A stretch of DNA of 50,399 nt, taken from the NCBI GenBank assembly GCA_023137315.1, contig JAGLPP010000088.1, forward strand, positions 1 through 50,399, given 5' to 3'. The notes beneath the pieces were generated by a model. It saw only the letters and a program-made list of their open reading frames with translations, was not told the origin of the DNA and made no database searches. Origin of the DNA: Bacteriovoracaceae bacterium (lineage in GTDB: Bacteria; Bdellovibrionota; Bacteriovoracia; Bacteriovoracales; Bacteriovoracaceae). This document shows, piece after piece, positions 1 to 50,399 of this stretch (position 1 is the stretch's first letter; each line of letters begins with the position of its first letter). A program made the translations under genes and the position numbers.

Positions 1-1009
1 GGACATTAAAAAACTTGAAAGGATTGTAACCAACGAACAAAGACCTGTTCAGTTTATCTTCGCCGGCAAGGCCCATCCCGCAGACGAAAACGGAAAGAAA
101 ATCATTCAAAACATCGTCAATGCGGCAATCGACAACCCACTACTGACCAAACACATAGTCTTTCTGGAGGACTACGATATCGATATGGCGAGATACCTTG
201 TCCAAGGTGTGGATGTCTGGCTAAATACCCCGAGAAGACCGCTTGAGGCATCGGGAACATCCGGAATGAAAGCCGCCATGAATGGTGCACCAAATCTCTC
301 CATCCTTGATGGTTGGTGGGATGAGGCCTTCGATCAAACACACGGTTGGGCCATTGGTCACGGTGAAACCTACACGGATCAGGAGAAACAGGATGAAATT
401 GAATCCAATCTTCTCTATCGTCTGATCGAAAAGGAGATTGCACCACTTTATTATAAAACTGATGATGAAACCGGCCAGCCAATACCATGGATCCAAATGA
501 TGAAAAAAACCATCAAGTCCTGTGGGGCCAATTTCAATGCCCATCGTATGGTCTGTAATTATATAAATACCTACTACAATGATGCTGAAAAATCTCACAA
601 AACACTTACTAAAAATGAATGCATTGAGGCCAAAAACATGGCCGGACTTCATAGCAAACTCAAAAAATTGTGGAAAGGTATCAAAATCATTGAAGTAAGC
701 TCCCCGGAAAAAAAGTTTGTCTATGCGGGATCTGAAGTGGAGATTACCTCCAAAATTGATCTCGGCGAAATCAACCCGGACGAAGTAATTGTCGAAGTCT
801 TCCACGGTACGATAAACGCGCACAATTATATTGAAACACCCTACAGGGTTAAAATGAATGTTGTAAGCACTACCAACGGAATCACAACCTTCAAAATAAT
901 GATTCCATGTAATCTCGGTGGACACTATGCATATACAGTCAGGGTATTGCCTGGAGGTAAAAACCTGGCCGGCAAACAAATTCCCGGACTTGTTTTGTGG
1001 AACAAATAA
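1..1009 (+). CDS. glgP: Alpha-glucan (glycogen) phosphorylase, C-terminal part
   Basis: This is the 3' portion of a GT35 phosphorylase, which releases glucose 1-phosphate from glycogen or maltodextrin using pyridoxal phosphate. The reading frame is open from base 2, so the gene starts outside the window. Visible landmarks are FIFAGKAHPAD near base 50 and the cofactor block EASGTSGMKAAMNG, whose lysine (codon 269-271) is the expected PLP-binding residue, followed by LDGWWDEA. After about residue 190 of the visible part the chain forms a beta-rich tail ending VLPGG...PGLVLW. That tail is typical of the long bacterial alpha-glucan phosphorylases rather than the short E. coli MalP/GlgP form (family knowledge). 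The stop at 1007-1009 overlaps the start of the next gene by 13 bases. Confidence 0.93.
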   Translation, partial: DIKKLERIVTNEQRPVQFIFAGKAHPADENGKKIIQNIVNAAIDNPLLTKHIVFLEDYDIDMARYLVQGVDVWLNTPRRPLEASGTSGMKAAMNGAPNLSILDGWWDEAFDQTHGWAIGHGETYTDQEKQDEIESNLLYRLIEKEIAPLYYKTDDETGQPIPWIQMMKKTIKSCGANFNAHRMVCNYINTYYNDAEKSHKTLTKNECIEAKNMAGLHSKLKKLWKGIKIIEVSSPEKKFVYAGSEVEITSKIDLGEINPDEVIVEVFHGTINAHNYIETPYRVKMNVVSTTNGITTFKIMIPCNLGGHYAYTVRVLPGGKNLAGKQIPGLVLWNK

Positions 1010-2118
1010 AGCTGAACATCACCCCCCTGCAAAAATGGGTTCCCAATATGAAGGAACACCTTTATATTGCAGGGCCATGCGCAGCAGAAAGCAGAACACA
1101 ACTTTTAAACATTGCTGAAGAACTGGCAGGATACGGTGGATTCAAAATATTCCGTGCCGGCATCTGGAAACCAAGAACAAGGCCAGGCAACTTTGAAGGA
1201 ATTGGGGAAGAAGGTCTCACATGGCTGCAGGAAATCAAGGATAAATACGGTTTTTTAACAACGGTGGAAGTGGCCGGGGCAGCTCATGTTGAATTGGCAT
1301 TAAAATATAATGTTGATGTTTTATGGATTGGTGCCAGAACAACGGTTAATCCCTTTTCCGTTCAGGAAATTGCTGATGCGTTAAAGGGCCGGGATATCCC
1401 CGTCATCGTTAAAAATCCCCTCAATGCAGATTTATCACTCTGGCTCGGGGCCCTTGAGAGAATTAATAATGCCGGAATCACACGACTTGCAGCGGTTCAC
1501 AGAGGGTTTTCCTCCATCGATCCCGGCAAATACCGCTTTGACCCCGTCTGGAAGATCCCTGTTGAACTAAAAAAAAGACATCCTTCACTTCCGATCATCT
1601 GCGATCCGAGCCATATTGCCGGCGACACAAAACTGATTGCAAATATCGCTCAAAAGGCCCTTGATCTTGATATGTCGGGACTTATGATCGAGGTTCACAA
1701 CGATCCACAAAATGCATTAAGTGATCGCAATCAACAGCTCAAACCAAAAGAGGCACATGACCTGATCGGGAATCTTTCCAAAAGAAAAATAACCTCCAAT
1801 GACCAGAACTTTGAACAGATCATGGAAAAACTCCGCAACAAGATAGACAGATTCGACCATGAACTTCTGGAACTTGTTCATTCAAGAATGAATATTGTTG
1901 ATGAAATTGCAAATATTAAATTTCAAAACAATATCACACCACTGCAGATGAAGCGTTTTTGCAACCTCTCACAAAATCGCATCGACTTCGGAAAAAAACT
2001 AAATTTACCGAAAAATCTCACAGAGGAACTTTTTATGATAATTCATGAAGAGTCCCTAAGAAGACAAAGTGAACTTATGTGTAATTTGAAGTTGAATAAG
2101 GAATCATCAAAATCGTGA
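997..2118 (+). CDS. Bifunctional DAHP synthase / chorismate mutase
   Basis: It is predicted to condense PEP with erythrose 4-phosphate (first step of the shikimate pathway) and to convert chorismate to prephenate. Residues about 20-270 form a class I-beta/KdsA-like DAHP synthase barrel: GPCAAES, FRAGIWKPRTRPGNFEG, WIGARTTVNPFSVQ, VKNPLNADLSLW and CDPSHIAGD carry the substrate and metal residues. Residues about 275-365 are an all-alpha AroQ-type chorismate mutase (LRNKIDRFDHELLELVHSRM...). The domain order and 373-residue length match the fusions known from Bacteroidetes. The ATG at 997 keeps the family's usual N-terminus (IKLNITPLQKW) and lies within the end of glgP; an ATG at 1048 is a shorter alternative. 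Confidence 0.92.
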   Translation: MEQIKLNITPLQKWVPNMKEHLYIAGPCAAESRTQLLNIAEELAGYGGFKIFRAGIWKPRTRPGNFEGIGEEGLTWLQEIKDKYGFLTTVEVAGAAHVELALKYNVDVLWIGARTTVNPFSVQEIADALKGRDIPVIVKNPLNADLSLWLGALERINNAGITRLAAVHRGFSSIDPGKYRFDPVWKIPVELKKRHPSLPIICDPSHIAGDTKLIANIAQKALDLDMSGLMIEVHNDPQNALSDRNQQLKPKEAHDLIGNLSKRKITSNDQNFEQIMEKLRNKIDRFDHELLELVHSRMNIVDEIANIKFQNNITPLQMKRFCNLSQNRIDFGKKLNLPKNLTEELFMIIHEESLRRQSELMCNLKLNKESSKS

Positions 2119-2141
2119 TCTAATTTCCTGTCTTCTTCCTG

Positions 2142-2546
2142 TTATTCCATTGTGCCCTTTACTCGCGCATGTCCTATACAACAGGCAGATACCCATTCGT
2201 TACAACTGGAAGTCCACGTTTGAGTCACTTCGCATTTTGTAAATCCGGAGCTATAACAATCATTTTTGGCAATTGCTTTCGCATCGGATTTTGCAGCAGT
2301 ACAACTAAAAAACTGATTAGCAATTCGCTGTTCAGCATCGAAAGTTTCACCAAGCTGCACTAATACTTGTTTAATATTTTCTCGAGCTTCGATCAAAGAA
2401 TCGTCATTTCCGTTATTGGCCATGTGTGTTTCAATATTATCGTTGGCCTGCAACAAAAGGTTTCGTATAGTTTTAGTTTTAGTTTCAGCACAAACAGTGC
2501 ATATAAACAAAAATGAAATAATAAAAATAATTGATAATTTTTTCAT
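2142..2546 (-). CDS. Small secreted cysteine-containing protein of unknown function
   Basis: I do not recognise this 134-residue protein. It begins with a clear signal peptide (KK, then a hydrophobic stretch to about residue 20, VCAE as a likely cleavage site). The mature part is a predicted helix rich in Asn, Asp and Glu (about 25-75) followed by a cysteine-rich C-terminal segment with six Cys (CTAAK, NDCYSS, KCEV, SSCNEW, ACCIG). Disulfides in an oxidising compartment are therefore likely. It is convergent with the aromatic-pathway gene; a weak SD (AAGGA) precedes the start. It may be a small exported factor; no partner is visible nearby. Confidence 0.7.
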   Translation of the reverse strand: MKKLSIIFIISFLFICTVCAETKTKTIRNLLLQANDNIETHMANNGNDDSLIEARENIKQVLVQLGETFDAEQRIANQFFSCTAAKSDAKAIAKNDCYSSGFTKCEVTQTWTSSCNEWVSACCIGHARVKGTME

Positions 2547-2657
2547 AAAGTATCCTTTTTAGAAGCTTTTATACGTTATTGGACACTTCTAACACACCGC
2601 ATACCCAAATGCCAGCCTATTAAGCATTCATGAATTTTTTATCAACTGCGTAACCCA

Positions 2658-3257
2658 TCAAAATCTTGAAATGATTTCCTGCCTTCTTCTTTCATCCCAG
2701 CTCCTGATTTTAAATCGAAGCAAGACAATTTCTATAACAAGGAAAATTCCTGCGACAAGATAGAATCCCAAGGTCTTGAAAAACACCCAATGACCTGTAG
2801 ACCACGAAACTGCCAAAAATCCCATAAAGATGCCATAAAGAATAAAGAAAATTGCAACATGTCTTTCAAAAACCCGCATAATATCCTCTGGAGGCAATGT
2901 GCGGTTATTCCCAATTGATTCCATCATCTCATAAAGAAGACCCTTCCCCTTAAAAACCTTGTAAAAAAGAAAACCGCCTATACCCAGTCCAGTAAAAAAA
3001 GGTTGCAGCTTGAACCATATTCCCTCATTATCCAGAAAAGACAGGCCTCCCAGGATGGCAATCAACAAAAAATTAAACTTTGAGATGGTATGAAGATGGC
3101 CGATAAACACCTTTTCCAAACCAAGCTCAACACAGGCAAGTAATAATCCGCCGGTAACGGCGATATAAGGCGCATGATTGGATTCAAGATACCAGTAAGC
3201 AATGGCCGGCAGAAACGAAATCAGAAAAAAATTTTTGGAAATCTTCTTACTCTTCAC
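2658..3257 (-). CDS. yciB: YciB/IspZ-family inner-membrane protein
   Basis: This is a polytopic membrane protein of the intracellular septation protein A (IspZ/YciB) family, which in enterobacteria influences cell-envelope synthesis and septation. The 199 residues show about five hydrophobic segments. Family-like blocks are FFLISFLPAIAYW at the N-terminus, ATG-poor loop WFKLQPFFTGLGIGGFLFYK, and GIFMGFLAVSWSTGHWVFFKTLGF in the C-terminal half. The predicted start is a GTG at 3255-3257 without an obvious SD, so the true N-terminus may differ by a few residues. It lies just downstream of the WYL-domain gene on the same strand, with 27 bases between them. Assignment rests on motif resemblance only. 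Confidence 0.72.
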   Translation of the reverse strand: MKSKKISKNFFLISFLPAIAYWYLESNHAPYIAVTGGLLLACVELGLEKVFIGHLHTISKFNFLLIAILGGLSFLDNEGIWFKLQPFFTGLGIGGFLFYKVFKGKGLLYEMMESIGNNRTLPPEDIMRVFERHVAIFFILYGIFMGFLAVSWSTGHWVFFKTLGFYLVAGIFLVIEIVLLRFKIRSWDERRRQEIISRF

Positions 3258-3284
3258 AAAACCAGATTATACTATTTTGTATGG

Positions 3285-3851
3285 TCAGGAAACCTTTGGA
3301 AAATTCTTGCTTCCCAGCAATTTTCGACTATGAATATAGACCATAAAACCACACTTGAACGATTCGGGGGCCATGATTTCGACCTTGTCACAAATAGTCT
3401 GGAACCATTCAAAAAGCCCCTCATGAATCTCAACCGTCGCCGCCCAAATTACGTCACCAGTCGGATTGGTAACAACACATGGATTAATCAGTAGTTGGTG
3501 AGGTGGATCAACATTAACCTGATGACCTGACTTGATCTTTAAAATCAATCTGTCGGCCCTTTCATTCATGGTACGTAATTCTTTTACATATTCCTCCACC
3601 TGCGGTCTGGTGAAATTCGATTTATAATCACATGACAACTTCTCCATACCGGCGATCTCATCCATTGAAATTGTCACCAACGAACGTCCATTGACCTCCT
3701 CTCCAAGCACAGTCAAAATCCCGTCCAGATACAGAAGAAAATGCGGAAAAACAGTCTGCTCCCGGCCCTCATCCCTGTTAAACATGAACTTGAGAACACA
3801 CCTGTCTTTAAGACATTCTTCAATTAAATTAATTCTTTTAATATCTTTCAA
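3285..3851 (-). CDS. Stand-alone WYL-domain protein
   Basis: The 188-residue sequence resembles the ligand-sensing WYL domain usually found C-terminal to HTH regulators. The N-terminal half has the alternating pattern FPHFLLYLDGILTVLGEE...RSLVTISMDEIAGME, like the PHALVYHRGEWYLVGYD...FRLDRI pattern of WYL domains, and the end (AATVEIHEGLFEWFQTI...VEIMAPESFK) resembles the WYL C-terminal extension. No helix-turn-helix is present, so it cannot bind DNA through the common module; it may sense a nucleotide or nucleic acid or act with a partner. The predicted start is a TTG preceded by AGGTG at 6 bases. Confidence in the fold is moderate. Confidence 0.6.
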   Translation of the reverse strand: MKDIKRINLIEECLKDRCVLKFMFNRDEGREQTVFPHFLLYLDGILTVLGEEVNGRSLVTISMDEIAGMEKLSCDYKSNFTRPQVEEYVKELRTMNERADRLILKIKSGHQVNVDPPHQLLINPCVVTNPTGDVIWAATVEIHEGLFEWFQTICDKVEIMAPESFKCGFMVYIHSRKLLGSKNFPKVS

Positions 3852-3979
3852 TCAAAACACCTTTTTTAAGTACTATAGTAATCTTGTCGGCTATTATGGC
3901 CTTTCACTTTAGAACTTTTTGCAAAAGTCCACTCTCTCATGGAATAATAATCACGGGGTTTTAAAGGGTTATAAAAAAA

Positions 3980-4474
3980 ATGTTATTTAAAAAAGCGCTT
4001 CAACATCCAATTCTTTCTATTGGTATCCTGTTCATGATCATCTTTATCTTTTTTTTAAGGGATAATGGATTTTTCAAATCACACTATGACAGCCTCACCC
4101 CAACCTCCTGTAAATCCGCCATTGTCATGTTAAAAAAAAGAATGCCAAAAAACTGGAAGGTAAAATGTGAGAAGAATTACCTCTCAGTATTAATCCATTC
4201 CCCGCTTGTGCAAAAAAACTACATTGAGCAAAAACTCTTCAGGGCCGCAGTTTACAGGGAACTTGCCAACGGACTCATGTTTATCTCCAGAAACTCTCTT
4301 CATGAAAGTCTTGAACGTGTTTTCTGGATAAGCATCCATTTCAAGACAAAAAACATGGAGATTGCCGCGCGAACAAAGGGTGAACACCTCGCACAATTTC
4401 GAAATATGAAAGATCAAAAAATTATTGCCGAGCATTTACAGGCAACTGTCGAGGTCAAAGAAAAGATCAAATAA
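3980..4474 (+). CDS. Membrane-anchored protein of unknown function
   Basis: I do not recognise this 164-residue protein. One hydrophobic segment (about 9-27, LSIGILFMIIFIFFL) after a short positive N-terminus anchors it, leaving a basic domain of about 130 residues outside the cytoplasm. The visible pattern is KSAIVMLKKRMPKNWKVKCEKNYLSVLIH, then helices and a charged C-terminal tail. The upstream region is divergent from the WYL gene. Its 3' end overlaps the convergent pseudouridine synthase gene by 39 bases (4436-4474), so the two mRNAs would be complementary there. Confidence 0.7.
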   Translation: MLFKKALQHPILSIGILFMIIFIFFLRDNGFFKSHYDSLTPTSCKSAIVMLKKRMPKNWKVKCEKNYLSVLIHSPLVQKNYIEQKLFRAAVYRELANGLMFISRNSLHESLERVFWISIHFKTKNMEIAARTKGEHLAQFRNMKDQKIIAEHLQATVEVKEKIK

Positions 4475-5335
4475 TTCAGGTCTGTTTGACTTTACCACCC
4501 ATGACAGGTTCTCAAATTGTACAGAGTACGACAGCGCATGAAGAAAGAGCCTTCTGTATGTTTTTCCTCCATAAAGTGTATCACCAAGAATGGGATGACC
4601 GAGATAACCCAATTGCGCTCTTATCTGATGTCTGACTCCGGTAACCAAATCCACCTCCAAAAGAGAAAGATCATGCTCAGAATTGTAGTCCAGTTTTTTT
4701 ACGGATAGTTTTGCCTGAATGGAATCATCCACTGACTCGGAAAAAACAGTCATCTCCGATCTTTTGGGACCACTTCCTTTCAAGTAATTAATGATCTGGC
4801 CGTCATTTTGTAAATTTCCTTCCACCACGGCCAGATAGCGTTTGAGTTTCACAACATCATTAAAGGAAGCTCGAAGTTTAAAATATAACTTTTCACTTTT
4901 AATATAAAAAAGCACACCGCTGGTGGCATAATCCAGACGAAAAAGCAGCCCGCGATCATATTTTTCACTATTAACCAGAAGCTCGTTGAAATAACCGGCC
5001 TGGCGAAGAAAGCTCAGACAATTATCGCTCTCACAGTAGGACAAGGGGTGGCAATGGACATCACAGGGCTTGTCTAAAACTAAAACATGCTCATCACTGT
5101 AAAGGACATCAATCGGTGCTCCATTATATTCTGGATAAATTACTCCCTTATTTACAACATCAAGCGGAAATTCAAAAATCTCCCCCTTCTTCACTTTTTT
5201 TAACAGAAGTTTTTTATTCAAGAGCTTCTTTTTTATCCATGAGCCACTGATTCCGAAAGATTCCTTCAGTGCCACTTCAAGGGAATTATAATCCGAAAGG
5301 AAACACAAGTATGTATTCTTATATAAAAAATTCAC
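4436..5335 (-). CDS. RluA-family pseudouridine synthase
   Basis: It is predicted to isomerise a uridine in rRNA or tRNA to pseudouridine. The catalytic block is FRLDYATSGVLFY (about residue 131), where the Asp is the expected nucleophile; the usual His before Arg-Leu-Asp is replaced by Phe. Other family blocks are VLVLDKPCDVHCHP, LKRYLAVVEG, VDLVTGVRHQIRAQLGYLGHPILGDTLYGG and LFLHALSYSV. The first 70 residues (ESFGISGSWIKKKLLNKKLLL...GEIFEFP) look like a diverged S4 RNA-binding domain. It starts at a GTG four bases after motB and is probably transcribed with motAB. Which RNA position it modifies cannot be told from sequence. Confidence 0.87.
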   Translation of the reverse strand: MNFLYKNTYLCFLSDYNSLEVALKESFGISGSWIKKKLLNKKLLLKKVKKGEIFEFPLDVVNKGVIYPEYNGAPIDVLYSDEHVLVLDKPCDVHCHPLSYCESDNCLSFLRQAGYFNELLVNSEKYDRGLLFRLDYATSGVLFYIKSEKLYFKLRASFNDVVKLKRYLAVVEGNLQNDGQIINYLKGSGPKRSEMTVFSESVDDSIQAKLSVKKLDYNSEHDLSLLEVDLVTGVRHQIRAQLGYLGHPILGDTLYGGKTYRRLFLHALSYSVQFENLSWVVKSNRPELFDLFFDLDSCL

Positions 5336-5338
5336 TGA

Positions 5339-6178
5339 TTATTCCGAACGAACCTTGTGCCCAGGATGCATAAGATCTATTTTTCTTATCAAAAATTCAA
5401 CACGACGGTCCAGGTGCCTGGTTTGCTCCTGTGTCCTTCCTGGAATCACAAATGGCCTGGTATCACCATAAAACACGGCCGAAATTTTGTTTGCAGGAAC
5501 TCCTCTCTCCACGAGTTTTCTTGTTACCACTGCCGCTCTCATGGAAGAAAGTGTAAATGCATCAGCATTACGATCCGTTGAAACCTCCCCTCCAGCGGAA
5601 TGTGCCTCTACAAAGACAACCCACTCCCCCTTGGAAAGAAGCTTCACCATTTTGTCGAAAACCTCTATAGTAATGCCCCCATCAACAAGTTCCAGTGAAC
5701 CTTCCTTGAAAAAAAGCTTATCTTTTATTCTTACCTTGATCCCCTCAGTCATCTCGAAAATATTTGCCGCAGCAGTCAGGGAATAGGCACGAAGATCATC
5801 TTTCATCTTGTTCAACTGCTCGGTTGATGCCCTGTTGATTTCCCGCTTGTCCAGAATTCCCTCCATTGTCAAAAAATCAATTGGAAATGGCTTGATGGGT
5901 TGCTGACTTTCAATCATCGTTGGATAATCATCCGGGGATTTTCCCTTCATGACAACATCACCCTGCATGAGAACATTTCCACCAAATGCCTCACGAAGCG
6001 ATCCAAGGGCCGCCTCATACTTTGATGTTTCCGTCTTTGCAAAAGACAAAAGAAGAACGAAAAAAGTCAAAAGAAGTGTAACCATGTCTGCATAGGTATT
6101 AAACCATGCCGGCAGACAAGTAGGACACTCCGCCTCCTTAGCCTTCGGTTCTTCGGTGACATTTTCCTCATCGGCCAT
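5339..6178 (-). CDS. motB: Flagellar stator protein MotB
   Basis: MotB anchors the stator to peptidoglycan and supplies the ion-binding aspartate. The 279 residues contain a short cytoplasmic N-terminus with CPTCLPAW, one transmembrane helix with TYADMVTLLLTFFVLLLSF (Asp31 corresponds to the essential E. coli Asp32), a linker of about 100 residues and a C-terminal OmpA-like domain (VFVEAHSAGGE...LSSMRAAVVTRKLVERGVPANKISAVFYGDTRP...RRVEFLI). The two Cys at the N-terminus (CPTC) are seen in a subset of MotB proteins. It starts 12 bases after motA behind an AAGGAA site, so the two are co-translated. Whether the channel carries protons or sodium is not decidable here. Confidence 0.95.
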   Translation of the reverse strand: MADEENVTEEPKAKEAECPTCLPAWFNTYADMVTLLLTFFVLLLSFAKTETSKYEAALGSLREAFGGNVLMQGDVVMKGKSPDDYPTMIESQQPIKPFPIDFLTMEGILDKREINRASTEQLNKMKDDLRAYSLTAAANIFEMTEGIKVRIKDKLFFKEGSLELVDGGITIEVFDKMVKLLSKGEWVVFVEAHSAGGEVSTDRNADAFTLSSMRAAVVTRKLVERGVPANKISAVFYGDTRPFVIPGRTQEQTRHLDRRVEFLIRKIDLMHPGHKVRSE

Positions 6179-6190
6179 AACTATTCCTTG

Positions 6191-6955
6191 TTACTCACTA
6201 AACTCTTCCTCTTCCCTTAAAAATGGCGGCAAGAATGAATTGAGCTTTTCCTTTATAAGCCTCGGGTTCTCTCCTGCAACAATACCAAGAGTCCCCGCAA
6301 CAATAATATTCATCTTTAAAATCTCATCTGTTGAACGCTGTTTTATTTTATTTCTCACCGGGTAGGCAAAAATATTGGCAAAGACCGAACCATAAAAAGT
6401 CGTTAAAAGTGCAATCGCCATCGCCGGGCCGATTGATGACGGATCCGAAAGGTTTTTAAGCATGATAATAAGACCGATCAGGGTTCCAATCATACCAAAA
6501 GCGGGCCCGTCAGCACCAAACCCGTCCAAAACATCAACGCCCTTTTTATGTCTCATCTCCATTGAATCAATCTCCAATTGCAAAATGGACTGGAGAACTT
6601 CCGGTGGCCTGTTATCAGCGGCCAGGTTCATCGCCTTTTTCAAAAAAATATCATCTATTGGAACCTTTTCAAGAGCAAAAACAGATTCTCTTCTGGCAGT
6701 TTCAGCAAGCTTGACTATTTCCTCAATGGTCATCTTTGGATCAACAGGAGTGAAGAAAACTGATTTCATAATTACAGCAACAAGGCCCTTTAAAATCTCC
6801 ACCGGCCACTTAATACAAGTAGCACCAATAACCCCGCCACCAACAACAATCATTGAAGGAACATCAAAGAACAAAAGGAGATCCCCTCCGGCAAGTATAG
6901 AACCAACTATTGCTATCGTACAAAAAACAAAACCGATAATGGTGGATATATCCAT
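6191..6955 (-). CDS. motA: Flagellar stator protein MotA
   Basis: MotA is the membrane partner of MotB and pushes on FliG to turn the flagellum. The chosen ATG (6953-6955, protein MDISTIIGF...) has an AGGGAAGG site about five bases upstream; an in-frame start at 6982 lacks one. The sequence has four hydrophobic segments (about 5-22, 28-50, 146-166, 178-198) and a large cytoplasmic loop with the conserved KGVDVLDGFGADGPAFGMIGTLIGLI and FYGSVFANIFAYPV blocks. A possible sigma-28-like element (TAAGGCCA, 12 bases, TCCGATAG) lies at about 7028-7055; it is weak. It forms a unit with motB and the downstream pseudouridine synthase gene. Confidence 0.95.
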   Translation of the reverse strand: MDISTIIGFVFCTIAIVGSILAGGDLLLFFDVPSMIVVGGGVIGATCIKWPVEILKGLVAVIMKSVFFTPVDPKMTIEEIVKLAETARRESVFALEKVPIDDIFLKKAMNLAADNRPPEVLQSILQLEIDSMEMRHKKGVDVLDGFGADGPAFGMIGTLIGLIIMLKNLSDPSSIGPAMAIALLTTFYGSVFANIFAYPVRNKIKQRSTDEILKMNIIVAGTLGIVAGENPRLIKEKLNSFLPPFLREEEEFSE

Positions 6956-7100
6956 AAGATACCTTCCCTGATAAAAGACCACGCTTGAAATTCCATGCGC
7001 TTAAACATGTCCACTTGATACAACTATCGGAAATCAAAAGACATGGCCTTAAAATTTTTTTGTTTTATATGGAAAATATTACCGGGCAGTAATCAGTCGT

Positions 7101-7316
7101 TTATTTTTTGAATGTATTGTCAAGATAACCAAGCATTGCCTTCCTGAGTCCCTTTAACGAAACTCTGTCTCCGGTAATGAGAAGTTCTTGCTTGATAAAC
7201 TCAACTGGGAAACCAGTCATTTCAGAAAGAGAAGACAGCTCTATCTTGTCTTCCTCCATGAGTGTTGCATTATTATCATTCCGTTCCATGGATTCCGATA
7301 AAATCTCTGTCGTCAT
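7101..7316 (-). CDS. 71-residue cytoplasmic protein upstream of motAB
   Basis: I do not recognise this protein. It starts MTTEILSESMER, is acidic in its first half and ends with a predicted helix LKGLRKAMLGYLDNTFKK. There is no signal peptide or membrane segment. The ATG at 7314-7316 has AGGGAG seven bases upstream; a GTG two codons earlier is less likely. Its start overlaps the stop of a 19-codon leader ORF as ATGA, so translation of the two is probably coupled. The 145-base gap to motA leaves room for a separate motA promoter. Its location suggests a small motility regulator, which is inference only. Confidence 0.7.
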   Translation of the reverse strand: MTTEILSESMERNDNNATLMEEDKIELSSLSEMTGFPVEFIKQELLITGDRVSLKGLRKAMLGYLDNTFKK

Positions 7317-7372
7317 TTGCACACTCCCTTGCTTTGTTTACAAGCAACGATCCTGTTGTTGCCTGAGGTCAT
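7313..7372 (-). CDS. 19-residue leader peptide or small protein
   Basis: A short frame encodes MTSGNNRIVACKQSKGVCK. It is supported by a perfect AGGAGG site (7378-7383) five bases before its ATG and by an exact ATGA overlap with the next gene. The SD and ATG lie within an inverted repeat (GAGGTCA, 3-base loop, TGACCTC; 7365-7381) that would hide both in an RNA hairpin. No comparable family is known to me. It could be a regulatory leader peptide or simply a small protein; its existence as a translated frame is likely, its role is unknown. Confidence 0.5.
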   Translation of the reverse strand: MTSGNNRIVACKQSKGVCK

Positions 7373-7381
7373 GATGACCTC
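7365..7381 (-). promoter_or_regulatory. Hairpin covering the leader ORF ribosome binding site
   Basis: The 17 bases GAGGTCATCATGACCTC fold into a 7-bp stem with a TCA loop. Five bases of the AGGAGG Shine-Dalgarno are in the 5' arm and the ATG is at the loop and 3' arm. This arrangement would limit initiation until the stem opens. It could act as a thermosensor or protein-binding element; the sequence shows only the pairing. Confidence 0.5.
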
Positions 7382-7467
7382 CTAAGATCATATCTGTAGA
7401 AAAATTCTTAACGCAAGTTTTATTAACAAAATGTAAGATTTTTTAAGATAAAAGTCACTATTCTTCT

Positions 7468-7499
7468 ATAATATTTGGTAATCATTGAACTTTACCAAA
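7468..7499 (-). promoter_or_regulatory. Promoter with dyad operator upstream of the motAB region
   Basis: Perfect 8-base arms TTTGGTAA (7474-7481) and TTACCAAA (7492-7499) are separated by 10 bases. On the minus strand TTGGTA (7493-7498) and TATTAT (7468-7473) could serve as -35 and -10 with a long 19-base spacer, placing the dyad across the spacer. The predicted start near 7461 would leave a leader of about 90 bases before the 19-codon ORF. A second candidate (TTGCGT, 18 bases, TATGAT; 7387-7416) would start too close to that ORF to include its SD. Confidence 0.4.
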
Positions 7500-7571
7500 C
7501 AGATAACATCCACTTTGTATACATTAGAAAAGTTAGAAATAAATTAGTTTTGTAATATAATACAATGCGGA

Positions 7572-7598
7572 AGAAATGTGCATCACACATTTCTTTTT
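7572..7598 (-). terminator. Hairpin at the end of the chemosensory operon
   Basis: Arms AGAAATGTG (7572-7580) and CACATTTCT (7586-7594) pair perfectly over nine bases with a five-base loop, immediately after the cheX stop codon. The T-run lies on the plus-strand side (7595-7598), so on the minus strand it is not a textbook intrinsic terminator, but its position suggests it ends or stabilises the che transcript. Confidence 0.5.
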
Positions 7599-8052
7599 AA
7601 GGTTCGTTCTTAAAATTACAATAAACTACCGCAAATTTCTTGCAAGGCGTTTGGAAATACTGTGCGTAATAAGAGCTATTAGTTATGTCAAAACTACTTT
7701 TATCAATAATTTTTGGTAATCCAAGTTCAAACAGCATATTGGGGGAAATTTCGTTAATAAGCTTTCCGGCAAAAACATTTGCAAATTCACCTACTGCATC
7801 AACCATTTTACTTTTTTGTTCCGAAACATTACCTCCAAGCGTATTTTCGATCAATTCTCTTGCGATATCCTCGGAAAAGACAAGAATAAGTTCTCCCCAG
7901 TGAGGCAAAAGAATACTCAATCGGCAGATAATCGGACAGTCAATACTCAATTCTTCATCTTCTGCAACTATTACATCTACAAAAAACATTTCTGCAATCG
8001 CATCAATAAACACCGTCTCAATTATCTTCTTCATTTTTTTTGTTTTGGTCAT
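7597..8052 (-). CDS. cheX: CheX/CheC-family CheY-P phosphatase
   Basis: It is predicted to dephosphorylate CheY-P and reset the chemotaxis signal. The defining feature is DAVGEFANVFAGKLINEI, with the Glu-x2-Asn pair and following Ala-Gly that form the active-site helix of CheX/CheC proteins. Only one such helix is visible, as in CheX rather than the two-site CheC. The ATG at 8050-8052 gives TAATG overlap with the preceding cheY stop and has GGGGGA six bases upstream; a start four codons further upstream is less likely. Its position directly after a single-domain receiver supports the phosphatase role. It is the last gene of the che operon. Confidence 0.8.
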   Translation of the reverse strand: MTKTKKMKKIIETVFIDAIAEMFFVDVIVAEDEELSIDCPIICRLSILLPHWGELILVFSEDIARELIENTLGGNVSEQKSKMVDAVGEFANVFAGKLINEISPNMLFELGLPKIIDKSSFDITNSSYYAQYFQTPCKKFAVVYCNFKNEP

Positions 8053-8459
8053 TATTTCCCCCAAGCACCCGAGCTTTCGTCGACACTTTTTAACTTCAAT
8101 CTCTCCAAAAGCGAAGACAGTTGCTTCACTTTCAGTGGTTTGGGAAGAACCCCAACCGCTCCAAGCTCCATTAAATTGTCAACTCTTGCATCATTGGAAA
8201 AACTGGTAACAAAAATGATTGGAATTTTCGATAATTTCTTGTTTATTTTTATATTTTTCAACAGCGTAAAACCAGTCATCTCGGGCATATTGATATCGGA
8301 TATTATTATATCAACTATTTCCAATTCCAGCTTTTCCAATGCATCAGTTCCATTAACGGCCTCAGAAAACTCAATCTCCTCTGAACCAAAAACCATTTTT
8401 ATAACTTTTTTTGAAACCAATCTTGCTGTTTGTGAATCATCAACAATCATTATTTTCAT
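8052..8459 (-). CDS. cheY: CheY-like single-domain response regulator
   Basis: This 135-residue receiver is the probable output of the CheA encoded upstream, carrying the signal to the flagellar switch. Conserved positions are the acidic pair DD (7-8), phospho-acceptor Asp55 in IIISDINMPEMTG, Thr85 in IIFVTSFS and Lys107 in VLPKP. Nothing follows the receiver except a short charged tail. Its ATG overlaps the cheD stop (ATGA) and its stop overlaps the cheX start, so it is translationally coupled on both sides. The FliM-binding role is inferred from the operon; sequence alone cannot separate CheY from other single receivers. Confidence 0.9.
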   Translation of the reverse strand: MKIMIVDDSQTARLVSKKVIKMVFGSEEIEFSEAVNGTDALEKLELEIVDIIISDINMPEMTGFTLLKNIKINKKLSKIPIIFVTSFSNDARVDNLMELGAVGVLPKPLKVKQLSSLLERLKLKSVDESSGAWGK

Positions 8460-8941
8460 ACTGTGTCCCTCCGCCCAGAGGACGTAACCATTACCTTTCC
8501 TGTAGCCAATTCAACACTTACCGTTCTGCTAATACGCTCTCCCACATCTTCACTGGCAATAGTCAAATCATTGGCCCATAAAATTTTTCTGATGGCAGTA
8601 ACATTTCTTTTGCCAATCTGAAAGTGATCACTTGAATCCATCAGGGTTGCTCCACCTATAAGCCTTATTTTTAAACCCGGATGTGGAACTGAACCCTTCT
8701 CTCTCATTAAATCCAATAAATATGGAATACACGTATCAACAAAATATGCCGGAAGTGCTTTGCCTTTTTCGACATCTGTTTTTGATTCAGGAAGAGCGAT
8801 ATGGGCCATTCCAACAACTCTTTGTTTTGGATCAAGAATCACAATCGCCACACAAGATCCAAGAGCATAAGTTATAATAATATCATCTGAACTGTTTGAA
8901 GCAGCAGCCTCTCCAATTCCAACTATTATTTTAGCGATCTT
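8456..8941 (-). CDS. cheD: Chemoreceptor glutamine deamidase CheD, with anomalous start
   Basis: CheD deamidates receptor glutamines and can bind CheC/CheX proteins. The full domain is present: KIIVGIGEAAAS, TYALGSCVAIVILD with the catalytic Cys, the expected histidine in GMAHIALPES, RLIGGATL and GKRNVTAIRKIL. However, its family-typical N-terminus is in an open frame directly behind the cheB TGA (8942-8944), with no ATG, GTG or TTG before the catalytic Cys. The first conventional start (GTG, 8851) would remove the catalytic motif. A GTG at 8943-8945 overlaps the cheB stop but is one base out of frame (GTGAAAG; GTGAAG would restore MKIAKIIVGIGE). Possibilities are a sequencing indel, frameshifting, a non-standard start such as ATC or ATA, or readthrough from cheB. 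Confidence 0.85.
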   Translation of the reverse strand, partial: KIAKIIVGIGEAAASNSSDDIIITYALGSCVAIVILDPKQRVVGMAHIALPESKTDVEKGKALPAYFVDTCIPYLLDLMREKGSVPHPGLKIRLIGGATLMDSSDHFQIGKRNVTAIRKILWANDLTIASEDVGERISRTVSVELATGKVMVTSSGRRDTV

Positions 8942-9994
8942 TCACCTCTCAAAATAATTCATTATTTTTTTTGATATATTACTCAACGACAAAACCTCAT
9001 GTACTGCACCTTTTTCAATTGCGACTTTTGGCATACCAAAGATAACAGATGATTCCTCGTCCTGTGCAATATTATATGCACCATTTTCCCTCATTTCAAG
9101 CATTCCATCAGCACCATCTCTCCCCATTCCGGTTAACATGATACCCAATGCATTTTTTCCAACATTTTTTGCGACAGAATGAAAGAGTGTTGAAACAGAT
9201 GGACAATGTCCGTTAATTTTTTCACCTTCTGCGCAAACAACACGATACTCATCCCCGACTCTATTCACTGTCATATGATAACCTCCAGGGGCCACTAATA
9301 CACTACCAGGAATAATTTTATCCCCTGATTGTGCCTCAAAAACCTTGACCTTGGCGGATTGGTCAAGTCTTTCTGCAAATATTTTTGTAAACCCTGCAGG
9401 CATGTGTTGAACAATCACAATTCCCGGGGAAAGAACCGGAAGACTGTCTACAACTTCCCTAATGGCCGCTGTCCCACCTGTGGAAGCACCTATGGCAATC
9501 ACCTTATGTTCCGTTTCCGTTAGTGAACCGGTAATTTTCGATGTTATATGTTTGAATGACTCTTTGCGTCTGTCTTTAAAATGACTTACATTGGCCGTTG
9601 ATGCAAGCTTGATCTTCGTTGTAAGTTCCGTAATCATGGAATTCAACCCATCTACGATATTTGAAGTTGGCTTGGAAACAAAATCAACTGCCCCAGCCTC
9701 AAGAGCATCAAGTGTAACCTCCTTGCCTCTTTGGGTGAGTGAGCTGACCATTACAACAGGCAGGGGATATTGTGGCATCAGTCTTCTAAGAAAATCCACT
9801 CCATCCATTCTCGGCATCTCAACATCCAATGTTAAGACATGCGGCCTGTGTTTTATTATCATATCCCTGGCAATATATGGATCTGAAGCATCACCAACAA
9901 CCTCAATATAGGGGTCTTTTGATAATCCTTCAGTCAAAATTTTTCTGATCAATGCCGAGTCGTCAACAACCAGCACCTTTATCTTCTGTTTCAT
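8942..9994 (-). CDS. cheB: Chemotaxis methylesterase/glutaminase CheB
   Basis: CheB removes methyl groups from receptor glutamates when phosphorylated by CheA. The N-terminal receiver has VDDS and the phospho-acceptor Asp in LTLDVEMPRMDG, with VSKP near residue 105. After a linker, the catalytic domain shows the triad regions GASTGGT (Ser), QHMPAGFT (His) and MLTGMGRDGADGM (Asp). About 350 residues is the normal family length. An ATG at 9992-9994 overlaps the cheR stop as TGATG and has AGGA seven bases upstream; a GTG one codon earlier is possible. The TGA stop is in the same frame as the following cheD reading frame. Confidence 0.95.
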   Translation of the reverse strand: MKQKIKVLVVDDSALIRKILTEGLSKDPYIEVVGDASDPYIARDMIIKHRPHVLTLDVEMPRMDGVDFLRRLMPQYPLPVVMVSSLTQRGKEVTLDALEAGAVDFVSKPTSNIVDGLNSMITELTTKIKLASTANVSHFKDRRKESFKHITSKITGSLTETEHKVIAIGASTGGTAAIREVVDSLPVLSPGIVIVQHMPAGFTKIFAERLDQSAKVKVFEAQSGDKIIPGSVLVAPGGYHMTVNRVGDEYRVVCAEGEKINGHCPSVSTLFHSVAKNVGKNALGIMLTGMGRDGADGMLEMRENGAYNIAQDEESSVIFGMPKVAIEKGAVHEVLSLSNISKKIMNYFER

Positions 9995-10821
9995 CACTTC
10001 TTCCTGTACACCGCGTGCCTGACATATTCAAAATTATAATTTGTTTCCACACTCTCCGAATGTCCAACAAAAAGATAACCTCCTGGCAATAACACATCCG
10101 CCAATCTGTTAATCAATTCACTTCTTGTTTTCGCATCAAAATATATCATAACATTCCTGCAAAATATCACATGAAATTTCGTTTTAAATGGAAAATCCGT
10201 ATTCATAAGATTGAATCTTCTAAAAGTAACTTCCTTGATGACCCTGTCAATCAACTTGTAATCCTCATCTTTCACAATTGTAAAATATTTTTTTACAATA
10301 TCCTGTGAAAGCTGCCCCATTCTATCTTTCGGATAAACGGCTTCCTTTGCATAATCCAGTGCTTCATTTGAAATATCTGTTGCAAGAATTCCAGAGTTCC
10401 ATGAATTATAGCGCTCCTTTAAATAATTCATCATGAGCATTATTATTGTATAAGGTTCCTCACCTGTGGCACATCCAGCACACCACAACCTGATATCATT
10501 ACTGTTTTCCTGTCTTAGTTTATCTGTAATTTCAGACAGGACGGTATTTATAAAAAAGTCAAAATGTTCTTTTTCACGATAAAAAAAAGTATAGCTTGTG
10601 GAAATTTGATCTATGAGTTCGCTTAATGCATTCCCGTCTCTGTTATGCACCACGTATTGATAGTAACTTTCAAAATTTTTGAATCCGTATTTCCTTAAAA
10701 CGCCCTGAAGACGGCTAACCAGAAGCTGTTTCTTTGCCTCCGTCAGATTAATTCCGAAATTTTCATAAACTATATCTCGAAGCTTATGATATTCTTGGTT
10801 GGTTATCTTTAGTTCTTTCAC
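9994..10821 (-). CDS. cheR: Chemoreceptor methyltransferase CheR
   Basis: CheR methylates receptor glutamates with S-adenosylmethionine, opposing CheB. It has the N-terminal helical domain (YHKLRDIVYENFGINL...KKQLLVSRLQGVLRKYG), the TSYTFFYREKEHFDF segment, the SAM-binding CAGCATGEEPYTI motif, ATDIS and the FCRNVMIYFD motif. The GTG at 10819-10821 gives the usual N-terminus (VKELKITNQEY) and overlaps the end of cheA by 38 bases; an upstream ATG at 10857 would add a non-family extension. No strong SD is seen, fitting coupling to cheA. Its end overlaps cheB. Confidence 0.93.
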   Translation of the reverse strand: MKELKITNQEYHKLRDIVYENFGINLTEAKKQLLVSRLQGVLRKYGFKNFESYYQYVVHNRDGNALSELIDQISTSYTFFYREKEHFDFFINTVLSEITDKLRQENSNDIRLWCAGCATGEEPYTIIMLMMNYLKERYNSWNSGILATDISNEALDYAKEAVYPKDRMGQLSQDIVKKYFTIVKDEDYKLIDRVIKEVTFRRFNLMNTDFPFKTKFHVIFCRNVMIYFDAKTRSELINRLADVLLPGGYLFVGHSESVETNYNFEYVRHAVYRKK

Positions 10822-12967
10822 TATAATTACAATTTTTAAAAGTCTTCTCGTTAGCAAGCTCTATAAGCGATTCAACGTCCAGAATCAGGTTGGCATTTCC
10901 ATCTCCAAGTATTGAACACCCGGAAACACCTCTGACATTCTTGAGATAACTTGGTAACGGCTTGATAACTGTTTCATACTGCCCAATCAGACGATCAATA
11001 AGAAGGGCCACTTTTTTGTCCTTACTTTCAACAATAATCAATATTCCGTCCTCAATATTTTTAATATTCGTTTCTATATTATGGATTCTGGCCAACCTGA
11101 GAACCGGCAACATCTCACCACGAACATTAACAAGTTCCTGGTCTTCCATCGGACTGGTGACTTTCGAACAATCAACCTTCACTGACTCCTGTATTACTTC
11201 AATAGGAAGCGTATATTTTGTTTTGCCAACTTCCAGCATCATTCCCTGTATTACCGCCAGAGTCAAAGGTATCTTGATGATAAAGCTGGTTCCTTTTCCT
11301 TCCTTCGTACTGATGTCAATCACCCCTTTTATTTTCTCAATATTTGTTTTTACAACATCCATACCAACGCCACGTCCTGATACATCAGTAACCTCTTTTG
11401 CGGTGGAGAATCCTGAATTGAAAATAAGATTAAAAATTTCATCATCAGTCAAATCACTTCCATCCCCCTCAATGAGTCCGTTGGAAACTGCCTTGTCTAT
11501 TAACGCTTCCTTGTTTAATCCACGGCCATCATCTGTCAAGGTGATCCAAATTTGCGATGCTTCATTTCTTGCACTCAGGGTTATATTCCCAGCTACGCTT
11601 TTACCAATCTCCTTTCTCATTTCCGGAGATTCCACGCCGTGATCAACAGCATTTCTTATCATGTGAACCAGGGGATTACTTATGCTTTCAACAATTGTTT
11701 TATCTATTTCAGTATCCTCTCCAAAGAAACGAAAATTAATTTTCTTGCCTGACTTTAAGGAAATATCGTGAATAATACGAATCATTCTCCTGAAAAGTCC
11801 CGCTATCGGCACCATTCTGATTGTCATGGAAATATCCTGAAGATCAAGAACAATACGATCAAAAAGCCGATATGTCTTTTCTGCGTTGTGCTGATTCTTT
11901 AATTCCTTAAAATGCTCATTTATCATTGTCTTGACCGTAACCAGCTCCCCAACAAGATTATTCAGAATATCAAGTCTGACGACATCCACCCTGATATCCT
12001 GTCTCTTTGAGTAGCTGTCAACATTACCATTTGTTTTTGGTAACTCCAGTTCCCTGCTTATTTCATTTATTTTTCCTTCCTGTCCTTTCCCATTCTCATC
12101 CAGCAGTTCATCCAAAATTTGTAAATACAGTTCAATACCCTGAATGTCATGCCCACCTTTTCCGCCGGCGAATGCCAACGTATGCTTCTTCAAAACATCT
12201 ATCATTGGAATAATGGTATTGTAGATAATCACTGTCGATTTTATCTTTCCTTGAAGTATGGCCTCTAAAATATTTTCCATACGATGACTTAACGATTCCA
12301 AATCATTTAATGAAAATATCCCACAATTACCCTTGAAACTGTGAATATGTCTGAATGACTCCTTTAGCGGAACATCCGTGTTCAAAGGGTCCCTTGAAAG
12401 GGCAAGCAAATTCCCTTCAATAATTGAAAATATCTCCTGTGATTCTGCTAAAAAGGCATCAATCATTTCCTGATCAATCTCAATACCGACATCTTCCTCT
12501 TCAACATTCTTCTGTATTTCAACGTGCTCCTCTATTTCAACGTCACCGTCAATAACATCAACATCTGTTTGAATTTCCTCTCTAAGTAGTATTTTTGCTT
12601 CATTAATAATTAATTCGGATTCGTCAACACAACATTTATCGGAGTGTTCTTTTTGAATACCGATAAAGCAATTTCTCAAAAAATCAAAGGCTCTTAGAAA
12701 GAGTAAACGATATTTTTTATCATCATCCTTGAATTCGCCTTTTTGAAGTAAGGAGATAATACTTTCCACTTCATGTGCCGTCTGTGCGATATTTTGAAAT
12801 CCAAGACTGGCAGAGGTCCCTTTTACTGAGTGAAAAAGCCTGAATAAATCATCAATTACTTCCTTATTCAACGATTCCGCTACAAGAAACTTTGGTTCAA
12901 TCTCTTCAACCAATTCCAGGCATTCAGCCACATAGTCATCAATTAATTCAAGTGTAAAATCATTCAC
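10784..12967 (-). CDS. cheA: Chemotaxis histidine kinase CheA with two Hpt domains
   Basis: CheA phosphorylates CheY and CheB in response to receptors. The 727 residues carry two Hpt domains: His46 in FHSVKGTSASLG and His209 in IHSFKGNCGIFS, separated by an acidic linker. They are followed by the dimerisation helices (VVRLDILNNLVGELV, about 330-395), the ATPase with N-box HMIRNAVDHGVESP, DDGRGLN, SGFSTAKEVTDVSGRGVGMDVV and GKGTSFIIKIPLTLA, and a C-terminal CheW-like domain (from about 590). No separate P2 domain is obvious. The start is a GTG at 12965-12967 with GAGGGG eleven bases upstream. Both histidines keep the H-x2-KG context and could be phosphorylated; this is inference. Confidence 0.95.
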   Translation of the reverse strand: MNDFTLELIDDYVAECLELVEEIEPKFLVAESLNKEVIDDLFRLFHSVKGTSASLGFQNIAQTAHEVESIISLLQKGEFKDDDKKYRLLFLRAFDFLRNCFIGIQKEHSDKCCVDESELIINEAKILLREEIQTDVDVIDGDVEIEEHVEIQKNVEEEDVGIEIDQEMIDAFLAESQEIFSIIEGNLLALSRDPLNTDVPLKESFRHIHSFKGNCGIFSLNDLESLSHRMENILEAILQGKIKSTVIIYNTIIPMIDVLKKHTLAFAGGKGGHDIQGIELYLQILDELLDENGKGQEGKINEISRELELPKTNGNVDSYSKRQDIRVDVVRLDILNNLVGELVTVKTMINEHFKELKNQHNAEKTYRLFDRIVLDLQDISMTIRMVPIAGLFRRMIRIIHDISLKSGKKINFRFFGEDTEIDKTIVESISNPLVHMIRNAVDHGVESPEMRKEIGKSVAGNITLSARNEASQIWITLTDDGRGLNKEALIDKAVSNGLIEGDGSDLTDDEIFNLIFNSGFSTAKEVTDVSGRGVGMDVVKTNIEKIKGVIDISTKEGKGTSFIIKIPLTLAVIQGMMLEVGKTKYTLPIEVIQESVKVDCSKVTSPMEDQELVNVRGEMLPVLRLARIHNIETNIKNIEDGILIIVESKDKKVALLIDRLIGQYETVIKPLPSYLKNVRGVSGCSILGDGNANLILDVESLIELANEKTFKNCNYSERTKDNQPRIS

Positions 12968-12985
12968 AATTTTAAAAACCCCTCG

Positions 12986-13306
12986 TTATTGAACCGATGC
13001 CGAATCAATCAGCGAGTTATTAATTAATTCATAGAACATCAATCCAAAGCCCCTGTCATCTCTTGAAGCATTTTCATCCACACGACAGACCTTCGCATTT
13101 CCCATGTGAAAAGGTTTGAATGTTTCATCAAAAAGCTCAAACGAGATGGTTTCACCACATTTCGGCAGATGTTTGCTTTTTACAAATGCGCCACCATGAC
13201 TGATATTTTCAACTTTAACTGAATACGACCCTTTTTTAACGCTGGTATAAACTCTCATCTCAAAATGGACATTACTTCGACTGTGTTGCCTCATTTCCTT
13301 ATTCAT
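12986..13306 (-). CDS. PilZ-domain protein inside the che operon
   Basis: A single PilZ domain of 106 residues, predicted to bind cyclic di-GMP. The binding signature is visible: an RQHSR arginine motif at residues 6-10 and ENISHGGA (the N-x-S-x2-G motif) at about 33-40, followed by the usual beta-barrel strands ending GFGLMFYEL. No other domain is attached. It lies between cheW and cheA with 9 and 18 bases of spacing and has an AAGGAG site. Its position links second-messenger input to chemotaxis, perhaps by binding CheA, CheW or the motor; which of these is not shown by sequence. Confidence 0.88.
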   Translation of the reverse strand: MNKEMRQHSRSNVHFEMRVYTSVKKGSYSVKVENISHGGAFVKSKHLPKCGETISFELFDETFKPFHMGNAKVCRVDENASRDDRGFGLMFYELINNSLIDSASVQ

Positions 13307-13315
13307 AAAGACTCC

Positions 13316-13840
13316 TTATGTCATATTTTTTATTTTTTCCAATTCCTCATCAAAAAGAAGTTTATTAAGATCAAGCAGAATTTTTACCTCTCCGCCAACC
13401 TTGCCAACGGCCCTTATAAATCTTTGTCTCTCCCCTCCACCTCTTGAAGGCATCTGTTCAATCTGGTCTTCTTCAATCTCGACAACTTCAGAGACAAAAT
13501 CAACAATCAAACCTATTTCAAGGCCATCGATATTAACGACAATAATGCATGTTCGATCATCGTATTCCCTCTCCGGCAGCCCAAAACGCAGCCTGATATC
13601 CATTACAAGAATAATCTTTCCCCTTAAATTAATAATACCCTTCACAAACTCCATGGTTTCTGGAATCGGGGTAATCCCTATTAATCTTATTATTTCAGAA
13701 ATACTCAATATCTCTATACCGTAGATTTCAGACGCAACCTTAAAAGTCAAAAACTGATTCTCTTGATTATAATCATCGTCGTCGTCATCCAATTCATCGT
13801 CTTGAATAGCACCTCTGGTATTCTCTCTTTCTTGATTCAT
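13316..13840 (-). CDS. cheW: Chemotaxis adaptor CheW
   Basis: CheW couples receptors to CheA. The 174-residue protein has an acidic, Asp-rich N-terminal extension (ELDDDDDDYNQ, about 16-27) before the core: FKVASEIYGIEILSISEIIRLIGITPIPETMEFVKGIINLRGKIILVMDIRLRFGL, IGLIVDFVSEVVEI and ILLDLNKLLF. An ATG at 13838-13840 has GAGGAG upstream; a GTG one codon earlier is equally plausible. It is the first gene of the operon, downstream of a promoter at 13916-13944. The acidic extension is unusual for CheW, but a linker function is only a guess. Confidence 0.94.
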   Translation of the reverse strand: MNQERENTRGAIQDDELDDDDDDYNQENQFLTFKVASEIYGIEILSISEIIRLIGITPIPETMEFVKGIINLRGKIILVMDIRLRFGLPEREYDDRTCIIVVNIDGLEIGLIVDFVSEVVEIEEDQIEQMPSRGGGERQRFIRAVGKVGGEVKILLDLNKLLFDEELEKIKNMT

Positions 13841-13915
13841 CACATTATCTCCTCAAGGACAAGTACCCACACCCTTTCTCCAAAAGTCGAGAACTTAAAA
13901 AAAACAGTCACTAGG

Positions 13916-13944
13916 ATTATATGTCCTACGAATTTCCATTGCAA
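13916..13944 (-). promoter_or_regulatory. Sigma-70-type promoter of the chemosensory operon
   Basis: On the minus strand TTGCAA (13939-13944), a 17-base spacer and a perfect TATAAT (13916-13921) precede cheW. A transcript would start near 13908, about 70 bases before the cheW start. The match is strong for a housekeeping promoter, and no sigma-28 element of comparable quality is seen. Confidence 0.65.
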
Positions 13945-13979
13945 CCAGTGAATTAGTACGTTGCAGTAAAATAACACGA

Positions 13980-14005
13980 ATGCCGTGCGCAATTCCAGAC
14001 GGCAT
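13980..14005. promoter_or_regulatory. Inverted repeat between cheW and the lone receiver gene
   Basis: Perfect arms ATGCCGT (13980-13986) and ACGGCAT (13999-14005) are separated by 12 bases in the divergent region between the che operon and the receiver at 14076. The 19-base centre-to-centre spacing (about two helical turns) fits binding of a dimeric regulator upstream of both genes. No known operator is recognised. Confidence 0.35.
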
Positions 14006-14075
14006 ATGGCGGTAATTAGAGAACATTTCCTCCCACTTTACAAATCAAAATACAATCCCGTATCATTTCAAGTCT

Positions 14076-14522
14076 ATGATTCTTGAAAGACCTTTTAATA
14101 TTTTGATTCTTGACGACGAGGTTGAAATTTCCAATCTCGTAAAAAATATCTTTATCATGATGTATGGTGAAGACGGTTTTAATCTAACAGTTGAAAATGA
14201 CCCATTAAATGCAATGAAGTTAATAGAAAAGAATCATTTTCATATTGTAATCACAGATATCTACATGCCTGGAATGACTGGCGATGAAGTAATAAGAAGG
14301 ACGTTGAAGAAAGGAAAAGGAACGCAAGTTGTGGTTCTCACAGGTGACAATCGCTACACGACAATAATAAATTCCTTCCTTGATGGAGCAATGAGCTTTG
14401 TCAGCAAACCAATTGATAACAAGCTTTTAAAAATGGCGATTGATCTTTGTCTTATGAGACTTGATTTCTGGGCCCAAAATGTCCAAAACAGAACTTCCAA
14501 AGGATCATCAGTCAACGCCTGA
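14076..14522 (+). CDS. Single-domain response regulator
   Basis: This 148-residue protein is a lone receiver with the acidic pair Asp13-Asp14, phospho-acceptor Asp61 (VVITDIYMPGMTGDE, written from the clear IVITD motif), Thr89 (VVLTGD) and Lys111 (FVSKP). After the receiver there is only a short polar tail (to ...SKGSSVNA), so there is no DNA-binding or enzymatic output domain. It is divergent from the che operon and convergent with a chemoreceptor gene. It may be a second CheY, a phosphate sink, or a partner of an unlinked kinase. No SD is seen before the ATG, so the start is only moderately certain. Confidence 0.85.
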   Translation: MILERPFNILILDDEVEISNLVKNIFIMMYGEDGFNLTVENDPLNAMKLIEKNHFHIVITDIYMPGMTGDEVIRRTLKKGKGTQVVVLTGDNRYTTIINSFLDGAMSFVSKPIDNKLLKMAIDLCLMRLDFWAQNVQNRTSKGSSVNA

Positions 14523-14547
14523 AAAAAACATATTACAAGAAATTCCG

Positions 14548-16476
14548 TTAATATTTTCCGAATTCCTTATCATCCAAAATTATCTCAGGTTCCTTGCCTT
14601 CCTCTCCCCACAAGGCCTCTTTTTCAGTTTTAATTTTGAAACTTTTTCTTCCATCATCTTTCGTTTCAACAAAAGAATCGTCATCTTTTATCTCATCGGA
14701 AAAGTCATCACTCTCCGCTACAAGATGAAGCCCCTTTTCACTCTCGTTTGTGGACTCCTCCCCCAACGACAAAATAAACTGACTTACCATACCATCCAAG
14801 TGTATCGCCTGACTCGACAGTTCCTCCGCTACAGAGGCTGATTCTTCAGCGTTTGTCATATTTCGTTGTGTTACCTTGTCAATCTGTCCAAGGGCGATTG
14901 TGATCTGGGACACCCCCTGGGCCTGGTCATTTGAGGCCGAAGCTATTTCATCCACAAGCTCACTTACTTTTGTCGAGACCTGCACAATTTCCTCGAGAGC
15001 ATTTGAAGTATTTTTGACTATTTTCGAACCATTTTCAACCTTCTTGACTGAGTCCTCTATAAGTTCCGTCGTCTCCTTTGCAGCCTTCGCACTTCTTGCC
15101 GCAAGATTTCTCACCTCTTCTGCAACCACCGCAAACCCCTTACCATGTTTGCCGGCCCTTGCAGCTTCAACAGCAGCATTTAATGCAAGAAGATTAGTTT
15201 GAAACGCTATCTCGTCAATTACTTTTATTATCTTTGATATATTTTGACTGGATTGACCTATATCAGTCATGGCATCCACCATCATCTTCATTTGTTCATC
15301 ACCCTTGTTCGCACTTTTCTTTGACTCATCACTTAAGCTCTTGGCCTGGCTGGCATTTTCAGCATTATGTTTGGTCTGATTTCCGATTTCATTCATTGAA
15401 CTCGTCATTTCCTCAAGGGAGCTTGCCTGCTCAGATGCCCCTTGTGATAATTCCTGACTTGCCTTTGATGACTCACTTGAACTATTTTCAATTTTCAAAA
15501 CGGCAGCTTTTACATTTGACATGGAATCTTCCAGATTCTCCACGGCCTTGTTTATATTGTCCTTGAAGTCCTTCATTTCACCATGATATTCACCTGTAAC
15601 TCTTACTGTTAAATCATTTTGGGCCATTTTTTCCAATACCTTTGACGTCTCCTTGATAGGCCCTAATAAATTATCAATAATCCTGTTTATTTCAACAACC
15701 ATCGGTCTGAGCCCATGATGAATATTTTCAACAACAATCCTGATATTCAACCTTCCCTCTTCTGCCGCCACGGCAAGACTTCCCACCTCATCAAACAGCT
15801 TTCTAATAACGCCATCTATCTTTTTGCCAAACAATATTACAACAACGATCGCAATGAAAAAAAGAAATATACCGGCAACAATGGTAAATTTAATACTGTT
15901 AAAAACAACACCATCAACCTCATTGACATAAATACCGGAACCTATGATCCATCCCCATGAAGCAAAGTTTTTCACAAAGGATATTTTGGGATAAATCTTT
16001 GTCACATCATTTTTCCACTGCCACCTGTATTTAACGAATCCCTCCCTTTGATGGCCGGTCGCCACTTTAACCATCTCAACAAAAAGATTTTTACCATCGG
16101 GATCTTTCATCCCTCTCAAATCTTTTCCATCCAATTCCGGCTTATAGGGATGCATGACCATTCTTGTGTCAACATCATTAATCCAAAAGTAATCGGCCCT
16201 TTCCGGCCCATATCGCAATGCCCTTATCTCAAGCATCGCCCCCTTTTTAGCATCATCTTCGGACATCTCCCCTGCCGAATACCTTTTATGCCAGTTCTCC
16301 AGAACAGAGTATGCTACACCGACAGTTGCCTTTAACATCTGTCTTTTTTCAGAATGGACAAGATCACGTGTGGTGAAATATTGGATAAAAACATTCGAAA
16401 TACCAAGCACAAATACCAACACCGTTACGAAAATCAAAATCCTCTTTCCAATATTCAATCCATTGAAACCTTTCAT
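14548..16476 (-). CDS. Methyl-accepting chemotaxis protein with sCache domain
   Basis: A transmembrane chemoreceptor feeding CheA/CheW. Order: TM1 (about 13-32), a periplasmic sCache_2 sensor (about 35-190; [46 protein letters not shown]), TM2 (about 197-217), HAMP, and a long cytoplasmic signalling domain with the hairpin-tip block [20 protein letters not shown] near residue 430. sCache_2 receptors commonly bind small carboxylates or other organic acids (family knowledge). The tail of about 65 residues is acidic and lacks a NWETF-type CheR/CheB tether. The start has AGGTGA upstream. A weak sigma-28-like element (TAAAGAAA, 12 bases, TCCGAAAA) lies at about 16526-16553. Confidence 0.93.
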
Positions 16477-16557
16477 GTACTCACCTTCACTTTTTTAGTT
16501 TCCATACAAGAACCCAACTCATGTTTTTTCGGAAGAATTTCAACTTTTCTTTATGAC

Positions 16558-16580
16558 GCTACTTGCCACAAGTAGCTTTT
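16558..16580 (+). terminator. Hairpin with T-run in the MCP/exported-protein intergenic region
   Basis: Perfect 8-bp arms GCTACTTG (16558-16565) and CAAGTAGC (16569-16576) with a three-base loop are followed by TTTT on the plus strand. This resembles an intrinsic terminator, yet no plus-strand gene lies directly upstream; the chemoreceptor there is on the minus strand. It may end an antisense or leader RNA, or attenuate the gene at 16680. Confidence 0.45.
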
Positions 16581-16679
16581 ATTAAAGAAATTATTACATA
16601 ACGCATCACCCTATTCCTGACTATATTGTATAAGTACACATTAAAGTCGACCAATTTAATGGATCAAACGAGGATGTTT

Positions 16680-18182
16680 ATGCGAAGACTTGCTCTAATC
16701 ACAATAATACTGGGTCTTTTTATTTCCTCTGCCGGAAAATGTACGGAAACAGATCAATACACGACCATGTTTTATAAAATTGAGGATTCAACCGAAATTT
16801 TTGACAATCTTGTTAATAAGGTCATAAAAATCATCGCTGACAACTGGGAGGGCCCACGGAATGATCACCGCTTCGTTGAATTGGTAACAAACTCCTTCGA
16901 CGACACTCAAATGGAAGTATGGGTAAAAAACAACCCACAGGTGGATTCCATGACAATCCTGAGGGGAAACATCTATGATAACACCAACTTACTGGATTCT
17001 CCTATTATCAGTTGGGTTAAAAAAAGCACTTCCTTTTCACTTTCCAATGTACAAATGGGGCCGGACAAAATCACACATTTCATGGGCGTTGGATCAGTCT
17101 ATTATCGAGTGGCCGAAATACGTTATTCCCACCTATCTCCAGAGGACAGACAAAAAAAGGCCATAAAATACGGAATCTCAACTGAAAAAAGAAAATGGGG
17201 AGGATGGACTACCAGAATATTTTCCAATGCGGACCTTGTATCCAATTATGAAGGATTACTGTTTCTTTTGGGACTATTTCAAGACAATATCGTAAATGGC
17301 AAAAAGGCAATCATTCGCTGGGAAAACAACCGCCCACATATACAGAGAAAATTCACATTCTCGGATCATATAAATGAATACTGGAATGAGGCCAAAAATC
17401 CAAATTCCTTTGGCTTTCCCATGAAATATGACATTAAAAGAGTTCTAAGAAGCTATTGTGATACAGAATTTTACAAAAAAAATCCGCAACATTTCATGGC
17501 CATTCAAGACGAAACACTTAAAGAAAAATATTCCCATCTTGGTTTTAAAGACACAAAACAGTTTCACATGAATTATGTCTGCGCAAAGAAAAGTGAAGAT
17601 GACAAAAAAGATGAATCTGAAAATTCACAGGACTCCATACCAATCGTCACCCCATTCCCTGTTGTTGAATTATTGGCACAGCCACTTATTGACACCGACA
17701 ACCATTCATTTTTCAAATTCAAAGACAGTAGACTACCCTTGTGCAAGAGAAAAATAAAAAAGGCCAGAGTGGAATTTTCCATCATTCAGGACTGGTACCG
17801 AAAATATCTCAAAAATATGGAAAATCATGATATGTCCAATGGCGAAGCAAGTGTTGACGACTATATAGCAAGAAATGGACTTCGCAATCTTGAGACAAAA
17901 ACATGGTCACGACAACTCGACAAGGATCATTTGCAAACCTGCATAACCATAGTGCTCCCAATGAATGAATATACAAAAACAAAGAAAACCAGAAAGGGCC
18001 TTAAGGCACAAATCCGCTCCTGTTCCACTAAAAACCTGTTAAATCAAAATGTGGAATTGACCAAACGCTACATCATCAGCATATACGATCAACCAATGTT
18101 TTCAATTGAGGGCTATATGGAATTTGATGATCTTGATGCCTATATCTTCAGAACAACACCAAAAAAGTGTAAATGGCTCTAA
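16680..18182 (+). CDS. Exported protein of unknown function, about 500 residues
   Basis: I do not recognise this protein. The chosen ATG has GAGG six bases upstream and gives a signal peptide (MRRLALITIILGLFISSAGKC, cleaved near residue 20). The mature chain is rich in aromatic and charged residues. One stretch looks conserved in character: ITHFMGVGSVYYRVAE, then RKWGGWTTRIFSNADLVSNYEGLLFLLGLF at about residues 125-205. Scattered His, Asp and Glu there could be catalytic, but no enzyme motif is identified. No membrane segment follows the signal. It stands alone, divergent from the chemoreceptor and convergent with the nucleoside phosphorylase gene. Confidence 0.75.
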   Translation: MRRLALITIILGLFISSAGKCTETDQYTTMFYKIEDSTEIFDNLVNKVIKIIADNWEGPRNDHRFVELVTNSFDDTQMEVWVKNNPQVDSMTILRGNIYDNTNLLDSPIISWVKKSTSFSLSNVQMGPDKITHFMGVGSVYYRVAEIRYSHLSPEDRQKKAIKYGISTEKRKWGGWTTRIFSNADLVSNYEGLLFLLGLFQDNIVNGKKAIIRWENNRPHIQRKFTFSDHINEYWNEAKNPNSFGFPMKYDIKRVLRSYCDTEFYKKNPQHFMAIQDETLKEKYSHLGFKDTKQFHMNYVCAKKSEDDKKDESENSQDSIPIVTPFPVVELLAQPLIDTDNHSFFKFKDSRLPLCKRKIKKARVEFSIIQDWYRKYLKNMENHDMSNGEASVDDYIARNGLRNLETKTWSRQLDKDHLQTCITIVLPMNEYTKTKKTRKGLKAQIRSCSTKNLLNQNVELTKRYIISIYDQPMFSIEGYMEFDDLDAYIFRTTPKKCKWL

Positions 18183-18190
18183 CATCGACG

Positions 18191-18943
18191 TTATAGTTCG
18201 CTGGCGACCACGGCCGTTTTACCAAGCGTATCCATTACTTTTTTATTAAAAAATTCAGGTTGCCATTTTCCTCCGGCCAGTGAATCGCTTACAGTAACAA
18301 CTGCGGCAATCTCCACTTTTTTATACTTTGCAACAGCAAAAAGTGCGGCCAGCTCCATTTCAACAACCAACGCCCCCCTGCTCGAAAAATACTTAACATC
18401 CTCCATGGTTTCCCTGTATGGCGCATCGGTTGTCCATGCCGCTCCCCTTTTAAACCTGTATCCTTTTTCACCAAGCTTGTTCTCCAAAAGATTACACAGG
18501 CCTTCGCTTGCATGAATATCCTCTGAAGAATCCAGGTAATGATGAGAGGTTCCCTCATCACGAAAAGCACGATCACAAAGAATAATCTCACCCGGATTAA
18601 TTTCCTGTACGATTGAACCTGCAATCCCCACAACAATGAATTTTTTCACACCCCACGCTGCAAACTCATCCATGGCACAAGCTGCGGCCGGAGCACCCAT
18701 ACGAAAGGTACACACCCCAAGCTTTTCTTCCTCCAGAATGGTGGAAAAACGCATTCCTTTTATTTTAGGGGAATCATATTTTTTCGTCAGGGCCTTTTGG
18801 GCCTCTGGCTGGAAACAAATTATCAGGGTTTCGGGAGCAGCAACATCGTTCCATTTTCCATTCCTTTTAAGAAATTCAATGAAACCTTCCGACGTCACAA
18901 TCGACTTTGAATGTTCACACTTACCGGTTTTTATAATACCCAT
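18191..18943 (-). CDS. Nucleoside phosphorylase (uridine phosphorylase-like)
   Basis: It belongs to the PNP/UDP phosphorylase superfamily, which splits nucleosides with phosphate into base and (deoxy)ribose 1-phosphate. The 250 residues show FRMGAPAAACAMDEFAAWGVKKFIVVGIAGSI, IILCDRAFRDEGTSHHYL, AAWTTDAPYRETMED and the nucleoside-binding VVEMELAALFAVAKYKKVEIAAVVTVSDSL. The Glu-Met-Glu and the SDS motif match the uridine phosphorylase/MTAN branch. It follows the SSS transporter by 31 bases on the same strand, suggesting that the transporter imports nucleosides; substrate choice (uridine, purine nucleoside) is not determined. Confidence 0.87.
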   Translation of the reverse strand: MGIIKTGKCEHSKSIVTSEGFIEFLKRNGKWNDVAAPETLIICFQPEAQKALTKKYDSPKIKGMRFSTILEEEKLGVCTFRMGAPAAACAMDEFAAWGVKKFIVVGIAGSIVQEINPGEIILCDRAFRDEGTSHHYLDSSEDIHASEGLCNLLENKLGEKGYRFKRGAAWTTDAPYRETMEDVKYFSSRGALVVEMELAALFAVAKYKKVEIAAVVTVSDSLAGGKWQPEFFNKKVMDTLGKTAVVASEL

Positions 18944-18974
18944 GAAAACTCACAAAAATAAGGGACGGACCCCC

Positions 18975-20885
18975 TTAAAAGATCTTTTCAATGGTTATAA
19001 GCCGATTGTCCAAAAACATTCCATTTTTGTAGGTACTCTTGCTCATGACGATTTTGTCATCACCAAGATTATGAACAGCTCCGGCATGTGTATGAACCGA
19101 ACGAAGTCCTCCGAGCCACCATCTGGAATCTTCTACGTAAACAATATCACCAACATTCGCTTTCATCCTGCTCATCACGCTCTCTGAAAGTGAAACAATA
19201 TTTTCGGCAAAATTTTCATCTAATTCAACAACAAGACGTCGGACTTTTTTCCCAACCGCCTCATTAACATTTTTATCGCCCTTGTATTTTTGCTTGGCAA
19301 TCCCGAGGGTGCAAATGGTAAGACCTTCCGACTTTTCCATTGGATCGGCTGCTGTAAGCCAGGTTACGGTAATACCAACAAAAGCGGTAATACTCATACC
19401 GAAAAGCGCCCTCATATAAATATACTTTTGCGAGAGCATGTCCTTTCCCAGTACCAGCCACGCAAGAGGATCAATAAATGTCGGCCAGAAAATTGTAAGC
19501 ACTGTAAAAACCGAACCGACAACCATTGAAACACAGGCAGCTTTGGCGTTGAATCTTCTCCAAAACGCCCCTAGAAAAATGGTTGTAACGATGGAAGGAA
19601 TAATAACCATGATTCCCTTGTAATGAATGGACATCAAGGATCCTTTCAGATTGACGAAAAAGAAAACCAGACACAAACCAATAAGCGCAGTCAGTGCGGA
19701 AACCCAGCGGGCAGCAATCAGATAATGTCTGTCACTTGCCTTTGGTTTCAACAACGGTTTGTAGATATCATAGATTCCAATCGCAGCACAGGCGTTAATC
19801 AGTGTGTCGACGGTTGACATAAGTGCAGCAGTCAAAGCGGCAATAACAAAACCAAAAACAATCGCATTATGATGAAGGCACTCCCAGGCAACAACAATAA
19901 ATGTATGAAAGTGATTGGCGATATGAATAGGATTGATTCCTTCCAAGACTCCACCCATGGCCGCTTGTTTTACGACAAGGGATTTTGCAATCCATCCAAC
20001 AGCACCAACAATAATAGCTGAAAATGGAAGAGTAAAAAGAACATTAAAGACGGCCGCTTTTCTTCCCTCATTCACGGACTTAAGGGCGAGATACCTCATA
20101 ATGAAGCCCTGATTCATGAACGTAAAGGCAATGGAGCCGGCAAGCGCTTCACCCCAATAGAGTCCTGCTGTATTAAACTTGTAGTCATTAAAAAGATGTA
20201 CAAAGGGCAGTCTGTGGGAAACCGGAAGCCACGACCACCATTCACCAAATCCACCGAGTGCCACTATACCGGCACCAATAGCGATACCACCGGCAATATA
20301 CAGCATAATTCCCTGGGCAAGATCGGTGAAGATAACTGCCGTCTGACCTCCGAAGGTGACGTAGCCACCAAGAATCAGCGTTGCAACCGGAACAGTGTAC
20401 AACATTGGTATGCCTAGGAGTCCCTCCAACGCAATACCTATCGTGAAAAGATTGTAGCCGATATAGAAAAACATATAGGCCATGATAATCAAAAGAGCGA
20501 TATATCTCGCGGTATTATTGAAACGTCTGGCGAAATATTCGGGAATGGATCGGATCCTGGCGAAATAAATAATAGGCAACCAACCGAACATAAAAAACGG
20601 AACGATAAACCAGTCATTGGTGTAGGTCATCGCCGAAGACAGACCTGTTTCGAGTCCCTGTTGGGAGTATTTTAAATAGCTATAGGAACCGATACCAGTG
20701 GCAATCATGGAGGCAGCACCAAGCCACCACGCAAATCTTTGTCCTGAAAAAAAGAAGTCATTGACGTCCTTGGAGAATCTCGAAAAAATTCCTCCAAAAC
20801 AAGCAATCAAGACAAAGTAGATAACCATTACGGTTCCAATGGTCATAAGAACCGAAGAAGATAAATTCAATCCACTCATTTCCAT
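18975..20885 (-). CDS. Sodium:solute symporter (SSS family) with C-terminal cytoplasmic domain
   Basis: A sodium-driven importer of the SLC5/SSS type, 636 residues. Thirteen or so hydrophobic segments fill residues 10-525, with family blocks FFFSGQRFAWWLGAASMIATGIGS, RSIPEYFARRFN, FGGQTAVIFTDLAQGIML and AALMSTVDTLINACAAI. After the last helix there is a soluble tail of about 100 residues (KVRRLVVELDENF...VGDIVYVEDSRWWLGGLRSVHTHAG) that is not part of the minimal transporter and may gate or sense. The ATG at 20883-20885 has GGGGGA upstream. The preceding small membrane protein and the following nucleoside phosphorylase form one unit with it; nucleoside transport is inferred from that context. 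Confidence 0.88.
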   Translation of the reverse strand: MEMSGLNLSSSVLMTIGTVMVIYFVLIACFGGIFSRFSKDVNDFFFSGQRFAWWLGAASMIATGIGSYSYLKYSQQGLETGLSSAMTYTNDWFIVPFFMFGWLPIIYFARIRSIPEYFARRFNNTARYIALLIIMAYMFFYIGYNLFTIGIALEGLLGIPMLYTVPVATLILGGYVTFGGQTAVIFTDLAQGIMLYIAGGIAIGAGIVALGGFGEWWSWLPVSHRLPFVHLFNDYKFNTAGLYWGEALAGSIAFTFMNQGFIMRYLALKSVNEGRKAAVFNVLFTLPFSAIIVGAVGWIAKSLVVKQAAMGGVLEGINPIHIANHFHTFIVVAWECLHHNAIVFGFVIAALTAALMSTVDTLINACAAIGIYDIYKPLLKPKASDRHYLIAARWVSALTALIGLCLVFFFVNLKGSLMSIHYKGIMVIIPSIVTTIFLGAFWRRFNAKAACVSMVVGSVFTVLTIFWPTFIDPLAWLVLGKDMLSQKYIYMRALFGMSITAFVGITVTWLTAADPMEKSEGLTICTLGIAKQKYKGDKNVNEAVGKKVRRLVVELDENFAENIVSLSESVMSRMKANVGDIVYVEDSRWWLGGLRSVHTHAGAVHNLGDDKIVMSKSTYKNGMFLDNRLITIEKIF

Positions 20886-20895
20886 TTTCGTCCCC

Positions 20896-21213
20896 CTAAC
20901 CCTTCACCGGCATGTGCAGCGCAAGTAAAATCCAAACAATATGTCCTACGGCAAATATAAGGAATCCAGCAATAAGCCATCCAAACCAGAAGGTATCACG
21001 ACCACGACCAAGCTTCACTGCACCCGTCTTAAAAATCAAAAGCAAACCAATCATGAAGGTCACAAAACCAAAACCATACTGGTATAGGTAACAGGCCCAT
21101 GGATTTCCGGCATCAAAATTATTCAAAATAATTCTTGGAAAAATGTAAATAAAGGCCAAGATTAATATGGCCATTATGGGAATTAACACTTTGTTGTTAC
21201 TGGTTTTTTCCAT
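20896..21213 (-). CDS. Small membrane protein paired with the SSS symporter
   Basis: A 105-residue protein with three predicted transmembrane segments (about 9-29, 43-63, 74-98). It lies ten bases upstream of the symporter and has an AAGGAG site. Small two- or three-helix proteins adjoining SSS genes (such as the DUF4212 partners of acetate permeases) are known accessory subunits; this one has a similar layout but I cannot assign it to that family by sequence. The basic loop KTGAVKLGRGRDTFW is a visible landmark. It is probably an accessory or stabilising subunit of the transporter. Confidence 0.7.
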   Translation of the reverse strand: MEKTSNNKVLIPIMAILILAFIYIFPRIILNNFDAGNPWACYLYQYGFGFVTFMIGLLLIFKTGAVKLGRGRDTFWFGWLIAGFLIFAVGHIVWILLALHMPVKG

Positions 21214-21230
21214 TAAAGCGCTCCTTTTTC

Positions 21231-21271
21231 AGAATCCGGACAAGTCTCATAAAAATGAGTGATTCTGTCAA
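21231..21271 (-). promoter_or_regulatory. Inverted repeat and possible -35 upstream of the transporter operon
   Basis: Nested arms AGAATC/GATTCT (21231-21236, 21261-21266) and CTCAT/ATGAG (21246-21250, 21255-21259) form an interrupted hairpin between ychJ and the transporter operon. TTGACA on the minus strand (21266-21271) matches a -35 box, but no good -10 sits at the right distance. It could be an operator, or the end of the upstream transcript. Confidence 0.25.
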
Positions 21272-21297
21272 GAATTAAAAGTCACAAACTATGCCAA

Positions 21298-21786
21298 CTA
21301 TTTATTCAAACAACACTTTTTATTTTTTTTTCCACTACCGCATGGACATGGATCATTGCGACCCACTTTTGGAGCACTTCTAACGATCTGATTTGTTATC
21401 ACCTGGCCATCAATAAAATACCACTGGCCGTCTTTTCTTTGAAATTCACTCACCTCATGATGTGTGTTTTTAATTCCCTTTGATTCATAATGGGCCTTAA
21501 ACTCAACGATCCCCTCATCATCACCTTCCAATCCTTTCTCAGTCTGTACTATTTCAAGACCGTGCCACTTGGAACCAAGTGCCCATTCCCTGATGTTATC
21601 CACATCGAAATTTTCACTATCATCTGGATCATGGGTTTTTTCGATATAATCCAGCTCACCTTTGGCAAATGCGCTGTACCTTGCACGCATGGTCTCTTCG
21701 GCCGTCAGAGGATTTTTATCCCCCTGATGATAAGGTAAACAACATTCCTCATATTTTTTTCCTGTATTGCAGGGACACTTTGTCAT
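21298..21786 (-). CDS. ychJ: YchJ-family protein with two SEC-C metal-binding motifs
   Basis: The 162-residue protein has an N-terminal [13 protein letters not shown] and a C-terminal [15 protein letters not shown], both SEC-C zinc-binding motifs, flanking a central NTF2-like domain with the family block [27 protein letters not shown]. This arrangement and length match YchJ (UPF0225). The biochemical role is not established; SEC-C motifs in SecA bind zinc and contact SecB or ribosomes. It follows a methyltransferase gene by nine bases on the same strand. Confidence in family is high, in function low. Confidence 0.9.
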
Positions 21787-21795
21787 TAATCCTCC

Positions 21796-22464
21796 TCAAA
21801 ATCTAAAAAGAAGTTCAGTAAAAGCAGTTGAACTCCCATCAAAATGTACCTTACTTTCAAGAAGGCGACTAGAAACAAATGCAAAATAAGGACTGATCAT
21901 TTTTAGATATTTGCTTCTACTTCTTCTGATGGCATAGACATCCTTAAATTCAAGTTCATGGATTTGTCTGTCGAGTTCCTTGTTGGTTGGAACTGTAAAA
22001 TATAAATATTTTACCTTGCGTGCCATAACAGGCAACACCTTTTCAATTTCAGCATCGGATAGATATTGAAAAACAGAAGTACAGATTCCTAAATCAAAAA
22101 TATCGTGATTTTTTGAATGACTCTTGCACCAGGTAAGAATATCCATTTTCTCAATTTTCACATTCATACTTCTTACGGCCTTGAGATTCACCTTGTTTTT
22201 AACGATGTTAAACATCCATGATGAAGGCTCTATTCCGTAAGCAGTATGTGGAAGAAAGACCTTTAGCATTTCACGAAAAAGCCATCCCATGCCAAATCCA
22301 AAGTCCACCACACGACTTACATCCACATATTCAAGTTCGAGCAAATACTTTAGATAGTTGGCATGCTCTGTGGCATTTCCAACACAATCCATGGACACCG
22401 GATCAGAATAATTTTCCGTCCAGTAAGTCTCATCAAACCCGGATACTCCATTACTTTTCATCAT
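21796..22464 (-). CDS. SAM-dependent methyltransferase-like protein
   Basis: A class I Rossmann-fold methyltransferase is indicated by VVDFGFGMGWLFREML (motif I, about 51-66), YGIEPSSWM (motif II), EKMDILTWC and FDLGICTSVFQYLSDAEIEKVLP (motif IV region). The N-terminus has DETYWTENYSDPVS, seen in several small-molecule methyltransferases. The C-terminal part (REL...SPYFAFVSSRLLES) is not typed. The substrate is unknown. A GGGGGGAA site precedes the ATG pair at the start. It is translated just ahead of ychJ. Confidence 0.75.
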   Translation of the reverse strand: MMKSNGVSGFDETYWTENYSDPVSMDCVGNATEHANYLKYLLELEYVDVSRVVDFGFGMGWLFREMLKVFLPHTAYGIEPSSWMFNIVKNKVNLKAVRSMNVKIEKMDILTWCKSHSKNHDIFDLGICTSVFQYLSDAEIEKVLPVMARKVKYLYFTVPTNKELDRQIHELEFKDVYAIRRSRSKYLKMISPYFAFVSSRLLESKVHFDGSSTAFTELLFRF

Positions 22465-22613
22465 TTCCCCCCGAATGAGGCATCATAACCGACCGGTCCT
22501 AAAGATGAAACTTTTAAACGAGAAGATATGCGTCACAGCTACAATTAAAACAAATCCCCAATTAACCGAAAAGAATATCAACAGTGAGCGTTTATAGCTC
22601 TCAAAGAGGACAC

Positions 22614-23366
22614 ATGAATATCAATGATAAAATGCAGTGTAAAAAGATCTATCGCGGCCAGATGAACTTTTTTCACAAAAACCGAATTTATGCTGAAGAA
22701 AATTTCGATGTTTATAAGGATACCAAGGTCATGGATATGGCCTTCATTTCAACATTACACAGCAGGACCACAACCGGCGAACTGATGCAAATCAAGACCT
22801 ACTATGAAATCAATAAAAACTGGACTCCCAACAAGGTGATTGTGGAAAAAAAAATGGGCGAAAAATTTTCGATTGAATCCTACGCCTTCAATAGTCAAAC
22901 AAGTTCCATTCATTATTCCTTTTCAAACAGTTCAATCTCAACCGAACATGTGATGAATACCAATCCGAAATTTCACATAACCACACCTACTGCGGCATCA
23001 AGCATGCTCTTCATCCAAACAAAAAAATTCGATGCCACCTCCAGTAATGAATGTGTCGTCGTTGTAAGCGAAAATCAATGGTTCTATGAAAAACCTCCGA
23101 AAACCAGCAACCTATATCTTGAAAAACTCAGTCTCACCAGCGAACCGCTGACTTTAAACAAAAGCGTTGTCCAGAATGTCAGATACAGGATTTACAATAC
23201 TCACCTTCTTGGCTCCGCAGATCCACGAAAAAAGGATGAAATTGGCGAGGATGTTCTGGAACCGGTATTTGTCTATCTAAGCCAGCATGTATCCATTCCA
23301 TATATTTTGGAGAATGAAGACAACAAAATCATGATTAAATTCCTTCGTGATCTGGACAACGATTAG
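22614..23366 (+). CDS. Cytoplasmic protein of unknown function
   Basis: I do not recognise this 250-residue protein. The ATG at 22614 has AGAGGA five bases upstream; a GTG at 22584 has no such site. No signal peptide or membrane segment is present. It looks like an all-beta protein, rich in Ser, Thr and Asn with alternating hydrophobics (TGELMQIKTYYEINKNW, ESYAFNSQTSSIHYSFS). A resemblance to a lipocalin-like or beta-barrel fold is possible but unproven. It is divergent from the methyltransferase and convergent with the helicase. Confidence 0.65.
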   Translation: MNINDKMQCKKIYRGQMNFFHKNRIYAEENFDVYKDTKVMDMAFISTLHSRTTTGELMQIKTYYEINKNWTPNKVIVEKKMGEKFSIESYAFNSQTSSIHYSFSNSSISTEHVMNTNPKFHITTPTAASSMLFIQTKKFDATSSNECVVVVSENQWFYEKPPKTSNLYLEKLSLTSEPLTLNKSVVQNVRYRIYNTHLLGSADPRKKDEIGEDVLEPVFVYLSQHVSIPYILENEDNKIMIKFLRDLDND

Positions 23367-23369
23367 ACC

Positions 23370-26276
23370 CTAACGCGTTGGATGCTTTTCAAGAATAAAT
23401 TCCTTGATTCCCTGACAAGCTTCCTCCAAAGGTGCACGGATAATCTGGTATGGTTTCATCAGCCTCATTACCTTTTGCATTGTTGCCCCTTTCCATTTCT
23501 TAAGACGCGAATCCACCACTATTACTCCGCCAAAATCATTCTCAGTACGAAGGAGTCTTCCAAGTTTCTGATGCAGTGATCTTGTTCGATGGGCAAGATA
23601 ATAATCCGTAAATTCATTTCCAATTTCCCTCTCAAAAAAATCCCTTCTCTCATTAATCACCAAATCCTGCCTCATATCCGGAATCTTATCGATAAAGATG
23701 AACTGAAGGGTATCTCCTGGAACATCAATACCTTCCCCGAAGGATTCCATTCCGAGAAGAATTCCTCCGGAACTTTTTTTAAATTCCTCGACAACCTGTG
23801 TTCCCATACCCTGGATAAATAATGGAATTTCACCCTCAAATTCATCAAGAAGCACTTCTCTGGCGATTTCAAAACGGGCCCTCGCAGAAAAAAGAAATAA
23901 CGAACGCCCCTCAATTTCCCTTACCAGCTTGATAACCGGTTTCAGCGTCGTTTTCACGAAGGACGGATTATAAAGAGGAAGCGTATCATCCGAAAAATAC
24001 ACCTTGGTTTTTTGCTCATAATCATAAACGGCCGGTAAAAAATATCCCTTGTTAAATCTTTTTTCCGGCGGCAGATACAAATATCCAGTGGCCCATTCAA
24101 TTCCCTTTGTTCCACGGTCTCCGCTTGCATTTCCCAAAGTCGCTGAAGTAAAAACGACAGATGATGAAACTTCCAGAAGTCCGTCGTGAAGAACACGCCC
24201 AACATTAATCGGTGCCGAAAGAAATTCATATCCATATGTTTCATGAAAGCGAATTGATCCAACAAAATCCTTCGGACAATCCAAAACATGATCCAGGGCA
24301 AGTTTTGTATCCTCCAATATTCCCATGAATTTTTCAAACCTGCTCAACGCCACTATCTCATTTTCATCATCAAGATCCTTCATCTCCCATCTGGAAAGAT
24401 ATGGAATAAGAACTTCCAGACAATCCCCCACCACGTTCCTGATACTTTCAAGATGGTTTCGAATTGATTTTGCCAACCCGGACGTATCTGACATGAACAT
24501 TCGGGCCTCATTCCAATAAATATCCGTATAGCGTGGAAGTTTTTTGAAAAAACATTCCACCAAATCCGGAAGTTCTTTCAAGTGATCCCCTAATATTTGG
24601 GCCGAAGACAGCACCTGCTCACGAATATCATTAATAATTCTTGTTGCCTCCCCCTCATTCTCCTCATAAGCGGCCAGAAGATAAAACATTGAACCGATTC
24701 CATGAAGATGAACAAGGTTTGAATGCAATCCCTGAAGCCCCTCCTTGGTGGTTTCATGTGTAAATGACCTCGTAACCTCACCTTCTATTTTATGGGCCTC
24801 ATCAACTATCACATGCATTGGACGGGGAAACCCTCGGGGCCAGGAAAACATCAGGGCATGATTACCCACAATAATGGATGCGTCCTTCGCTTCACGAAGT
24901 CCCCTTTGATAGGAACAATCAGAAGAAAATGGACAACTGCGTCCGGCACATGAACGAAAATCCACGGCCCAGGCGGATTCCCGGGATCTTGCGTAGGAAA
25001 ATTTTCTTTTGAAAATATGGGGAAAATCATCCCTGTGTATGGTTTTATCCGAAGATTCCCTGGCATTATGAAAAAAGATGAGTTCAAAATAAAGATCAAT
25101 AAACTGTTCTTCAAAATTCATTTCCAGTGGGGGTACTACCTTTTCCTCCTGTTCATTACGAAAAAGAAGTTCACAAAAATGATTGCCTGATCCAATAAGT
25201 CTTCTTATTTTTATTTTAGAATCAGGAAGACCAAGCATGGCGCGAATTTGTCCAACATCCTTGGCCATGATTTGATTTTGAAGTGTTTTGGTTCCAGTTG
25301 ATATCAAAACCTGCTTTCCTTCATTCATGGCAAACAAGATGGATGGCAGAAGATATCCAAGAGTCTTTCCAGTCCCCGTCGGTGCCTGAATCATGGAATG
25401 AATATTGTTTTTAAAGGACTGTCCGGTTTTGAAGGCCAGAATTTCCTGTGACTCCCTGAACATATACCCGGGAAATATCTCCCTTAGTCTTGGTTCATCC
25501 CTTAAAATATTTCTTATATTCTCACCTGAAAAATCCGTTTTAAAATGTTCTGTAATGTTTTCCAATCCTGTCACAACTTCATGCCTGGATTCCAAAATCG
25601 CTTCAACCCTTCCTTTTAGATCAAAATCAATTTGTGAGGCAATAAGCTCAAGTTCATCATCAGACAGATTGAAAAATGCAGCAAACCAGTAATTATCCGC
25701 AAATATTCTGTATTTTACCAAAAGAGAACTCAACGTATTTGCGAATACTGAATCACTTTTTACAAGTCCGACTGCTGTCAGCATTACTTTTAAAAGATCA
25801 AGGGAGTCTTCAAATCCACGGTGTTTTTCAGAGTCTCTAATTCCCCACTGTGTGATAAAGCTTTCAAGATTAAGCGTTGATTTACCAGGACACATCAGAC
25901 TCAGAAAAAAAAGACTATCATCATAGATTTCTCTCTCATCTGACCCGTCATCAATATAATCAAAATGTTCCTTCAAAAAGGATTCTTCAAATGCGGCATT
26001 ATGGGCAATAAGATGATAGCCCATAAGATCAAGTACATCATTTTTTACCTGCGACCATGGTGGGGCATTATGAACCATTTTATTGGTAATTCCAGTAAGC
26101 CTTTGAATAAAATGGGAAAGTTCCCCGTCAAATTGAACCAGCGAGGAAAATTTTCCTACAAGCTTCGTTCCTTCAAACTGAAGAAAGCCTACATCAATAA
26201 TCTTGTCACAAGCCGGATCAACTCCGGTTGTTTCAATATCAATCAATGCCCATTTTCCAAGCGGATGTTTACTCAT
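23370..26276 (-). CDS. dinG: DnaQ-like exonuclease fused to DinG-type helicase
   Basis: This 968-residue protein joins a 3'-5' exonuclease-like domain to a superfamily 2 iron-sulfur helicase, the layout of Gram-positive DinG. Residues 1-175 have DIETTG (Exo I), HNAAFEESFL (Exo II) and HRGFEDSLD (Exo III), so the nuclease site appears intact. The helicase has APTGTGKTLGYL (Walker A), CAGRSCPFSSDC plus a preceding Cys region for the FeS cluster, VDEAHKIEG (DEAH box), and late motifs GMESFGEGIDVPG and HQKLGRLLRTENDFG. It probably unwinds R-loops or D-loops and damaged DNA. Its ATG overlaps the yebC stop (ATGA), so the two are coupled. Confidence 0.92.
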   Translation of the reverse strand: MSKHPLGKWALIDIETTGVDPACDKIIDVGFLQFEGTKLVGKFSSLVQFDGELSHFIQRLTGITNKMVHNAPPWSQVKNDVLDLMGYHLIAHNAAFEESFLKEHFDYIDDGSDEREIYDDSLFFLSLMCPGKSTLNLESFITQWGIRDSEKHRGFEDSLDLLKVMLTAVGLVKSDSVFANTLSSLLVKYRIFADNYWFAAFFNLSDDELELIASQIDFDLKGRVEAILESRHEVVTGLENITEHFKTDFSGENIRNILRDEPRLREIFPGYMFRESQEILAFKTGQSFKNNIHSMIQAPTGTGKTLGYLLPSILFAMNEGKQVLISTGTKTLQNQIMAKDVGQIRAMLGLPDSKIKIRRLIGSGNHFCELLFRNEQEEKVVPPLEMNFEEQFIDLYFELIFFHNARESSDKTIHRDDFPHIFKRKFSYARSRESAWAVDFRSCAGRSCPFSSDCSYQRGLREAKDASIIVGNHALMFSWPRGFPRPMHVIVDEAHKIEGEVTRSFTHETTKEGLQGLHSNLVHLHGIGSMFYLLAAYEENEGEATRIINDIREQVLSSAQILGDHLKELPDLVECFFKKLPRYTDIYWNEARMFMSDTSGLAKSIRNHLESIRNVVGDCLEVLIPYLSRWEMKDLDDENEIVALSRFEKFMGILEDTKLALDHVLDCPKDFVGSIRFHETYGYEFLSAPINVGRVLHDGLLEVSSSVVFTSATLGNASGDRGTKGIEWATGYLYLPPEKRFNKGYFLPAVYDYEQKTKVYFSDDTLPLYNPSFVKTTLKPVIKLVREIEGRSLFLFSARARFEIAREVLLDEFEGEIPLFIQGMGTQVVEEFKKSSGGILLGMESFGEGIDVPGDTLQFIFIDKIPDMRQDLVINERRDFFEREIGNEFTDYYLAHRTRSLHQKLGRLLRTENDFGGVIVVDSRLKKWKGATMQKVMRLMKPYQIIRAPLEEACQGIKEFILEKHPTR

Positions 26277-27016
26277 GCAAGTTTTTCCAACAATTCCTCG
26301 TCAAATTCAACATTATGATAAACCTTTTGAACATCATCATCATCCTCGATGATCTCAAGAAGTTTTATGAATTTTTTGAAACTTTCTTCATCGATTTTTT
26401 TATTGTCATTTGAAATTCGTTGAAGAGAAGCTTCCAGCGGTTCAAGTTCAAGCTCCTGAAGCTTTCGCTGAATATTACCGAAATCCTCCATGGCACAGAT
26501 AACGCTCACCTCATCATCAAACTCCACATCAAAGGCACCGGCATCAATCATTTCCATGGTGAATTCCTCTTCGTCAAGGCCGTTTACTGACATCGAAAAG
26601 ATTCCCTTGCGTTCAAACATAAATTGCAGACATCCGTCCTTTCCAAGATTTCCACCATGTTTTGCAAGATAGGAACGAATATTACCGACAGTCCGTATTT
26701 TGTTATCCGTCGCACATTCAATGAAAAGTGCTATTCCTCCTGGGCCAAAGGCCTCAAACGTACACTCAATATAATCCTCTCCGCCAGCCCCTGAGGCCTT
26801 TTTTATTGCCCGTTCAATATTATCCTTGGGCATGTTTAGTCCCTTGGCGTTGGCAACAGCAAGCCTGAGTCTGGGATTGGATTCAATATCGGGGCCACCA
26901 CCAGTCTTTACGGCAACAGAGATTTCCTTGATGAGCTTGGTAAAAACTTTGCCTCTTTTGGCATCCGCAGCACCCTTTTTGTGCATGATGTTTTTCCATT
27001 TACTATGACCCGCCAT
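26273..27016 (-). CDS. yebC: YebC/PmpR-family protein
   Basis: YebC/PmpR proteins are conserved three-domain factors; members act as DNA-binding regulators or, as shown for some, relieve ribosome stalling on proline-rich sequences. The start MAGHSKWKNIMHKKGAADAKRG is the universal N-terminus and is at 27014-27016, with GGAGAG upstream; the 14-codon extension before it is not conserved. Further blocks are GGPDIESNPRLRLAVANAKGLNMPKDNIERAIKKA, ECTFEAFGPGGIALFIE and AFDVEFDD. At 247 residues it is the usual length. The stop overlaps the helicase start. Confidence 0.95.
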   Translation of the reverse strand: MAGHSKWKNIMHKKGAADAKRGKVFTKLIKEISVAVKTGGGPDIESNPRLRLAVANAKGLNMPKDNIERAIKKASGAGGEDYIECTFEAFGPGGIALFIECATDNKIRTVGNIRSYLAKHGGNLGKDGCLQFMFERKGIFSMSVNGLDEEEFTMEMIDAGAFDVEFDDEVSVICAMEDFGNIQRKLQELELEPLEASLQRISNDNKKIDEESFKKFIKLLEIIEDDDDVQKVYHNVEFDEELLEKLA

Positions 27017-27123
27017 GGACTCTCTCCTTCTGTAAAAAATAACTACAAACAAGCACAACCTTATATCTCAAAAAACACATGTTGACCAATATTCAAAAAG
27101 ATGGAAAAGCAACGAAATACAAC

Positions 27124-28389
27124 CTATCGAAATTTCAGAACGAATTTATATGCGAGTAAAAAAACTGCAAGGAAGAAAAAATAAAAATAATTCATCAGAT
27201 AAAACAGGGCATAACCAACTGTACGCACAATAAAGCTCAGTCCTTCGCTTCTATAGATATATGGAGCATAACCTGGAGCTGTATTGTAATACCACGCAAT
27301 AAAAGCTTTACCGAATTGATAACGTAAAAGAACAGTATCCCGAAATCTCCTGAAATAATCCAGGACAAAGTGCTCCCTTTGAAATCCGGCCGAGAACAAA
27401 TAGCATGACTGTTTTTTTAAAAATACCTCAATCGATTCGGGGGATTCCACCATGGAATTGGAAAGTGCAGTAGTGAATTGATATTTGTTCATAAGAGCGA
27501 CAGAAAAATTATACTCCCTGTAATTAACAAGAGGATAAATATCCAGATAACCATCCTTTATAAAACCGTATTCTTCAAAAAGACTTCCGCCGGCATTTAT
27601 AACGGAATAATAAGAGTCACCGCCGTTTGATAATACGGTGCCGGCCCTCTGAATAATAAGTGTCCTGTACGCCTCGGTTGAACCCATCTCCGTGACGGTC
27701 ACTCCCTCGATAAATTCAATTTTCAACCGTCCGTCACCTTTTTCAAGAGAGATAACATCCAGTCGACCTGAGGGAATTTTGTCCGAAAAATGAAGCTTGT
27801 AATACATTCCATCGGTTCCTGACGGAACAATCTCATCATCCTTTTCAAGCGTATTATCGTCTGTGATATAAAAATACAGCATCAAATAGACTTCATTTGA
27901 GCTTCCTGCCGACAAAGACTTGTCCGACTGTTCAAAAATCTCCTTGATTGAAAACGTACATGATGCGGAAAGTGGACTGTTTGTGGAAACAATTGAATAC
28001 TGCGGCCCACCTGTCAGCCTGTATGTGGAATTTGATTCACTTTTTCTTACAGCAAGATACACGTATCGCTCGGTATCAGTGTTGGTCATTATAATATCGA
28101 CTGAAATTGTACTGGTGTCCGATGCGCTTATTGTTGGAATTGTATCAGTTGCAGAATAAGTAATATAATTTTTCTGGCCTCCAACATCGTTTTCCATTCC
28201 AATGTAAGCCTTGACGGGATACGAACTGCTTGTCGGTTCGGATGACGGTATATCGACAATCATCTGATTCAGGCCGCCATTACCGACACGAACATTATAA
28301 GATTCCGAAGGTCTTACTGTTGTTTCCGAAAAAACATTGAATGAGAGGAATAAAAATAAAATCAGGGTTATACTCTTGAACATATTCAT
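27124..28389 (-). CDS. Exported protein with CFI-box-like membrane-anchored tail
   Basis: A signal peptide (to about residue 21, NVFSE) is followed by about 300 residues of beta-rich, Ser/Thr-rich sequence with at least two domain-like halves. The C-terminal part reads CYLFSAGFQREHFVLDYFRRFRDTVLL (from about residue 330), GKAFIAWYYNTAPGYAPYI and finally a hydrophobic helix (about 395-417) and FKFR. This resembles the CFI-box-CTERM tail (CFIATAAYGS...LRRFRD..L...G..F...YY..SP..A), here diverged at the box. Such tails occur on exported proteins of Deltaproteobacteria and relatives. The ligand or enzyme role of the main domain is unknown. Confidence 0.72.
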   Translation of the reverse strand: MNMFKSITLILFLFLSFNVFSETTVRPSESYNVRVGNGGLNQMIVDIPSSEPTSSSYPVKAYIGMENDVGGQKNYITYSATDTIPTISASDTSTISVDIIMTNTDTERYVYLAVRKSESNSTYRLTGGPQYSIVSTNSPLSASCTFSIKEIFEQSDKSLSAGSSNEVYLMLYFYITDDNTLEKDDEIVPSGTDGMYYKLHFSDKIPSGRLDVISLEKGDGRLKIEFIEGVTVTEMGSTEAYRTLIIQRAGTVLSNGGDSYYSVINAGGSLFEEYGFIKDGYLDIYPLVNYREYNFSVALMNKYQFTTALSNSMVESPESIEVFLKKQSCYLFSAGFQREHFVLDYFRRFRDTVLLRYQFGKAFIAWYYNTAPGYAPYIYRSEGLSFIVRTVGYALFYLMNYFYFFFLAVFLLAYKFVLKFR

Positions 28390-28416
28390 CAGTATCTCAA
28401 CTGTTGATCGTGATAG

Positions 28417-29424
28417 TCAAGAATTTCGCAGTTTTGTCGATGAAATATGTTTAAAATCATGCTCTGGAAAAATCTCCATTTCAAGATTATTATTACATTG
28501 TTTGATTTTTAAAACGACTTCGTCACGTTCATCCCTTTCAAGAACTCTCGGAACCACATAAAGAACGTCAAGAGTTCTAATCAGAAGCTTTGCATCCTTC
28601 CACCCAAAAATTGAACCTGCACCGTCATCCCCCATGAGAAGACCTTTTCTTTCGACGTTGACGTATTTAAACCAGTTTATTGTTGGATTCGTGTCCTCAC
28701 TCCCCCAAAAACCGGGATATACCGCAGCAGATGTATCCCCAAGCGTGCGGCAAATTTCAATAAAGCTGGCAAAATAACACTGTTTCGTGGGCCGAACCAG
28801 CATGGAATGCTTCCATGGATTGGAATCGGGAACAACAACAAGAGTGGCTTCTCGATGTTTTTCACAAAAAAGATTTACACACACCATATGACCTTCATGC
28901 CACGGATTAAAGCTTCCACCAAAAAAAACAAGCTCATTATTTTTTTTAAAACTGTTTTTGAAAATTTCGCCAGGAAGTGTTTTTCCTGCAAGTTTATCCG
29001 AGTATCCCGGCATAAAAGACCAGCATTTCCCCAATGCCTCACAAAGTATCGCACCATGATCAAATGCCATTTTGCCAACATCAAGAAGATTTACCCAGTC
29101 AGCAGAATCCGCATCATCACCTGCCGTAACATTTACGGGGGCATCCAGCCAAAAAAGAAATGGGTGGGTTATCGTATGTCCCCTTGGATCACGCCCTTTC
29201 TTTCTTCGAACGGAAAGCACTACCGCACTATCTGCTGAAAGTTGCAACCCCGCTTCTTCATCAAGTTCACGAAGACAGGCATCCATTTCCGATTCACCCT
29301 CGTCAATAAATCCTCCTGGAAAGGCCCGTTCATTTTGAAATGGAGGATTTTTTCTCCTGATCAAAAGCACCTTGAGATTTTCGCCGGTTCCGGCAAGGAC
29401 AACCGCGTCCGCCGTTTGCTTCAT
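28417..29424 (-). CDS. Nudix hydrolase fused to a NadD/NadM-type nucleotidyltransferase
   Basis: Residues about 1-150 are a Nudix hydrolase with an exact box: G-F-I-D-E-G-E...RELDEEAGL (about 38-60), likely acting on ADP-ribose or related nucleotides. Residues about 165-335 are a nucleotidylyltransferase with [13 protein letters not shown] and the late ISSTKLR, the ATP-binding signature of NMN/NaMN adenylyltransferases. Fusions of these activities (NadM-Nudix) are known, but there the transferase is N-terminal; here the order is reversed. It would link NAD synthesis with breakdown of ADP-ribose. The ATG overlaps the pgi stop (ATGA). Confidence 0.87.
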
Positions 29425-31040
29425 TTCATCTTCCGAAAATATTTTATCAAATTATTGGTTGATGAATCATGAACAAGTTCCATCTTTTCATCCATTTCTA
29501 TTTCGGGAATGATTTTTTTTGCGAGCACCTTTCCAAGCTCAACTCCCCATTGATCAAAGGAATTTATATTCCAGACAACACCCTGAACAAAAATCTTGTG
29601 TTCATACATGGCAATCAATTTACCAAGTGTTTTCGGATCAAGTTTTTCCGCCATTATAGTAGTCGATGGACGATTACCATCAAAAACCTTGAACGGTATA
29701 AGCTCTTCAGAAACACCCTCATCTTTAACCTGTTCTTCTGTCTTTCCAAAAGCAAGTGCCTCGGCCTGGGCGAACATATTCGCCATCAACTTGACATGAT
29801 GATCACCAACGGGATTCAAACTTTTAGCAAAGCCAATAAAATCCGATGGAATCATTTTTGTTCCCTGGTGAATCAACTGATAAAATGCATGCTGGCCGTT
29901 GGTTCCAGGTTCACCCCAGATAATCGGACCGGTTTGGTAATCAACCTTCACTCCTTTCCGATTTACCGATTTACCGTTTGATTCCATATCACTTTGCTGG
30001 AGATAGGCCGGGAAACGATGCATGTATTGATCATAAGGCAATATCGCGTGGGTTCCGGCATTGAAAAAATTGTTATACCAGACTCCTAAAAGTCCAAGTA
30101 TCACTGGAATATTCCTACGAAAATCCGTCGTCTCCTTGAAATGAACATCCATTTCATGGAATCCCTGAAGAAGATCAAAAAAATTATCCGGCCCTATTGA
30201 AATCATAATAGGCAACCCGATGGCCGATGTAAGTGAGTATCTTCCTCCAACCCAATCCCAGAAAACAAACATGTTCTTCGGATCAATTCCAAATTCACAA
30301 ACGGCCTTTTCATTTGTTGAAAGTGCCACAAAATGTTTTTCCACGGCACCACTGTCTCCAAGCGCATCCACAAGCCAACTGCGCGCCGAATGAGCATTGG
30401 TCATCGTTTCCTGGGTCGTAAATGTTTTTGAAGCAACGATGAAAAGCGTTTCTGCTGGATCCTTGTCACGAATAGTTTCCGCAAGGTGTGTACCATCAAT
30501 ATTTGAAACAAAAGAAACATCAATATTGCGATCGGAATAATATTTCAACGCCTCCGTTACCATGACCGGCCCAAGGTCTGAACCACCGATCCCGATATTT
30601 ATGACGTTTTTTATTCTTTTACCAGTATGTCCCTTCCATTGCCCACTTCTAAGACTTACTGAAAAACTTTCCATTTTTGACAGAACAGCATCGACATCCT
30701 CCATTACATCCTTATCATCGACAATAACAGGCCATCCGCTTCGATTTCGAAGGGCCACATGCAAAACAGGTCTGTTTTCGGTATTATTGATCCTTCTCCC
30801 GCGAAACATATTAGCTATGTGCTTCGACAAACCCGATGCTCCAGCCAGATCCACCAGCATATCCACTGTTTCATTGAAAATCCTGTGCTTGGAAAAATCA
30901 ACATACATACCACATTCTTCCAGCGTAAAGTCGGACGCCCTCCCCTTGTTCCCTGAAAAAAGATCCTTGATGGTAACCGTCCTTACCTTATGAAAATGCT
31001 CCTGTAATTTCTTCCATTCATCAAGATTGGTCAGACTCAT
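29421..31040 (-). CDS. pgi: Glucose-6-phosphate isomerase
   Basis: Pgi interconverts glucose 6-phosphate and fructose 6-phosphate. The ATG at 31038-31040 ([12 protein letters not shown]) has GGAGGG five bases upstream; the 14 codons before it are not conserved. Landmarks are [46 protein letters not shown] (residue region with the catalytic Arg), [19 protein letters not shown] with the catalytic Glu/His, and a late [16 protein letters not shown] with the catalytic Lys. At 539 residues it matches the E. coli-type enzyme. It is followed by and coupled to the Nudix-adenylyltransferase gene. Confidence 0.97.
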
Positions 31041-31161
31041 GATTCCCTCCGGTTGGTAAACTATACAATACCCTCCAATCATGTAATTGAAAATTGTGCA
31101 ATGCTGCCAATATTTAATAAAAAACGAAGATTATTAATGTTTTTTATAAACAATTGAATGG

Positions 31162-31190
31162 TTGACCACCAATATCACCGCTCCTATGAT
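31162..31190 (+). promoter_or_regulatory. Sigma-70-type promoter of pckA
   Basis: TTGACC (31162-31167), a 17-base spacer and TATGAT (31185-31190) precede the ATG at 31223. Transcription would begin near 31197, giving a leader of about 25 bases that contains AGGAG. Both boxes match the consensus at five of six positions. Confidence 0.65.
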
Positions 31191-31222
31191 TATAGCCGAA
31201 ATCACCAACAGGAGTTCCCCAA

Positions 31223-32872
31223 ATGAACGAACTGATACCAATGTTGACGGATGCAATAAAATCCCATCCAAACTCCATTCACAATATGCCAAGAAAGAGG
31301 ATGATCGAACTGTCCGTTGCAAACGGTGAAGCCTGTATTTCAAAAAATGGTACCCTCGCCACATGGACACCTCCCGAATCAACAGGCAGAAGCCCGCAGG
31401 ACACTGTCACTGTAAGAAGGCAGGAAAATCTGGAAACTTTGGATTGGGCCTCCAAGTATAATATTCCTTTCCGGGAAGAAACATTTGATATGTTTTTTGA
31501 AGACGCACTCAAATTCATGCGACAAAAAAAAGAATTATATATTGTTGACCGTGTAATAGGTGCAGACCCCACATATGCCCTCCCGGTAAAGCTCGTAACG
31601 GATCGTGCCCTTGGAACGCTTTTTGCGGATAATATGTTCAGACCGGTAACTTCCGATATTGAAAAAAGTTGTTTTTATCAAAAACCGTTTCATCTCATCT
31701 GTCTTCCTTACGACAAACTTAATACCGATCGTTACCACGGCAGACTAAGAAAACTTCCAGACGGGAGAACCTCCAATATGGTTGTTGCCATGGACATGGA
31801 AAGAAGAATGGGGATAGTTATAGGTTCATCCTATTGCGGAACAATGAAGAAAATGCTTTTTACAGTAATAAATTATTATCTCCCATTCCACGGAATTCTT
31901 CCCCTTCATTGCTCGGCCAACGAGGGAAAAAACGGCGAAAGTGCCATGCTGCTGGGACTCTCCGGGACCGGAAAAACAACACTCTCCGCCGACCATCACC
32001 GTGCCCTTTTAGGTGATGACGAACACGGCTGGGGACCGGAGGGTATAGCAAATTTTGAATATGGCTGTTACGCAAAAATGCTGGATATCACCGAGGACAA
32101 GGAGCCAGACATCTGGAATGCAGTCCTGCACGAGGACGATTACCTGAATCACGGTGCCATTATTGAAAACGCATTAATGTTCCCTAACGGTGAATTTGAT
32201 TTTTCCGACGACAGACTAACTCCAAACTCGCGTTCCTCGTATCCTCTGTCCTTTCTTGAAAACATCAAGGAACCATCAGTCGCAAATCACCCGAAAACAA
32301 TTATTTTTCTCACTGCGGATGCTTACGGTGTTCTCCCCCCGATTTCCAAACTCGATCCGTACCAGGCAAGACTGTGGTTTCTAATGGGATATACCAGCAA
32401 ACTTGCCGGAACAGAAACAGGAATCATAAAACCTGAAACCACTTTTTCAAGGTTCTTCGGTGCCCCATTCATGCCTGGAAATCCTGACATCTATTCCAAA
32501 ATGCTCGGAGAGAAGATGGATACTTATAACACACGCGTATTTTTAATCAATACAGGTTGGAGCGGTGGAGAATATGGAGTCGGAAACCGTATCAATCTCA
32601 AACACACAAGGGCCATGTTAAATGCGGCCTTGGAAGGTAAACTGGATAACATCGAATATGATTATGATCCACTTTTTCATCTGAACATTCCAAAAAGCTG
32701 TCCAAATATTCCACAGCATATTCTCTTTCCCAAAAATACGTGGGAGGACAAAGGGTCTTTCGACCTCACTGCAAAAAAACTCGCCAACCAGTTTTCCAAA
32801 TATTTTGACAAGTCCTTCAAGGGACACAACATCCACAAAAAAGTAAAGGCCGCCTGTCCTGGTAAAAAATAA
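31223..32872 (+). CDS. pckA: Phosphoenolpyruvate carboxykinase (ATP)
   Basis: PckA converts oxaloacetate to phosphoenolpyruvate for gluconeogenesis. The 549 residues contain the phosphate-binding loop GLSGTGKTTLSAD, the metal-binding kinase-2 motif LLGDDEHGW, the oxaloacetate loop HCSANEG, ADAYGVLPP and the late TRVFLINTGWSGG. This is the ATP-type enzyme, since the GTP-type has distinct motifs. The start has AGGAG at seven bases and a clear promoter. It lies next to the divergent pgi, and together with the phosphorylase at the left end suggests active carbohydrate cycling. Confidence 0.97.
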   Translation: MNELIPMLTDAIKSHPNSIHNMPRKRMIELSVANGEACISKNGTLATWTPPESTGRSPQDTVTVRRQENLETLDWASKYNIPFREETFDMFFEDALKFMRQKKELYIVDRVIGADPTYALPVKLVTDRALGTLFADNMFRPVTSDIEKSCFYQKPFHLICLPYDKLNTDRYHGRLRKLPDGRTSNMVVAMDMERRMGIVIGSSYCGTMKKMLFTVINYYLPFHGILPLHCSANEGKNGESAMLLGLSGTGKTTLSADHHRALLGDDEHGWGPEGIANFEYGCYAKMLDITEDKEPDIWNAVLHEDDYLNHGAIIENALMFPNGEFDFSDDRLTPNSRSSYPLSFLENIKEPSVANHPKTIIFLTADAYGVLPPISKLDPYQARLWFLMGYTSKLAGTETGIIKPETTFSRFFGAPFMPGNPDIYSKMLGEKMDTYNTRVFLINTGWSGGEYGVGNRINLKHTRAMLNAALEGKLDNIEYDYDPLFHLNIPKSCPNIPQHILFPKNTWEDKGSFDLTAKKLANQFSKYFDKSFKGHNIHKKVKAACPGKK

Positions 32873-32936
32873 TCTTGCAGCAGGCCAACAAGTTGCATAT
32901 AATAAACAAAAAATATTCGATTCAGGGATTTATTAT

Positions 32937-33002
32937 ATGTACAAGTGGTTTTTTATGTTTCTGGTTCTTATCTTTATCGCCAAGATTTCGTTTGGTGGAT
33001 AA
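32937..33002 (+). CDS. Possible 21-residue hydrophobic peptide
   Basis: The frame encodes MYKWFFMFLVLIFIAKISFGG: two positive residues flanking a run of hydrophobics, enough for one membrane segment. AGGGA lies ten bases upstream, a little far. It is in an otherwise empty gap after pckA. It resembles either a tiny membrane protein or a bare signal peptide. Conservation in relatives would decide; at this length chance is a real alternative. Confidence 0.3.
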   Translation: MYKWFFMFLVLIFIAKISFGG

Positions 33003-33083
33003 TTCGATAACTGTCTGTAATTATTAAAAAGTATCGATTTACCTTTTCTTTTTTACTGCCATGCGTTATAATATTACGTAATT

Positions 33084-33299
33084 ATGGCACTAAATATAAA
33101 AAACTTGGAACCTTTGGACCATCCGAGAGTTCGGCTCTTGGATCAGAGACAGGAGATAAAGATCCTGACTCTGGATGATAGTACTCGTGAAAATATTGCC
33201 TCCAAAAAAAATCTTGATACTGAATACGAAAGCAAATTAAAGAAAAAAAAGAAGAAAATCATAGAGACTGATAACATCAAACTTCTCGATGTTATCTAA
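33084..33299 (+). CDS. Small lysine-rich protein of unknown function, possibly leaderless
   Basis: A 71-residue protein (MALNIKNLEPLDHPR...) with no signal peptide or membrane segment, ending in a strongly basic run (KLKKKKKKIIETD). I do not recognise it. No SD precedes the ATG, but a perfect TATAAT lies at 33067-33072, which would start transcription only about five bases before the ATG; the mRNA may therefore be leaderless. The -35 region is poor. It is followed at 50 bases by an SH3-like secreted protein. Its charge would suit RNA or membrane contact, which is speculation. Confidence 0.5.
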   Translation: MALNIKNLEPLDHPRVRLLDQRQEIKILTLDDSTRENIASKKNLDTEYESKLKKKKKKIIETDNIKLLDVI

Positions 33300-33349
33300 T
33301 TCCTGTTTTAGGTGGCCCTTTAATACCGGGAAGGATAAAATCTTGATAT

Positions 33350-33772
33350 ATGCACTCGATAAACAGATATATATTAGTATGTGTCACGTTGTTATTCACG
33401 GGAATTGCCTCAACGCAATCCCTTGCCAAAAAAAACAAAACCACAAAAAATAAAATCGTTGGAATTGAATATTTCAAATTCATGTTCGGCCATATCCACC
33501 TCAATCCACTGAGATATTCCGAATCACTCACAGCAATTAGCTGCGGACATCCTGTAAAGATTTATAACAAGCAAAAAGGTGACTGGAAATTCGTCAAAGT
33601 TGGCCCCTACAAGGGGTACATTCATAAAAAGGCACTTAGCGCAAAAAAACCGCTATGCTTTCAGGATAGATATCCTAAATTCTTCGATCTGTTTGAGCTT
33701 GATCCATCCGAGCAGTATTACTGGGGCCGGCTTTTCGACCAATATGTCCGTGGAAAAAGCAAGCTAAAATAG
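33350..33772 (+). CDS. Exported SH3-like domain protein
   Basis: A signal peptide (to about residue 26, STQSLA-KK) is followed by a basic linker and a bacterial SH3-like domain: AISCGHPVKIYNKQKGDWKFVKVGPYKGYIHKKALSAKKP (about 63-102). SH3b domains in exported proteins often bind cell-wall peptides. The C-terminal part (FFDLFELDPSEQYYWGRLFDQYVRG) is a helical tail of unknown use. The single mature cysteine pair (SCGH, LCFQ) could form a disulfide. An SD-like GGGAAGG lies 17 bases before the ATG, too far for a normal spacing, so the start is less certain. Confidence 0.7.
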   Translation: MHSINRYILVCVTLLFTGIASTQSLAKKNKTTKNKIVGIEYFKFMFGHIHLNPLRYSESLTAISCGHPVKIYNKQKGDWKFVKVGPYKGYIHKKALSAKKPLCFQDRYPKFFDLFELDPSEQYYWGRLFDQYVRGKSKLK

Positions 33773-33845
33773 ACAACTACACGCCTTGTATGTTAAAAAA
33801 TCCTCGATATTTTCACCCAACAAAGGTTTCAAAAAGGATGTAAGT

Positions 33846-35372
33846 ATGACACCACTAATTATCAGCGGACAAGACCTCACAATTCTAAATGTTGTCGAAG
33901 TTGCAAGACATAATCGACCTGTTGAGCTGCACCCCGACGCACTTTCTCGAATCAAAAAATGCCGGACAATGGTTGAAAACAAGATTGAGGCCGGTGAAAT
34001 AATGTATGGTGTGAACACAGGTATCGGAGAATTCTCGGAAATTGTTCTCGACAATGATCAGATAAAGGATTTTCAAAAATATTTAGTCTACAACCATGCT
34101 GCAGGAATCGGTGATCCTGCTCCAATCGAATATGTAAGGGGTGCCATGCTCGGAAGAGTAAATGTTCACGCTCACGGAAATTCAGGTTGCCGACCGGATA
34201 TCACTCTCACACTCATCGAAATGCTCAACAAAGGGGTGACTCCATTCGTTTGTCAGAAAGGTTCCGTTGGTGCCTGCGGTGACCTTGCTCCAATGAGTCA
34301 GATTGCACTTCTTATGCTGGGTGAAGGCCAAGCTTACTATAAGGACAAACTTCTACCGGGCAAAGATGCAATGGATGAGGCTGGAATAAAAATTCCAGGA
34401 CTTCATGCACGCGACGGACTGGCCACCATCAACGGCTCCAATCTGCTCACCGCCATGAGCGCAATCATGCTTTATGATACCAACCGATGGCTCAAGCAGG
34501 CTGAAATTGCAGCAGCAATGAGCCTGGAGGCACTTCGCGCAAATATGAAACCCTATACTTCAAAACTTCACGAAGTACGCGGGTTTCAAGGTGCAGTCAG
34601 ATCTGCAAATGCCATTTGCAAATTAGTTAAAAACGGTGACCTGGAATCCGGAAAAATAAAATGCAAGGTTCAGGATGCCTATTCCATGCGATCCACTCCA
34701 CAGGTCATAGGAGCAGCTCACGACACAGTAAGATGGGCACGTTCCCAGGTTGAAATTGAACTTAACGGTGTCGGTGACAACCCCATTTTTTTCCCGGATG
34801 AAAATATGCAGCTATCCGGTGCCAACTTCCAGGGAACTCCTGTTTCCCTTCCAATGGACATGGTCGGTGTAGCAGTTACAATGATCAGTGTCTTAAGTGA
34901 AAGACGACTCAACCGTCTGAACAACCCTGCACTTTCGGTTGGACTTCCGGCCTTTTTAACAAAAGGGGCAGGAATGTTTTCCGGACTAATGCTTTCCCAA
35001 TATACGGCCGATATGCAGATCGTTGAACAAAGAATTCTCTCAGCTCCGGCCAGCATTCAATCAATTCCTGCAGCCGCAGATCAGGAGGATTTTGTTTCCA
35101 TGGGAATGAATACAGCTATTAAAAATTTCCAAATCATGGACAACGCTTACGGTATTTTGGGAATCGAAATGATGGCCGCAGCACAGGCCCTTGATTTCCG
35201 CGACTGGTCTTTCGGCAACGGAACGCAAGTTGGACACAAGGTGGTAAGACGTCATGTGGAATTTCTTGAAATAGACAGGCCTCTATATCCTGATCATACA
35301 AAAATGAAAGAGGTGATCAAATCATGTGAAATTCTCGATGAAGTTGAAAAGGCCGTAGGATCACTGGAATAA
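33846..35372 (+). CDS. hutH: Histidine/aromatic amino acid ammonia-lyase with Ala-Cys-Gly cofactor triad
   Basis: A MIO-type ammonia-lyase, 508 residues, probably deaminating histidine (or another aromatic amino acid) to an acrylate. Landmarks: catalytic Tyr in MYGVNTGIGEFSE, LVYNHAAGIGDP (an N-H pair where histidine lyases have S-H), RVNVHAHGNSGCRPD, LATINGSN, QDAYSMRSTPQVIGAAHD, DNPIFF, SGANFQGTP and EDFVSMGMNTA. The triad that makes the MIO cofactor is Ala143-Cys144-Gly145 (bases 34272-34280), not Ala-Ser-Gly. The ATG at 33846 has AGGA eight bases upstream; a start at 33786 is not family-like. No hutU, hutI or hutG gene adjoins it. Its end overlaps a convergent gene by 12 bases. Confidence 0.85.
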   Translation: MTPLIISGQDLTILNVVEVARHNRPVELHPDALSRIKKCRTMVENKIEAGEIMYGVNTGIGEFSEIVLDNDQIKDFQKYLVYNHAAGIGDPAPIEYVRGAMLGRVNVHAHGNSGCRPDITLTLIEMLNKGVTPFVCQKGSVGACGDLAPMSQIALLMLGEGQAYYKDKLLPGKDAMDEAGIKIPGLHARDGLATINGSNLLTAMSAIMLYDTNRWLKQAEIAAAMSLEALRANMKPYTSKLHEVRGFQGAVRSANAICKLVKNGDLESGKIKCKVQDAYSMRSTPQVIGAAHDTVRWARSQVEIELNGVGDNPIFFPDENMQLSGANFQGTPVSLPMDMVGVAVTMISVLSERRLNRLNNPALSVGLPAFLTKGAGMFSGLMLSQYTADMQIVEQRILSAPASIQSIPAAADQEDFVSMGMNTAIKNFQIMDNAYGILGIEMMAAAQALDFRDWSFGNGTQVGHKVVRRHVEFLEIDRPLYPDHTKMKEVIKSCEILDEVEKAVGSLE

Positions 35373-36041
35373 GGATTTTTTGAGTTCAGGCATCTGATCC
35401 ATCCCACTTACACCAAGTATCTTCATTTTCGATTTTCCGGATTTGTCCCTCTTGTAATATTTAAAAAATTTCACAAGAATTGGAACAATCCCCTTGTATT
35501 TTTTCTGGAGCCCGACCAGATTTGTAACTCTGTAAAGACCGATTTTTCTCATCTCGTCAGTTGTAAGCTCCTCCTCGTGAAAAACCGCAATAATCTTGTC
35601 ATCCCTCTTTTTCCCGTCCATGGCCCGAATAACACCTATTGGCCGTATTCGGACAACACTTCCAAGCGGTTTTGACGGACCAAGAACAATAACATCCATT
35701 GGGTCACCGTCACCCGCTACCGTTCCAGGTATCATTCCATAATTGGCAGGATACGCAAGATAATCAACAAAACGAAGCTCTCCGTCCTTTTTATCCCAGT
35801 GAAGAATTCCATCCTTTTTCACTTCCCATTTCTGGTTGCTGCCGGCAGGAATCTCAACCACCATATTAATGGTTCCATCTTCATTATGCGTGGGTATTTC
35901 GTTGAAATTCACACCAATAAGATAATGGTCATTATTATCAATTTTATAGGTCAGATTCTGCGCCAGTTTTCTGGGGGATTTATGCGCACAGGACAGCAAT
36001 AAAAATGGCAAGATAAAAATCAGTTTCAGTTTCATTTTCAT
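35361..36041 (-). CDS. Lipoprotein inorganic pyrophosphatase (family I)
   Basis: Family I pyrophosphatases hydrolyse pyrophosphate and are normally cytoplasmic. Here the enzyme is preceded by a lipoprotein signal: FLLLSCAH with Cys18, counting from the ATG at 36039-36041 (a TTG at 36053 is an alternative). The enzyme part has MVVEIPAGSNQKWEVKKDG, LAYPANYGMIPGTV, GDGDPMDVIVLG with the metal-binding Asp pair, and RAMDGKKRDDKIIAV with the third Asp. The family's His after IP is Gly. Activity therefore looks possible, but the location would be the periplasm or outer membrane. It overlaps the ammonia-lyase gene tail to tail. Confidence 0.85.
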   Translation of the reverse strand: MKMKLKLIFILPFLLLSCAHKSPRKLAQNLTYKIDNNDHYLIGVNFNEIPTHNEDGTINMVVEIPAGSNQKWEVKKDGILHWDKKDGELRFVDYLAYPANYGMIPGTVAGDGDPMDVIVLGPSKPLGSVVRIRPIGVIRAMDGKKRDDKIIAVFHEEELTTDEMRKIGLYRVTNLVGLQKKYKGIVPILVKFFKYYKRDKSGKSKMKILGVSGMDQMPELKKSLFQ

Positions 36042-36061
36042 TTTTTTATCCAATTTTCAAA

Positions 36062-36595
36062 TTAGCGAATCAAAGCGTAAAGCCTGGCATCAATATAGTT
36101 GCCTTCCTTGAAGAATCTTTTTCGCATATATCCTTCAGGCTCAAACCCGGCTTTTAGAAGTACCTTGGTGGACGCTTCATTATTGGCAAACACCCTGGCC
36201 TGAATTCTGACTATTTCAAAACCACTTTCTTTAAAAACCCATTTGCAGAATTTTTTTATACAATTAGTCATAATTCCTTTGTTCCAATATGATTTGGCGA
36301 GCCAGTATCCTATCTCGGCCGCATGATCATTTCTGCTTGTCATACTCATAAGACCAATACCGCCGATTAATTGTCCCTCTGTTGTTCTTATCGCCAAATT
36401 TAAAGGAGTTCCAAAACGCCTCGTTTCCTCCTGAACAGCATTAATCCACCAATCAGCTTCACGATCACCGTATGGAAACGGAATTGCCAACGTATTTTCA
36501 AATATTTTACGCTCCTTGAAATGCTCAATATAATCTTCCTTGTCTTCAGTTGAAATTTCAGAAATATAGACTTGGTCATTGACGTTTATCCGCAT
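36062..36595 (-). CDS. GNAT N-acetyltransferase (RimJ/RimL-like)
   Basis: A 177-residue acetyl-CoA-dependent acetyltransferase. Blocks are YGDREADWWINAV, LAIRTTEGQLIGGIGLMS, AAEIGYWLAKSYWNKGIMTNCIKKFCKWVFKE (acetyl-CoA-binding region, with a diverged pyrophosphate loop) and ARVFANNEASTKVLLKAGFEPEGYMRKRF (motif B). This last pattern is typical of the RimJ/RimL branch, which acetylates protein N-termini or small amines. The start has GGAGG at six bases. It is divergent from the dCMP deaminase gene and upstream of the pyrophosphatase on the same strand, 20 bases apart. The target is unknown. Confidence 0.88.
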   Translation of the reverse strand: MRINVNDQVYISEISTEDKEDYIEHFKERKIFENTLAIPFPYGDREADWWINAVQEETRRFGTPLNLAIRTTEGQLIGGIGLMSMTSRNDHAAEIGYWLAKSYWNKGIMTNCIKKFCKWVFKESGFEIVRIQARVFANNEASTKVLLKAGFEPEGYMRKRFFKEGNYIDARLYALIR

Positions 36596-36667
36596 ATACT
36601 ACCTCCGCGATTAAGCTTATCTTACAATTATAATAAATGCCAGAAGCTAACTGGAGAGGAACGAAAA

Positions 36668-37123
36668 ATGAACATTAGCTGGGATGAATATTTTATAAAT
36701 ATTGCCAAACAAGTGGCCACGAAATCAAAAGATCCCTCCTCCAAAGTTGGATGTGTCATGGTAAGCGGTGATAACAGACCAATCTCGTTTGGATACAATG
36801 GTTTTGTTTCAGGATGTGATGAATCCGAAATGACCCAGGAACGACCACTGAAATATCATCTGGTCATCCATGCTGAAATGAATGCTCTCATGTTCGCCGG
36901 AGGAACAGTTAAGGGCTCAAAAGTTTATGCCACCCATGGCCCATGCGAAAACTGTCTTAAACATCTCATGCAGGCCGGTGTAAAAGAGATCATCTACGAA
37001 AAACCTGGAATCATGAAAGAAAGGGGAACACCAGATCAACGCGAGGCAATCAAAAGACTTTTAAATTCAAAAGATGTTATCTGCAGAAACGTCAATGGAA
37101 CAAATTATTTGAACGAAATTTGA
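36668..37123 (+). CDS. Deoxycytidylate (dCMP) deaminase-like protein
   Basis: A zinc-dependent deaminase of 151 residues, predicted to convert dCMP to dUMP for thymidylate synthesis. The zinc motifs are VIHAEMNAL (His and catalytic Glu) and HGPCENCLKHL (Cys pair). The N-terminal MNISWDEYFINIAKQVATKSKDPSSKVGCVMV is the classic opening of dCMP/ComEB-type deaminases. The chosen ATG has GGAGAGGA at seven bases. A general CMP/dCMP deaminase is also possible. It is monocistronic, divergent from the acetyltransferase gene. Confidence 0.9.
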   Translation: MNISWDEYFINIAKQVATKSKDPSSKVGCVMVSGDNRPISFGYNGFVSGCDESEMTQERPLKYHLVIHAEMNALMFAGGTVKGSKVYATHGPCENCLKHLMQAGVKEIIYEKPGIMKERGTPDQREAIKRLLNSKDVICRNVNGTNYLNEI

Positions 37124-37152
37124 AATTCAGATGCTATAAGTCTGTTGGCATC

Positions 37153-37584
37153 TCAAGACGAGAAGTTGCCAAGTTCATCCAAGGTATGGAATAAAACATC
37201 TTTCAGATAGAAATTATCCCCATCTTCATTTTTGCCCTTACAATTTTTAAGCAAAGCACTATCGTCCATGGGCTCTACCGTTAATTGACAATTAGCTTTA
37301 AATTTCTTACCAAATTCTTTTCCTTCGACTTTCAATACAAAAAATTCATCCGTATCAAATCGTTCTGGCAAAATAACACTTCCAAAAAATTTCGCCACAC
37401 CCAGGAACTTATCAGACCTAATTGTTTTTACTTTTAAATCTTGAACATACGAATTTTTATCTTGCAATTTTAAAGTCACCTTACCACTACTGATAAAAAA
37501 TTCTTTGTTCTCATAGGTAAATGTATTTTTGGCCATTAGATTCAAAGACATCAATATGGTCAGAACCGCTATTGTTATTTTCAT
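37153..37584 (-). CDS. Small exported protein of unknown function
   Basis: I do not recognise this 143-residue protein. The ATG at 37582-37584 has GGGGGA seven bases upstream and opens a signal peptide MKITIAVLTILMSLNLMAKN cleaved near residue 19. The mature part is predicted beta-rich with charged turns (SGKVTLKLQDKNSYVQDLKVK, ILPERFDTDEFFVLKV) and two Cys (NCQL, KNCKG) that could pair. It lies downstream of the dCMP deaminase in convergent orientation. No enzyme motif is seen. Confidence 0.65.
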   Translation of the reverse strand: MKITIAVLTILMSLNLMAKNTFTYENKEFFISSGKVTLKLQDKNSYVQDLKVKTIRSDKFLGVAKFFGSVILPERFDTDEFFVLKVEGKEFGKKFKANCQLTVEPMDDSALLKNCKGKNEDGDNFYLKDVLFHTLDELGNFSS

Positions 37585-37706
37585 GGTTTTTCCCCCAGCT
37601 TGCATTCATCTGTGCCAGGAATTTATCACGAAAAATAAAATTGATCACCAAGAATAGTGCGGTGCGGTAAAAGTTTCACGGTTACAAACAAAACCTTTGG
37701 CAAAAA

Positions 37707-39527
37707 TTATGCAAATTCCCGCTTTAATTCAGTCCATAATTTTTTAATCGCAACGCTTGCAGCTCCCTTGCTGTAGGCAAGAACCGTTTTTCCTGCAATA
37801 AGAGCGTTATAAACATCCTTATCGAATGGAATTTCACCGATTACCTTTGAATTATATTGTTTTGCCACTTCCTTTATTCTTTGTGTCTGATCCGCATTCA
37901 AATCGGCCTTGTTAATGACCGTGACAGTTTTAATCCCAAAATGCCTGCTCAGCTCCAACACCCTCTCCATATCGTGAACTCCGGAAACGGTTGGCTCCGT
38001 AACGATAAGGACCATGTTAGCCCCTGTAATTGAAGCAATCACCGGACATCCTGTACCTGGAGGCCCGTCATTCAGAATATAATCGGCTTGATATTCCTCT
38101 GCCAGTTTCGAGGCATTTTCCCGTACCTTTGTAACAAGTTTTCCAGAATTTTCCGCTCCAATTCCCAGCTTTGCATGAGACATTAATCCGTAATCCGTAT
38201 TCGCCATGAACCATTTTCCCGATATTGATTCTTTTCCTGAAATGGAATTTGTAGGACAAACCTCACTGCAAAATCCGCATCCTTCGCAAGACATTTCATC
38301 TATCCTGTAGGATATTTCATTTGAATTCCCTTTATCGGTTTTAACCGCTCCATAATGACAAACCTTCTCACATAAACCACAGCCATTGCATGAGCTTGGA
38401 TCAATGGAATAGATATCACCACCAACAAAATCCTTTTCCTCAAATGTCACAGGACGAAGCAACAGGTGCAAATTTGCAGCATCAACATCACCATCGGCCA
38501 GAATTTTGTTATCCATCAACTCTGCAATGGAACCAACAACCGTGGTTTTTCCTGTTCCTCCTTTTCCGCTGATAACAACCAATTCCTTGTAGTGATGATT
38601 TGTGACAAGCCTTGGTACTGGAGGCTTGGCCGTTGTTGATGAAATATTTGTCTTATTTATTACAATCGGTGGGGATATATTGTTAAAATTCAATATACCT
38701 TCATAAATCCTTGAAAATATCTTGTGTAGATCGGGAAATTCCCTTACCAGAATTCCACCACTCGAATAAACCTCTGCATATTTTCTATCAAACGGAACCT
38801 TGCAAATAACAGGAATATTCATTTGCTTACAAAAATTTTCAATAATCCCATCATCCCCATATGATCTATTGATTACAACACCTGTAGGTATTTTCATTTG
38901 GGCCGTTAACGAGGCCGCCAACTCCAGATCATTTAGTCCAAAAGGGGTTGGCTCCGTCACCAAAATAGCAATATCCGAATCTTTCATTGCCATTACTACC
39001 GAACACGCTGTTCCTGGAGAAGCATCAATTATATTTATACTATCATCACTACAGTTTTCTTTTAATTTTTTAACAACCATTGGGGCCAGACTTTCCCCTA
39101 TATTAAGAATTCCATGACCGAAATAAAAAGGTTTGTTGGACGGTGACAATTGAATCCTTCCAACACCAACCTGCGCACTAGGTAACGCTTTTTCCGGACA
39201 AAGATATGAACATGCACCACATGAATGACAAAGCTCATTGAAGATCAGAATCTTGTCTTTTACCTTCGCAATGGCATTATATTTACAAATTTCAGTACAT
39301 TTACCACACCCCGTACAAGAGGATTCATCCCACACAGGACGTGGAGCGGTTACTTCAAAATTTTCTGTAAAATCAGCTCCTACGAACAAATTGTCATTAG
39401 GCCCCTCAACATCACAATCAAGAAGCCTGACTTTTTTATTGCAACAATCGGATAAATAATATGCCAGATTTACAGCGATTGTAGTTTTTCCAGTTCCACC
39501 TTTACCACTTGCGATAACAATCTTCAT
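37707..39527 (-). CDS. Tandem MinD-type ATPase/ferredoxin fusion protein
   Basis: Two full MinD-superfamily ATPases, each with an inserted two-cluster ferredoxin domain, are joined in one 606-residue chain. First half: Walker A GKGGTGKTT (8-16), Cys 71/74/77/81 and 100/103/106/110. Second half: Walker A (321-329), Cys 380/383/386/390 and 414/417/420/424. Each half also has the switch-like DASPGTACSV or NDGPPGTGCPV block and VTEPT. Such proteins normally occur as two adjacent genes beside NifX-like and orange-protein genes in Desulfovibrio and other anaerobes, where they are thought to insert or move metal clusters. Here they are fused by a linker at about residues 285-314. Confidence 0.93.
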   Translation of the reverse strand: MKIVIASGKGGTGKTTIAVNLAYYLSDCCNKKVRLLDCDVEGPNDNLFVGADFTENFEVTAPRPVWDESSCTGCGKCTEICKYNAIAKVKDKILIFNELCHSCGACSYLCPEKALPSAQVGVGRIQLSPSNKPFYFGHGILNIGESLAPMVVKKLKENCSDDSINIIDASPGTACSVVMAMKDSDIAILVTEPTPFGLNDLELAASLTAQMKIPTGVVINRSYGDDGIIENFCKQMNIPVICKVPFDRKYAEVYSSGGILVREFPDLHKIFSRIYEGILNFNNISPPIVINKTNISSTTAKPPVPRLVTNHHYKELVVISGKGGTGKTTVVGSIAELMDNKILADGDVDAANLHLLLRPVTFEEKDFVGGDIYSIDPSSCNGCGLCEKVCHYGAVKTDKGNSNEISYRIDEMSCEGCGFCSEVCPTNSISGKESISGKWFMANTDYGLMSHAKLGIGAENSGKLVTKVRENASKLAEEYQADYILNDGPPGTGCPVIASITGANMVLIVTEPTVSGVHDMERVLELSRHFGIKTVTVINKADLNADQTQRIKEVAKQYNSKVIGEIPFDKDVYNALIAGKTVLAYSKGAASVAIKKLWTELKREFA

Positions 39528-39545
39528 TTAATCTTCTCCTGTATT

Positions 39546-39875
39546 TCAACGACATCGCTTTTTCTTCTGACAGTATCTGCTCTTGGTAGTGTAGTGCCCC
39601 CCTGCAATTTCCATCCCAAAACCGCCAATAAGTACTCTACCAACCTTTTCCCTTGCGCCGTTGATTATTCTTTGCATGGTGGCACGGGAAACATTCATCT
39701 TCACGGCAGCATCCTGTTGATTCATATGTTCAACATCTATCAGACGTATTGCCTCCAATTCCTCATGCCCCAATTGAATAATCTCCAATTCAGTTAACGG
39801 AATTCCCCGAGGTTTAAAGAAATAATTTTCAAACTCTCTTTCAATAAATCTTGACTTGATTCCGAAAGATGCCAT
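39546..39875 (-). CDS. DUF134-family DNA-binding protein
   Basis: The 109-residue sequence has YFFKPRGIPLTELEIIQLGHEELEAIRLIDVEHMNQQDAAVKMNVSRATMQRII, the DUF134 core: a winged or sigma-region-4-like helix-turn-helix (Q-Q-D-A-A-V-K-M-N-V-S-R-A-T). A C-terminal C-x6-C (CQKKKRC) could bind a metal. DUF134 genes recur beside MinD/ferredoxin ATPases and NifX-like proteins. It is a natural candidate for the repressor of its own operon. The ATG at 39873-39875 follows TGATG at the end of the oxidoreductase; a GTG one codon earlier is possible. Confidence 0.83.
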   Translation of the reverse strand: MASFGIKSRFIEREFENYFFKPRGIPLTELEIIQLGHEELEAIRLIDVEHMNQQDAAVKMNVSRATMQRIINGAREKVGRVLIGGFGMEIAGGHYTTKSRYCQKKKRCR

Positions 39876-41212
39876 CACATTCCAACATTGGCTGCTTCGG
39901 CAGCGTTAACCAATTGGTACGCAATTGGTGATGCCGTCAATGCAGGGTGCGTTCCCAACTGAAACATGGCAATATCGTCCGCTGTGGATTTACTTAAAAT
40001 AAGAGAGCTTATCAGATTGATAACTTCTCCTGAGCTATATGCCCCGGAAACCTGGCCACCCAATAAGGTTTTTTCGCATTTATCAAAAATCAGCTTAACT
40101 TTCATCTGTTGCATTCCTGGCATCGCTCCAGGATGGCGATTCGGGCCTTCAGCTTCACCCGTTATAATATCATATCCCTCTTCTTTGGCTGCATGCTCTG
40201 TCAGACCAGCACAGGCAAACGCGGTATCGCTTAGTGCAGTTGAAAAAACACCTATCGTTCCATTAAACGCTCTTCTAGTGTTATACAAATTTGCGCCTGC
40301 AATTCTCGCTTGTATGGCCGCAGTCGATGCAAGTCTTATTTTACTCGGCTTTCCTGTAAAAAATGAAAAACTGTCTGCACAATCACCACACGCAAAAATA
40401 TCAGGAGCACTTGTTTTCATATTTTTATCAACCCAAATCCCACCTGACGGCCCCATTTTCAATTCCATCGATTTTGCAAGGTCAATATTTGGAACTGCTC
40501 CAATCCCGAGGATTACACAATCTGCATCTATTACTTCCCCGTTTTCAAGTTTGACACCCTTGACATTTTCTTCTCCAACAAATGCCTTTGCACTTCTGTT
40601 GCATTTTAGCGATATATTCTGCGAAGTAAGAATGTCATTTACCTTGTCGCTTATTTCCTTGTCGAACGAAGTCATCAGACATCCCGGCAACATTTCAACA
40701 AGTGTTACGGAAATTTTTCTGTTTTTCAGACATTCTTCAGCAAACTCCACTCCAATGAATCCACCACCAATAACGACAAGATTCTTGGTATTGGTTAGTT
40801 TTTTAAAAATATCACCAAGATGATCCACATTCTTGTAAATCGGGAAAATATTATTTTTATCTATTCCATCAATTGGAGGTATGATCGGATTTGACCCCGT
40901 TGCCAATATAAGTTTTTCATAGCGAAAATCATCATTATCAACAGTTGTAACAATCTTTTCATCACTATCAATCGAAACAACCTCCGCAACTTTTAAATCC
41001 ACCTTGTTTGTATCCAGTACAGCATCCGGAATAATATTTTTTTCCATTCCTGTCACTGTTCCAAAAACATATGGAATCCCGCATGGGATAGGCACTTTGT
41101 CCTCTTTTCTTATCAAAAGAATACTCTTTTCCTTGTGATATCTTCTTGCAGTAATAGCAGCAGTCACACCGGCCGCACTTCCACCAACAATAATAATGTC
41201 ATAGTTTTTCAT
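39875..41212 (-). CDS. CoA-disulfide reductase/NADH oxidase-like flavoprotein
   Basis: A FAD-dependent pyridine nucleotide-disulfide oxidoreductase of 445 residues. The FAD motif is DIIIVGGSAAGVTAAITAR; the single redox Cys is in VPIPCGIPYVFG (about residue 44), as in CoA-disulfide reductases and NADH oxidases/peroxidases. NAD(P)H binds at NLVVIGGGFIGVEFAEE, and IFACGDCADSFSF completes the FAD site. The C-terminal dimerisation domain ends with THPALTASPIAYQLVNAAEAA. In this operon it could supply reducing power or persulfide handling for cofactor assembly. It follows a NifX-like gene by 12 bases and overlaps the DUF134 gene. Confidence 0.9.
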   Translation of the reverse strand: MKNYDIIIVGGSAAGVTAAITARRYHKEKSILLIRKEDKVPIPCGIPYVFGTVTGMEKNIIPDAVLDTNKVDLKVAEVVSIDSDEKIVTTVDNDDFRYEKLILATGSNPIIPPIDGIDKNNIFPIYKNVDHLGDIFKKLTNTKNLVVIGGGFIGVEFAEECLKNRKISVTLVEMLPGCLMTSFDKEISDKVNDILTSQNISLKCNRSAKAFVGEENVKGVKLENGEVIDADCVILGIGAVPNIDLAKSMELKMGPSGGIWVDKNMKTSAPDIFACGDCADSFSFFTGKPSKIRLASTAAIQARIAGANLYNTRRAFNGTIGVFSTALSDTAFACAGLTEHAAKEEGYDIITGEAEGPNRHPGAMPGMQQMKVKLIFDKCEKTLLGGQVSGAYSSGEVINLISSLILSKSTADDIAMFQLGTHPALTASPIAYQLVNAAEAANVGM

Positions 41213-41224
41213 TTCAACGCCCTT

Positions 41225-41563
41225 TTAGTGGTCACAAACATTGTTACCTGTTTGCAAACTGTTATTTATATAATCAAGAACCGCTTTTTGTGGATCAGTC
41301 TCATGAACTCCAACGATAACCTTGACTCCGTTTTGACCAAAAAGTTCCTGGGCACGTTGTCCCATTCCTCCTGCAAGAACTATACTGGCACCTTGTTCTC
41401 CAACCCACTTTGGCAAAACACCGGGTTCATGCGCCGGAGGTTGCACATCGACACGATTTTTAATTGATTTACCATCTTCATCAATTTCAAAAAAGGCGAA
41501 TACTTCACAATGTCCAAAATGCATACACAACTTGTTACCTGCAACTGGAATAGCTATTTTCAT
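41225..41563 (-). CDS. NifX/NafY-superfamily (dinitrogenase Fe-Mo cofactor-like) protein
   Basis: A small cofactor-binding protein of the FeMo-co biosynthesis superfamily (NifX, NifB C-terminus, orange protein). The 112 residues show MKIAIPVAGNKLCMHFGHCEVFAFFEIDEDG, VLPKWVGEQGASIVLAGGMGQRAQELFGQNGVKVIVGV, and a Cys/His-rich end (NNVCDH). The CMHFGHC motif is typical of members that bind metal clusters. It sits second in the operon, after another member of the superfamily. No nitrogenase genes are visible, so a role in a non-nitrogenase cluster, such as the Mo-Cu cluster of the Desulfovibrio orange protein, is more likely. Confidence 0.88.
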   Translation of the reverse strand: MKIAIPVAGNKLCMHFGHCEVFAFFEIDEDGKSIKNRVDVQPPAHEPGVLPKWVGEQGASIVLAGGMGQRAQELFGQNGVKVIVGVHETDPQKAVLDYINNSLQTGNNVCDH

Positions 41564-41602
41564 TTTTCACACTCCAATGTTTAAATTATATACTTATGGC
41601 GA

Positions 41603-41965
41603 TCAGGCCCAATGTCCTTCCACGTTTGAATCGTTCAATTCCTTCAACTGATTTTTGGAATAAGAATCCAAAGCCTCCTGAATCGTACAATTAGAAGCAA
41701 TATAGATTTTTATTTTTGCAGTAGTAAGAACCCTGAATGCCTTTGGCCCACAATTTCCCGTTATAACAACTTCAGCACCAAGATCAACAACATTTTGCGC
41801 CGCCTGTATCCCCGCTCCTTGTGCCGCAGAAAGATTCATGTTGTTATCATGCGCTGAACTGGTGGAATCATCAGTGTTGTAAAGGATAAAATATTTTGCA
41901 CGACCAAATCTATTATCCAATTGGCTCGAAAGCTCTTTACCTGTTGAAGTTACTACAATATTCAT
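41603..41965 (-). CDS. NifX-superfamily/orange-protein-like cofactor protein
   Basis: The first gene of the operon, 120 residues. The fold pattern is MNIVVTSTGKELSSQLDNRFGRAKYFILYNTD, GAGIQAAQNVVDLGAEVVITGNCGPKAFRVLTTAKIKIYIAS and an end EGHWA that is typical of one branch of this family. It has only two Cys (GNCGP and SNCT), so cluster binding, if any, differs from its neighbour. An AGGGG site precedes the ATG, and a promoter with a palindromic operator lies 32-61 bases upstream. The two NifX-like proteins may act as carrier and receptor; this is inference. Confidence 0.87.
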   Translation of the reverse strand: MNIVVTSTGKELSSQLDNRFGRAKYFILYNTDDSTSSAHDNNMNLSAAQGAGIQAAQNVVDLGAEVVITGNCGPKAFRVLTTAKIKIYIASNCTIQEALDSYSKNQLKELNDSNVEGHWA

Positions 41966-41977
41966 AAAATCCCCTTT

Positions 41978-42026
41978 TTGATATTTATATTATTAGAAAA
42001 TATGAGCATATGCTCACATATGTCAA
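41978..42026. promoter_or_regulatory. Divergent promoters sharing a palindromic operator
   Basis: The perfect 14-bp palindrome TGAGCATATGCTCA (42003-42016) sits between TTGACA (42021-42026) and TATTTT (41997-42002) on the minus strand, an 18-base spacer driving the cofactor operon. On the plus strand TTGATA (41978-41983), 17 bases and TATGAG (42001-42006) point to the DUF1007/NicO genes, with the palindrome at the -10 and start. A bound dimer would block both. The sequence resembles ArsR/SmtB-type metal-sensor operators; no such regulator is in the window. Confidence 0.7.
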
Positions 42027-42070
42027 GACAATCCTGCAGGGCCTTGTTAGAATAATTACGAGGTTAAAAG

Positions 42071-42643
42071 TTGAAACTATACTTAAAATATTGCCTTGCA
42101 GGATTATTCTTATTTTCAAATAATATTTGTGCACATCCTCATATGTTTGTAGATGTAAATCCCAAGATAGCTTCAATGAAAGATGGAAAAATTAAAATTG
42201 AAATTATCTGGTATTTTGATGAATTTACAAGCACCGGCCTGCTAATGGACTATGATGAAAATAAAAATGGTAAATTTGACAGGAATGAATCGGAATCAAT
42301 CAAAAAGGATTTTTTCAATAACCTGAAACGATTCAATTACTTTATTGACTTCACTCTCAACAACATAAAACAAAAAATTAACATCTCTGAGACCAGATTA
42401 CTTTTAACTACGACGGGTGAAGGAAAAAATAAAAGAAAACTTGTTACATATAAATTTATTCTGCATGGAGATTATTCAAAATCAAAAATAATTAATGGTG
42501 ACTTGTCCTTTTATGATTATACAATATACAGCGTATTGTCCCCTGGCGGAAACATGACATTCGGTGAAAAGATCAAGCCAATTTCAAGCAAATTCATTAA
42601 ATCAAAATGCCAATATATATTCAGTATAGGTGTCCAGCAATGA
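42071..42643 (+). CDS. DUF1007-family periplasmic protein
   Basis: A 190-residue exported protein with a signal peptide ending NNICA and the family opening HPHMFVDVNPKI directly after it. The body has IIWYFDEFTSTGLLMDYDENKNGKFDRNE, where the D-x-N-x-N-G-x-F-D-x2-E pattern resembles a calcium-binding EF-hand-like loop. DUF1007 proteins occur next to NicO nickel/cobalt transporters, as here. The start is a TTG with GAGG eight bases upstream. Its stop overlaps the NicO start. It probably handles metal in the periplasm for the exporter; the metal is not known. Confidence 0.87.
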   Translation: MKLYLKYCLAGLFLFSNNICAHPHMFVDVNPKIASMKDGKIKIEIIWYFDEFTSTGLLMDYDENKNGKFDRNESESIKKDFFNNLKRFNYFIDFTLNNIKQKINISETRLLLTTTGEGKNKRKLVTYKFILHGDYSKSKIINGDLSFYDYTIYSVLSPGGNMTFGEKIKPISSKFIKSKCQYIFSIGVQQ

Positions 42644-43461
42644 ACAGAAAAACAGTATTGATAATTGTGATATTGATTGCCTGTTTGTCCGGATGTGTGA
42701 TCCATTATTTTTTTGATTTTTCCATTTGGCAATACATCATAAACAAACAGCGTGAAATTAATCAAATAATCATAACTCACGTCCAGACAATAAAAAATGA
42801 TGGATTCAACGGTGCTATAATTTTCCGTCTGTTCCTGTTTTCGATTCTTTACGGTGTAATTCACGCCATAGGGCCAGGCCACGGAAAAACGTTATTAAGT
42901 ACATATCTTCTTAGAAAGGAAAAAGGATATTTAACCGCACTGAGTACGTCGACAATCGCATCAATTGCACATATCGGAAGCGCTGTCATACTGGCATTCA
43001 TGATAAAATATATTTTCGTTGGAATCGGTCATTTTGCCCGTATGAACATGATCTCGTATTTCGGCAAGGTTAATGGAGGACTCATTGCCATACTTGGAAT
43101 GATATTTATACTGACTGCACTAAGTAATAATTTTAATCTTCACTCACTGTCTCACAAGGCGCAAAACGATAAAATGATCGGGATCCTGGCCGGTTTTGTT
43201 CCATGCCCGGCATCCATGTCGATTATTCTTGTATCCATCTATCTTTCCGTTGCATACGTCGGCCTTGTTTCAGTCGGAGGAATTGTCATTGGAATATTCT
43301 TCACACTGCTGGTAATACAATTGCTCACCATTCTTTTTAAAGATCAGCTTTTAAATACATTGAAAAAATACAAATTAAAGGGTGAAAAAATCGGGAAATA
43401 TATATCCATATTTCAAGGTATGTGTTTTATCTGTCTGGGTATCATGTTTTTCAGATACTGA
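42640..43461 (+). CDS. NicO/RcnA-family nickel/cobalt transporter
   Basis: A polytopic transporter of 273 residues with the family motif YGVIHAIGPGHGKTLLSTYLL (read in two parts around GPGHGK) and a second GFVPCPASMSIIL block. About six or seven membrane helices are evident. The ATG at 42640-42642 overlaps the DUF1007 stop as ATGA. NicO members usually export nickel or cobalt, though some import; the His-rich cytoplasmic loop seen in RcnA is short here (NNFNLHSLSHKAQND). Coupling to the operator described above suggests metal-dependent expression. Confidence 0.88.
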   Translation: MNRKTVLIIVILIACLSGCVIHYFFDFSIWQYIINKQREINQIIITHVQTIKNDGFNGAIIFRLFLFSILYGVIHAIGPGHGKTLLSTYLLRKEKGYLTALSTSTIASIAHIGSAVILAFMIKYIFVGIGHFARMNMISYFGKVNGGLIAILGMIFILTALSNNFNLHSLSHKAQNDKMIGILAGFVPCPASMSIILVSIYLSVAYVGLVSVGGIVIGIFFTLLVIQLLTILFKDQLLNTLKKYKLKGEKIGKYISIFQGMCFICLGIMFFRY

Positions 43462-43466
43462 TTACA

Positions 43467-43835
43467 TCAATCAGACCCCGGCAAAAGCTGTTCCACCTTG
43501 TTCAATAAGTCAACTTTTGCAAATGGTTTTTCCAGAAAATCAACTCCAAATTCCTCGAGTTCACTGACAAATATGTCACTGTATCCGGACAGACATAACA
43601 ATTTAATCTTATCACCATAGCGTTTTTTTATTTTCCTGATCAACTCCACACCGTTTAACCTTGGCATTACGATGTCTGTAATAATAAGATCAAATTCATT
43701 TCTCTTGATTAAGTGAATGGCAACTTCCGGCAGTGAAACCTTGACAAAATTATGAAACTCCTTTCTGGGGCTGGACATTAAATATTCGCCTATTGCTTCA
43801 ATCATTCCAGGATCATCGTCAAGAATAAGGATCAT
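43467..43835 (-). CDS. Single-domain response regulator
   Basis: A lone 122-residue receiver. The ATG at 43833-43835 has GGAGAG three bases upstream and places the acidic triad Asp6-Asp8 at the right depth; the longer frame to 43910 adds a non-receiver extension. Phospho-acceptor Asp54 is in FDLIITDIVMPRLNG, followed by KLLCLSGYSD (Ser in place of the usual Thr) and FLEKPF with the conserved Lys. It has no output domain. It is convergent with the NicO gene and divergent from a pseudouridine synthase. No histidine kinase adjoins it. Confidence 0.87.
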   Translation of the reverse strand: MILILDDDPGMIEAIGEYLMSSPRKEFHNFVKVSLPEVAIHLIKRNEFDLIITDIVMPRLNGVELIRKIKKRYGDKIKLLCLSGYSDIFVSELEEFGVDFLEKPFAKVDLLNKVEQLLPGSD

Positions 43836-43923
43836 TATCTCTCCATCTAACGAAAAATTATATATCAATACTCTTGATATTCCATACCATCTGTCACAAT
43901 ATTTAACCAACTATACCAACATC

Positions 43924-44640
43924 GTGGAAAAAAGCATAGTGACCAATACTGACGTTTCTACAAACATCCCGGTTCTGTATCATGACGAACATATTGTAAT
44001 AGTCGACAAACCCAGTGGCCTTTTGGTTCATCCTGGACAGGGATATTGCAAGGATAAACGAACTCTCCTGAAACTTGTGAGAAACCAGACAGGTAAGTAT
44101 CTGTTTCCAATTCATCGTTTGGATCGACCTGTATCAGGCGTCATCCTTTTCGCCCTGTCTTCCGAAATAGCAAGAAAAATAAAAGATAATTGGCACAGCG
44201 AAGATACAATTAAAAAGTATGTAACACTGGCACGCGGACACATGGACAACCCCGGAAGCTTTGATTTTTCCCTGAAAGATAAATCATCCGGTATCCTTAA
44301 AGAAGCATTAACTCTTTTTTGGCCTCTACACCATTTTGAAGATACAACACTGTACAAAGTACAAATCAAAACCGGCCGACACCATCAAATCCGCCGTCAT
44401 TTTTCCAGACGTTGCATGAATATTATTGGAGACACCACCCACGGAAAAAGTACCGTCAATCATCATTTCATGGAACACTACAATCTACACCGTATCTTTC
44501 TTCATGCCAGTGAACTTCAAATCAAACATCCAGTTTCAAATAAATTATTAAAAATCCAATGTCCACTTCCAGATGAATTATCGAAAACTTTGGACATGAT
44601 GGGGACAGTCTGCATCCCTATTTTTCGCGACGACCTATGA
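43924..44640 (+). CDS. TruC/RluA-type pseudouridine synthase
   Basis: A 238-residue pseudouridine synthase lacking an S4 domain, as in TruC (tRNA U65) and RluA. Landmarks are VLYHDEHIVIVDKPSGLLVHPG, the catalytic FPIHRLDRPVSGVILFAL with nucleophilic Asp, KKYVTLARGH, KIQIKTGRHHQIRRHFSRRCMNIIGDTTHG (from the clear TGRHHQIRRHF block) and IFLHASEL. The HRLDRPVSG form is the TruC signature. The start is a GTG at 43924. The other synthase in this window (4436-5335) is more divergent. Its 3' end overlaps a convergent lipoprotein gene by 23 bases. Confidence 0.9.
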   Translation: MEKSIVTNTDVSTNIPVLYHDEHIVIVDKPSGLLVHPGQGYCKDKRTLLKLVRNQTGKYLFPIHRLDRPVSGVILFALSSEIARKIKDNWHSEDTIKKYVTLARGHMDNPGSFDFSLKDKSSGILKEALTLFWPLHHFEDTTLYKVQIKTGRHHQIRRHFSRRCMNIIGDTTHGKSTVNHHFMEHYNLHRIFLHASELQIKHPVSNKLLKIQCPLPDELSKTLDMMGTVCIPIFRDDL

Positions 44641-45205
44641 TTTTATGAATTTCAAAATTCATTGGCCCGAATTTGAACTCTCCATCGACCTGTCTCATTT
44701 CAACCTTGACGTTATTCATGGTTAAATTTTTCACCTTCAATTCGTATATATTTCCATTATATTTGTCAGTAAACCATTCCCAATCAAATTTTGCATCACC
44801 ACTTATACTCACTGTCCGGCCGGTGTGGGCATCCTTTTTCATCAGCAATTGGTTCTTATAGATGAACTTACCATTGATTTTCCCTGGAATAACCTTCGTA
44901 CAAAAAAAACATATCCTGTCGTGGCCGGCCACACCATATTTGACCGGTATAATTTTAAACTCCTTTAATTCAAAATCATCTTTTTTCCCCTTTAGAAGCA
45001 TTACAATATCGCCATCCACATGATTGGAATACAAAACATGGGGCCTGATTTGCGTCTCAAGACAGGACCTTGCGTGAATAACCGACAAGACCGCTGCATT
45101 TAAAAAAGGGGAGATGGTATTTTGAAATCCAATTTCTGTTTTTTTGTCATCCATTCCTGCACAGGAAGTCAGAAGAATAAGAAGTATGAAAAAATTCAGC
45201 TTCAA
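44618..45205 (-). CDS. Lipoprotein of unknown function
   Basis: A 195-residue lipoprotein: hydrophobic segment then LLTSCAG with lipid-acceptor Cys15. The mature part contains helix then beta segments, with CLETQIRPHVLYSNHVDGDIVM, an ICFFC pair, and DWEWFTDKYNGNIYELKVKNLTM. I do not recognise it. It is the second gene of a pair: the preceding PilZ-like gene ends ATGA over its start. The Cys pair could bind a disulfide or metal. Location is probably the periplasmic face of a membrane. Confidence 0.75.
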   Translation of the reverse strand: MKLNFFILLILLTSCAGMDDKKTEIGFQNTISPFLNAAVLSVIHARSCLETQIRPHVLYSNHVDGDIVMLLKGKKDDFELKEFKIIPVKYGVAGHDRICFFCTKVIPGKINGKFIYKNQLLMKKDAHTGRTVSISGDAKFDWEWFTDKYNGNIYELKVKNLTMNNVKVEMRQVDGEFKFGPMNFEIHKIIGRREK

Positions 45206-46587
45206 TTTTCCTCTCCTCCCATAATAAAGAATTTTTCGTTAACGAATCCATTAATAAATTGTTGGTCCTCATCGGAAATATTAACAAAATTCGTTCCGGC
45301 AATATATTTTTCTTTCTTACCAATGGCATTATAACCGATATCCTGACACCAGATAATATCCAGATCACATACTATTTTTCTTCCAGAGATTGAAATTTCA
45401 ACTCCTTCCAACCGTGAACCGGATCGAAACAATCTGACCTCCCCCTTGCTGACTTTTATTCCTATACCACATTTCCCAATATCATTTATTTTTTTATTTA
45501 AAAATTTCTCATTGTCTTCAAGCATGACTTTCACTTTCACAAAAATCGTTTCCCACGAAAAGAACTTTAATCTTAAATTCTTTCTTCTTTCAACTTTCCA
45601 AACAATCTCAGGCATTGGAATTTCGAGCATATCATTTTTAAGATAATCCTTGGGATTCTTAATGATAAAAAATATCCCCCCCTTGTCAAGGCCCCCTCTC
45701 AGATAAATTTCATCATATCCGCCATCACTAAGCTTCTTTAAAAAAATTTCACCATTTTTATTTCTGACCCAATTTACTTTAAAGACTCCGTTATTATCCC
45801 CGTCAGATTTCATGATCCCAATAACCGGCAATCTTCCATGCGCAGACCACAAACTCAAACGCGCGGTTGTTACGCAAAGATCGTCCATAAAATCCTTTTT
45901 CTCGTCAACACTCTCAATTTTATCGAAAACCTCGGTTAATTCACTATCGCCACCACCTTTTAGAATTTCAAGAAATGACTCCTCCATCGAAATATTTTTC
46001 TTTTTCTTCTTAATTTTTTTCGGACTTGATAAATCAGCATTTGCATCAAGTAGCGGATGATGGCGTCCTTCAATTTTGGCAAGCTGTGCATCAAGCTTTT
46101 TAAGCTCAAAATCCTCATCCACTGTATCAAACAGGCCCTCCATCTCCGTCTTCGTTGTGTCCCTCCAAGATGACTTCTTATTTCCGGTAGTACCCAAAAG
46201 GGCCGTCGCCATACCAGCTTGATCCCCTTTATCAAAATATTCATCAAGAAAAGACTTGAGTTTTTCGTTTGCCTCCTCAACTGGTATAATAACCACATTA
46301 TCGTGAAATTCCTCCACTTTATCGGAGGTAATCAAAACAGGTCTCATCTGATGAGTTTCAACGTTGTTGCAAAAATCAACCAAAACATCGAAATGCTTTT
46401 TCAATTGTATGTCACGGGAAAAAAACCATATAGCGACCCCGCCCTTTTTTCCCTGCGACAACTTTGAAATATTTTTTGTTGTAATGGCCTCTGTAAGATA
46501 AAATTTATTATCACTGTTCACCATTTGCAGTAATTTTCTGGGGATAACGCTCTTAAAGGGATTAACGAGAAGAATATGCTTATCCAT
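45202..46587 (-). CDS. PilZ-like protein with a large N-terminal region
   Basis: The 461-residue protein ends in a domain resembling PilZ (about 335-455): VERRKNLRLKFF (arginine motif), NDIGKCGIGIKVS (where the usual N/D-x-S-x2-G has Gly for Ser), and GTNFVNISDEDQQFINGFV typical of the final strand and helix. Cyclic di-GMP binding is therefore uncertain. The N-terminal 110 residues (HILLVNPFKSVIPRKLLQMV, KHFDVLVDFCNN, RPVLITSDK) resemble a receiver-like alpha/beta fold without the phospho-acceptor; the middle is charged with an IKKKKKNIS run. The ATG at 46585-46587 has GGAA nine bases upstream. It is cotranscribed with the lipoprotein gene. Confidence 0.7.
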   Translation of the reverse strand: MDKHILLVNPFKSVIPRKLLQMVNSDNKFYLTEAITTKNISKLSQGKKGGVAIWFFSRDIQLKKHFDVLVDFCNNVETHQMRPVLITSDKVEEFHDNVVIIPVEEANEKLKSFLDEYFDKGDQAGMATALLGTTGNKKSSWRDTTKTEMEGLFDTVDEDFELKKLDAQLAKIEGRHHPLLDANADLSSPKKIKKKKKNISMEESFLEILKGGGDSELTEVFDKIESVDEKKDFMDDLCVTTARLSLWSAHGRLPVIGIMKSDGDNNGVFKVNWVRNKNGEIFLKKLSDGGYDEIYLRGGLDKGGIFFIIKNPKDYLKNDMLEIPMPEIVWKVERRKNLRLKFFSWETIFVKVKVMLEDNEKFLNKKINDIGKCGIGIKVSKGEVRLFRSGSRLEGVEISISGRKIVCDLDIIWCQDIGYNAIGKKEKYIAGTNFVNISDEDQQFINGFVNEKFFIMGGEEN

Positions 46588-46740
46588 TGCTTTCAATTCC
46601 AAATATGGTTATTAAAATACACCAATCGCACTTCCGGAAAAAAACCGGTATAATCCACTATACAGTATTTCAGACATACATCACAACACATGATATCCTA
46701 ATCGCTGAATTTATAGCTTGACGCCATCTGGAGAATCCGT

Positions 46741-47403
46741 ATGAAAATAATACTAACGTCCATATTTCTTCTTCTGACGTCCGGTTGTTCGGGAACAGTA
46801 AAAAGCAATGCTGATTATCCTGAAAGCTGGTGGAAACCATTTCCAGAGGACGAGGCCCATTCCTGGGAAATACTTCCACAAGCCGCAGGCCCTGGAGAGG
46901 TTATACTTTCAAAAAGAACCGAACTTGGCATACTGTCAAACTTTGCTCCAACCCCGTTCAAATATGATGGAAAACATTATGCAAGTCTTGAAGGATTCTG
47001 GCAGATGATGAAATTCCCCGAAAATGAAGCTGATCCACGCGCCTCACACCCTGGACTCACATGGGACCATACACGCCACGAAGTCTCACAGATGGTCGGT
47101 TTCGAGGCTAAAAGGGCAGGATCACATGCCTCAAAAAACATGAAAAAGATGGGAATAAACTGGGTAAGTTTTAAAAATAAACGGATGACCTACAGAACAC
47201 CGGCGAAGGGAGAGCACTGCAAGCTCATTGTTGCCGCCACCCGGGAAAAGATTAGACAGAATCCAAAGGTCAAAGAAATTCTTCTTAAAACAGGCAATCT
47301 AAAGCTAAGAGCAGATCATAAACAAAAAGCAAATACACCACCGGCATGGAAATATTTCGAAATACTGATGGAAATCAGGGAAATCATTTCAGATGAAAAT
47401 TAA
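46741..47403 (+). CDS. Lipoprotein NADAR/YbiA-family hydrolase
   Basis: NADAR/YbiA proteins hydrolyse N-glycosidic bonds of ADP-ribose-related or riboflavin-pathway compounds; some remove ADP-ribose from guanine in nucleic acid. The fold is clear: LGILSNFAPTPFKYDGKHYASLEGFWQMMKF (about 64-94), and the end TGNLKLRADHKQKANTPPAWKYFEILMEIREII. Unusually it has a lipoprotein signal, LLTSGCSG with Cys16, and about 45 extra residues before the domain. That would place it in the periplasm or outer membrane, away from the known cytosolic substrates. It is monocistronic and divergent from the PilZ-like gene. Confidence 0.85.
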   Translation: MKIILTSIFLLLTSGCSGTVKSNADYPESWWKPFPEDEAHSWEILPQAAGPGEVILSKRTELGILSNFAPTPFKYDGKHYASLEGFWQMMKFPENEADPRASHPGLTWDHTRHEVSQMVGFEAKRAGSHASKNMKKMGINWVSFKNKRMTYRTPAKGEHCKLIVAATREKIRQNPKVKEILLKTGNLKLRADHKQKANTPPAWKYFEILMEIREIISDEN

Positions 47404-47654
47404 CCCAAATGCCTGTTCCTAAACTTAAATATACCTACTGAGAGAGTCGCCAACTCAGGATATGATCGCGATGCTTCAATTGAGCCAATCTACAACTTTT
47501 AAGCCTATCTCTACAGGATGCCGAGTGCAGGGCAGTGTGAAAATAGTACACGATTTTTAAACAATATTCACTGATCAGCATTATTTGTGATAGTTAAACT
47601 CAACTATTTTGAATGAACAAAATATACTTTGTTTTTTTATCCAAGGAGAAACTT

Positions 47655-48119
47655 ATGAGACAAAATTTATTGCTGACAATCGCCTTGCTTTTAACTTCTT
47701 TTTCCACCTTTGCAACAAACTATGGTTCTTTCAAGGAGGATTATAGATGTGACGGTATGCGCTTTGATACCGGTACATTTTATAGTGGAAATGCAGCTCA
47801 ACTTATTGTTACCGATAAAAACGCCATTTATCAGCTTATTAGTTCAAATGTTGATGCCATTTACAACAAAGATCAAAACGATAATTATTCAGAAGCTATT
47901 TTCAAGGTAGCTCATCCAGATTCAACCTATGGCCTTGGTGGCTATAATCAAACGAATCAATCAGGTCATTCAAAATATATTGGAAAGGCGCGTGGTCAAA
48001 TATTTACAGTGACCAAACTAAGTAATAATGAAGAGAATGTTATATTAACAGAGCTACTTGTTTCTGACATGGAAAATACAGAAATAACAGATTTGATATT
48101 TAGAAATTGTAATTTTTAA
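47655..48119 (+). CDS. Small exported protein in an AT-rich patch
   Basis: I do not recognise this 154-residue protein. The ATG at 47655-47657 has AAGGAG six bases upstream and opens a signal peptide MRQNLLLTIALLLTSFSTFATN. The mature part is beta-rich (GSFKEDYRCDGMRFDTGTFYSGNAAQLIV) with two Cys (CDGM and NCNF at the end) likely to pair. Base composition is clearly AT-richer than the genes before 47.4 kb. It is followed by a convergent small gene across a strong hairpin. Confidence 0.65.
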   Translation: MRQNLLLTIALLLTSFSTFATNYGSFKEDYRCDGMRFDTGTFYSGNAAQLIVTDKNAIYQLISSNVDAIYNKDQNDNYSEAIFKVAHPDSTYGLGGYNQTNQSGHSKYIGKARGQIFTVTKLSNNEENVILTELLVSDMENTEITDLIFRNCNF

Positions 48120-48129
48120 CAAAATTTTG

Positions 48130-48174
48130 ATTTCAATACCGTTTTATTAAAAGCTAATAGAACGGTATTGAAAT
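48130..48174. terminator. Bidirectional terminator hairpin
   Basis: Arms ATTTCAATACCGTT (48130-48143) and AACGGTATTGAAAT (48161-48174) pair perfectly over 14 bases around a 17-base loop, in which ATTA/TAAT can pair further. It lies between two convergent genes (ends at 48119 and 48189), so it can stop transcripts from both sides. It lacks a long T-run. Confidence 0.7.
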
Positions 48175-48188
48175 ATTAATTAAATCGA

Positions 48189-48437
48189 TTAACGTATCCA
48201 ATGAGCATTTGATGGTGCATCAAGAGCACATCCGTATTTAACAAGTGCATTTTTACAATCAGGTCCCGGATAACATGTATCAACTATCTTATCTTCAAAA
48301 TCCAGTAAATCACATAGCACCATGTGTGTTCCAATTCGTGGGTGATAATATGGTTTACATACCAATCTACATTCTTCATTTGCAAACGAAATTGAAGTAA
48401 TCATAACAAGAGTAATAATTGTTAATAAAATTTTCAT
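48189..48437 (-). CDS. Small cysteine-rich exported protein
   Basis: An 82-residue protein with a signal peptide (MKILLTIITLVMITSISFAN) and a 62-residue mature part holding six Cys (ECRLVCKP, LCDLL, TCYPGPDC, GCALD). The spacing suggests three disulfides and a compact secreted domain. I do not recognise the fold. No SD stronger than AAGGGG is seen, at about eight bases. It is divergent from the AraC-type regulator gene across 126 bases and may be its target, though that is only a positional guess. Confidence 0.65.
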   Translation of the reverse strand: MKILLTIITLVMITSISFANEECRLVCKPYYHPRIGTHMVLCDLLDFEDKIVDTCYPGPDCKNALVKYGCALDAPSNAHWIR

Positions 48438-48481
48438 TGAGTGCCCCTTAAAAAAAAAGTTATGTTAAAGTTATTTCTTTC

Positions 48482-48528
48482 GATGGGTTTTACATGGTTT
48501 TTGATAAGTTTAAAAACGTAAAACCATC
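48482..48528. promoter_or_regulatory. Inverted repeat upstream of the AraC-type gene
   Basis: GATGGGTTTTAC (48482-48493) and GTAAAACCATC (48518-48528) are complementary except for one extra G, around a 24-base centre. A GGTTTT direct repeat is also present (GGGTTTTAC and ATGGTTTTTG). The site lies between the divergent regulator and small exported-protein genes and could be an operator or mRNA hairpin. Confidence 0.35.
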
Positions 48529-48563
48529 AAAATATTTATTAAAACCGGCAAAATGAAGTAAGT

Positions 48564-49469
48564 ATGAAATTAAAAAATGAGGGAACAATAATTGAGGAAT
48601 TTGTTGATTTTGAGTCAAAAATGGGAATTCTTTATCAAAAGGGGGGAAATGATTTTGTAATTAAAGGATGTTTTCAAAAACCAGCGATTCTTTTTTCAAG
48701 ATGTCACTCGTTAATAAAATTGAAATTATTCAATAATAATAAATTAAAAAAAGTAATCGATACAGATATATACTATTTTATCACTATTCCTGGAAATTAT
48801 AGTTTCGAGATTAGCTCTCTTTCAAATATTGTACATTTTGTAATTTTTGTCCCAAATAAAGATTTGGAAATGAAAACAATTAATGAATATAATTTTTCTG
48901 ACAATCAATTTTTAAACTTATTTAAAAATATAACAATAAGGGACAGGGGAAATTGGCTTAACGAAATCATGCATAGATATGTCTTTGAACGTGTTGTTGC
49001 AAAAAAAGATGATAGTAACGCCACCCGGTTTCTTGAGATGGAAATTTTAAAGGAAATTTATTATTCCTCTGAGTGTAAAAACTCATCACTTAAAAACAGA
49101 TTCAATCTTAATGATTTAAACTTTGAGAAAAAAAGTGATGTTCTGGGCAAAGCTTTGAAATTTATTGAGAATAACTTACTAGAAGATCTTTGTATGAATG
49201 ATATCATACAAGAAGTTGGGGCCAGTGAATCAAGTATATTAAGAGTCTTTAAAAATGAACTGAAAATATCCCCTTTTAAATACATCAAGGACAGAAGGTT
49301 GGAAGAGTCCTTGTTTCTTTTAAAACAAAATAAATATGCAGTGAGTGAAGTTGCGTATATCATAAAATACGCAAATCCAAGCTCATTTGTATCCTCATTT
49401 AAAAAAAAGTATAAATGTTCTCCTCTGGCATACGTGAGGACGAAGGCGTTGGAAAGTAATCCAATTTAA
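48564..49469 (+). CDS. AraC-family transcriptional regulator
   Basis: The C-terminal 100 residues form the two AraC helix-turn-helices: ALKFIENNLLEDLCMNDIIQEVGASESSILRVFKNELKISPFKYIKDRRLEES (read as VGASESSILRVFKNEL) and YAVSEVAYIIKYANPSSFVSSFKKKYKCSPLAYVRTKAL. The N-terminal 190 residues look like a cupin-type effector domain (GGNDFVIKGCFQKPAILFSRCHS, TDIYYFITIPGNYSFEI) of the AraC_N type seen in AraC-type stress regulators. The effector is unknown. The gene is strikingly AT-rich relative to its surroundings, a possible sign of transfer. The first helix-turn-helix is intact. Confidence 0.88.
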   Translation: MKLKNEGTIIEEFVDFESKMGILYQKGGNDFVIKGCFQKPAILFSRCHSLIKLKLFNNNKLKKVIDTDIYYFITIPGNYSFEISSLSNIVHFVIFVPNKDLEMKTINEYNFSDNQFLNLFKNITIRDRGNWLNEIMHRYVFERVVAKKDDSNATRFLEMEILKEIYYSSECKNSSLKNRFNLNDLNFEKKSDVLGKALKFIENNLLEDLCMNDIIQEVGASESSILRVFKNELKISPFKYIKDRRLEESLFLLKQNKYAVSEVAYIIKYANPSSFVSSFKKKYKCSPLAYVRTKALESNPI

Positions 49470-49485
49470 ATCTGTAAAATGAAAA

Positions 49486-50399
49486 TTAGATCTGGACTTT
49501 AACCGCGATAGAAAGATGATCCGAATAACCTTGTCCGGTCTCTGTATCAAACCGCCATGGGATATTACTATACTCGATAATTTCTCCCGTTTCGTCATTC
49601 TCATATTTCACATCATGAAGAACGAAATCATAGGCACCGATCATATACGTATCCCAAAGAACGCTCATTAATGGAGTATCCACCATGTGTTTTGGAAAGA
49701 AAATCAAATCCAGAAAACCCCAGTTGCCCCTATAAAAATAACTTCCCTCCGGCCATGGAACTTCAGCAACCGTGGAACTCACTTCAAGAAACGATATTCC
49801 AGACTCTGGATTTAAAAGTTCCAAATTTATTCCGTGTGGATCATCACTGGATGCTGTATTAAAATCCCCCAAGGCTACAACCGCTGAATCAGAAACGGCT
49901 GCAACGGCCCTTTTTAATGTTTTAGCGGCCACATGTCTTGTCTGATCAATATTTCTCTGACTAGGCCAGTGGTTGGAAAAAACCGTGAGACTTCTGCCTT
50001 CAACATCAAATGAAGCCTGAAGAATTCCCCTTGTCTCCTTCGCTACAAGACCCTGCTCGTGAAGTTCTGAAAAATCCACCTTGTGAAGTATCGGGCTTCC
50101 CTGCAGTGGATATTTTGAAAGGATACCCACATCTATTCCACGACTGTCAGGGCCCTCCAGAAGAATGACTTCACTGAAACCAAGATCACCAATGGTATTA
50201 AGCTGGCGAAGAACATGAATATTTTCAACTTCCTGCACAACCAAAATATCCGGGCCACTGCCATCATCATAGTTCTTGATTACACGAGACAAATTTTGTA
50301 TTTTTTTTGAAAGTAATTGTTCGTTCCAATCCAATCCAAAACATCTTTCCTTGTAGTACCCATCACTGAGAGCAGAACAGTACTCCTGTAATTCAGAGC
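49486..50399 (-). CDS. Endonuclease/exonuclease/phosphatase-family protein, N-terminus outside the window
   Basis: An EEP-superfamily hydrolase whose reading frame stays open to the right edge, so the N-terminus lies beyond the window; a TTG at 50334 is not its start. Motifs include DILVVQEVENI (metal-binding Glu), RGIDVGILSKYPL, LTVFSNHWPSQ (His), VALGDFNT (catalytic Asp and Asn, with SSDDPHG following), WGFLDLIFF, and a final SDHLSIAV (Asp-His). All catalytic positions look present. Members cleave nucleic acids or phosphoesters, and some are exported nucleases; the substrate is not inferable. Confidence 0.87.
   Translation of the reverse strand, partial: SELQEYCSALSDGYYKERCFGLDWNEQLLSKKIQNLSRVIKNYDDGSGPDILVVQEVENIHVLRQLNTIGDLGFSEVILLEGPDSRGIDVGILSKYPLQGSPILHKVDFSELHEQGLVAKETRGILQASFDVEGRSLTVFSNHWPSQRNIDQTRHVAAKTLKRAVAAVSDSAVVALGDFNTASSDDPHGINLELLNPESGISFLEVSSTVAEVPWPEGSYFYRGNWGFLDLIFFPKHMVDTPLMSVLWDTYMIGAYDFVLHDVKYENDETGEIIEYSNIPWRFDTETGQGYSDHLSIAVKVQI

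Follow-up and report, generated by a model that had tools for sequence, protein, structure and literature searches.

We consider it likely that the leader of a gene for a 71-residue protein, found in the window (i.e., the whole stretch of 50,399 nucleotides analyzed here, from a Bacteriovoracaceae bacterium), is a 5′ untranslated region controlled by CsrA, through which the expression of the protein would be repressed. Comparison among relatives supplies the promoter, the GGA-containing hairpin, the extended conservation of the Shine-Dalgarno (SD) sequence, the covariation of the stem, and the presence of CsrA and FliW; the binding of CsrA, the sign of its effect (repression), the input of FliW, and the transcription start are what we infer. 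The best-supported candidate for the regulatory device is a hairpin at 7365–7341 (hairpin II) acting together with the SD of the gene itself, rather than an SD-sequestering hairpin of an upstream open reading frame (uORF). The features to be considered, all on the minus strand, are as follows.

7432..7437, minus strand: CTTACA box, 15 bp upstream of the -35 element, probably an activator site or an extended promoter element; present in nearly all of 114 leaders.
7411..7416, minus strand: -35 element, TTGCGT (TTGACA or TTGACT in relatives), at the aligned position in 114 leaders.
7387..7392, minus strand: -10 element, TATGAT, after an 18-bp spacer.
7378..7383, minus strand: AGGAGG, taken as an SD in the initial annotation, not conserved and probably cut by the transcription start.
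7365..7381, minus strand: hairpin I, GAGGTCA-TCA-TGACCTC as read from the sequence, likely the 5′-terminal hairpin.
7313..7372, minus strand: uORF of 19 codons, peptide MTSGNNRIVACKQSKGVCK, whose stop codon overlaps the start of the 71-residue gene; probably incidental, as judged from the sequence and the family comparison.
7341..7365, minus strand: hairpin II, CAGGCAAC-AACAGGATC-GTTGCTTG, with the loop GGA at 7353–7351; candidate CsrA site 1, from the sequence and the leader statistics.
7321..7331, minus strand: CAAGGGAGTGT, SD of the 71-residue gene, with GGA at 7327–7325; candidate CsrA site 2.
7101..7316, minus strand: gene of the 71-residue protein, of no known family (ORF 7316–7104, stop 7103–7101).
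7025..7051, minus strand: sigma-28-like promoter of motA, TAAG-N17-CCGATA, with a similar site in 36 of 59 loci having motA downstream.

Leaders of the same gene were read in Bacteriovoracales relatives, and 114 of the 117 distinct leaders had a recognizable promoter. In 113 of these 114, the promoter was kept with a spacer of exactly 18 bp; TTGACA (80 leaders) and TTGACT (28 leaders) were the variants of the -35 element, and TATGAT (50 leaders) and TATGCT (30 leaders) were those of the -10 element. The CTTACA box was located mostly 14–16 or 24–26 bp upstream of the -35 element, and these two preferred distances, approximately one helical turn apart, suggest the action of an activator. The pattern CTTACA-N13-27-TTG-N21-TATNNT had only two copies in the own genome. 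A second CTTACA-type promoter (L190, G000:C44:5589-5638) precedes a predicted secreted protein, and the leader there also has GGA motifs. In the window, the minus strand from the -10 element onward reads TATGAT-CTTAGGAGGTCATCATGACCTCAGGCAACAACAGGATCGTTGCTTGTAAACAAAGCAAGGGAGTGTGCAA-ATG, and transcription is predicted to start at around 7380 (7382–7378), namely inside AGGAGG, which would therefore be cut by, or be located at, the 5′ end of the mRNA.

A GGA exposed in a hairpin loop was a conserved property of these leaders. After k-mer filtering to 73 nonredundant leaders and exclusion of the SD region, we counted 53 leaders with a hairpin loop containing GGA when the stem was required to have 4 bp or more (18.8 ± 3.5 in dinucleotide shuffles), and 44 when it was required to have 5 bp or more (7.5 ± 2.4 in shuffles); AGGA was in the loop of 24 leaders (2.0 in shuffles), and 20 of the 73 leaders had no GGA hairpin by the rule used. 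Among the 64 possible loop trinucleotides, GGA ranked first with 44, followed by 30 for the next one and a median of 5. Of the GGA sites in the leaders, 35% had pairing of 6 bp or more, versus 8–17% of those in the controls (antisense, upstream of the promoter, and coding sequences), and none of 37 motA leaders at the same loci had such a GGA hairpin. Outside the family, the hairpin recurred partially, with stems of 8 bp or more in 7 cases versus 0.6. The loop consensus across the family leaders was ANGGAT, and in the window GGA is likewise exposed in a loop of the ANGGAN type, AACAGGATC, which has nine bases and thus exceeds the preferred hexaloop.

The letters of the stem, furthermore, vary between genera, with each arm still pairing with its own partner, as exemplified by the unrelated stems CTCAGTCAT-GGA-ATGACTGGG, GCTACTC-TAAGGATT-GAGTAGC, GTCGA-AGGA-TCGAC, and TTCAAC-CAGGAT-GTTGAA. 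When the 3′ arms were swapped between leaders, the pairing was lost: pairing of at least 7 bp was observed 30 times with the own arms versus 4.0 ± 1.9 with the swapped ones (maximum of 11 in 500), and the stems therefore covary, with compensatory changes across species. RNAalifold on a MAFFT alignment of 25 leaders from one genus returned no structure, probably because the loop lengths and the gaps introduced by MAFFT shifted the arms.

Two other hairpins of the window, I and III (7347–7329), are competitors of hairpin II. Folding of an RNA starting at 7380 gave probabilities of 0.63, 0.61, and 0.37 for hairpins I, II, and III, respectively, with the GGA of hairpin II unpaired at >0.97; when the RNA was started at 7383, hairpin I rose up to 0.93 and hairpin II fell to 0.06. 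A mapped start thus matters for the probability of hairpin II.

The other half of the putative device is the SD of the 71-residue gene, which belongs to a longer block, CAARGGAGTGT, found in 38 of the 73 leaders. This block followed by ATG within five bases occurs once in the own genome of 3.1 Mb, namely at the 71-residue gene, and the 194 sites of AAGGAG-N5-8-ATG in the same genome have varied letters. Conservation extending past the SD proper suggests that the block is read by a protein; in its letters, the block is similar to RUACARGGAUGU, the consensus of CsrA, for which the loop is ANGGAN (PMC7652899). The GGA overlapping the SD is 26 nt from that of the hairpin in the window, and the corresponding spacing was 19–26 nt in 25 of 44 leaders; CsrA is known to bridge two sites over a range of 10–63 nt with an optimum above 18 nt (PMC7652899).

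The protein that would read these sites is encoded in the own genome, where csrA and fliW adjoin each other. CsrA of this genome has 76 residues and retains L4 and R44 for RNA binding. In the family, CsrA was found in 34 of the 37 genomes sampled (the own genome included), one of these matches, at the end of a contig, being only partial; in G032, a genome that appears to be complete, the GGA hairpin is present with no csrA found, perhaps due to an assembly gap. The flagellin leaders of the own genome, inspected by eye as a positive control, were GGA-rich yet not decisive with regard to CsrA sites. Nine flagellin-like matches were noticed on several contigs of this genome (G000), one of which is just upstream of csrA-fliW. 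In a full-text search for Bdellovibrio and CsrA, neither word was in the title or abstract of any paper returned, and CsrA targets in Bdellovibrionota hence appear to be unstudied in the open literature covered by the search.

It is nonetheless conceivable that the GGA hairpins are bound by another RNA-binding protein or merely stabilize the mRNA, given that their assignment to CsrA is based on sequence comparison and that 5′-terminal hairpins of at least 5 bp, many of which are the GGA hairpin itself, were twice as frequent as in shuffles (30 of 73 leaders versus 15.4 ± 3.6). Three features fit the rules of CsrA specifically, however, namely the loop ANGGAT, the presence of another GGA at the SD, and the distance between the two, and CsrA is present nearly everywhere in the family; this explanation is thus regarded as improbable.

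In the preferred reading, namely repression by CsrA, transcription would start near 7380 from the conserved, dedicated promoter, and hairpin II in the RNA would expose ACAGGAUC in its loop, while the SD block (CAAGGGAGUGU) would offer the second GGA downstream. A CsrA dimer may then bridge both GGA sites and block the ribosome, thereby repressing the 71-residue protein, and the repression might be lifted by FliW, encoded beside csrA, or by a CsrB-like RNA. The leader would accordingly represent a deeply conserved candidate target of CsrA in Bdellovibrionota and also a test case in which the sequence of a stem turns over with the GGA loop being held.

The initial annotation had located the control elsewhere, namely in a 19-codon leader ORF with an SD sequestered in a hairpin, and had regarded this arrangement as hard to explain by chance. 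All of its elements are indeed present on the minus strand: AGGAGG (7383–7378), a spacer of five bases, ATG (7372–7370), 19 sense codons, a TGA (7315–7313) that overlaps the start codon of the 71-residue ORF (ATG at 7316), and a hairpin of 7 bp (7381–7365). The claim regarding chance nonetheless does not hold. The conserved promoter puts the predicted transcription start in AGGAGG, and the uORF, its peptide MTSGNNRIVACKQSKGVCK, and AGGAGG were absent from all of the 113 other family leaders compared. Some ATG with a frame closing at the same ATGA was found in 12 of the 114 leaders, only three of which have an SD-like sequence before that ATG. Because a gene beginning with ATGA itself supplies TGA in that frame, the overlap is automatic and is therefore no evidence of function. 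Also, AGGAGG-N4-9-ATG occurs four times within the 50-kb window. Both the frame of 19 codons and the 5′-terminal AGGAGG are thus specific to this genome and most likely unused.

A switch in which hairpin I hides the SD and start of the uORF, and in which temperature or a ligand opens it and thereby activates the small gene coupled to it, could draw on a near-perfect palindrome of 17 bases and on the high folding probability of hairpin I when the RNA starts at 7383. The SD, however, would lie at or beyond the 5′ end of the mRNA, the fold of the whole leader is not unusually good (z of only -1.58), and the sequence of hairpin I, proposed in the initial annotation to be compared in relatives together with the peptide, is not conserved among the family leaders; we hence consider this switch very improbable. 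A transcription start downstream of 7378 had been named as an outcome speaking against it, and the predicted start, being within the SD, comes close to that. An RNA thermometer or riboswitch class was also considered and rejected, since a scan of the region against Rfam matched no family and hairpin I is not conserved.

The main rival to repression through the CsrA hairpin and the SD is a coupling in which translation of the 19 codons unfolds hairpin II and the ribosomes then restart at the overlapping ATG, the uORF being a lineage-specific device added to a CsrA leader. There is a documented precedent, contrary to the remark in the initial annotation that no described equivalent was known: iraD of Escherichia coli is regulated by CsrA via an overlapping short uORF, ORF27 (PMC5574718). 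The AGGAGG, its five-base distance to ATG, and the ATGA overlap would all suit such a coupling, and the frame of the uORF indeed passes through hairpin II. The predicted start of the mRNA inside AGGAGG, the lack of the uORF and its peptide in 113 relatives, and the strong SD of the 71-residue gene itself argue against the coupling, which we therefore judge to be quite unlikely. Repression by CsrA at hairpin II and the SD of the gene thus remains our preferred reading, and the initial annotation was probably right on regulated translation and wrong on the device: a region controlling the 71-residue gene is very probable, and a protein effector (CsrA) is likely.

The leader also draws attention to the 71-residue protein itself, an uncharacterized small protein that most of the family possesses. 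Among 129 genomes of the family, 118 had a homologue of it, and with the profile a homologue was found in 186 of the 291 phylum genomes; named records with related sequences were from Bacteriovoracaceae, Halobacteriovorax, and Bdellovibrionales. Sequence searches of Pfam, NCBIfam, and PDB gave nothing significant. An AlphaFold model (pLDDT 74.5, pTM 0.50) begins with a disordered stretch, followed by a compact core with the order strand-helix-helix-strand-helix and pLDDT of approximately 81–88 over residues 21–70. Foldseek with this model also returned nothing significant (best E of 0.8), and the similarity to the excisionase TorI (TM 0.51–0.54, E of 2.5) is only a hint of a helix-turn-helix-like fold.

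Description of this gene as lying before motAB was loose. The start of motA is probably ATG at 6955, not GTG at 6982 given in the mechanical ORF list, and motA has its own sigma-28-like promoter (7051–7025); in about half of the family genomes (52 of 117 loci, despite more than 1 kb of downstream sequence), moreover, motA was not found downstream. The link to the stator is therefore only partial. A first scan of contigs with MotB as the query found no relatives. In other parts of the phylum, a putative ClpP-like ORF often follows the homologue. In one phylum family (f8; L145, L143, L204, L219, and similar loci), such an arrangement has a short leader, in which GGAG of the SD could pair with CTCC in codons 3–4 (GGAGGGGGAAATGGACGTCTCC), a different possible hairpin for sequestering the SD. 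We can only speculate, and think it rather unlikely, that the 71-residue protein is a dedicated node of the Csr circuit in Bdellovibrionota, namely a small regulator, perhaps helix-turn-helix-like, that is found throughout the phylum, is repressed by CsrA, is transcribed from a CTTACA-box promoter of its own, and takes part in switching between swimming and a state of attachment or growth.

Among known systems, the leaders of glgC, hcnA, and hag repressed by CsrA/RsmA share with the present one a GGA in a hairpin loop, a second GGA in the SD, a spacing of 10–63 nt, and the presence of CsrA (PMC7652899). The leader here differs from them in that it has a dedicated promoter and would control an orphan small protein of Bdellovibrionota, the CsrA site is a candidate, and the sequence of the stem turns over completely between genera with the loop staying. 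In E. coli iraD/ORF27, as is the case here, the stop of a short uORF overlaps the start of the gene and CsrA sites (candidate ones here) are located in the leader (PMC5574718); the uORF of iraD is, however, translated and CsrA acts at its SD, whereas the uORF examined here is not conserved and has its SD at the predicted 5′ end. The FliW-CsrA-flagellin switch at hag of Bacillus subtilis also has csrA and fliW adjacent, and the CsrA described here is long (76 amino acids), as expected for the binding of FliW; in our case, the target is not flagellin, and the involvement of FliW is only presumed.
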